Positions 1 to 37,422 of a DNA stretch of 37,422 nt are shown here, piece after piece. Numbering within the stretch: position 1 is the first letter of the stretch; each line of letters begins with the position of its first letter. Position numbers and translations under genes: made by a program. This DNA comes from a bacterium (GTDB lineage: Bacteria > SZUA-79 > Acidulodesulfobacterales > Acidulodesulfobacteraceae), in the NCBI GenBank assembly GCA_021806885.1, contig JAKAPT010000008.1:1-37422 (forward strand). Reading direction: 5' to 3'. The notes below the pieces were generated by a model. It was not told the DNA's origin, made no database searches, and saw nothing but the letters and a program-made list of their open reading frames with translations.

Positions 1-418
<418 letters not shown>

Positions 419-466
419 AAATTGTATTGAAATTAACTTGGTTTTTTGTTTTTAATGCGTGCTGTT

Positions 467-481
467 TAGTTCTCAAAGACC
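467..481 (-). promoter_or_regulatory. boxA-like antitermination element in the rRNA leader
   Basis: The minus strand reads GGTCTTTGAGAACTA between the rRNA promoter and the 16S gene. CTTTGAGAACT-like strings at this place in rRNA leaders are commonly boxA elements bound by NusB/S10. The call rests on position and similarity only. Confidence 0.45.
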
Positions 482-529
482 GATCTTCAATGCAGGTTTT
501 TTTAGTACCAAATTTTGAAGTGTTTAGAC

Positions 530-558
530 AGTATATACAATTAAAAAATCCATGTCAA
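530..558 (-). promoter_or_regulatory. rRNA operon promoter (sigma70 type)
   Basis: On the minus strand a consensus -35 TTGACA (553-558) is followed after exactly 17 bp by TATACT (530-535). Transcription should start near 523, giving a leader of about 105 nt before the 16S gene. No second tandem promoter of similar quality was seen upstream. Confidence 0.85.
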
Positions 559-601
559 TCGTTTTTTATAATTTTTTTAAAATATTTTTAATGTTCGTAA
601 A

Positions 602-659
602 CTAACATAATAACACGCCTGTTAATGACTACGCGGCTATGTTATTAATATATTGTTAG
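602..659. repeat. AT-rich inverted repeat between DUF3617 gene and rRNA promoter
   Basis: CTAACATAATAACA (602-615) is matched by TGTTATTA (640-647) and TGTTAG (654-659), giving a 14-bp interrupted stem with a loop of 24 nt. It sits just past the stop codon of the minus-strand DUF3617 gene and upstream of the rRNA promoter. It may end transcription of that gene, although no T-tract follows. Function is inferred. Confidence 0.5.
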
Positions 660-666
660 GGCAGTG

Positions 667-1128
667 TCATTTGCATACGTTGCCTATCCTGTAACCGGTT
701 ATGGTAAAATTTGAAATGCTGGAATTTCCGGCCGGGCCAGTATAAACTGTCTTAATTTTGCTTATAAACCTTACGGGTGAAAATATTCTGGTCATACCCT
801 TCGACTTCGTAACTCCTTTCGGGTTCCTGCATATCATAGAGTAAATGACGGTATTGCTCCCGGCATGATGTTCGCTGAATTTGCAATCTTGTTTGACGGG
901 CGGAACGTAAGGACGGACGTTTTTATTGTTCTGGCAAACAAAAAAGGTTTTATTGAATGGAATGGTGAATTTTCCGCTCATAACGGAAACGGAACCCTTT
1001 TCCGTATCCCTCCAGTACCCTCCCTTTTTTAACTTGTAAGCATGGACTCGGCCAGCGGAGTGGATTAAAATGGCAAAACAGACGGCAAACAAAGAAAGCA
1101 GGTAAAGCGGCATAAGTAATTTTTTCAT
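667..1128 (-). CDS. exported DUF3617-like protein
   Basis: A 153-residue protein with an N-terminal signal sequence (about residues 1-30, a hydrophobic core ending near HAYKLKKG) and no lipobox cysteine, so it is probably periplasmic. The mature part shows the DUF3617 layout: a G-x-W near the start (GGYW), FVCQN, a Cys about 25 residues on (DCKFSEHH), YSMICRNPKG and a closing GYRIGNVCK. The paired cysteines suggest disulfides. The same layout occurs in the lipoprotein at 6103-6645. The start is supported by GAGGGG about 7 nt upstream of ATG. The family has no established function. It is the last gene before the rRNA operon and is followed by an inverted repeat. Confidence 0.75.
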   Translation of the reverse strand: MKKLLMPLYLLSLFAVCFAILIHSAGRVHAYKLKKGGYWRDTEKGSVSVMSGKFTIPFNKTFFVCQNNKNVRPYVPPVKQDCKFSEHHAGSNTVIYSMICRNPKGVTKSKGMTRIFSPVRFISKIKTVYTGPAGNSSISNFTITGYRIGNVCK

Positions 1129-1202
1129 AATTATCCCCTCGATATATTTTATTTTTGCTGCCCGCGCAAATTATAAAGTATAAAGAAAATTGTTTATTGC
1201 TA

Positions 1203-2813
1203 TTAAAACAAATTTTTAAAAAGGTTAACAACGGGCTTTGTTCCGTTTTTTATCTTTTCCACCCCGTTGTTAACTCCGTTAGATTGTGGCGCCGGATTAA
1301 CCGTCCACCCGGGATATTGAAATACTGACGGCGTAATCGCTATGGACGAGTAATCTCCGGATAACGTCGCATTAGCGTTTCCTATCTCGCTTACCGGATC
1401 GGCCGATAGCATTCCGTCTTTAATAGAATAAGCCGCTAAGTTGCCCGTGCTGTAATAAGTTACGTAGAGGTATTTGCCCGACGGATCTACTATAATATAA
1501 TTAGGGTTGGCCAACCGTCCGTATCCTATGGCGGTTTCGCTTAATTTAGTTAACGTTCCGTTGTCGCCTATGCTGTAAGATATAATATTGCCGGGAATGT
1601 TTTCTGCTGCGAAAAGGTATCTTCCCGAAGGGTCCACTGCAAGGAAAACTATCCCGGTTGATGACGACTCGTATGGAGTAGAATTTCCGGTATATTCAAG
1701 CATTCCGCCTCTAATGCCGTATGAAGATATGTAACCGTAACCGTCCTCGGCGACAAAAAGCAAATTGCCGGACTGAACCATGGACTCGGCGCTTTCGTTC
1801 GAGCTATTAGAATAATTAGAGGCCCCGCCTAACGGGGAAAGCATTCCGCCGCTAATTGAATATGAGGAAACGCTTTGAAATCCTTTAGTGGCATCTCCCG
1901 TTCCGCCGTCTACGTAAAGATATCTGCCGGAGGGATCAACGATAACGTCAATCGCGCCCTTAAAACTGGAAGACGTCGGGGGGGTAACGCCGACGGGGTT
2001 AGGCGAAAGCACCCCTTTATCAACGGAAAAGGATGATACGGTTCCATTATTCCAGTCGGTAACGTAAATGAATTTTCCCGAAGGATCAACGGCTAAATGA
2101 TAAGGGGTGAAGCCTGAATTTCGTTCAGTCACGCTTATCGGCCTGCGCGAAAGTATGCCGTTATGGATAGAATATGACGAGACCGTTCCCATATTAGAAT
2201 TAGCTGTATAAAGATATTTATCGGAAGGGTCTATGGCGACTGAATCAGCCCCTTCTCCCGACCCGGTGCTTGCCGGCGAAGACGAAAGCCTTCCGCCGTA
2301 AACCGACCATGAAAAAACGTTTCCGTTCCCCTGAGCCGCGTAAATAAAATCGCCTACTGTAGTAAAACTGAACGAATATTTCCTTAAAAGGCTTACGCCT
2401 TCCGCCGACTTAATCCTTCTGGTAAAAGTAACGGTATATCTGGTTCCCGTTGCAAGAGCGTTAGATGGAACAAACGTAAAAGTGGAACCTGCGGAGTTCA
2501 AACCGATAGTTCCCGAAACCGCGGTTCCATTCGGCCCTTTCATGTAAGCGGAAAAACGGGTAAAAGTGCCGCGGTCCATAGCCTCGTTAAAGGTTGCCGA
2601 GACTTTAGAATTAAGAAGGACGCCTCCGGAACGATTTTCCGGGCTGGTATAAATTACCGACGGACGCCTCGAACCTGATAACCCGGCGGCGCTAACGCTC
2701 TTAAAAGTTAATCCGGCCGGCATCCCGCCGAATAAAGACAGCGCAAAAACCGCCGATACGAAAATCGGCAGTTGTACCTTATCTAACCATGTTTTTTTAA
2801 TAGAATTTATCAT
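1203..2813 (-). CDS. secreted protein with Big_5 domain and lactonase-like seven-bladed propeller
   Basis: A 536-residue exported protein. The ATG at 2813 is preferred over an upstream ATG at 2876 because it has a good GGAGG ribosome site and is followed at once by a signal peptide (residues 1 to about 43, ending VSAAG). Residues about 50-155 form an Ig-like Big_5 domain (VIYTSPENRSGGVLLNSKVS, then ATFNEAMD, FVPSNALATGTRYTVTF). From about 160 to 510 there are seven repeats of the type DPSGKYLYV...GTVSSYSI, typical of the lactonase/YVTN beta-propeller superfamily. No catalytic role can be assigned: family members include 6-phosphogluconolactonase, but exported ones are mostly uncharacterised. 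It lies upstream of the DUF3617 gene and downstream of two propeller lipoproteins, suggesting one surface-protein cluster. Confidence 0.8.
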   Translation of the reverse strand: MINSIKKTWLDKVQLPIFVSAVFALSLFGGMPAGLTFKSVSAAGLSGSRRPSVIYTSPENRSGGVLLNSKVSATFNEAMDRGTFTRFSAYMKGPNGTAVSGTIGLNSAGSTFTFVPSNALATGTRYTVTFTRRIKSAEGVSLLRKYSFSFTTVGDFIYAAQGNGNVFSWSVYGGRLSSSPASTGSGEGADSVAIDPSDKYLYTANSNMGTVSSYSIHNGILSRRPISVTERNSGFTPYHLAVDPSGKFIYVTDWNNGTVSSFSVDKGVLSPNPVGVTPPTSSSFKGAIDVIVDPSGRYLYVDGGTGDATKGFQSVSSYSISGGMLSPLGGASNYSNSSNESAESMVQSGNLLFVAEDGYGYISSYGIRGGMLEYTGNSTPYESSSTGIVFLAVDPSGRYLFAAENIPGNIISYSIGDNGTLTKLSETAIGYGRLANPNYIIVDPSGKYLYVTYYSTGNLAAYSIKDGMLSADPVSEIGNANATLSGDYSSIAITPSVFQYPGWTVNPAPQSNGVNNGVEKIKNGTKPVVNLFKNLF

Positions 2814-2885
2814 AATAATCCTCCGTTTAAAGGGTATTTTTATATCGTTTAAATTAAATAATCTAAATATTAACAATTATACAGG

Positions 2886-4034
2886 CTATTGAGCGGGTCG
2901 CGCAAAATATTGCGGGCCTTTAGCCGCGCCGATTAATTCCGTAATATTGTTGCTGCCAACGTTAGCCGTCCAGACGTCCCCTGAGGCGTCTATAGCTATA
3001 CCCTCAGGAGAAATCCCGACTTTATAAATACCCAAAACCGCGCCGTTAGAGTTAAATTCGGTAACAGTATTGCCTCCGCCGTTAGCCGTCCAGACGTCCC
3101 CTGAGGCGTCTATAGCGACAGCGAAAGGTCCTGTCGTATCCAAAGCAGATGAAGGAGAAGAAACCTCATAATTTCCTATAACCGCTCCTGCGGGATTTAA
3201 TTTCACGACGCCGCTTCCGCCCGTAACCCATACATCGCCTGACGGGTCTATAGCTATCCCTCTTGCCCCTGGACCCACGGGATAAATCCCCGCAACCGTG
3301 CCCGCGGGGCTTAACTTATAAACGTTGCCGCTGAAATAATTAGCCACCCAGACGTTGCCGGAAGCGTCAATAGCTATACCCGAAGGCATTATTCCAGCTT
3401 TATATGCCCCTATAAAAGACCCGTCTCCGCTTAGCTTGGAGACATTTTCGCTTCCGGCGTTAGCGGTCCAGACGTCCCCTGAGGCGTCAATGGCTACGGC
3501 TGAGGGCATAAGACCGCCTCCCGCCAATTTATTTAAGTTCAGCCACCTTGCCGTGCTATACTTGCCTTCTATAGCGCCTGAAAGACTTAACTTTACAATA
3601 TTAAATTCCCCGCCTCGGTCGGCTACCCATACGCTACCGGAGGAGCGGCCTATAACTATCACGTTTGGATATAAAAAGGCTTTGCCGTTGCCGGCTTTTA
3701 CCTTGCCTATAAAATCGCCTCTTCCGATACCCTTTACCACGGCCATCTGTTCTTTCTCTACCTGCTTCAGTTCATTTTCGATGTTATACGTCCCGATAAC
3801 AACGCCTTTTTGACTGAATTTCATAATATTGTCGCTTTTTTTATTAGCCACCCAGACGTTGCCGGAAGAATCCACCGCTATCGCTCTGGGCTCTTTTCCC
3901 GCTTTAAATGTTCTGGTTTTAACGCTGCCGAGGCTTTTACCGGAGTTTTTATTTTGGCAGCCGGATAAAACAAGCGAAACAAACAATAAAAGGACCGCAG
4001 TTCCGAAAAATGAATATACGCGTAATTTCTTCAT
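2886..4034 (-). CDS. NHL/Vgb-type seven-repeat propeller lipoprotein (copy A)
   Basis: A 382-residue lipoprotein: a hydrophobic segment followed by the lipobox LSGC at residue 26. The mature part has seven units built around AIDASGDVWTAN, the signature of NHL or virginiamycin-B-lyase-like beta-propellers; the second unit is divergent (IGRSSGSVWVAD) and preceded by a linker rich in K and E. The C-terminal tail TELIGAAKGPQYF is shared with the neighbouring copy at 4106-5224. No strong ribosome binding site is visible before the ATG. The Vgb catalytic residues could not be recognised, so an enzyme role is not claimed; a binding or scaffold role at the membrane is the safer inference. Confidence 0.8.
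   Translation of the reverse strand: MKKLRVYSFFGTAVLLLFVSLVLSGCQNKNSGKSLGSVKTRTFKAGKEPRAIAVDSSGNVWVANKKSDNIMKFSQKGVVIGTYNIENELKQVEKEQMAVVKGIGRGDFIGKVKAGNGKAFLYPNVIVIGRSSGSVWVADRGGEFNIVKLSLSGAIEGKYSTARWLNLNKLAGGGLMPSAVAIDASGDVWTANAGSENVSKLSGDGSFIGAYKAGIMPSGIAIDASGNVWVANYFSGNVYKLSPAGTVAGIYPVGPGARGIAIDPSGDVWVTGGSGVVKLNPAGAVIGNYEVSSPSSALDTTGPFAVAIDASGDVWTANGGGNTVTEFNSNGAVLGIYKVGISPEGIAIDASGDVWTANVGSNNITELIGAAKGPQYFARPAQ
2961..3116 (-). repeat. two identical 36-nt repeats 120 nt apart inside the propeller gene
   Basis: The 36 nt at 2961-2996 recur without change at 3081-3116, and a near copy (three changes) lies at 3459-3494. They encode the AIDASGDVWTAN core of propeller repeats 7, 6 and 3. Identity at synonymous positions is more than protein selection needs and suggests recent duplication or gene conversion between blades. 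Confidence 0.8.
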
Positions 4035-4105
4035 AAACGCAGTTTTTTAAATCATAAAATAATCAGATGCTATATAATTAATTTCTATAATATTAACATT
4101 GGCGC

Positions 4106-5224
4106 TTAAGGCCACTGAGGGCCTCTATACGGAAAATACTCCGGACCCTTAGCGGCGCCGATTAATTCCGTAACGTCGTCCAATCCTCCGTCAGCTACCC
4201 AGACGTTGCCGGAGGCGTCTATCGCTATTGCATCCGGGTTATGCCCCGCTGGATACGTCCTGATAAGCGTGCCGGAGGAATTTAATTCCGTAACGTTATT
4301 GCCCGCCTCATTGACGACCCAGACATTGCCGGAGGCGTCTATCGCTATCGCCCGCGGCGAATCTCCCGTTTTATAAGTCCCTATTACGGCGCCCGCCGGG
4401 CTTAATTTAGCAACAACGTTTCTAAGGCCGCCGCCCAGCCAGATATCACCTGACTTATCCACGGCTATCGAACTCGGCGAACCGATTAAAGGAGCTCCGG
4501 CTTTATATTTGCCGATTATACCGCCTTGCGCGCTTAATTCCGTAACGGTATTAAATAAATCGTTAGTTGCCAGAACGTCGCCGGAAGACTCTACCGCTAT
4601 ATGGGTAATATTTCTTCCGGCCGGGTAGCCCGATATGCCCGACACAAGAACCCCTTCAGGGCTTGCTTCGATAACGCCGCCGGGGCCGGCCGTCCATATA
4701 TTTCCGCTGCCGTCTATTGCCATGCCGGCCCCGGTGGCAACTATAGGAGACTTTAACGATGTTCCATATATCCTGGCAACGCCGGCCTGGTTCATCCCGA
4801 CAAGCTTTCCGTTATCAATTAGCCAGATATTGCCTGGGGCGTCTATCGCTATGACGCCGCTAAGCGATTTAAAACCGGCTATTGACGGCACCGGATATGT
4901 ACCTATAAGCGCGCCTTTCTGGTTTAACTTAGTTATATCGGCGCTGCCGCCATTAACTACCCAGATATTGCCCGAGGCGTCTATCGCTATAGCCGTGGGT
5001 TCTGTTCCAACCTTAAACGTTAGGGTGGACGGCCTATTGCCGCCAAGAGATGCCGCTGTTATCTGAAGGCTTACAGGCTTCCGTGCGCCGCCTTTGCCCG
5101 GGTTACTATTGCTGCAACCGGATAAAGCAATCATGGACAGTATAAAAAATGCCTGAAACGCTATAGATAAACGCAGGAACTTTAAAAACATGCCGAACGC
5201 GATTCCTGTTTTTATTATTTTCAT
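4106..5224 (-). CDS. NHL/Vgb-type seven-repeat propeller lipoprotein (copy B)
   Basis: A 372-residue lipoprotein with a long hydrophobic N-terminus and lipobox LSGC at residue 37. Seven units of the form AIAIDASGNVWVAD fill the mature protein, predicting one seven-bladed propeller. The last blade runs into TELIGAAKGPEYF, nearly identical to the tail of copy A, so the two genes are tandem duplicates. The start has TGAGGGG about 8 nt upstream. Role unknown: sugar, lipid or peptidoglycan binding and lyase activity are all seen among such propellers. It lies between copy A and a membrane protein gene, all on the same strand with gaps of 30-70 bp. Confidence 0.8.
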   Translation of the reverse strand: MKIIKTGIAFGMFLKFLRLSIAFQAFFILSMIALSGCSNSNPGKGGARKPVSLQITAASLGGNRPSTLTFKVGTEPTAIAIDASGNIWVVNGGSADITKLNQKGALIGTYPVPSIAGFKSLSGVIAIDAPGNIWLIDNGKLVGMNQAGVARIYGTSLKSPIVATGAGMAIDGSGNIWTAGPGGVIEASPEGVLVSGISGYPAGRNITHIAVESSGDVLATNDLFNTVTELSAQGGIIGKYKAGAPLIGSPSSIAVDKSGDIWLGGGLRNVVAKLSPAGAVIGTYKTGDSPRAIAIDASGNVWVVNEAGNNVTELNSSGTLIRTYPAGHNPDAIAIDASGNVWVADGGLDDVTELIGAAKGPEYFPYRGPQWP

Positions 5225-5251
5225 AATTTACGGCCCCTCAATTTTAGCTGT

Positions 5252-6001
5252 TTAAGCCTGCGTTTCCACGGCGGCTTTGTTGCTTAATTTTTTGTAAAAT
5301 TTAACCGTCACAACCGCTATATAGCTGGACAAAACGCCCATTAAAATCAACCCTACCAGATGGCCTATAAACGGCACGAACCCAATTGCCATCCTGGCAA
5401 TCATAAAAACCGCGCTGACCAATACCACCGCTACAAAGAAAACAAGGGCGTCGTTTAAATTTTGCTTTACCATGGCCGCGCTCCTTTTTATGGCGCTGAC
5501 GGCATCCATGTTATCTACGACTATTGCAACCGGAGCGAACATAAGGAAGAAAGCCGCAATTAGCCCTGGGATGACGAGAAGGACGATGCCTACGCCGACA
5601 ATAATCCCTATAATCAACGCACCCAATAAAAGCGGCACAATACGGCTTAAAGCCGTATTGACGCCGTTTGACAGGTTTGTCGAACTTTTTTCCTCGGCTT
5701 CGCTCGCCATACCGATTGTCGCTCCGTACGCAATAAATTCCATTATAAAAAAGACTATAACCGTTACGATAAACCAGCCGGAAAATAAAAACGAAAACGG
5801 GGAATACGGCATTCCCGATGAATACATCCCCATTCCTCCGCCGGCGAAACCGCCCATAAAACCGAATGGAAAAATCCCGAATTCGAAAAGAAGCAGCGAT
5901 AATATAAACATCAAAATCATTACGATAAATAATGGGGCAAATATGACTATATTTTTGCTTGATATATCCGCCCCTTCTTTAAAAATATCCACGATATTCA
6001 T
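5252..6001 (-). CDS. multi-pass membrane protein (YciC/DUF4013-like)
   Basis: A 249-residue integral membrane protein with about six hydrophobic segments (roughly residues 18-43, 72-95, 128-155, 152-172, 187-210 and 213-235). A Gly/Met/Ser-rich loop (residues about 47-68) lies between the first two. The stretch VIPGLIAAFFLMFAPVAIVV followed by AIKRSAAMVK is typical of the YciC/glycerophosphodiester-phosphodiesterase membrane-domain group, whose function is unknown. A good GAGG ribosome site precedes the ATG. It sits 27 bp upstream of propeller lipoprotein B, so co-transcription is likely. Confidence 0.65.
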   Translation of the reverse strand: MNIVDIFKEGADISSKNIVIFAPLFIVMILMFILSLLLFEFGIFPFGFMGGFAGGGMGMYSSGMPYSPFSFLFSGWFIVTVIVFFIMEFIAYGATIGMASEAEEKSSTNLSNGVNTALSRIVPLLLGALIIGIIVGVGIVLLVIPGLIAAFFLMFAPVAIVVDNMDAVSAIKRSAAMVKQNLNDALVFFVAVVLVSAVFMIARMAIGFVPFIGHLVGLILMGVLSSYIAVVTVKFYKKLSNKAAVETQA

Positions 6002-6102
6002 AAGATCCTCTTTATAAAATTATATTAAATTTAAAGAGCCGCCTTGCTTAATTGCTTTAGATAACGCGCCGATAACGGCAAACCTTAAAGATCATGCATG
6101 CC

Positions 6103-6645
6103 TTAAGATTTAGAAGGACATTTACCGCTTATTAGCTTGCCGGTCGTATCTACCGTAGATTTCATGGAAAGGCCCGGAGTACTTGAAGTTTGGGTAGTGG
6201 TAGCATGGCTTTTAAAGCTGTCCGGCGTTATTTTGGAAACGCCTTTCATTAAGAGTTCGGCTTTCGGTCCTTTGCAATTCATAACCCAGTGGACCTCGCC
6301 ATCCATATCAACATGCTCTTTAACGTTGCCGCACTTAAAACTGGAGGGCTTTGCCGCGTAAGGCTTTGAATTTTGAGCGTTCGGCTTGATACATTCAGTC
6401 ACAGTGGTTACGGCTGAATGATTCATAGGGGGCCTGCCCATAACGGACGGCATATAAATTGTGCTGTGGACGGTCATTTTCCACAGACCCGGCGCCAACT
6501 CGTTAACTGCCGGCTGTTTGGAAACCGAAGAAGAAGTCGGCTGCGATTGTGAAGACGGCGCGCTGCCGCCCTTGCATCCGGATAAGACTGGAATTAAAAC
6601 AAAAACCGCTAAAAATAAAAAAAATAAGCTGAATAATTTTTTCAT
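6103..6645 (-). CDS. DUF3617 lipoprotein
   Basis: A 180-residue lipoprotein with lipobox LSGC at residue 24 and a Ser/Gln-rich linker (about 27-48) that would hold the domain away from the membrane. The DUF3617 domain starts at ELAPGLWKMTVHS and continues through TECIKPNA, FKCGNVKEH, WVMNCKGPKAELLMKG and the closing GKLISGKCPSKS. Cysteine spacing parallels the protein at 667-1128, which is a second, non-lipidated member. The ATG follows a strong AAAGGAGAAAA ribosome site. No function is established. It may be the first gene of the envelope-protein cluster running down to 667. Confidence 0.8.
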   Translation of the reverse strand: MKKLFSLFFLFLAVFVLIPVLSGCKGGSAPSSQSQPTSSSVSKQPAVNELAPGLWKMTVHSTIYMPSVMGRPPMNHSAVTTVTECIKPNAQNSKPYAAKPSSFKCGNVKEHVDMDGEVHWVMNCKGPKAELLMKGVSKITPDSFKSHATTTQTSSTPGLSMKSTVDTTGKLISGKCPSKS

Positions 6646-6789
6646 AAGATGGTTTTCTCCTTTCGTACAGAGTTTTAATTTTGTTAAGGTTTACAAGAAA
6701 TACCGGGATAATGCCCCCGTATAATTAAGTTATTATATCCATATATATGTCATATGCTATAAATTATCAAGCTATATAATTTTTAACTT

Positions 6790-6879
6790 TCATTTCATTA
6801 GGTTTATTAAGCCTGCGAAGAGGTTGCCGGGAATAATACCGGCCTGGTAGGAACAAGCAGGATAAGGATGTTTAGCCAC
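6790..6879 (-). other. structured gap with a possible 29-codon ORF
   Basis: In the 243-bp gap between tyrS and the DUF3617 lipoprotein, nested inverted repeats CCTGC/GCAGG and GCCGG/CCGGC lie at about 6812-6863. A further CGGG/CCCG hairpin lies near 6700-6720. The minus strand also carries a GTG-started frame (VAKHPYPACSYQAGIIPGNL, then FAGLINLMK) ending in TGA. No good ribosome site precedes it. This could be a 3' UTR structure after tyrS, a gene remnant or a small RNA; I cannot choose. Confidence 0.25.
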
Positions 6880-6888
6880 GGTAACCGA

Positions 6889-8205
6889 CTATTTTAATTT
6901 TATTTTGTAAATCTTTTTTTTGCCGATTTTAAGAATAAACATATCCGTGCCCAGGGGAAGAAGTACTGAACCATCGTCTATACTTATCTCGCGCGATTTT
7001 TCGTCTGCGGAAATACCGGTATTATCCAAATCTATTTTAACGGCGCCTTGTTTTATAAGCCTCTTGACTTCGCTATTCGATTTAGCCGCGCCGACCGCGT
7101 TCATGAGCGGCAAGATTTGCACGCTTAAACCTTTTTCCGAGCTTTCCGAGTATTTGCCGCAAAAATCATTTTCAAGTTTAATGGTTACGATATCTTCAGG
7201 GTTAATCCTCTTTTGAAACTTTTCCTCGAAATAATTTAACGCCTTTTCCGCGGACTGCCTGCCCCTGTATCTTTCGACTATTTCAACGGCGAGCCGCTTT
7301 TTAGCGGTTATGGGATTAATGCCGTTTTGAAGGTCTTTTTTTAAATTTTCCAGGGCGGCAATAGGTATAAAACTTAATAATTCGTAATACCTAAGCATCA
7401 TTTCGTCGGATATGGACATTATTTTGCCAAACATATCGTTCGGCTCATCTGAAACCCCTATCGCGTTTCCGAGGGATTTGCTCATTTTATTTTTACCGTC
7501 AAGGCCCTCGAGGAGAGGCATTGTCATTATAACCTGCGCCTCTAGGTTAAAGCTTTTCATAAGCTCCCTGCCGACTATCAGGTTGAATTTCTGGTCGTTC
7601 CCCCCGACCTCAACGTCCGGTTTCAGAAAAACCGAATCCATCCCTTGGAGCAGGGGGTAGATAAATTCATGCATCGCTATGGGCCTGTTATCCTTGAATC
7701 TTTTTTCGAAGTCGTCCTTTTCAAGCATTCTCCTTACCGTGTAATGCGAGGAGATTTTAATAAACTCCCCGAGTTTCATGGAGGAAAGCCACCAGCTGTT
7801 AGAAATGATTTTAGTTTTTTCGGGCTTAAGAACCTTAAAGGCCTGGGCGCGGTAATCCCTGGAATTTCTTGCCACCTCTTCCTCCGAAAGGGGCTTCCTT
7901 GTTTCCGATTTTCCCGTGGGATCCCCTATCATCGCGGTAAAATCCCCGATTATAAAAAGGACCTGGTGGCCAAACTCCTGAAAAACCCTTAGTTTGTTAA
8001 GAAGAACAGTATGCCCGAGGTGAATATCGGGAGAGGTAGGGTCAAAGCCCGCTTTTATCTTTAGCGGAAGGCCGCGGTTTTCGGAGTGAAGGAGCTTCTT
8101 ATAGAGGTCCTCTTCCTTTATAAGCTCCACGCATCCCCTTTTTATGGCGTCAATCTGTTCGGCAACCCTGGACTCGATTTCAGATTTCTTGTTTTTCGGG
8201 ACCAT
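6889..8205 (-). CDS. tyrS: tyrosyl-tRNA synthetase
   Basis: A 438-residue class I aminoacyl-tRNA synthetase that charges tRNA-Tyr with tyrosine in the cytosol. The HIGH-type motif is HLGH (residues 62-65) in PTSPDIHLGHTVLL, followed by IGDFTAMIGDPTGKSETR. The KMSKS loop appears intact near residue 240 (GKNKMSKSLGN). Residues from about 375 form the C-terminal S4 RNA-binding domain (SNSEVKRLIKQGAVKID). The wording around HLGH resembles the TyrZ subtype. It is the last gene of the rny-ymdB-tyrS run, starting 17 bp after the ymdB stop. No T-box leader is possible at that spacing. Confidence 0.95.
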   Translation of the reverse strand: MVPKNKKSEIESRVAEQIDAIKRGCVELIKEEDLYKKLLHSENRGLPLKIKAGFDPTSPDIHLGHTVLLNKLRVFQEFGHQVLFIIGDFTAMIGDPTGKSETRKPLSEEEVARNSRDYRAQAFKVLKPEKTKIISNSWWLSSMKLGEFIKISSHYTVRRMLEKDDFEKRFKDNRPIAMHEFIYPLLQGMDSVFLKPDVEVGGNDQKFNLIVGRELMKSFNLEAQVIMTMPLLEGLDGKNKMSKSLGNAIGVSDEPNDMFGKIMSISDEMMLRYYELLSFIPIAALENLKKDLQNGINPITAKKRLAVEIVERYRGRQSAEKALNYFEEKFQKRINPEDIVTIKLENDFCGKYSESSEKGLSVQILPLMNAVGAAKSNSEVKRLIKQGAVKIDLDNTGISADEKSREISIDDGSVLLPLGTDMFILKIGKKKIYKIKLK

Positions 8206-8222
8206 AAAAAATATAAGTCAGG

Positions 8223-9032
8223 TTATACGTCAATCCTTATTTTTTCAATATTCTTGCTTATTTTCGTGTTCCTGTCAATAGTGATGAGGACGGCGTTAAG
8301 GACAATATTTTTTTCCTCCGGGGCAAACCTGCCGGGCATTCCAGTCAAATACTTATTAATTGCCGCAACCTTGTCCGCCCCGAGAACAGAATATTTTGAG
8401 CCCACCATCCCCACGTCCGTTATATAAGCGGTTCCGCCGGGAAATATTATTTCGTCATTTGTCTGAACGTGAGTGTGGGTTCCGACAAGGGCGGAAATTT
8501 TACCGTCAAGGAAAAGGGCTAAAGCCTCTTTTTCGGAGGTTGCTTCGGCATGAAAATCTATTATTACCGCGTCCGCGTTTTTATTTATTTCCGAAACAAG
8601 ATCTCTTGCCACGGTGAACGGAGAATCCGAAATCCCCTTCATGAACACCTTTCCCTCAAGATTGATCACCGCTACCCTGGTTCCGGCCCGGGAGGTAAAT
8701 ATTCCATATCCTTTGCCCGGGGCTTCCTTAGGATAATTTGCCGGGCGAAGAAGCCTCTCCTGACCTAAAATGTATGGAATAATGGATTTTTGGTCCCAGA
8801 TATGGTTCCCGGTGGTTATGACGTCTATTCCAAGGCCCAGCAAAAAATTGGAGGTCTCAGGCGTTATACCCATCCCATGAGCGGAATTTTCCCCGTTTGC
8901 TATTATGAATTCAGGTCCGTATGAGGAGATCAGTCCGTCTATAACACTTGCTACGGCTGACCTCCCTGGTTTTCCTATAACATCCCCTATAAAAAGGACC
9001 TTTATCGGGGCTGGGTCATTGTTATTTCGCAA
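8223..9032 (-). CDS. ymdB: YmdB-family metallophosphoesterase (cyclic nucleotide phosphodiesterase)
   Basis: A 269-residue binuclear-metal phosphoesterase of the TIGR00282/YmdB family, known from Bacillus to hydrolyse 2',3'- and 3',5'-cyclic nucleotides. Metal-binding motifs are visible in order: [41 protein letters not shown] and [10 protein letters not shown]. The start appears to be TTG at 9032, because no ATG or GTG lies upstream of the first metal motif in frame; this overlaps the end of rny by 11 bp. Linkage to rny is conserved in many bacteria, and YmdB has been linked to RNase Y activity in Bacillus, so coupled translation makes sense. Confidence 0.92.
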
Positions 9033-10575
9033 ATTCAGTAGCCCTCGTTTCCCTTATGACGGAGACCTTTATTTGTCCCGGATATTGCATCGAGGACTCT
9101 ATCTTCCTGGCAATATCTTTGGAAAGAATTACAGAGTCTTCGTCGGATATCTTCTGGCTCTGAACTATCACTCTTACCTCTCTACCCGCCTGCATTACAT
9201 AACTTTTAGCGACACCGTTGAAGGAATCCGCGATTGATTCGAGGTCTTCGAGCCTTTTAACGTAGGTTTCAAACATCTCTTTTCTGGCCCCGGGTCTTGC
9301 CGCGCTAAGGGCATCCGCGGCGGAAACCAGGATATCGAGAATGCTGTTCGGCTCTTCATCGTAATGATGCGACGCTATCGCGTGAACGACCTTGGGCGAT
9401 TCGCCAAATTTCTTGGCCAGGTCGGCCCCGATTACGGCGTGAGAACCCTCTACTTCATGGTCAACCGCTTTGCCGATATCATGCAAAAGACCGGCCCTTT
9501 TAGCCTGTTTCACGTTAATATTTAGCTCGGAGGCCATAATACCGCATAAAAAAGCCACCTCTATAGAATGGTTATATACGTTCTGAGAATAGCTTGTCCT
9601 GTATTTTAACCTGCCTAAAAGCTTTAGAAGTTCCGGGTGTATCCCGTGGACGCCGACATCAAAGGTTGCCTGTTCTCCTGCCTCTTTCATTTCGGTATTG
9701 AGTTCTTCTTCAACCTTTCCTACAACCTCTTCTATCCTCGCGGGATGAATCCTCCCGTCGCTTATAAGCCTTTCGAGGGAAAGCCTCGCCACCTCTCTCC
9801 TTATGGGATTAAATGAAGAAAGAATAACGGCCTCGGGTGTTTCGTCGATAATAAAATCGACGCCTGTTGCCGCTTCCAGCGCCCTTATGTTTCTTCCTTC
9901 CCTTCCGATTATTCTTCCCTTCATTTCATCGTTTGGGAGCTGCACCGAGGATATGGATTTCTCGGCAACATAATCCCCCGCATACCTCTGGATGGACATC
10001 GCGATAATTTCCTTTGCCTTTTTATCGGCTATCTCCTTTGTTTCATCCTCTATCCGTTTAATGGACTTGGCAGACTCATGTTTTGCCTCGTCTATTATGG
10101 AGTTTATAAGGGAATCCTTCGCCTCCTGGGCGGTCATGCCCGAAACCCCTTCAAGGGCGGCTATCCTCTCTTTAACAAGCTCTTCGGCCTTTTTTTCCTT
10201 TTCTATCACAATCTTTTCAGACTGGATGACCGATTTTTCCCTTTTAAATAAATCGGACTCCTTTTTCTCTATAAGGTTTATTCTCTTGTCAAGGTTATCT
10301 TCTTTTAAGGAAAGCCTTTTTTCCATCTGGCTAAGTTCCTGCTTCTTTTCCCTCATCTCCCCCTCGGCGGCCTCCTTTAGCTTGATAACCTCGGATTTTG
10401 AGGTGAGAATCAGTTCGGTTTTGAGCTCTTCAGCTTTTTTTTCAGCCTCTTTTATTATGGAACCTGCCTTTAAGGAAGCACTCTTCAAAGCAAGTTTATC
10501 GAAAATATATTTAAGAATAAAACCGAGTAAAAAGGAAAGAACAATAAATGCGAGAATCTCAAAAATATCAAACAT
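9022..10575 (-). CDS. rny: ribonuclease Y
   Basis: A 517-residue membrane-anchored endoribonuclease that initiates mRNA decay. The layout is typical: a transmembrane helix (about residues 5-25), a long charged coiled coil (about 30-195), a KH RNA-binding domain ([15 protein letters not shown], starting about residue 213) and an HD domain with the metal-binding [12 protein letters not shown] and [10 protein letters not shown]. Length matches the family. The ATG has an AAGGAGAC site about 8 nt upstream. It lies 15 bp after the cyclo-ligase gene and overlaps ymdB downstream, so all three are probably in one transcript. Confidence 0.96.
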
Positions 10576-10590
10576 TATAAAGTCTCCTTA

Positions 10591-11250
10591 TTATGAAAAT
10601 TTTACTGCTGGATTTGCGATCGCAATCCCTTTCTCCGTAAATAGATAGTGCATTTTTATATCGGAACCTCTTGATTCGATTTCGTCGCCCTTCAAAACCT
10701 GGAAAGAATAACAGACACCCACGAACAGGGCTTTGCCCCTGGAAAGGCAAAGAGCCCTGTCATAGCACCCTTTTCCATATCCGACCCTGTTGCCGGCGAT
10801 ATCAAAAGCAAGACCGGGAACAAAAAAAACATCTATCTCATTTATATCGGCCAAATGTCCATTTTTCTGTGATAAAATCCCAAATTTATCCATTTCCAGC
10901 GACCCCGCGTCTTCAAATTTATTAAAACAAATTGAGGCGAGCCGGCGCTGGCGTGAGCTACGCTGGTCTCTGCTATGCTTCGACTCGGTTCGCTGAACTC
11001 CGCTTGAATGGCCGGATGTGGTCTGGGGCAAATACAGATTAACCTCTTTGTCCTTGTTAAGGTCTATTAAATACTCGATCCTGACCTCATTTTTTATGCT
11101 CATGTATATAGCCACTTTTTTAAAGGAATTTTCCTTTATAAAAGAATAAGAATTAATGGATATATCCCTGCTAAAGGATTCAATTTCTTCCTCCTTGAGG
11201 GCAAGGCGCTTTTTCAACATAAAATTCCTGATTTCTTCCTTTTTAACCAT
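10591..11250 (-). CDS. fau: 5-formyltetrahydrofolate cyclo-ligase with an in-frame insertion
   Basis: ATP-dependent enzyme converting 5-formyl-THF to 5,10-methenyl-THF in the cytosol. Family features are the N-terminal basic helix (RNFMLKKRLALKEEEI), LYLPQT, MDKFGILSQK, FVPGLAFD and the nucleotide-binding GYGKGCYDRAL. ATG at 11250 is taken as start; an in-frame TTG one codon earlier is also possible. The protein has about 219 residues against the usual 180-200. The excess lies between LYLPQT and ICFNKFED, a Ser/Arg/Gln-rich stretch of about 25-30 residues that has no place in the fold and whose DNA looks like a repeat element. The catalytic core remains open and in frame, so the enzyme may still work. 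It follows the 6S RNA gene, as ygfA does in enterobacteria. Confidence 0.88.
   Translation of the reverse strand: MVKKEEIRNFMLKKRLALKEEEIESFSRDISINSYSFIKENSFKKVAIYMSIKNEVRIEYLIDLNKDKEVNLYLPQTTSGHSSGVQRTESKHSRDQRSSRQRRLASICFNKFEDAGSLEMDKFGILSQKNGHLADINEIDVFFVPGLAFDIAGNRVGYGKGCYDRALCLSRGKALFVGVCYSFQVLKGDEIESRGSDIKMHYLFTEKGIAIANPAVKFS
10941..11015. repeat. small repeat-like insertion inside the cyclo-ligase gene
   Basis: About 75 bp bounded by GCCGG at both ends (10941-10945 and 11011-11015), more GC-rich than the flanks, with short internal inverted repeats (GGTTC/GAAC near 10987-11000). On the minus strand it contains GCGGAGTTCAGCG; the 12-mer CGGAGTTCAGCG recurs at the 15568-15583 hairpin. 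It adds Ser/Arg/Gln-rich codons without breaking the frame. Exact borders are uncertain. Confidence 0.5.
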
Positions 11251-11323
11251 CAAAAACCTGGTGGAATTTTAATTACGAAAGCGTGAAGGGTTAGTACGGC
11301 AAAAACGAGAGGAAAGCCGGTTT

Positions 11324-11502
11324 AAAACCCCGCTTGTGCCGAAGCGGCTGTAAAATTGGACCTATTTCAAAATAGGTGGTGAAGGTGTGCATTATGAAGT
11401 AGTAACTTAATCTCTTAAGTTTCAATGTCAAAATGGAGTGACCATCCCATTCTACCTAACTGTTGGGTCAATTTTAGAAACCAATCATCGAGCACAGCAG
11501 GG
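11324..11502 (-). ncRNA. ssrS: 6S RNA (regulator of RNA polymerase)
   Basis: The position between zapA and the cyclo-ligase gene is that of ssrS in enterobacteria. The 3' half, GCACACCTTCACCACCTATT and onward to CCAATTTTACAGCC, matches the E. coli 6S arrangement ACACAUUCACC, then a small hairpin, then UUACAGCC. The ends pair into the expected long rod: CTAAAATTGACC (5' half) with AGGTCCAATTTTA (3' half), and GCTGTGC with GCACAAGC. ACCTATTT/AAATAGGT forms the internal hairpin. The product of about 180 nt has its own promoter, and its 3' end overlaps a CCGCTT/AAGCGG hairpin (11330-11347) followed by GGTTTT, a plausible terminator. 6S RNA binds the housekeeping holoenzyme in stationary phase. 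Confidence 0.85.
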
Positions 11503-11509
11503 TTATCAT

Positions 11510-11538
11510 ATTTTACCGGAAAATCATAACGGGTCCAA
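11510..11538 (-). promoter_or_regulatory. 6S RNA promoter
   Basis: On the minus strand TTGGAC (11533-11538) and TAAAAT (11510-11515) are separated by exactly 17 bp, placing the start near 11502, where the paired 5' end of the RNA begins. The -35 box directly abuts the zapA stop codon. Confidence 0.7.
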
Positions 11539-11820
11539 TTAAGAACCGGTTATATAATCGTATATATTATTAACTTTATCTAAAACCCTTCTACTCTCGT
11601 TATTTATTTCCATTTTATTTGACATATAGTCATCGGCAATGTTTAATGCCGTTAAAACAGCTATACTGTATGAATCAGCGGATTTTGCCCTAAGAGACAC
11701 CTGACTAGCCTTTTCATTTATATATGATGCCAGATATTCCAGGTATTTCTTGTCCTTGTCGCTGTTAACGGTAATTTTTCGATTCATAATAACAAGCTCA
11801 ATGGGTTCGCTCTCGCTCAT
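11539..11820 (-). CDS. zapA: cell division protein ZapA
   Basis: A 93-residue FtsZ-ring stabiliser. The N-terminal globular part reads ELVIMNRKITVNSDKDKKYL, followed by SYINEKASQVSL and the conserved AVLTALNIADDYM before a C-terminal helix that would form the dimer coiled coil. Length is normal for ZapA. Its ATG overlaps the stop of the upstream coiled-coil gene by 4 bp (ATGA), and the 6S RNA promoter begins at its stop codon. Confidence 0.92.
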   Translation of the reverse strand: MSESEPIELVIMNRKITVNSDKDKKYLEYLASYINEKASQVSLRAKSADSYSIAVLTALNIADDYMSNKMEINNESRRVLDKVNNIYDYITGS

Positions 11821-12098
11821 ACCTTTATCGACTCGAGATTTGCCATTATACTTTCTATTTTCTTTACAATTATATCATTTTCAGCTTCGTTAAGGGAAAG
11901 TTTATTTTTTAGCTCTTTAATCTCCTCGTCTCTGGCCTTAATTTCTTCGAGGAGCCTGTTTTTTTCCTTTCGTGTTTTTTCAAAAAATTCCTTTATGAGG
12001 ATAACTTTTTCTTCAATGTTGCTTAAGTTATTAATGTCCATCTTTTTGTTTAATCCCTCTGTGCCGGTTGCCTGATTGATGTTAAATAAATCGTTCAT
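11817..12098 (-). CDS. small coiled-coil protein, ZapB-like
   Basis: A 93-residue, highly charged protein. Residues about 25-90 show heptad-like spacing (KEKNRLLEEIKARDEEIKEL), predicting one long coiled coil like ZapB, which links ZapA to the chromosome terminus in E. coli. The family call rests on composition, length and the 4-bp overlap with zapA rather than on a diagnostic motif. An internal Met at about residue 20 (MDINNLSNIEEK) could be an alternative start; the upstream ATG has a weak AAGAG site. Confidence 0.6.
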   Translation of the reverse strand: MNDLFNINQATGTEGLNKKMDINNLSNIEEKVILIKEFFEKTRKEKNRLLEEIKARDEEIKELKNKLSLNEAENDIIVKKIESIMANLESIKV

Positions 12099-12128
12099 GG
12101 CTCTTTTTAATAAGAGTTATTTTATATA

Positions 12129-12866
12129 TTACATGGACGTGTATAGGTGTCCGTAAGGCCTTGCGCTTGAAGGAACTATTTTATAAAAAGGCTCTTTAAG
12201 TATTTCTTCAAGCGACAAATTAAAAGACTCGGCAAACTCCATGAAATATTTTTTTAAGAAATCAATGTCTTTATCGCCTGATTCATAAAGCTCCACTTCT
12301 TTCGAATATTTCGCAAAATTCCCTTTTTTTCTTATATAAATCACGCCTCCATGCATTCCTGAGGCGAAATAATCGCCCGCGGAATAATCCTCTCCATTAA
12401 GACCCAGGAGAACGATAATGCCGCCGGCCATATACTCCGCGAAAAAACTTCCGACCTTCCCTCCAATAATTAAAACCGGGAGCTGTTCGTTGTAACCCTT
12501 CATGTGTATTCCTACCCTGTAGCCGGCGTTGCCAAGGATGTAAATTCTTCCTCCCCTCATGCCGTACCCAACGACATCTCCTGCGTCGCCTTTCACGACA
12601 ATCTTTCCCGCGTTCATTGTGTTGCCGATATTGTCTTGCGCGTTATTGTTAACTATAATGGTTGGGCCATCCATAAACGCCCCCAGGTCGTTTCCGGGAA
12701 CCCCGTTAATATTTATGATTACGTCATCCCCTTTTATGCCGTCCCCTATATAGTACTGACCGTTTACGTTCTCAAGGAAAAATTTTTTAACCCCCCTTAA
12801 AATACCCTCCCGGATTGTCCTGTTTAAATCCTTATAGTGCATTCCGGAGGCGTCGATAGTCATCAT
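12129..12866 (-). CDS. glutamate synthase C-terminal (GXGXG) domain as a separate protein
   Basis: A 245-residue right-handed beta-helix domain equal to the C-terminal part of bacterial GltB. The repeats are clear: GVPGNDLGAFMDGPTIIVNN, NIGNTMNAGKIVVKGDAGD, VGYGMRGGRIYILGNAGYRV and FASGMHGGVIYIRK. In the complex this domain is structural and positions the ammonia tunnel next to the FMN domain. ATG-ATG doublet at the start; GGAG lies 12 nt upstream. It is last of the three split glutamate synthase genes, 36 bp after the FMN-domain gene. Confidence 0.9.
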   Translation of the reverse strand: MMTIDASGMHYKDLNRTIREGILRGVKKFFLENVNGQYYIGDGIKGDDVIININGVPGNDLGAFMDGPTIIVNNNAQDNIGNTMNAGKIVVKGDAGDVVGYGMRGGRIYILGNAGYRVGIHMKGYNEQLPVLIIGGKVGSFFAEYMAGGIIVLLGLNGEDYSAGDYFASGMHGGVIYIRKKGNFAKYSKEVELYESGDKDIDFLKKYFMEFAESFNLSLEEILKEPFYKIVPSSARPYGHLYTSM

Positions 12867-12902
12867 AGCCGGTTTTAGCTCCTTTTATTTATATACGTCG
12901 TT

Positions 12903-14423
12903 TTATAATCCAGCGTGTTTAATCCCAAGAACATTAAGCTCCGCGTCCGTAAGCTCGACTCCCCTGAGCCTTTCCCTGGACCCTCTGAGGCTTTCAATGG
13001 AATTAACCCCCATCGCGCCAAGGACTTCCTGGATTTCATGGCCCCACGCGGAGATAAGGTTATAGAGCCTCTCCCCATAAACCTCCGGGTCAAGCCTCCT
13101 GGCCAGTTCAGGTCTCTGGGTGGTAATGCCCCAACTGCAATTTCCGGTATTGCATTTCCCGCAGACGTGACAACCCATAGCGACAAGGGCTGCCGTTCCA
13201 ATGGCAACGGCATCGGCCCCAAGGGCGAAAGCCTTAACGGCGTCCGCGCTCGAGCGAATGCTTCCGGCGGCTATAAGCGAGGCTTCGTTCCTTATCCCCT
13301 CATCCCTGAGCCTCTGGTCAACCTGGGCAAGGGCAAGCTCTATCGGGATGCCCACATGATCCTTGATAATATTGGGCGCCGCCCCGGTGCCTCCCGTATA
13401 ACCATCTATATATACTATATCCGCACCGGCCCTCACAACGCCGCTCACTATGGCGGCTATGTTGTGTACCGCGGCAATCTTAACCGAAACAGGCTTTTCA
13501 TAATTTGTCGCTTCTTTTATAGCAAAAATAAGCTGCCTTAAGTCCTCGATAGAATATATATCGTGGTGAGGAGCCGGTGAAATCGCGTCGGTACCGACCG
13601 GTATCATCCTTGTCTTTGATATGTCGACCCCGATCTTCTCTCCGGGCAAATGACCGCCTATTCCGGGCTTGGCGCCCTGCCCGATTTTTATTTCAACCGC
13701 GATGCCACTGTTAAGATAATCCCTGTGGACGCCAAACCTGCCTGAGGCTACCTGCACAATAATGTTTTTACCGAACGGAACAAGGTCGTCATGAAGCCCT
13801 CCCTCGCCGGTATTCATAACCGTTCCGAGTGCCCTTGCCGCAAGGGCTATCGCCTTCTGGGCATTCAGGGATATAGAGCCATAGGACATCGCGCCAAATA
13901 CAAACGGGGTTTGAAGCTCTATCTGAGGGGATATTTTCGTCTTTAATGTCGCCTCCCCGGCCCCGTTAAGGTCAATGTCAAGTTTTGACGGTTTCTTGCC
14001 AAGGTATGTTTTAAGCTCCATCGGCTCCCTGAGAGGGTCAATGGAGGGGTTTGTAACCTGGCACGCGTCGAGCAATATATGGTCAAAGTATTTCTTGTAT
14101 TTAAGGGTGGTGCCCATGCCTGAAATAATGATGCCGCCGGTTTCCGACTGCTTCCAGATGGTTTTTATATGGGCTTCCTTCCAATTGTTATTTTCCCTTA
14201 TTACTGTAGGATTTTTTACTATGGAAATAGCGCCCTCGGGGCAATAGGTGTAGCACCTGCCGCAGGCGACGCATTTTTCATGTTCGGCAAGAATCTTGTC
14301 GCCGCCAAAACTATACGTGCCCCAGCCGCAATTCTGTATGCATCTTTTGCACCTGACGCATTTCGTATGGTCTATAATAGCAAGATATTCGGATTGTATA
14401 TTAGAAAAACCGGATTTATTCAT
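12903..14423 (-). CDS. gltB: glutamate synthase FMN/FeS domain with N-terminal ferredoxin
   Basis: A 506-residue catalytic core of ferredoxin-type (archaeal-type) glutamate synthase, which reduces 2-iminoglutarate to glutamate. Residues 20-63 carry two 4Fe-4S clusters (C22, C25, C28, C32 and C51, C54, C57, C61). From about residue 145 comes the FMN barrel (PFVFGAMSYGSISLNAQKA, TGEGGLHDD, GQGAKPGIGGHLPG, GYTGGTGAAPN) with the 3Fe-4S motif CHVCGKCNTGNC near 430. The ATG overlaps the stop of the glutaminase-domain gene (ATGA). The fused ferredoxin domain suggests electrons arrive by iron-sulfur clusters, and no NADPH-binding GltD is present in the window. Confidence 0.93.
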   Translation of the reverse strand: MNKSGFSNIQSEYLAIIDHTKCVRCKRCIQNCGWGTYSFGGDKILAEHEKCVACGRCYTYCPEGAISIVKNPTVIRENNNWKEAHIKTIWKQSETGGIIISGMGTTLKYKKYFDHILLDACQVTNPSIDPLREPMELKTYLGKKPSKLDIDLNGAGEATLKTKISPQIELQTPFVFGAMSYGSISLNAQKAIALAARALGTVMNTGEGGLHDDLVPFGKNIIVQVASGRFGVHRDYLNSGIAVEIKIGQGAKPGIGGHLPGEKIGVDISKTRMIPVGTDAISPAPHHDIYSIEDLRQLIFAIKEATNYEKPVSVKIAAVHNIAAIVSGVVRAGADIVYIDGYTGGTGAAPNIIKDHVGIPIELALAQVDQRLRDEGIRNEASLIAAGSIRSSADAVKAFALGADAVAIGTAALVAMGCHVCGKCNTGNCSWGITTQRPELARRLDPEVYGERLYNLISAWGHEIQEVLGAMGVNSIESLRGSRERLRGVELTDAELNVLGIKHAGL

Positions 14424-15553
14424 AAATTAACCATCCCCCTTTTATGGCGCTCCAGTTCTTCAAACCTTGCAATTACCGGCGCGCCTGCCTCCGGGGACCA
14501 AACCATGTCCGGAGAGGGACAAATCGATTTTATCGCGGCCTCTTCAGAACCGACATATGTAAAATCGCCCATTGTAGCGGCGACAAGCGGCCTGAGCTTT
14601 ATCCTGTCGTTCATGGCGACCATGCCGCCTGAAAAGCCAAAAACAATGGCAAAAGGCCCATTTAAAACCGCGCTGCCGTAAATCTGCCTGAGAGCCGTCA
14701 ATAATTCCCGTTTGCCGGGCTCCATCCTGTCTATAGCCTGGTAAAACGGGGGCGCGAGAACCAGCGTCGCGATTTCAACCGGAAGGCCGTGTTTTCTTAT
14801 TAAAAGGTCAAGAATATAGGTAATTACCTCGGTATCCGTTTTTAACGCGAGGTTGTATTTAAACATCTCGAGGTATCTTTTGTTAATGCCGTAGGATGAA
14901 ATCTCTCCATTATGGACGATCGACCAGTCCAGAAGAGTAAATGGATGCGCGCCGCCCCACCACCCCGGAGTATTTGTAGGAAAACGGTTGTGGGCTGTCC
15001 ACATATAGCCCATCACTTCGTCGAGCATGAAGAAATCGGCGATATCCTCCGGATAACCGACGCCCTTGAAAGCGCCCATGTTTTTCCCGCTTGAAAAAAC
15101 ATAAGCGCCGTCATAATTTTGATTGATGGTCATGACGCTTTGAACCACGAAATCGTCGTCGTCAAGGTCACGAAAAAGCTTATCCTGCCTGTCGGATTTG
15201 GGCCTCATGAAATACCTGAAAAGATAAGGATGATCTTTAATGACGGTTTTTTTAGACGTAGGGATAGGTTCGCTCTTTTCTATGATAAAATTGTTTTTGA
15301 GATATTCGTCGACGTCGTTTTTCGCTGATAGATTGTCGTACATTATGTGAAACGCGTAGAGGTCGGAATACTCCGGGTAATTCCCGTAAACCGCAAAACC
15401 TCCTCCAAGGCCGTTTCCCCTGTCATGTTCGACCGTTATGGCCTTTTTAATGCCAGATCCGTCAAACCTTACCCTCTTTGTATTTATTACGCCAAACAGG
15501 CCGCATCCAGAGATATCCCTTTCAACGCTGAATTTATTTTTTAATTTAAGCAC
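14420..15553 (-). CDS. glutamate synthase glutaminase domain (class II amidotransferase)
   Basis: A 377-residue Ntn-type glutamine amidotransferase that releases ammonia from glutamine for the adjacent FMN domain. The catalytic cysteine is C17 in SGCGLFGVIN; class II enzymes use an N-terminal Cys, so a 16-residue leader would need removal. Later motifs are WTAHNRFPTNTPGWWGGAHP and WSIVHNGEISSYG, which hold the glutamine site. The start is GTG with an AAGAGGG site, and a perfect 6-bp hairpin sits just upstream of that site. It is first of the three gltB-part genes and overlaps the second by 4 bp. Confidence 0.9.
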   Translation of the reverse strand: MLKLKNKFSVERDISGCGLFGVINTKRVRFDGSGIKKAITVEHDRGNGLGGGFAVYGNYPEYSDLYAFHIMYDNLSAKNDVDEYLKNNFIIEKSEPIPTSKKTVIKDHPYLFRYFMRPKSDRQDKLFRDLDDDDFVVQSVMTINQNYDGAYVFSSGKNMGAFKGVGYPEDIADFFMLDEVMGYMWTAHNRFPTNTPGWWGGAHPFTLLDWSIVHNGEISSYGINKRYLEMFKYNLALKTDTEVITYILDLLIRKHGLPVEIATLVLAPPFYQAIDRMEPGKRELLTALRQIYGSAVLNGPFAIVFGFSGGMVAMNDRIKLRPLVAATMGDFTYVGSEEAAIKSICPSPDMVWSPEAGAPVIARFEELERHKRGMVNL

Positions 15554-15560
15554 TTTTGGT

Positions 15561-15583
15561 CCCTCTTGAGTTCCGCTGAACTC
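15561..15583 (-). promoter_or_regulatory. hairpin abutting the ribosome site of the glutaminase gene
   Basis: On the minus strand GAGTTC-AGCG-GAACTC (15568-15583) is a perfect 6-bp stem with a tetraloop. The next bases are AAGAGGG (15561-15567), the ribosome site of the GTG-started gene. It shares CGGAGTTCAGCG with the insertion in the cyclo-ligase gene, so it may be a fragment of the same repeat, a translational control or both. Confidence 0.4.
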
Positions 15584-15595
15584 CGTTATCAGATA

Positions 15596-16921
15596 TTATA
15601 ATAAATTTTCATTTATAATTTTTTTGAAATCCTCCCCGATAGACTTCTTAACGGGGGGAAGCCCCAGTTTCTTTCTCATCCCTTCCTGAGGGTCACCCAG
15701 TCTTAAGGTTTTAAAGAAAATCTCCTCGGCCTTTTTAACCCTCTGCGGCGGGACATCATTTTTTATCGCAAGGTTTTTGAGGATCGTAAGAACCGTCTCC
15801 CAGCTGTATTTCTGGGGGCACAGCTCCGAACACGTGTGGCACTCGAGGCACTCCCACACGATTTTTGAAAGCATAGCCCTTTCCACGTCGTTATCCAGGA
15901 TCATCTTGATAACGGATGGAGGATTATAAGACTCGAAGGCCAGGCTCATAGGGCAGTCATTCCTGCAGGCCTGACAGTCATAACACCTTACGAGGGATTC
16001 CCTGTCGAAAATAATAGAAAAATCGGATAAAGATTTAGAGGCATTAAACTTTTCGATAAATTTCTGGGCCTTTATCTTGTGCTGGGAAATAAGCTCCTCC
16101 GCCCCCTCTTCCCCGAAGGCAAGACACATAAGCTCTTCAAGGGTAATCACGGGCATTTGATTCACCCTGCCCTCTTTAGAGAGCATGAACTGGTTGGTGT
16201 CGAACTGGGTAAAACAGGACGGGCAGGTGGTTGTAATGCAATCGGCCTTTGTTTCGTTAATCGCGTCTAATTTTATGCGCGCCATATCGAGCGCCTTGTC
16301 ATGTTCGTCGACCCTGTCCAGCGCCTGTCCGCAGCACATCATTTTGTTTTTATAGTCTACGACATTTGCCCCGAGTGCTTTCAGGACGCGGTCATATTTT
16401 ACCGGCTCAAACGGGGAATCGAAGCCTATCGCGTGCGACGGCCTTACAAGGTGGCAGCCGTAATGTATGGCCACGTTTATACCCTTCAGGGGATATTTTA
16501 CGTTGCTCCTGATTTTATCCAAACCCACCTCGTCGTGAAGATATTCGATAAAATGGTAAATGGAAGAGCTTCCGGAGAAATTTAACCCTATTCTTTCGAG
16601 GGTCTGGTTTATTTTTTTCTGGTACGGAAGGTCCGAAACGACCTTTGACCTTATCTGCTTAAGGTTCGAATAACAGCCCGTGCACACGGACATAATGTCA
16701 ACGTTTTCGTTTTCGGCAAGTGCGATGTTGCGAATGCCGGTTAAATCGAAAAGCGTTTCATCTATGTTTTTAACAAGTGATTTTTCAGGGCAGCACGTAA
16801 ACGATTCTATATCCTTGAATCTTATATTCAGCCTGTCTAAAACCAGGCGCGCGGCCTTTTCCATGAACGGAAACTTTGCCTGTATGGTGCATCCCCAGAA
16901 GAACGCGGTTTCTTTACTCAT
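15596..16921 (-). CDS. HdrB-HdrC fusion (heterodisulfide-reductase-like electron-transfer protein)
   Basis: A 441-residue fusion. The N-terminal half is HdrB-like with two CCG modules: C11, C43-C44, C80, C83 and C156, C196-C197, C233, C236, each the ligand pattern of a noncubane 4Fe-4S cluster that handles disulfides in methanogens. The C-terminal half is HdrC-like with two CxxCxxCxxxCP sites (C313-C323 and C358-C368) for 4Fe-4S clusters. No HdrA (FAD) is encoded here. Its gene is 42 bp upstream of the split glutamate synthase, which suggests it feeds or drains electrons for that enzyme, but this is inference. It could instead act with an unlinked HdrA, QmoC-like or ferredoxin partner. No clear ribosome site precedes the ATG. 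Confidence 0.88.
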   Translation of the reverse strand: MSKETAFFWGCTIQAKFPFMEKAARLVLDRLNIRFKDIESFTCCPEKSLVKNIDETLFDLTGIRNIALAENENVDIMSVCTGCYSNLKQIRSKVVSDLPYQKKINQTLERIGLNFSGSSSIYHFIEYLHDEVGLDKIRSNVKYPLKGINVAIHYGCHLVRPSHAIGFDSPFEPVKYDRVLKALGANVVDYKNKMMCCGQALDRVDEHDKALDMARIKLDAINETKADCITTTCPSCFTQFDTNQFMLSKEGRVNQMPVITLEELMCLAFGEEGAEELISQHKIKAQKFIEKFNASKSLSDFSIIFDRESLVRCYDCQACRNDCPMSLAFESYNPPSVIKMILDNDVERAMLSKIVWECLECHTCSELCPQKYSWETVLTILKNLAIKNDVPPQRVKKAEEIFFKTLRLGDPQEGMRKKLGLPPVKKSIGEDFKKIINENLL

Positions 16922-17006
16922 TGTAATATATTTACCATTTTTAAAAATTTAACGGAAATTCATCCCTTTATATTCTTTTAATACCATTAATAGTATAGAA
17001 TAAATT

Positions 17007-17037
17007 AAAAAAAAATTCAATTTTAAAAAATTGAATT
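17007..17037 (-). terminator. AT-rich intrinsic terminator after pgsA
   Basis: On the minus strand AATTCAATTTT and AAAATTGAATT (17014-17037) form a long AT stem followed by an unbroken T-run (from 17015 down to 17007). It lies 42 bp past the pgsA stop, so it should end the cbiC-slt-pgsA transcript before the promoter region of the HdrBC-glutamate synthase genes. Confidence 0.7.
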
Positions 17038-17078
17038 AATTTTAAGGCAGGATTCGAATTTTGGCTGGTTTTTTGGTT

Positions 17079-17639
17079 TCAATTACCAAGAATAAGGCCG
17101 GAAACGCTTTTTACGTATTTATAAGAGGAAACAAGGGAAAATATTATACTTATAAATATCAGTATTAAACCCGCGTAACCAAAATCTATATAGAAATGCT
17201 TGTAATAGACAAGAAGACAAAAGATACCCGCCATATGGAAGCCTGTTTTCCACTTTCCCTCCATTCCGGCGGATATGACTATTCCCTTCTCTCCCGCAAT
17301 GGCCCTTAAACCTGTTATAAATATCTCCCTGAATATGATAATGACCACAACCCACGCGGGGATACGGCCAAGGGGAATAAGCATTATGAGGATCGTAACT
17401 ACAAGAAGCTTATCGGCTATAGGATCAAGGAAAATGCCTAAATTAGTAACTAATTTCTTCTTTCTTGCGATGTATCCGTCTATAAAATCGGACACGATGG
17501 CTAAAAGAAAAAAAGCCGCGGCGTAAATTCCGTATATTTCCTCGCGGAAAAATAAAAGGGAGAATATTATGGGAATGATTAGAATCCTTGATATTGTGAT
17601 GATATTGGGAAGGTTATATACCTGTTTGTTGTTTTCCAT
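17079..17639 (-). CDS. pgsA: CDP-diacylglycerol-glycerol-3-phosphate 3-phosphatidyltransferase
   Basis: A 186-residue inner-membrane enzyme making phosphatidylglycerophosphate from CDP-diacylglycerol and glycerol-3-phosphate. The CDP-alcohol phosphotransferase motif D-x2-DG-x2-AR-x8-G-x3-D-x3-D is complete (from DFIDGYIARKKK to IFLDPIADK). Five or so hydrophobic helices follow the usual plan. The ATG at 17639 is chosen rather than one at 17723: the downstream start gives the normal PgsA N-terminus (YNLPNIITISRI) and falls just after the stop of the lytic transglycosylase gene. Confidence 0.93.
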   Translation of the reverse strand: MENNKQVYNLPNIITISRILIIPIIFSLLFFREEIYGIYAAAFFLLAIVSDFIDGYIARKKKLVTNLGIFLDPIADKLLVVTILIMLIPLGRIPAWVVVIIIFREIFITGLRAIAGEKGIVISAGMEGKWKTGFHMAGIFCLLVYYKHFYIDFGYAGLILIFISIIFSLVSSYKYVKSVSGLILGN

Positions 17640-17640
17640 T

Positions 17641-18225
17641 TTATTTTTCTTTATTATTTTTGTAATAATACAGGACTTTTTTGACGTATTCCTTAGTCTC
17701 GGCGTATGGGGGTATCCCTCCATATTCGCTTACGGCATCACTTCCCGCGTTATACGCCGCGAGAGCCAGGGGAAGGTTTCCTTTATAGCGAGATATGAGT
17801 CCCCCCAGATATTTTGTGCCCCCGTAAATATTTTGAGCAGGGTCAAACGGGTTTGATATATCAAGGAGGTTTTGGGTGCCGGGGATTATTTGCATTAATC
17901 CTTCTGCTCCCTTACCTGAAACGGCATTTTTATTGAAATTGGATTCAACCTTTATGACGGCAGCCACCAGTTTTGAATTGACCCCGAATTTCCTTGATGC
18001 CTTCTCGATAATTTTATGATAGGGCACACCGCTCAAAGGAACAGGGTTGGATCTTTCCGTTTTCATGAAAAACCTGTAATTCGTGGAAACAGGGGCATTG
18101 GAAAAATGTACGACCCCGTTTCTGTCCATTCGCATATATATGTCCCCGCGAGCATTTCTCAATTTTAGAGGAACGGAAAATAAAAAATAGATAAGCGCGA
18201 AAGATATGAAAAATATTTTTTTCAT
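17641..18225 (-). CDS. exported lytic transglycosylase (SLT domain)
   Basis: A 194-residue protein with a signal peptide (residues 1 to about 26), a short DUF4124-like segment (IYMRMDRNGVVHFSNAP) and a C-terminal SLT domain that cleaves the MurNAc-GlcNAc bond with anhydro-MurNAc formation. The catalytic glutamate is E94 in AVIKVESNFN, followed by GAEGLMQIIPGT, NIYGGTKYL and ALAAYNAGSDAV. Its ATG overlaps the cbiC stop (ATGA) and its stop lies directly before the pgsA ATG, so the three genes are translationally linked. No lipobox is visible, so it is probably soluble in the periplasm or held by its signal helix. Confidence 0.9.
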   Translation of the reverse strand: MKKIFFISFALIYFLFSVPLKLRNARGDIYMRMDRNGVVHFSNAPVSTNYRFFMKTERSNPVPLSGVPYHKIIEKASRKFGVNSKLVAAVIKVESNFNKNAVSGKGAEGLMQIIPGTQNLLDISNPFDPAQNIYGGTKYLGGLISRYKGNLPLALAAYNAGSDAVSEYGGIPPYAETKEYVKKVLYYYKNNKEK

Positions 18226-18872
18226 GACAGAGACAAAAGGGCGTTCATGGAGGAAGCGGCAGCAGGGCTTCCGCCCGAGTTCCCAAAATTCCCGATCGAT
18301 TCAAAAAAATTGTCATCGAAAAGGGCTTTTTTTGATTCGGCAGCGCCCACAAAACCAACGGGCATCCCGATTATTGTTTCAGGCCTGTATCCACTGGAGG
18401 CGTTCAGCGATTTGCAAATATTTATGGCCTCGTTAAGGGCGGTCGGGGCATTGCCTATGACGATAAAATCCGGAAGGTTTTCGGTAATCGCGAGCCTTAT
18501 GGAAAGGGCTGACCTTGTCATGCCCGTATCTTTGAATTCATGGCCTATATAGCAAATAAGCTCCAGGAGAACGTCTTTGTTAACGTTTTTGCTAATGCCG
18601 GCCCTGGTCATTTCGGAATCGCAAACAATTTTTACCGGCCTATTTCCAATAATATTTTTCTTGATAAAGGAAACGGATTTTCCCACCGCATTTCGGGTAA
18701 AAAACATTGACGAGGCATAACCTGGATTGCCCGTCGCGTGGATTACTCTTTTAATAACCGCTTTTTCATTCTCCGAATATGAATTCGCGAAGTGGCTGTT
18801 ATCCTTAAGAATGGAATCTATTATGAGAATGCTTTTATTATAAATTTCCGCTCCGGCAGGCATCTTAATCAT
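18222..18872 (-). CDS. cbiC: precorrin-8X / cobalt-precorrin-8 methylmutase
   Basis: A 216-residue cobalamin-pathway enzyme that moves a methyl group from C-11 to C-12, giving (cobyrinic) hydrogenobyrinic acid. Family motifs are present: RVIHATGNPGYA with the catalytic H45, VVCDSEM-like VKIVCDSEMTRAG, FIVIGNAPTALNE, GMPVGFVGAAESK and the closing GNSGGSPAAASSMNALL. Length matches CbiC/CobH. It stands alone among cobalamin genes here and has no recognisable B12 riboswitch upstream. It starts the cbiC-slt-pgsA unit and is divergent from rlmN across 130 bp of AT-rich DNA that includes TATAAT-like boxes. Confidence 0.93.
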   Translation of the reverse strand: MIKMPAGAEIYNKSILIIDSILKDNSHFANSYSENEKAVIKRVIHATGNPGYASSMFFTRNAVGKSVSFIKKNIIGNRPVKIVCDSEMTRAGISKNVNKDVLLELICYIGHEFKDTGMTRSALSIRLAITENLPDFIVIGNAPTALNEAINICKSLNASSGYRPETIIGMPVGFVGAAESKKALFDDNFFESIGNFGNSGGSPAAASSMNALLSLS

Positions 18873-19002
18873 ATTTTAATAAAAGCCTATAAATGTTATA
18901 ATTATACATATAAAATAGCATATTAAAGTGTTTTAAACAAGCAATTCGGAAATAAATTCAAAATAAATCTGAAAAACAAATTATCTTAAAATTAATTTAA
19001 TT

Positions 19003-20079
19003 ATGGAAAAAAAGATTTTAAAAAAATCCGTCTATGATTCGTCCCTCTCTGAAATGGAGGAATTTTGCGTTTCCAGGGGTTTTAAAAAATATAACGCGTT
19101 TCAGGCAATGAGATGGTTATATTTTTATGGACGGCAGGATTTTGATAAAATGACGGATATTCCAAAAAAGTTGAGGGAAATCCTTCCCCTTAATTTCTCC
19201 ACGGAGTTCCCTGAAATCTTAAATACAATGGACGAAGAAGACCTGGGCGGGCGGTCCAGAAAATACCTGCTCAGGCTTAAGGATGGTGAAACCGTGGAAT
19301 CCGTATTTATTAATTACGATAAAAGAAAAACGCTGTGCGTTTCATCCCAGGCAGGATGCAGGATGGGATGCGCTTTTTGCGAGACATCCTTTCCGGGGCT
19401 CGTCAGGAACCTTTCTTCCGGGGAAATTATATCGCAAGTCCTTCTTATCCGGAAACATTCGGGAGAGGATATTACGAATATTGTTTTCATGGGAATGGGC
19501 GAGCCCCTCGATAACATTTCAGCCGTCAACAGGTCTATCGCGATAATGACGGAGCCAAATTTTATGGGGATAGCCCCGCGGAAAATAACAATTTCTACAT
19601 GCGGATTACTTGATAAACTTGAGGAATTAGAAAACAAAAAATGCAAACTCGCGATTTCCCTCAACGCGTCTAATGACCGCACAAGAACATCTCTCATGCC
19701 CGTAAACAGGAAATACGGCCTTGAGGATATAGCTAGTTTTACAAAGAAAAAACCTCCTTCGATACACAACAAAATAACCCTTGAATACGTCATGATAAAG
19801 GGGCTGAACGACTCTAAAGCGGATTTGAAAGAGCTTATAAGAATGTTTTCCCCTGCCCGCGTAAAGTTTAACCTTATTCCCCTTAACAAATCAGGGTCAA
19901 CGGAACGGATGGAGGGCATGGACAGGCCGGAAAATAAAGTTATCGCCGATTTTAAAGAAAAATTGTCGAGGGCGGGGTTTGCCGTAACGGTGAGGTTTTC
20001 AAAGGCGCAATCCATAAATGGGGGATGCGGCCAGCTTAAGGCAAGGCAGAAGCGTGAAGGAAATCAATATTTGCTATAA
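19003..20079 (+). CDS. rlmN: 23S rRNA/tRNA (adenine-C2) methyltransferase RlmN
   Basis: A 358-residue radical SAM enzyme methylating C2 of A2503 in 23S rRNA and A37 in tRNAs. The radical SAM cysteines are C119, C123 and C126 (AGCRMGCAFCETSF), followed by GLVRNLSSGEI, VFMGMGEPLDN, ISTCGLLDKL and LAISLNASNDRTR. The methyl-carrying cysteine is in the C-terminal GGCGQL, separating it from unrelated radical SAM families. CET in place of the usual CAT occurs in some RlmN groups. One of three plus-strand genes; its 3' end overlaps the convergent DUF4445 gene by 44 bp. No strong ribosome site is seen before the ATG. Confidence 0.93.
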   Translation: MEKKILKKSVYDSSLSEMEEFCVSRGFKKYNAFQAMRWLYFYGRQDFDKMTDIPKKLREILPLNFSTEFPEILNTMDEEDLGGRSRKYLLRLKDGETVESVFINYDKRKTLCVSSQAGCRMGCAFCETSFPGLVRNLSSGEIISQVLLIRKHSGEDITNIVFMGMGEPLDNISAVNRSIAIMTEPNFMGIAPRKITISTCGLLDKLEELENKKCKLAISLNASNDRTRTSLMPVNRKYGLEDIASFTKKKPPSIHNKITLEYVMIKGLNDSKADLKELIRMFSPARVKFNLIPLNKSGSTERMEGMDRPENKVIADFKEKLSRAGFAVTVRFSKAQSINGGCGQLKARQKREGNQYLL

Positions 20080-21310
20080 AACGCTTTTCAAAAAGAGAAC
20101 TTCCTGAAAGGGGGAAGTTTTTTGAAAGAGTTATTATTTTTTTAATCTCATCCGATCTTTCCTTTTTTTCAGAGGAAAGATATTTAAGGCATCCGGAAAG
20201 GACAGAACCCTCAATAAAATTGATTTTTTTTTCTTTAAATGGGAATATATCGAGTAAATCGATTACAGAAGGGTCTATATGCGTTCCGAACGAACCGGAA
20301 ATAAACACGTCGAAATCGGATTCCGCGGAAATTTTATATTTTTCCATAAGTATTTCCGAAGCCGATTTTACGGCCGATTTTGCAAGCTGAAATTGCCTTA
20401 AATCCTTTTGAAGGAACTTTAAGGGTTTTCCTTTCTCGAAATCAAGTATTATTTCGTTCGCGTCTTCCCCCTTGTGGACAATAGAATAGCTTTCCGACGC
20501 TACTTTTTCTGGGGGGAGAATCCTTCCCGTTGCGTCAATTACCTTTTCCTTTAACAGGGAGTAGACAAGGGCCATAATCCCGCTTCCGCAGAGCCCCGCG
20601 GGACTTTCTCCCCCGATAACCTCGAACTCGAACTTTCCTTCTTTAAGTTTTACTCCTGTTATCGCCCCCGGCAGCGCCGTCATGCCGGAGCTAATGTTGC
20701 CCCCTTCGAATGCCGGTCCGGCCGGGGCAGAGGTAATGTATACCTTTTCCCTGTTTCCCACCGCGATCTCGACATTTGTCCCAAAATCGGCAAAAAAAAT
20801 TACCCTTTCCTTTTTTTGCATATCGAGGTAATAAATGGATGAAACTGCGTCTCCCCCTGCAAACCCGTCTAAGACCGGAAAAATAAATAATTCCCTTCCC
20901 TGTGGACAAAGCCCCGGCAGGAAATCGGTTATGGAGGGAAAAAATACTTCGGAAAGGGGCCTGTATGGCGGTTTCGAGAGGGATTTAAGGGGATATCCGC
21001 ACAGGGCCATTTCCATCACGGTGTTTCCGGCTACCGCAAGCGATTTTATTTCCGAACACTTTATTCCCGCAACCTTTTCAATCTCTTCCGTTAAAAGATT
21101 AAAAGTTGAAACCGCTTTTTCCTGAAGCCTCTTGACCGATGGCCCATCCAGCCCGTTTTGAATCCTTTTTATGGAATCAATCCCAAAATAGGGATACTGG
21201 AGGTTTAAAGAACTTGCTGAAAATAAAGGGACGGAACTCCCCGCTTCTATCAGGGAGGCTGCAACGGTAGTTGTTCCAAGATCTATTCCGAGATAATAAT
21301 CTTTTCGCAT
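20036..21310 (-). CDS. DUF4445/ASKHA corrinoid-protein reductive activator lacking the ferredoxin domain
   Basis: A 424-residue protein of the RamA/RACE-type ASKHA ATPase group (DUF4445) that uses ATP to reduce inactive Co(II) corrinoid proteins. Nucleotide-binding motifs: YLGIDLGTTTVAASLI, FADFGTNVEIAVG, SAPAGPAFEGGNISSGM, AGLCGSGIMALV and FISGSFGTHIDP. Typical members are about 600 residues with an N-terminal 2Fe-2S domain; here that domain is absent and the protein starts directly at the ATPase fold. The ATG follows the selD stop with no gap (TAAATG). Its likely target is the MetH at 30470-32908, which lacks its own reactivation domain; this is inferred. Confidence 0.82.
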   Translation of the reverse strand: MRKDYYLGIDLGTTTVAASLIEAGSSVPLFSASSLNLQYPYFGIDSIKRIQNGLDGPSVKRLQEKAVSTFNLLTEEIEKVAGIKCSEIKSLAVAGNTVMEMALCGYPLKSLSKPPYRPLSEVFFPSITDFLPGLCPQGRELFIFPVLDGFAGGDAVSSIYYLDMQKKERVIFFADFGTNVEIAVGNREKVYITSAPAGPAFEGGNISSGMTALPGAITGVKLKEGKFEFEVIGGESPAGLCGSGIMALVYSLLKEKVIDATGRILPPEKVASESYSIVHKGEDANEIILDFEKGKPLKFLQKDLRQFQLAKSAVKSASEILMEKYKISAESDFDVFISGSFGTHIDPSVIDLLDIFPFKEKKINFIEGSVLSGCLKYLSSEKKERSDEIKKIITLSKNFPLSGSSLFEKRFIANIDFLHASALP

Positions 21311-22369
21311 TTAAGAAACAAGGTTAATAAGGCTCTTCCCCCGGACTTTCTTTCCAGAAACCATGCCGATCCTGAAAAGTGGTTCGCCTGAGTCGCCGAA
21401 AAGCCTCTCGAGTCTCTTTGCATTTTTTGACGAAACAGACATTAAAAGGCCTCCCGACGTTTCAGCCCCATAAGAAAGCCACACATGGTTTTCATCAGGG
21501 AAACCGGCCTCGGACACAAACCTTGAAAAATATTTTCTGTTTCTTTTTGTTCCGGAGGGATTTACGCCCTTTTCAATTAAAGTAAAGACACCCTTTATTG
21601 CCGGAAGGGATTTAAGGTCGATATCGCAGGAGGTCCCGCTGGCCACCATCATCTCGCTCAGATGCCCTATGAGTCCGAAACCGGTGACATCCGTAAGGGC
21701 GTTAGGCGCTTTAATGGAAACCGCAAGCTTAGAGGCTTTTTTATTAAGCTTTGCCATTGAAAGGGATGCCTCCTTAAGGGAATCTGCCTTTAAAAAGCTT
21801 TCGCAAAGTGCACTAACTATAAATCCTGTCCCCAGTTTTTTAGTAAGATACAAAAAATCCCCGGGCATCGCACCTTTGTTTGAATAAATCTCATTTACAT
21901 GACATATTCCCGTAACGCATAAACCATATTTAATCTCCTTGTCGTCTATCGAATGCCCTCCAAGAAGGGCGGCGCCAGATTCATTTATTTTATCAAGGCC
22001 GCCATGAAGTATCTGGTTAAAAACCTCCTTCTCGACTGTATCAACCGGAAAGCACGCCAGATTTAAGGCGGTAATAGGACGGCCTCCCATCGCGTATACA
22101 TCGGAAAGGGCGTTAGCGGCCGCTATCTGCCCGAAAGTATATGGGTCGTCAACCACCGGAGTAAAAAAATCAACAGTCTGTATGATGCACGTGTCTCCGT
22201 TTATTTTATATATGCCGGCGTCATCCTTATAGTTGAACCCTACAAGGACATTTTTATTTTCCGGGACATGCAGCTTTTCAAGAATAAGGGAAAGGTCCTC
22301 CGGACCTATCTTGCAGCCTCACCCGTGGGCGCTGGTCATGCTCGTAAGCTTATACTTTTTAGATGTCAT
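21311..22369 (-). CDS. selD: selenophosphate synthetase with in-frame UGA (selenocysteine)
   Basis: SelD makes selenophosphate from selenide and ATP. The plain open frame starts only at 22156, but the homology continues upstream through a TGA at 22319-22321 to an ATG at 22369. The N-terminus is then MTSKKYKLTSMTSAHG, U, GCKIG, with U at residue 17, the position of catalytic Cys17 in E. coli SelD. Downstream are VGFNYKDDAGIY, QTVDFFTPVVDDPYTFGQIA and ANALSDVYAMGG, all expected for the family. Read this way the protein has 352 residues, a normal length. A SECIS-like hairpin follows the UGA. The gene lies 6 bp after mlaD and abuts the DUF4445 gene. selA is in the same run; selB and tRNA-Sec are not in the window. 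Confidence 0.95.
22293..22321 (-). promoter_or_regulatory. selenocysteine UGA codon and bacterial SECIS-like hairpin in selD
   Basis: UGA is at 22319-22321. Starting 11 nt after it, AGGTCC-GGA-GGACCT (22293-22307) forms a perfect 6-bp stem with a GGA loop. The loop begins 17 nt after the UGA and its first base is G, both within the accepted bacterial SECIS pattern for SelB binding. A T-T mismatch and two further pairs (GA/TC) can extend the stem. Confidence 0.85.
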
Positions 22370-22375
22370 AAATAA

Positions 22376-23956
22376 TTATGGAAGTTTGCTGCCCGCGAGC
22401 AGGTATTCAAGGTCCTTATCGGTAAATTTCACTCCTCCGCCGGCATAAACAGAGCGGTTATGGCTGCTGAATATATCGTCGTAGCCCGCGTCGAGGAACA
22501 GGTGCCTGTAGAAGGTATAGTTGATTCCGGCATCTACATAAGCGCTTACGTCGTTATTGGACGTCTTTGTATTGAACCCGAATGCCCTGGCATATATCTT
22601 GATTCTCCTGTCCATATGGGGGATATAGTAGTCAATCCCGACTCCTCCCGTGGAATATAAAAGGCCGGCCAGAAATGTAAAATTATAAAAATTCTTTGCT
22701 ATGAGGGCATTGAACTTTATGTTATTGGAATAGGAATACTGGGTCGTATTGGTCGTAACGCTGGAAGGATAATATTGCCCTGAAGGCGGATTGTTAGTCG
22801 TAAACGTTGTCGTTTGCGTTTCCCCATAGGTATTTCCATATCCAAGCGGCACGGACGCTATGCCTAGCCGGTAATAATGCCCGGGGGAGGGCTGGAGGCG
22901 GACATTCACCTGCGATATGGAATCGTTGCTCTTAAAGAGATATCTTGAGCTCAGAAACATCCTGACCTGGAACTGGTTCATTCCCCCTACAAGATTGTTA
23001 ATCCCCTTTAATGAACCGTTGAGATTATTATATACCTCGTTCCTGTTTACGAGTTTCCCGAGCGTTCCCTGCCCTTTGTTAATCTTGGATGAGATGCCGT
23101 AAATCTGATTAAGCGTGAGCTCGAGTTTTTTGGTATCTTTATTGATATTTGCGAGGCTTTCGTTTATATTCCCCTTGTTTTTAGATACGATAGAATTGAG
23201 ATTTTTTGAGAGTCCACCGATGTTTTTGGTTATCTCCGGCAGCTCCTTTCTTAAATTTGCGGTAATAGCGTCGAAATTATGAATAGTCCTGGTGATTGCC
23301 GCCTCGTTCGCAATGGTGAGGCCGTTTATATGTTTTGAAATAGACGCGAAATTAGAAAGTATAATATCGACATTGCGCTGGTTTTGATAAACGAGCACGT
23401 TCAGATTTTTTGAAAGCTGCGATATATTCGCAAGAATTGCCTTTATATTTTTCTGACTCGTCCTTGTTCCAAGCGATTTTTTGAGGGACGCTGAAAGTTC
23501 TTCGAGGTTATTCGCAGTCTCGGAAAACTTGGAGATAAGGTCTGCCATGCTCTGAGGGGTAAGCTGACTCTTGACGATCTCGTTATTCAGGGAACCCACG
23601 GGCCTGGGGGATACCCCGGATACAGGAGTAATGGATATAACGCTTTCCCCAAGAAGACTTAAAGACTTAATCGAGGCGACGTACTGGGGATAAACCTTGT
23701 ATTCTTCGTTTATCGACATGTACACCTCGGCCATCCCATTTACGAGCTTTATTTTTTCCACGTGGCCTATCTTAATTCCCGCCATCGTCACGTCCGTACC
23801 CTTTCCTATCCCCGTGGCGGACGAAAAAAACGCGGAAATGGTATAGTGGGGAGCGCGGAAGATATTAATCTTTCCCACCTTGAATGAGAAAAATAAAAGG
23901 ATTAAAATGACAACCGCCGTAAATATTCCAACCTTTGTCTCTTTGTTTAAAGCCAT
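22376..23956 (-). CDS. mlaD: MlaD-like MCE protein with C-terminal beta-barrel
   Basis: A 526-residue lipid-transport protein. Order of parts: a transmembrane helix (about 10-28), one MCE domain (about 36-112, with GIGKGTDVTMAGIKIGHVE and SLSLLGESVISITP), a long helical stretch rich in repeated asparagine/serine/leucine segments (about 130-320) and a C-terminal part of alternating polar/aromatic beta-strands (about 330-526, e.g. VRMFLSSRYLF, IKIYARAFGFN, LFLDAGYDDIF). Classical MlaD has about 180 residues and no barrel. The architecture suggests a single protein spanning from inner to outer membrane, as described for Veillonella MlaD. It is last in the mlaE-mlaF-mlaD order, 31 bp after mlaF. 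Confidence 0.85.
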   Translation of the reverse strand: MALNKETKVGIFTAVVILILLFFSFKVGKINIFRAPHYTISAFFSSATGIGKGTDVTMAGIKIGHVEKIKLVNGMAEVYMSINEEYKVYPQYVASIKSLSLLGESVISITPVSGVSPRPVGSLNNEIVKSQLTPQSMADLISKFSETANNLEELSASLKKSLGTRTSQKNIKAILANISQLSKNLNVLVYQNQRNVDIILSNFASISKHINGLTIANEAAITRTIHNFDAITANLRKELPEITKNIGGLSKNLNSIVSKNKGNINESLANINKDTKKLELTLNQIYGISSKINKGQGTLGKLVNRNEVYNNLNGSLKGINNLVGGMNQFQVRMFLSSRYLFKSNDSISQVNVRLQPSPGHYYRLGIASVPLGYGNTYGETQTTTFTTNNPPSGQYYPSSVTTNTTQYSYSNNIKFNALIAKNFYNFTFLAGLLYSTGGVGIDYYIPHMDRRIKIYARAFGFNTKTSNNDVSAYVDAGINYTFYRHLFLDAGYDDIFSSHNRSVYAGGGVKFTDKDLEYLLAGSKLP

Positions 23957-23987
23957 ATTAAATTATTCGAAACTTGTACTGATAAAT

Positions 23988-24734
23988 TTAATTTATCGTT
24001 ATGGGGCCTTCCATGCTTCCTTCCAGAAACTGCCTTACCACAAGGTTTTCAGACATTTTAAATTGTTCCGGGGTTCCGGATTCGATTATTTTTCCATCAT
24101 AGAGCATCGCGACGACGTCCCCGGTCTTATAAGCCCCTTCGATATCATGGCTTATGATTATGCCCGTAAAATTAAATTTTTTATGCGTCGACAAAATGAG
24201 GTTATTAATAATATCGGACATTATGGGATCAAGCCCGGTGGTGGGTTCGTCGAAAAGAACTGTCTCGGGATTAATTATAAGGGCCCTCGCGACCCCGACC
24301 CTTTTTTTCATTCCCCCGGATAACTCGGACGGCATCTTTTTCTCCTGTCCCTTCAAACCTACGTCGTCCAGCATGGAAAACACCCTGTCCTTTATCTCTT
24401 TTTCTTTAAAATGGAAATGCTGCCTTATGGGGAAGGCAATATTTTCAAACACGTTTATTGAATCCAGCAGTGCCCCTTCCTGGAAAACCATTCCAAATTT
24501 TTTCCTTATTTCATTAAGCTCTTTGCGGTTAAGCTGGTTTAAGTCTATTCCGTTAAGAAGAACCTTTCCGGAGTCGGGCTTCATGAGGCCGACGATGTGC
24601 TTTAGCATAACGCTTTTACCGCCCCCGCTCCTGCCGATAACAACGGTTATTTTTTTATCCTCGAATTTTATATTAAGGTCGTCAAGAACCTTTACGCCGT
24701 TAAAAGATTTGGTAAGATTTTCTAATATAACCAT
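23988..24734 (-). CDS. mlaF: ABC transporter ATPase MlaF
   Basis: A 248-residue ABC ATPase powering retrograde phospholipid transport. Walker A GRSGGGKS (34-41), Q-loop in [20 protein letters not shown], signature [13 protein letters not shown] (138-150), Walker [14 protein letters not shown] and the H-loop in GIIISHDIE. The F-x-E-G-A-L-L segment is typical of the MlaF/Mkl group rather than general importers. Located between mlaE (51 bp upstream) and mlaD. Confidence 0.95.
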
Positions 24735-24785
24735 CGTAATTAATTATAACCTCTGATGAACATGTAGTCAATAAACGTACGAGGT

Positions 24786-25574
24786 TTAAGCGGCGTTAAA
24801 TAGAATGGAAGTAAGCAGGTAATCGGCGAAAAGGATATATATGGAGCTCAGCACAACCGCCTGTGTGGTAAAACGCCCGACGCCTTTAGCCCCGCCGGTC
24901 GTTTCAAAACCCTTAAACGTGCTTATGGTGGAAAGTATAAGGCCGAAAAAAAACGCCTTTATAAGGCCGTTATATATATCTCTAACCTTGAGAAATTGAT
25001 ATATTTTTTGGACGTAAATCACATGGTTAAGGCCAAGAAAATAACTGTTCACTATATAACCCCCGGTAATGCCTATGACGGAACACACAACAGCCATTAT
25101 AGGTACCATAAACATTGCCGCGAGGATTCTTGGAACGGATAAAAAATAATATGGGTCGACGGCCATGACTTCGAGGGCGTCTATCTGTTCGGTTACCTTC
25201 ATCGTTCCTATTTCCGAGGCCATGGATGACCCGCATCTCGCGGTGATCATAAGGGCGGTAAGAACGGGCCCAAGCTCTCTCGTCATCGACAGGGCCACGG
25301 TCGGGCCGATCATATAGGTAACTCCGACAATCTTTGCCGCGTAATAAGCCTGAAGGGCCAATACCATCCCCGTAAACAAGCCGGTAAGACCCACTATATA
25401 GACTGAATCGATGCCAATAAAAACCATCTGGTCTATAAGATTGTCGAAATTTATGGCAAACCGGAAGATCGACAGGAGGGATTCCCACAGGAAAATAACA
25501 AGGCCGCCTATTTCGTCCAGCTCATGAAATACGCATCTCCCTGTCTTCTCAAACAGCTGCGATATGCTTTTCAT
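24786..25574 (-). CDS. mlaE: MlaE-family lipid ABC permease
   Basis: A 262-residue permease with an N-terminal amphipathic/elbow helix and about five transmembrane helices. Conserved family strings are YIVGLTGLFTGMVLALQAYY, LSMTRELGPVLTALMITARCGSSMASEIGTMKVTEQIDAL and the late GFETTGGAKGVGRFTTQAVV, quoted here in part as markers of the MlaE/YrbE fold. It forms the inner-membrane core with MlaF and MlaD. It begins 5 bp after the HNH gene stop. Confidence 0.94.
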   Translation of the reverse strand: MKSISQLFEKTGRCVFHELDEIGGLVIFLWESLLSIFRFAINFDNLIDQMVFIGIDSVYIVGLTGLFTGMVLALQAYYAAKIVGVTYMIGPTVALSMTRELGPVLTALMITARCGSSMASEIGTMKVTEQIDALEVMAVDPYYFLSVPRILAAMFMVPIMAVVCSVIGITGGYIVNSYFLGLNHVIYVQKIYQFLKVRDIYNGLIKAFFFGLILSTISTFKGFETTGGAKGVGRFTTQAVVLSSIYILFADYLLTSILFNAA

Positions 25575-25579
25575 AATTC

Positions 25580-26179
25580 TTAAGATTCTTCGAGTTCAAC
25601 GTTCCAGTAGGCGTTATCCACGAGGCTTAAGAAGGGCATCCATTCCTTATAAAGTATATTGTTAATGGATATATGGTAATATGGAGACCATTCGGGCTTC
25701 CTTGGTTTCTTTATAAGCTTCATCCCTGCTTCTTCCGGGGTCCTTCCGCCTTTTTGCCTGTTGCACGGAATACAGCTGCAAACCACGTTGTCCCACGAGG
25801 ATATCCCTCCGCGGGTCCGGGGAATGACGTGATCTAAGTTTAACTCGCTTTTTTTGAATTCATTGCCGCAATACTGGCACCTGTTCCTGTCTCTTAAAAA
25901 TATGTTCGCCCTGGAAAATTTTATGTGCCTCTTAGGAAGCTTGTCGTAATTTATAAGTATTATGACTCTTGGAATCCTTATGGCCCTGTCTACGAGTCCA
26001 ATGGATTTTGATATATCGGCGGCGGCAAGGTCCTTCCATGATTCGAAGTTAAACGTCCGGTAGTTTTCGTCCACGGCCCTCGCTATTCCCTGGTAAAGAA
26101 GGATAAGGGCCCTCTTGACCGACGTAACATGAACCGGCAGATAAGACCTGTTTAAGACAAGAACGCTTGACGAAAGCAT
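25580..26179 (-). CDS. HNH endonuclease family protein
   Basis: A 199-residue protein with an HNH fold. Residues about 103-150 hold the zinc pairs CQYC and CIPC and the catalytic LDHVIPRTRGG and NVVCSC. The N-terminal part (VLVLNRSYLPVHVTSVKRAL, then LLYQGIARAVDE) is the signature of a widespread bacterial HNH group found outside restriction islands; its cellular role is not established. It lies 122 bp downstream of selA and 5 bp upstream of mlaE. The AT-rich gap before it contains a TATAAT-like box at 26214-26219 without a convincing -35. Confidence 0.88.
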   Translation of the reverse strand: MLSSSVLVLNRSYLPVHVTSVKRALILLYQGIARAVDENYRTFNFESWKDLAAADISKSIGLVDRAIRIPRVIILINYDKLPKRHIKFSRANIFLRDRNRCQYCGNEFKKSELNLDHVIPRTRGGISSWDNVVCSCIPCNRQKGGRTPEEAGMKLIKKPRKPEWSPYYHISINNILYKEWMPFLSLVDNAYWNVELEES

Positions 26180-26301
26180 AAGGCACCAGCCATAAAATAA
26201 ATAAATTTTTATAATTATAACATTAAAATGAAAAAGAAAAAACTAAAATCAATCATAATCGCCAGCTAAGTTTAAAAGTTTGATTATTAAGGGGGGTCAT
26301 T

Positions 26302-27732
26302 TTATGGGCCTAAATTTCTTAATGCATTTGTTATATCTTTAAAATCTCTTCCGGTAATCGTCCTTAAATCCATCATGAACTTGTTATTTTTTATCTTCCC
26401 TATGACGGGAACCCTTGCCTTCAGAAGCAGCCTAGACAATCTGTCCGGATCAATAAGTTTATGGGTAACCGCAAGGGAGAATGTCGGCAGTTCGTAATCC
26501 GGGAGGGCCCCTCCGCCGACAATGCTCTTATCCTCCTTGATTTCAAAATAAAAAAGATTCTTGTCCACGCCGTTATCTTTTTTAATCTGGCTCAAAAGGC
26601 GGAGGGCCTTTTTCTTGATTTCCGGACCCTTAAGGGACAGAAAAGATAAAGTGGGTATATTCCGGACCGCGGCATCGCTATCTTGATATTCAAATAGAAC
26701 CGCTTCGAGGGCGGCAAGCGTCATCTTGTCGATCCTGAAAGCCCTGTTTAACGGATTTGACGCGATCATGTCGACGAATTCGGTTTTTCCCGCGATTATA
26801 CCTGCCTGGGGCCCTCCGAGGAGTTTATCGCCGCTGAACGTTACTATATCGACCCCCGCTTTAATGACCTCCTGGGCCGTAGGTTCATGCGGAAGACCGA
26901 ACCTCTGAATGTCAACAAAACTGCCCGATCCCAGGTCTTCCATTACGGGCACCCGGTATTTTTTCCCGAGCGTAACAATCTCCGGGCTAGAAAGCTCTGA
27001 AACAAAACCCCTCATCCTGAAATTGCTCTGGTGTACCTTTAGTAGGAGCGCGGTATTTTCATTTATACTTTTTTCGTAATCGGATATTTTTGTCTTGTTG
27101 GTAGTACCGACCTCCACGAGAACGGCCCCTGAAGCTTTCATTATATCGGGTATCCTGAAAGAGCCTCCTATTTCGATGAGTTCCCCTCTCGATACAATGA
27201 CCTCCTTTCTCTTTCCTGAGCAAAAAGAGGACAACGCCATAAAAACGGCGGCGGCATTGTTATTTACCGCCACCGCGCTCTCGCAATTCAATATTTTTTG
27301 AACAAGGCGCTCCACGTGGGAATATCTCCTTCCCCGTTTGCCCTCATCGAGATTATACTCGAGGTTTGAGTATGAACCGGATATATCCTCAACATTTTTT
27401 ATTGCCCTTTCCGGAAGGATGGAACGCCCAAGGTTGGTGTGGATTACAACGCCCGTGCCGTTCACCACTCTTTTGAGATTAAAGGAAAATTCCTTCAAAT
27501 CATTAATCATTTTTCGCGCGAAATAAGAAGGAGAGAAAATGTCGTTTGCAACCTCTCCTTCCTTTCCTTTATTTAATAAGTCAATTACCTCGTTCTTTTT
27601 TTTGTTAATTAAGGCATTTAACCTTTCTTTGACGAAAAAGCGGGGGAAATCTTTCGCGAAAATTTTAAGTTCCCGGTCTTCAAGGATTTCCTGAACGGCG
27701 GGAAACTTTCTTAGAATCTCATTTTTTTTCAA
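26302..27732 (-). CDS. selA: L-seryl-tRNA(Sec) selenium transferase
   Basis: A 476-residue PLP enzyme converting Ser-tRNA(Sec) to Sec-tRNA(Sec) with selenophosphate from SelD. The N-terminal domain starts LRKFPAVQEIL; the core holds NGTGVVIHTNLGRS, AVNNNAAAVFMAL, SRGELIEIGGSFRIPDIM, EVGTTNKT, EDLGSGS and the PLP lysine K303 in FSGDKLLGGPQAG. The start appears to be TTG at 27732 with GGGGGTG upstream, since no in-frame ATG lies near the family N-terminus. It begins 6 bp after the recO stop. Together with the UGA-containing selD it shows that the organism inserts selenocysteine. Confidence 0.95.
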   Translation of the reverse strand: MKKNEILRKFPAVQEILEDRELKIFAKDFPRFFVKERLNALINKKKNEVIDLLNKGKEGEVANDIFSPSYFARKMINDLKEFSFNLKRVVNGTGVVIHTNLGRSILPERAIKNVEDISGSYSNLEYNLDEGKRGRRYSHVERLVQKILNCESAVAVNNNAAAVFMALSSFCSGKRKEVIVSRGELIEIGGSFRIPDIMKASGAVLVEVGTTNKTKISDYEKSINENTALLLKVHQSNFRMRGFVSELSSPEIVTLGKKYRVPVMEDLGSGSFVDIQRFGLPHEPTAQEVIKAGVDIVTFSGDKLLGGPQAGIIAGKTEFVDMIASNPLNRAFRIDKMTLAALEAVLFEYQDSDAAVRNIPTLSFLSLKGPEIKKKALRLLSQIKKDNGVDKNLFYFEIKEDKSIVGGGALPDYELPTFSLAVTHKLIDPDRLSRLLLKARVPVIGKIKNNKFMMDLRTITGRDFKDITNALRNLGP

Positions 27733-27738
27733 GGATAT

Positions 27739-28536
27739 TCACACCCCCTGTATGTTCAGTCCTGTATAATTCAATTTATTTCCCGTATGAAATGACAGGA
27801 AATTTCCAAGAAAGAGAAGGCACTCTCTTAATATTTCATCGCTAACGACAAGCTTGTTCGTTATCGATATATCGGAGCCGGACATTAGTTCGGACAGATT
27901 TATAAAATTAACCGGAATTCCCTTCAGGTCCCACTGATTGCCCCGCCTGACCTCTGATTCGGCGCAATCTTTACATACCACTCCCCCTTTTTTGAGGCTG
28001 AAATAAAAATTATTATGCCTGTTCGCGCACGAACATGCCGTACAACTGGTAAAATTCGGGAAGATGCCGTTATACCTGAGAAGATGGGAGATAAAATATA
28101 TCTCGTATTTTAAAAGTATTGTATTAATATTGTTCATGCCGCGGGCATCGGTTATGCCGTTAAGCCCGCTGTACACGGAGCGGATAAGTTTAAAAATATT
28201 TTTGTTTTTATCCCTTTCCTGACATAAAACCCTGGAAATTTCAATAATTTTGGAAATAAAAAGATAAGCGTCTATATCCTTCCGTATGTTCTTGTAATCC
28301 TCCACCAATTCTACTTCGTATAGTATGTCGATGGTCATACCGGGTTTTTCATAAAATTTAATCTTTGTAAGCATGGCGGGTTCAAGCTTGCCGAGAAACC
28401 TTTTCCTGCTCTTCCTGGCATTGTTGGCAAAGCAGGTAATCCTGCCGTAATCTTCGGTGACGTAACCCAAAAGAAGATCGGCTTCGTTCATTTTTTTCGC
28501 GTATATTACAAAAGCGTTTGTGGAATGAAGCTTCAT
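27739..28536 (-). CDS. recO: DNA repair protein RecO
   Basis: A 265-residue recombination mediator that loads RecA in the RecFOR pathway. It has an N-terminal OB fold (STNAFVIYAKKMNEADLLLG, then GRITCFANNARKSRKRFLGKLEP), a helical middle and a C-terminal zinc site with two CxxC pairs (CTAC and CKDC). ATG at 28536 is preferred over 28593: it matches RecO N-termini and overlaps the upstream stop in the ATGA arrangement. Close spacing to selA suggests one transcript. Confidence 0.9.
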   Translation of the reverse strand: MKLHSTNAFVIYAKKMNEADLLLGYVTEDYGRITCFANNARKSRKRFLGKLEPAMLTKIKFYEKPGMTIDILYEVELVEDYKNIRKDIDAYLFISKIIEISRVLCQERDKNKNIFKLIRSVYSGLNGITDARGMNNINTILLKYEIYFISHLLRYNGIFPNFTSCTACSCANRHNNFYFSLKKGGVVCKDCAESEVRRGNQWDLKGIPVNFINLSELMSGSDISITNKLVVSDEILRECLLFLGNFLSFHTGNKLNYTGLNIQGV

Positions 28537-28901
28537 TGTCCGGAATGAAATATTATAAAAATTCCAGTTATTATTACAAAAACCCCTATCCATCTCTTGA
28601 GGCTTACTTCTTCCTTAAGGAATATTCTCGATAAAAGCACCACGATAACGTAGCCGCTTGAAAGCATTGGATACGCAACTGAAAGCGGAAGCCTTGAGAG
28701 GGCCATCAGGTAAAATACGGTGGCAAGAAAAAGCATTATAAGCGCGGCGAATATATAAGGATTTAAAAAAACAAAAAATGATTTCACGCCAATTTTCAAA
28801 TGGCTTTTTTTAATTTTCCCGGAGCCTATTTTTTGCAAAACCTGCCCGACGGATGTAAATAATACGGCCAGAAACATGAAGATATAGATTTTAATAAGCA
28901 T
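28533..28901 (-). CDS. small four-helix SMR/EamA-type transporter
   Basis: A 122-residue membrane protein with four predicted helices (about 3-20, 42-66, 70-90 and 98-118). LSRLPLSVAYPMLSSGYVIV is the signature of the small multidrug resistance/ArnE-like half-transporters, which dimerise. Substrate is unknown: drug efflux and lipid-linked sugar flipping are both found in this group. The start overlaps the murT stop (TAATG) and its stop overlaps the recO start, so it is translationally linked on both sides; the murT link makes an envelope role attractive but unproven. Confidence 0.75.
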   Translation of the reverse strand: MLIKIYIFMFLAVLFTSVGQVLQKIGSGKIKKSHLKIGVKSFFVFLNPYIFAALIMLFLATVFYLMALSRLPLSVAYPMLSSGYVIVVLLSRIFLKEEVSLKRWIGVFVIITGIFIIFHSGQ

Positions 28902-30316
28902 TAAGAAATATACCTTCTAAGATTCGCGAGCTCGGTATAGGTGGACAGGACAAAAACATTCCCGCGCTCCTCTTTTTTTCTTTCGTGTATTCCCGCGATA
29001 TATTTTAAGGATTTTTTCATGTCGTGCTCGACGGTGATTTTTTCTTTACCAATGCCTGCCGTTTTTAATCTTACCGCCATATCAAAGGGCCTTAAGCCGG
29101 TAATAACAATATTACCAAAAATTTTTACAAAAGGTTCGAAATTAACGTCCCAGATCCATGAAACGTCTCTTCCGTCCGCGTCCCTGTCTGAAAAAGCAAA
29201 GAGGGCGTCAACGGATTTTAGTCCGCTGCCGGCTATCTTTTCAAGTACCCTGTCGAACCCGGAGGGATTCTTGACAAGGTCCACGTTTATTTCCATTCCC
29301 CTGTACGAGCCCTTATAAGAGCGTCCATACCTTGTCCTAAAATTTTCGAACGAATTTCCAATAGCCGCTTCAGGAACATTAAACTTTGAGAGGACCGCGT
29401 ACGCCGCTAAATAGTTCGCCATGTTATAATCGCCTTCGACAGATGGCTTGAAGGAAAGCGATTTGCCCGTATCCCCGTCTGAAATTGTTTTGTAACCGCC
29501 TGGAGCCGAACCGGCCGATATACGGGGGGATGGATTTTGAAACCCGCATTTGCCGCATCTGAACTTTAACAGGAATATGTTCCCGGCACTGCCGGTATAT
29601 TCAAGGATATTTCCGCAGTTTGGACATGCCATCGCGTCCGCGGGGACAAGGGGGGAGCTATTCCATGCACCCTTTGCGGGGCGGGCAGCTGCCTGTTCCT
29701 GAGACGCGTTTTCAATGAAACCATAATATAACGCATGATTATTAAGCCCGTATCCGATAGACGAGGCCAGGGGCTCATAAGACGGCAGGACAAAAAACGG
29801 ATTGTACCGGAGCGCTTTCACCGCGTTTTTAATTTCGGTGACAGTTGTATTTACTTCACCGTATCTGTCAAGCTGGTCCCTGTACAGGTTTGTAACGACT
29901 ATGACCTCGGGCTTAAGCCTGGAAACAATGTAGGGAAAAATCTTTTCGTCCGTCTCCGCCACCAGAAATTTTGAGTTGAATCTGAAATTAAGCCCATATC
30001 CTCCCATAATTGCCCCGAAAATCCCGTTGGGCATATTAGCGCCATTCAGGTTGGCGCATACCGTTTCACCGGAGGCTTTAAGACCTTCCGCTATGAGGTT
30101 TGACGCGGTGGTCTTGCCATTTGTCCCTGTCACAATTATTATATGGGTATTGCCTGAGGTTACGTCCCTCGAAAGATCATCAAATATATTCCTGTCCAAT
30201 ATTTTTAACAGATGAGCGGGAAGAACACCCCCCTGCCTCATGAAAATTTTATTAAGAATAAATTTCAGGAAAAAATAGATTATAATTTCAAATTTTTCTT
30301 TAAAACTTAAATACAT
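28901..30316 (-). CDS. murT: lipid II isoglutaminyl synthase, ATP-ligase subunit MurT
   Basis: A 471-residue Mur-ligase-like protein that activates the D-Glu alpha-carboxylate of lipid II for amidation, using ammonia from GatD. The P-loop is VTGTNGKTT (about 62-70), followed by VVTNLYRDQLDRYGE. A four-cysteine zinc ribbon typical of MurT is present (C231, C234, C254, C257), and the C-terminal domain has LVKNPSGFDRVLEKI, FSDRDADGRDVSWIWDVNFE and RRYIS at the end. A Pro/Ala-rich insert (about 207-228) precedes the ribbon. Full-length MurF/MurE features are absent. This enzyme is characteristic of Gram-positive bacteria, so its presence with a diderm gene set is notable. Partner gatD is at 34277-35047. 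Confidence 0.9.
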   Translation of the reverse strand: MYLSFKEKFEIIIYFFLKFILNKIFMRQGGVLPAHLLKILDRNIFDDLSRDVTSGNTHIIIVTGTNGKTTASNLIAEGLKASGETVCANLNGANMPNGIFGAIMGGYGLNFRFNSKFLVAETDEKIFPYIVSRLKPEVIVVTNLYRDQLDRYGEVNTTVTEIKNAVKALRYNPFFVLPSYEPLASSIGYGLNNHALYYGFIENASQEQAAARPAKGAWNSSPLVPADAMACPNCGNILEYTGSAGNIFLLKFRCGKCGFQNPSPRISAGSAPGGYKTISDGDTGKSLSFKPSVEGDYNMANYLAAYAVLSKFNVPEAAIGNSFENFRTRYGRSYKGSYRGMEINVDLVKNPSGFDRVLEKIAGSGLKSVDALFAFSDRDADGRDVSWIWDVNFEPFVKIFGNIVITGLRPFDMAVRLKTAGIGKEKITVEHDMKKSLKYIAGIHERKKEERGNVFVLSTYTELANLRRYIS

Positions 30317-30359
30317 AATAAATTTAATTAATTACAAAATTATTTATAAATATCAATAA

Positions 30360-30412
30360 GTTAGAAGTGATTAAAAATTAATCAAAATGATTAACTCATT
30401 AATTTTTCTAAC
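30360..30412. promoter_or_regulatory. nested AT-rich palindromes between metH and murT
   Basis: The 153-bp gap holds GTTAGAA/TTCTAAC arms (30360-30366 and 30406-30412) enclosing a 10-bp stem AAAAATTAAT/ATTAATTTTT. Within it, TTAATCA-AAA-TGATTAA (30378-30394) is a perfect dyad of operator type. It might end metH transcription, act as an operator for murT or do both; no T-run follows the stem. Confidence 0.45.
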
Positions 30413-30469
30413 AAACTTTAATTTAAGAATAAAGGGTTTCAAAAAAAATTAACAGATTTTGTGGAATTG

Positions 30470-32908
30470 TCATGAACCCTTTATAAATTTCTTAATTTTT
30501 TCAACCGCTTCCATGGCATCCTTTGCGTAAATGTCGGCGTTTATTGAATTTGCGTAATCCTCTGTTACGACAGCCCCGCCAACCATTGAGAATGCCTTTA
30601 TGCCATGTTCCTTTAACTCCTTTATAACGCGTTCCATTTCCCCGACGGTCGTCGTCATAAGGGCGGAAAGTCCCACAAAGGTCACGTTATTTTTTTTCGC
30701 CTCTTCTATAATCCTCTCCGTTTTAACATTTCTTCCAAGGTCTATTACTTCATAACCGTTATTCTCGAGGAGCATGGATACGATATTTTTCCCTATGTCA
30801 TGGACGTCCCCTTCAACGGTGGCCATTAATATTCTTGGGCCTGTAAGCGACAAGCTTTTGGGAACTTCCTCTTTAATTCTTGAAAAAGCGATTTTCATTG
30901 CTTCAGCGCTCTCCATAACCTGCGGCAGGAAATAAATGTTTTTGTTAAACAACCTCCCTACCTCCTCCAGTGCCGGAATAAGGTATTTGTTGCCTATCTC
31001 CAGCGGAAGCACGCCGCCTCTAAGCAGGTCTTCGACGTAAAAAACGACATTTTCCTTTTCGCCCCGAAGAACGCTTTCATAAAGTTTTTGCCCGGAAGAC
31101 TTGTTTTGCCGCTCTGGATTACAGGCGTTTTTTTCGGAACTGAAATTTTTAGCCGCAACAGAGTATTTATTTATGTAGTTCTTAAAGAGAAAATCCTTTC
31201 CCAGAAGTCCCGAGGACGCATAAAATCCCGCCATAATGAACTCATCTCCGGGATTCGCTATTGCGGCGCTTAAACCCTCCTTAAGGCAAAGCGCGAGAAA
31301 GGCGGCATTGATGTAAGGCCTGCGCGGGAGACCGAAAGAAACGTTGCTTACGCCAAGAACCGTGGGAAGGTTAAGCATGCCCCTGTTCTTCGCGAGGGCT
31401 TCCAACGTTATCACCGCCTTTTCCTGGCCGGCGCTTGCGGGAAGCGTAAGAAGGTCTATAATAATATCGTATGGCTTTATTCCATAATCTATAAGCCTTT
31501 GGTAAATTCTGTATGCTACCTCGATCCTTTTTTCAGGTGTTTCGGGTATTCCTGAATCGTCGAGCGAAAGAATCAAAACAGCCGCTCCGTATTTTTTAAC
31601 CAGGGGCATTATTCTTTCTATTTTTTTTTCTTCCCCGCTTATGGAGTTAACAAGCGGCTTCCCCGGATAAATCATCAGGGCTTCTTCTAGCGCGCCTGGA
31701 TCTGACGAATCTATCGCGAGGGGGACATTTACGACCGATGTGGCGGCAACAATACCCTTTTTCATAAGAATAGACTCGTCTGTCCCGGGCACACCGACAT
31801 TTAAATCCAGCATCGCGGCACCAGATTCAACCTGTTTTATGGCAGCTTCCCTTATGTAATTAGTCCTGCCATTTTTAAGCTCTTCTATGAATTCCTTTTT
31901 GCCTGTCGGGTTTATCCTCTCACCGATTATAATTGGGGGGTGGTTATAACCGCACGCTACGAAATCTGTCCTCGAAGTAATAAGAAGACCTTTTTCTTTT
32001 TTTATTCCTTTCTCCGGAAGCCTTGCCAGATTAACCTTCGATACCTCTGACGAAAGGGCTTTAATAAAGGTTTCATCGCTGCCGCAGCATGAAGAAATAA
32101 TTCTTACGCCTATAAGCGCGAGTTCCTCGACGAGCGCGGTAAAATCCTCCGGCTTGCCGGGAAAGACGGTTTTGCCGTCCATGAGCTTTGGCAGGCCCGC
32201 ATTTGGCTTTGAAATAAATGGGACATCCGTAACGGAAGCCATCTTCTTTATTATTTCGTAAATCCCGGCCGGACCTACGGAACAGTTCGCGCCGATGACA
32301 TCCGCGCCAAGACTGTCCGCTGTTATCGCGAAAACCTCCGGCGTTGTTCCCAGTATTGTCCTGAAGGTTTCATCGAACGTCATCATGGCGACAATAGGTT
32401 TATCGCACAATTCTTTCACTGCGATTATGGCGCTTCTTACCTCCTGCAGGTCTATCATGGTCTCCAGCTGAAATATATCCGCGCCCGCTTCAAGCCCGGC
32501 CCTTACCTGCTCCTTGTATATTTCAACGCTTTCCTTGAAAGTAATATCGCCTACGGGGTATATAAATTTTCCCGTGGGTCCAAGGGACATGGCGGCAAGG
32601 ATATTATCGCCAAACGCATCTTTAATGGCTTTTACGGCGTTGAAGTTTACTACATGAAGTCTGTCCGCCAGCCCGTATTCGGCAAGCTTTATCCTGTTTC
32701 CCCCGAAGGTGTTGGCTACAATGATTTCGCTTCCCGCGTTACGATATCTTTCATGAACGTCTTTTACGTGCTTGATTTTTTCGGATATGTTAAAACTTTC
32801 GGGAATAAGGCCTTTAGGAAGAAGGTTTTGGGCCTGGAGCATGGTTCCCATCGCCCCGTCGGAAAGCAGTAATCTCTTTTTTAATTCCGCCCTGAAATCT
32901 TTAATCAT
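30470..32908 (-). CDS. metH: cobalamin-dependent methionine synthase lacking the reactivation domain
   Basis: An 812-residue enzyme transferring methyl from 5-methyl-THF to homocysteine through cobalamin. Order of domains: homocysteine-binding barrel (about 1-290; zinc Cys in GANCSVGP and ISSCCGS), pterin-binding barrel (about 320-580; IIGERINPTGKKEF, LDLNVGVPG), B12 cap and B12-binding Rossmann domain (about 610-812) with D-x-H-x-x-G in DVHDIGKNIV, where His703 would ligate cobalt. The chain ends soon after VGGAVVTEDYAN, so the about 330-residue SAM-binding activation domain of E. coli MetH (1,227 residues) is missing. It starts 5 bp after the murI stop. Confidence 0.94.
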   Translation of the reverse strand: MIKDFRAELKKRLLLSDGAMGTMLQAQNLLPKGLIPESFNISEKIKHVKDVHERYRNAGSEIIVANTFGGNRIKLAEYGLADRLHVVNFNAVKAIKDAFGDNILAAMSLGPTGKFIYPVGDITFKESVEIYKEQVRAGLEAGADIFQLETMIDLQEVRSAIIAVKELCDKPIVAMMTFDETFRTILGTTPEVFAITADSLGADVIGANCSVGPAGIYEIIKKMASVTDVPFISKPNAGLPKLMDGKTVFPGKPEDFTALVEELALIGVRIISSCCGSDETFIKALSSEVSKVNLARLPEKGIKKEKGLLITSRTDFVACGYNHPPIIIGERINPTGKKEFIEELKNGRTNYIREAAIKQVESGAAMLDLNVGVPGTDESILMKKGIVAATSVVNVPLAIDSSDPGALEEALMIYPGKPLVNSISGEEKKIERIMPLVKKYGAAVLILSLDDSGIPETPEKRIEVAYRIYQRLIDYGIKPYDIIIDLLTLPASAGQEKAVITLEALAKNRGMLNLPTVLGVSNVSFGLPRRPYINAAFLALCLKEGLSAAIANPGDEFIMAGFYASSGLLGKDFLFKNYINKYSVAAKNFSSEKNACNPERQNKSSGQKLYESVLRGEKENVVFYVEDLLRGGVLPLEIGNKYLIPALEEVGRLFNKNIYFLPQVMESAEAMKIAFSRIKEEVPKSLSLTGPRILMATVEGDVHDIGKNIVSMLLENNGYEVIDLGRNVKTERIIEEAKKNNVTFVGLSALMTTTVGEMERVIKELKEHGIKAFSMVGGAVVTEDYANSINADIYAKDAMEAVEKIKKFIKGS

Positions 32909-32913
32909 TTGTT

Positions 32914-33756
32914 TTATGTGAAATCGGAAATAATGCCTATGTTCTCAATATTCATGTTAAGAAACTTGCCGCCAAGCTCCACAAACCTGCCCGGATCGTC
33001 CGAAACGAAAAATTGGTTAATGCCGGAAACTTCTCCCTCTTTCAACATATTCTCTTTTTCAAGAAAATTTTTTATGAAAAGGGCTGCTTCCACGCCTGAG
33101 TCTATTATTTCCATACCCTTGCCGACGACCCCCTCTATCAGGTCTTTAATAATAGGGTAATGCGTGCATCCAAGAACAAGGCAGTACGGGTTTTCCTGTT
33201 TCACGGGATCAAGATAATAACTTACTATCCTTTTCGCTATATCCCTTCCAAAGCCGTTTCCGGTCCCAAGGCCTAACCCCTCCTCGACAATAGGGACAAG
33301 CAGGGGACAGGATTTTTCTATCACTTTACCGAAAGCCAATCCCCGATTTTTAAATTCCTGTAAAATAGCCCTGGAATAGGCTGTGCTTTTAATAGTTGCT
33401 TGCGTTCCTATGACGGCTATAGTACGGCCACCGGAAACCGCCGCGGCCTTCTTTGCCCCAGGCTCTATAACTCCGAACACTGGAATTTTTACTTCCCTCC
33501 GCAAATCATCCATTGCAAGGCTTGAAGACGTATTGCAGGCTATAACTATAATTTTTACGCCCTTCCGGATTAAAAACCCCGATATCTCCTTAGAGTATTT
33601 TATTATGGTTTCTTTAGACTTGTTGCCGTAGGGAACCCTTGCCGTATCTCCAAAATAAATCAGGTCCTCGCCGGGAAGTATTTTCCTTATTTCTTTAAAA
33701 ACCGTGAGCCCCCCAAGGCCGGAGTCAAATATTCCTATTGGACTTCTGTTTGGCAT
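32914..33756 (-). CDS. murI: glutamate racemase
   Basis: A 280-residue cofactor-independent racemase supplying D-glutamate for peptidoglycan. Two catalytic cysteines are in place: C74 (VIACNTSSS) and C196 (LGCTHYP), with GIFDSGLGGLTVF at the N-terminus and YFGDTARVPYG. Length is standard. It is divergent from queF across 96 bp and 5 bp upstream of metH. Its placement among murT and gatD fits a D-Glu theme: the enzyme makes the residue that MurT/GatD later amidates in lipid II. Confidence 0.95.
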   Translation of the reverse strand: MPNRSPIGIFDSGLGGLTVFKEIRKILPGEDLIYFGDTARVPYGNKSKETIIKYSKEISGFLIRKGVKIIVIACNTSSSLAMDDLRREVKIPVFGVIEPGAKKAAAVSGGRTIAVIGTQATIKSTAYSRAILQEFKNRGLAFGKVIEKSCPLLVPIVEEGLGLGTGNGFGRDIAKRIVSYYLDPVKQENPYCLVLGCTHYPIIKDLIEGVVGKGMEIIDSGVEAALFIKNFLEKENMLKEGEVSGINQFFVSDDPGRFVELGGKFLNMNIENIGIISDFT

Positions 33757-33852
33757 GCGAGTTTATTGAAAATATTAATAGTATTTACGTGGATATTCTG
33801 ATAAAATATATTATTATTATAATTAATTAATTCCGGTATATCAAACAAATAA

Positions 33853-34296
33853 ATGTCCCCGGGGAAAGGCAGGTTTTTCGATAAAAGGTTTGACGTCCAG
33901 AAAAAAGAGAACATCGACGTCAATGCGCTGGAAACGCTTCCGTTCGATTATCCGCAGGGTAACACAACCGTTACCATCGGGACAAAGGAATTTACCTCTG
34001 TTTGCCCATGGTCGGGATTACCCGACACCGCAGAGCTTTTAATCACTTATATTCCCGATAAAAAACTGGTTGAAATGAAATCCCTTAAATACTACCTTCT
34101 TTCTTTCAGGAACGTGGGTATTCTTCAGGAACATGCGGCAAACAGAATATTAAAGGATTTAAGCGCTCTCTTAAAACCTAAGTTAATGGAAATTGAGGCA
34201 AGGTTTGAATCGAGGGGAGGACTTAACACGATAGTAAGGGCGAGTTATAGCGCTCGAAAAGCAAGGCTGCCCCGCTCTAAACGACGAAGCCTTTAA
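33853..34296 (+). CDS. queF: preQ0 reductase QueF
   Basis: A 147-residue type I (unimodular) NADPH-dependent 7-cyano-7-deazaguanine reductase, making preQ1 for queuosine tRNA modification. The thioimide-forming cysteine is C51 in FTSVCPWSG and the proton donor is D58 (GLPD). The NADPH/folding motif is MKSLKYYLLSFRN. Start chosen as the ATG at 33853, giving normal length. It converges on gatD with a 20-bp overlap. No preQ1 riboswitch was recognised in the short leader; a TATAAT box lies at 33818-33823 without a clear -35. Confidence 0.93.
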   Translation: MSPGKGRFFDKRFDVQKKENIDVNALETLPFDYPQGNTTVTIGTKEFTSVCPWSGLPDTAELLITYIPDKKLVEMKSLKYYLLSFRNVGILQEHAANRILKDLSALLKPKLMEIEARFESRGGLNTIVRASYSARKARLPRSKRRSL

Positions 34297-35047
34297 GCTC
34301 TTCTATGTCTTTCCTGGCGCCTGTTTCAAGGGCGTCGTCAATCTTCGTCCCATTCCGGTCTGAAATTTCCCGAAGGGATACGCCATAACGATTTATCAAG
34401 GCTATATCGAGAAGGTAATCGCAAAAGGAAAAGTTTTTGGGAAGAAAACTTCCGTGGAGATATGTGCCAAAAAAATTGTTTGTCCTTGCGCCTTCCGTTC
34501 CATCCTCACCGTTGTTTCCGTAACCTTTGAGAACCGTCCCTAGGGGTTCTTGATTTTTTTCCAGATATGTCCTCCCCCCATGGTTTTCAAATCCAACCAG
34601 CGTAAACCCCGTTGCCTCGAACCTTGCGGCAATGTTCCCCGTAAGCCTGGGAGAACCGGACTGCGTGTATCCCTTGAATATTGAAATTCCCTTCATCGTC
34701 TTTCCGTCAGCAGCCCTGTAATAATCGCACAGAAGCTGGTAGCTGCCGCAAATAGCAAGCATTATCCTGTTTTTATCGAGCGCTTTTCTAATATTATCTT
34801 TTTTGTTTAAGAAGAAATCCGCGTAGATTAAAACCTGCTCCGCGTCCTGGCCCCCGCCCATAAAAACGATGTCGGTCGTATCGGGGTTGAAATTACCTTT
34901 CAGGGATATATTTTCCACTTTGACATCTATTCCGTAGAGGGACGCCCTGTATTTAAAATAAAGGATATTTCCCCTGTCGCCGTATATATTCATTATCTCA
35001 GGATAAATGTCCGCCGCGTTCAGCTCAAAGCTTTTATTCTTGCCCAT
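34277..35047 (-). CDS. gatD: lipid II isoglutaminyl synthase, glutaminase subunit GatD
   Basis: A 256-residue class I (CobB/CobQ-like) glutamine amidotransferase that supplies ammonia to MurT. The nucleophile is C100 in LAICGSYQLL and the catalytic histidine is H198 in TYLHGSFLPKN; FMGGGQDAEQ and GFENHGGRTYL are further family marks. Cobyric acid synthases share the fold, but the small single-domain size and the presence of MurT in the same stretch favour GatD. It is separated from murT by queF, murI and metH, which is unusual, since the pair is normally adjacent. DUF445 lies 33 bp upstream on the same strand. Confidence 0.88.
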   Translation of the reverse strand: MGKNKSFELNAADIYPEIMNIYGDRGNILYFKYRASLYGIDVKVENISLKGNFNPDTTDIVFMGGGQDAEQVLIYADFFLNKKDNIRKALDKNRIMLAICGSYQLLCDYYRAADGKTMKGISIFKGYTQSGSPRLTGNIAARFEATGFTLVGFENHGGRTYLEKNQEPLGTVLKGYGNNGEDGTEGARTNNFFGTYLHGSFLPKNFSFCDYLLDIALINRYGVSLREISDRNGTKIDDALETGARKDIEELKGFVV

Positions 35048-35080
35048 ATGAATTAATATTATACTAAATTAAGGGGAGGT

Positions 35081-36751
35081 TTAAAACGAATGCTTCAAGG
35101 CTATGCCGATCGCGGCGATAAGACCGCCTATCAGAAACCCTATCAATGAACCGTTTATTCTTATATACTGGAGATCGCTTCCTATCTTTGATTCTATCTG
35201 TCTTATAAGTTCTCTTGTTTCGAGACTTTCCAGGTTTTTCTTCACAAGATCTTTTATGCGGCCATGGTTAAGCAACATTATGTTTATGACAGAATCCTTT
35301 AAAAAACCGTTTGCCTTTTCCCTGTATTTCACGAGGAACGATTTCGATTTTTCCGACACTTCATTGAATTTGCGGGAAAATTTATCCCTGTTTAGAATAT
35401 AAGAACGGTTCTTAATTATCCAATCGTTAATGAAACCCGATATCAGTTCAGATAGTTTCAATTTAATATCGTTATCGTACGGCCCGAGAAATGCCCTGAT
35501 TCCCTTGCCGTCAACGCTTAAATAATCAAGAATAGCATTTTTTAGGCCTTCTTTTGTGTTGCCGTCACTCAGATATATGATAATTTTATTTTTAAGGGGC
35601 TCCCATCCTGATACGATAAGGGACTTTATTTCATCCTGAAGACCCTCTTCCAGAGAGGAACTCCCCAGTAAATCCCTGGTTACAAGATCCGTCAGGAATT
35701 CCTTGTATCCCCTGGCAGTTTCTCCCCAGGGCTCATTCTTTATCTCATCCATAAGCTCTTCAATTTTCTCTTCGAGCGTTATAATAATATTTTCAGAAAT
35801 GGAATCGGTATTTATGACATTAACCGTCTCCAAAAGGGAAACGATAGCTGATTTAAACCTTCCCTGCTTTTTATAATTTTCCTGGAGAAAGAGGGAAATC
35901 TCGTATTTTATTTTCTTCTTGATTTTAGAATTGTTGTCATGGATAAAATTTTTGAGCATGCCCCCCGTGTATAGCAGGGTTCCATTGAAATTTTTATCGA
36001 TAAGATCTAAGACAAACTTTTTTATAAAATCGTTTTCCGAAATCGCATTTTTTATCTCATTGGAAACATTTTCGGATAATTTTATTGCGTCCAGGGAATT
36101 CAAAAAATCTCTTGCTACAGTCTCGTTAAAAAACGAATAGGCGCCTCCCCACATGTCGCTCCGGACAAATTCCTCAATGCTTTTTTCTATCGCCTTGGAA
36201 AGGTCCTCGCGGGAAAGGAATATTAAGATTTTTTCTTTTAAACCTTCCTTAAACCGGCTGGATTTTGAATATTTAAGGAAAACGAGAAGGTATTTCCTCA
36301 CAATAGACTGGATGGTTCTTTTCCCTCTTCTTACGACAATTTTTTTTCCGCCGCTGATTTCATCGCTTTCGTTTTTAATATAAATTTTATTTTCATAATA
36401 GTTTTCAATTATATTTATGAAATCCAGACCTTCTATCTGGTTCTTAAGAAATCTTTTCGAAAGCCAGTTGTTGCTTACGGCCTCGGCTATCGAATTGATT
36501 ATTTTTTCTCGGTTATTTTCTATAAGATTGGTGTGGGGAATGGGAAGGCCAAGGGGTTTCCCGAAAAGCGCGGTTACCGCGAACCAGTCGGCTAGTCCGC
36601 CCACGAGACCCGCCTCCGAAGCCATTTTAACAATATAATCAGGCACCCCATAAGAGGTAAAAAACTGGGCAATAATATAGATTATTAGCAAAATAACCAG
36701 AATTACGGCCGGTATCACCTTGTTCTTATAGTCTCTATTTACATTTGCCAT
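35081..36751 (-). CDS. DUF445 membrane protein
   Basis: A 556-residue member of DUF445 (YjiN-like). It has an N-terminal hydrophobic segment (about 12-32), the conserved EAGLVGGLADWFAVTALFG and PHTNLIENNREKI motifs, a long charged helical middle and a C-terminal hydrophobic helix (LIGFLIGGLIAAIGIAL) that follows the family motif YIRINGSLIG. Function is unknown; the layout suggests anchoring at both ends with a large soluble region. It precedes gatD by 33 bp, so both may be co-transcribed. Divergent from the bioF-like gene with only 44 bp between starts. Confidence 0.88.
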   Translation of the reverse strand: MANVNRDYKNKVIPAVILVILLIIYIIAQFFTSYGVPDYIVKMASEAGLVGGLADWFAVTALFGKPLGLPIPHTNLIENNREKIINSIAEAVSNNWLSKRFLKNQIEGLDFINIIENYYENKIYIKNESDEISGGKKIVVRRGKRTIQSIVRKYLLVFLKYSKSSRFKEGLKEKILIFLSREDLSKAIEKSIEEFVRSDMWGGAYSFFNETVARDFLNSLDAIKLSENVSNEIKNAISENDFIKKFVLDLIDKNFNGTLLYTGGMLKNFIHDNNSKIKKKIKYEISLFLQENYKKQGRFKSAIVSLLETVNVINTDSISENIIITLEEKIEELMDEIKNEPWGETARGYKEFLTDLVTRDLLGSSSLEEGLQDEIKSLIVSGWEPLKNKIIIYLSDGNTKEGLKNAILDYLSVDGKGIRAFLGPYDNDIKLKLSELISGFINDWIIKNRSYILNRDKFSRKFNEVSEKSKSFLVKYREKANGFLKDSVINIMLLNHGRIKDLVKKNLESLETRELIRQIESKIGSDLQYIRINGSLIGFLIGGLIAAIGIALKHSF

Positions 36752-36795
36752 AAATGCTGTTATTCTTTTGTTATTCTTTTAATGAGAATATACTA

Positions 36796-37422
36796 ATGAT
36801 TTTACATCATTTAATACTGCAAAAAATAGAGGAAATTAAAAAAACCGGGTTTTACAGGGAAATACCGGATTTTGAACAAACCTGCAGAAATAATCCCCCT
36901 GGAAATAAAAAAAAAATCATAAACCTTGCCGCAAACGACTACCTTAATCTTTCTTCGAACAAAGACGTTATTAAGGCGGCTCAAGACGCCCTCGAAGATT
37001 GCGGGGCCTCCAGTTCATCCTCATTTTTAATCTATGGCCATTCAAGGCTTCACAGGAAACTTGAAGAACTTCTCTGCCGCTTTAAAGGAGGCTATGAAAA
37101 ATGCATCCTTTATCCTTCAGGCTACCAGGCAAACGGCGGGGTTATAAGGGCCCTGACCGGTCTTTCACCATTGAATACGTTTATAATATTCGACGAGTTG
37201 TCCCATGCCTCGATAATAGACGGGGTGCTCTCGTCCGGCACCCGTTTTAAAAGCTTCCGGCATAACGACCTTAATCATCTTGAACAGATACTGAAAAAGA
37301 ACAAGGGCGCGGAAAACAGCAAAGCGGTAAAAATTATCATAACTGAAGGTGTTTTTAGCATGGAAGGCGATATACCGGATTTGCCCGGTATTTTATATCT
37401 TTGCGAAAAATTTGACGCAGAT
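36796..37422 (+). CDS. bioF: 8-amino-7-oxononanoate synthase-like enzyme (5' part, cut by window end)
   Basis: The first 209 codons are open and reach the window edge. The protein belongs to the PLP-dependent alpha-oxoamine synthases: LAANDYLNLSSNKDV, IYGHSRLHRKLEELLCRFKG, ILYPSGYQANGGVI, DELSHASIIDG, FRHNDLNHLE and EGVFSMEGDIPDLP. The IYGHSRLHRKLEE string is nearer to BioF than to 2-amino-3-ketobutyrate ligase, but substrate cannot be decided without the rest; the usual GASSG-type glycine loop is serine-rich here (GASSSSSF). The PLP lysine lies beyond the window. A weak ribosome site precedes the ATG. Confidence 0.85.
   Translation, partial: MILHHLILQKIEEIKKTGFYREIPDFEQTCRNNPPGNKKKIINLAANDYLNLSSNKDVIKAAQDALEDCGASSSSSFLIYGHSRLHRKLEELLCRFKGGYEKCILYPSGYQANGGVIRALTGLSPLNTFIIFDELSHASIIDGVLSSGTRFKSFRHNDLNHLEQILKKNKGAENSKAVKIIITEGVFSMEGDIPDLPGILYLCEKFDAD

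Follow-up and report, generated by a model that had tools for sequence, protein, structure and literature searches.

The selD locus and its reading frame

The window, by which is meant the whole stretch of DNA that was analysed (37,422 nucleotides), carries on its minus strand a gene for selenide, water dikinase (SelD) with an in-frame TGA, a hairpin close behind that codon and, farther upstream, a gene for selA. The features considered here are the following.

21311-22369, minus strand: selD, selenide, water dikinase, 352 amino acids with predicted selenocysteine (Sec) at position 17 (translation with TGA read-through; TIGR00476; PDB relatives 3u0o and 2yye)
22319-22321, minus strand: UGA codon 17 at the catalytic position, predicted to be read as Sec (opposite the catalytic Cys in the alignment with 3u0o and 2yye; TGA in 30 of 30 class genomes)
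22293-22307, minus strand: bacterial SECIS hairpin AGGUCC-GGA-GGACCU (fold; codons 22-24 invariant; U-A/A-U double changes; stem broken in five Cys-SelDs)
21311-22156, minus strand: shortened open reading frame with a GTG start, 281 amino acids, as expected from a standard gene caller (mechanical ORF list)
26302-27732, minus strand: selA for L-seryl-tRNA(Sec) selenium transferase, which shares the strand of selD and lies upstream of it (TIGR00474, 561 bits)

The selD frame runs from the ATG at 22369 to the stop codon at 21313-21311, and its sole interruption is the single TGA at 22321-22319 (codon 17). The read-through product of 352 residues (MTSKKYKLTSMTSAHG-U-GCKIGPEDL...) scores 362.5 bits against the equivalog model TIGR00476, for which the curated cut-off is 125 bits, with residues 7-316 covering positions 1-310 of the 311 in the profile. 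Its best solved relatives are PDB 3u0o and 2yye, which we take to be the SelD proteins of E. coli and Aquifex; the homology extends along nearly the whole length, and both have Cys where codon 17 of the present gene would specify Sec. The UxxK motif (the catalytic Cys or Sec, then xxK) is present in this alignment as U17-G-C-K20. The initial annotation had described an in-frame TGA at 22319-22321 in place of the catalytic Cys codon, and the alignment with these Cys-containing proteins, which match at the catalytic residue, bears this out; all the coordinates that it gives are correct. It had also anticipated that an automated start at 22156 would drop the catalytic N-terminus, and this is what the mechanical ORF list does, beginning selD at GTG 22156 (281 amino acids) and losing the first 71 codons together with the catalytic N-terminus. 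The read-through model corrects a gene that standard annotation shortens by 71 codons.

Conservation of the in-frame TGA

Each of the 30 class genomes searched encodes a full-length SelD, with exactly one TGA that is always at codon 17; protein identity of the 29 relatives to the present gene is 67-75%. SelD relatives at 69-74% identity include MAG SZUA-79, and the MAGs of these relatives presumably represent the SZUA-79/Acidulodesulfobacterales lineage. Throughout the class the residues flanking codon 17 show strong conservation, which, together with the solved SelDs, agrees with the earlier statement that SelD sequence is conserved on both sides of the TGA. More distant SelDs with TGA at the same codon occur in Bacillota, Deltaproteobacteria, Dehalococcoidia, Marinimicrobia, Acidobacteria MAGs and others; TGA is the majority state at this codon among the distant SelDs found, with TGC or TGT in five. 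The gene thus shows the pattern by which a bacterial selenoprotein is recognized, namely an in-frame UGA kept in relatives (30 of 30) and Cys at the equivalent place in other SelDs, and Sec decoding appears to be conserved across this uncultured class.

The hairpin downstream of the TGA

The hairpin (AGGTCC-GGA-GGACCT, 22307-22293) consists of a 6-bp stem and a GGA loop of 3 nt with G first, and its first base lies 11 nt after the TGA, in agreement with the initial annotation. The published criteria for bacterial SECIS elements (bSECIS) are a loop of 3-9 nt with a G in the first two positions, a stem of 4-16 bp, a distance of 16-37 nt from the UGA and a minimum free energy of at most -7.5 kcal/mol (PMC13188914). 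The selD element fits these criteria (3-nt loop, 6 bp, 17 nt from TGA to loop), with an energy of -9.0 kcal/mol when flanking pairs are included and -7.4 kcal/mol for the bare 15 nt. Its C-GGA-G loop follows the G-G-N motif with a closing C-G pair that is part of the published bSECIS model, and its pair probabilities are 0.9-1.0 in short contexts. When the codons downstream were recoded synonymously 5000 times, only 63 of the recodings (1.3%) yielded an equally strong hairpin that fits a SECIS, so that the element exceeds chance expectation. Taken alone, the folding energy of the 50-nt segment beginning at the TGA is unremarkable (z = -0.46), and the support for the hairpin is therefore comparative.

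Across the 30 class genomes, 158 selD codons are invariant in amino acid and only 6 of these are codon-identical throughout; three of the six are codons 22, 23 and 24, inside the hairpin. At codon 25 a single genome differs, with a G-U pair retained. In a set of 25 diverse Sec-SelDs, selected because their hairpins share the register of the present one, 89% of the stem cells form pairs, compared with 18-57% when the partners are slid, and one shuffle in 500 matched the covariation score of the stem. Four of these 25 sequences have A-U instead of U-A as the central pair, a two-sided change being seen in only one of the six stem pairs. Several further Sec-SelDs pair poorly in this register, and their hairpins may be shifted relative to it. 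Unlike the present selD, the Cys-SelDs L096, L111, L115, L117 and L118 lack the hairpin stem, forming 0-3 of the six pairs. An Rfam scan of the locus gave no SECIS match; the SECIS_1 model was also silent in 14 of 14 control genomes, and its silence here is hence uninformative.

Selenocysteine machinery and the reading of codon 17

The genome encodes a tRNA-Sec with anticodon UCA (71 bits) and a SelB above the curated cut-off (320 bits), and the selA product, at 561 bits, is well beyond the TIGR00474 cut-off of 267.9 bits, so that the SelA, SelB and tRNA-Sec expected of a bacterium with selenoproteins are all present. The initial annotation had named absence of selB and tRNA-Sec, or a TGA misread from TGC or TGT, as grounds for abandoning its selenoprotein reading; both genes were found and the TGA recurs in all 30 class genomes, and that reading is supported. 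SelB is above the cut-off in 27 of the 30 class genomes, the three without it (G010, G016 and G019) being 65-85% complete.

The sequences show directly the UGA in a conserved frame, a hairpin that is likewise conserved, and genes for SelA, SelB and tRNA-Sec; we infer insertion of Sec at codon 17 and a catalytic role for Sec17. Judged from sequence, selD almost certainly encodes a selenoprotein in which UGA 17 is read as Sec with the help of the hairpin. The hairpin would let the ribosome read through UGA codon 17 to give Sec17; the resulting 352-residue SelD would use Sec17 as its catalytic residue in converting selenide and ATP to selenophosphate, which would supply SelA for the formation of Sec-tRNA(Sec). 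SelD would thereby help to make its own active site.

Other readings of the TGA were weighed against this one. The assembly that contains the window is fragmented (82 contigs), as would suit a sequencing or assembly error in a Cys codon, but the same TGA stands in 30 of 30 class genomes and in most of the distant SelDs found; sequencing error is therefore excluded for all practical purposes, refuted by independent genomes. The mechanical call at GTG 22156 would agree with a pseudogene, or with a gene that begins downstream of the TGA. Against this, the residues flanking codon 17 are strongly conserved class-wide, the N-terminus contains the catalytic UxxK motif and can be aligned with SelDs of known structure, and the 158 codons constant in amino acid nearly all vary synonymously. 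Decay of the gene is accordingly most improbable, and the downstream start was rejected in view of the conserved N-terminus with its UxxK motif.

No supporting point was found for translation of the UGA as a residue other than Sec (e.g., Trp through a changed code or a suppressor). The complete Sec machinery (the UCA-anticodon tRNA-Sec, SelA and SelB) and the SECIS-type constraint on the hairpin both speak against a code change, which was rejected as exceedingly unlikely.

Relation to known SelD proteins

Among the selenoprotein families of prokaryotes, Sec-containing SelD ranks second in how widely it is distributed (PMC13188914). The present gene resembles known Sec-containing SelDs (selenophosphate synthetases; TIGR00476) in family, Sec position, UxxK motif (UGCK) and the hairpin just past the UGA, and sequence comparison reveals a difference in lineage only, with no functional difference seen. 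Sec-containing SelD has long been known, and the gene adds a lineage member to what is a textbook case. There is no discussion of selenium in the text of a paper on the order Acidulodesulfobacterales, and none of the papers searched mentions SZUA-79 together with a selenoprotein.

Other selenoproteins in the class

Sec-SelD is present in 30 of 30 class genomes. Sec formate dehydrogenase, recognized by a TGA within its molybdopterin domain, occurs in only 4 of 30, the present genome being among those without it; selenouridine synthase (YbbB/SelU) is absent from all 30. The distribution makes the lineage a useful case for asking what maintains Sec decoding. The four molybdopterin-domain proteins are of ~1010 amino acids with one in-frame TGA each (G008:C1:713392-714579, G011:C11:48454-49650, G018:C43:3398-4492 and G023:C50:1044-2237). 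Two of them, from G008 and G023, carry a UHAP motif together with a SECIS-like hairpin, and the G008 protein is a formate dehydrogenase-N alpha subunit (TIGR01553, 1358 bits).

The search of the present genome for selenoprotein families covered PF00384, PF07992, PF00578, PF02662 and PF01521, a few of the more than 110 prokaryotic families known (PMC13188914); matches to the first four contain no in-frame TGA, and PF01521 has no match. The only PF00384 protein of this genome is tetrathionate-reductase-like. A scan for TGA plus hairpin in the window and chosen stretches of the genome (G000; ~0.2 Mb of 1.38 Mb, about a sixth) gave SelD as the only plausible case, and it also recovered two positive controls, the Sec formate dehydrogenases of G023 and G008. 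It is conceivable, if rather doubtful, that SelD is the only selenoprotein of the genome, with selA, selB and tRNA-Sec kept solely for the Sec in SelD. If true, the Sec machinery would persist with neither Sec formate dehydrogenase nor selenouridine synthase to justify keeping it. SelD has been reported as the only selenoprotein in several YbbB-containing species (PMC1794560), which the present genome resembles in having Sec-SelD and no Sec formate dehydrogenase. Those species possess selenouridine synthase, whereas none of the 30 class genomes does, a comparison in which about one-sixth of the present genome was scanned for selenoproteins.

Gene neighbourhood and the rest of the window

The gene immediately upstream of selD, in the same orientation, is mlaD in 30 of 30 class genomes, preceded by mlaF and mlaE wherever the stretch examined reaches far enough (mlaE was not seen in L055). 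On the other side, a gene for an ASKHA-type corrinoid activator (20036-21310, minus strand), AcsV-like at a score below the cut-off, begins directly after the selD stop codon. An AcsV-like gene adjoins selD in all 30 class genomes and is inverted in genus g2. These two neighbours have no obvious selenium role.

Elsewhere in the window, MurT-like (28901-30316, minus strand) and GatD-like (34277-35047, minus strand) genes, resembling the subunits of lipid II isoglutaminyl synthase below the curated cut-offs, lie ~4 kb apart. The genome that encodes these proteins also has an Mla-type system and therefore probably an outer membrane. Three consecutive genes at 12129-15553 (minus strand) resemble a split glutamate synthase, with amidotransferase-like, ferredoxin/FMN-like and GXGXG parts. 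At 2886-5224 (minus strand), two adjacent genes encode probable lipoproteins with repeated 'IAIDASGNVWVAN'-like blades, suggestive of a beta-propeller-like fold.
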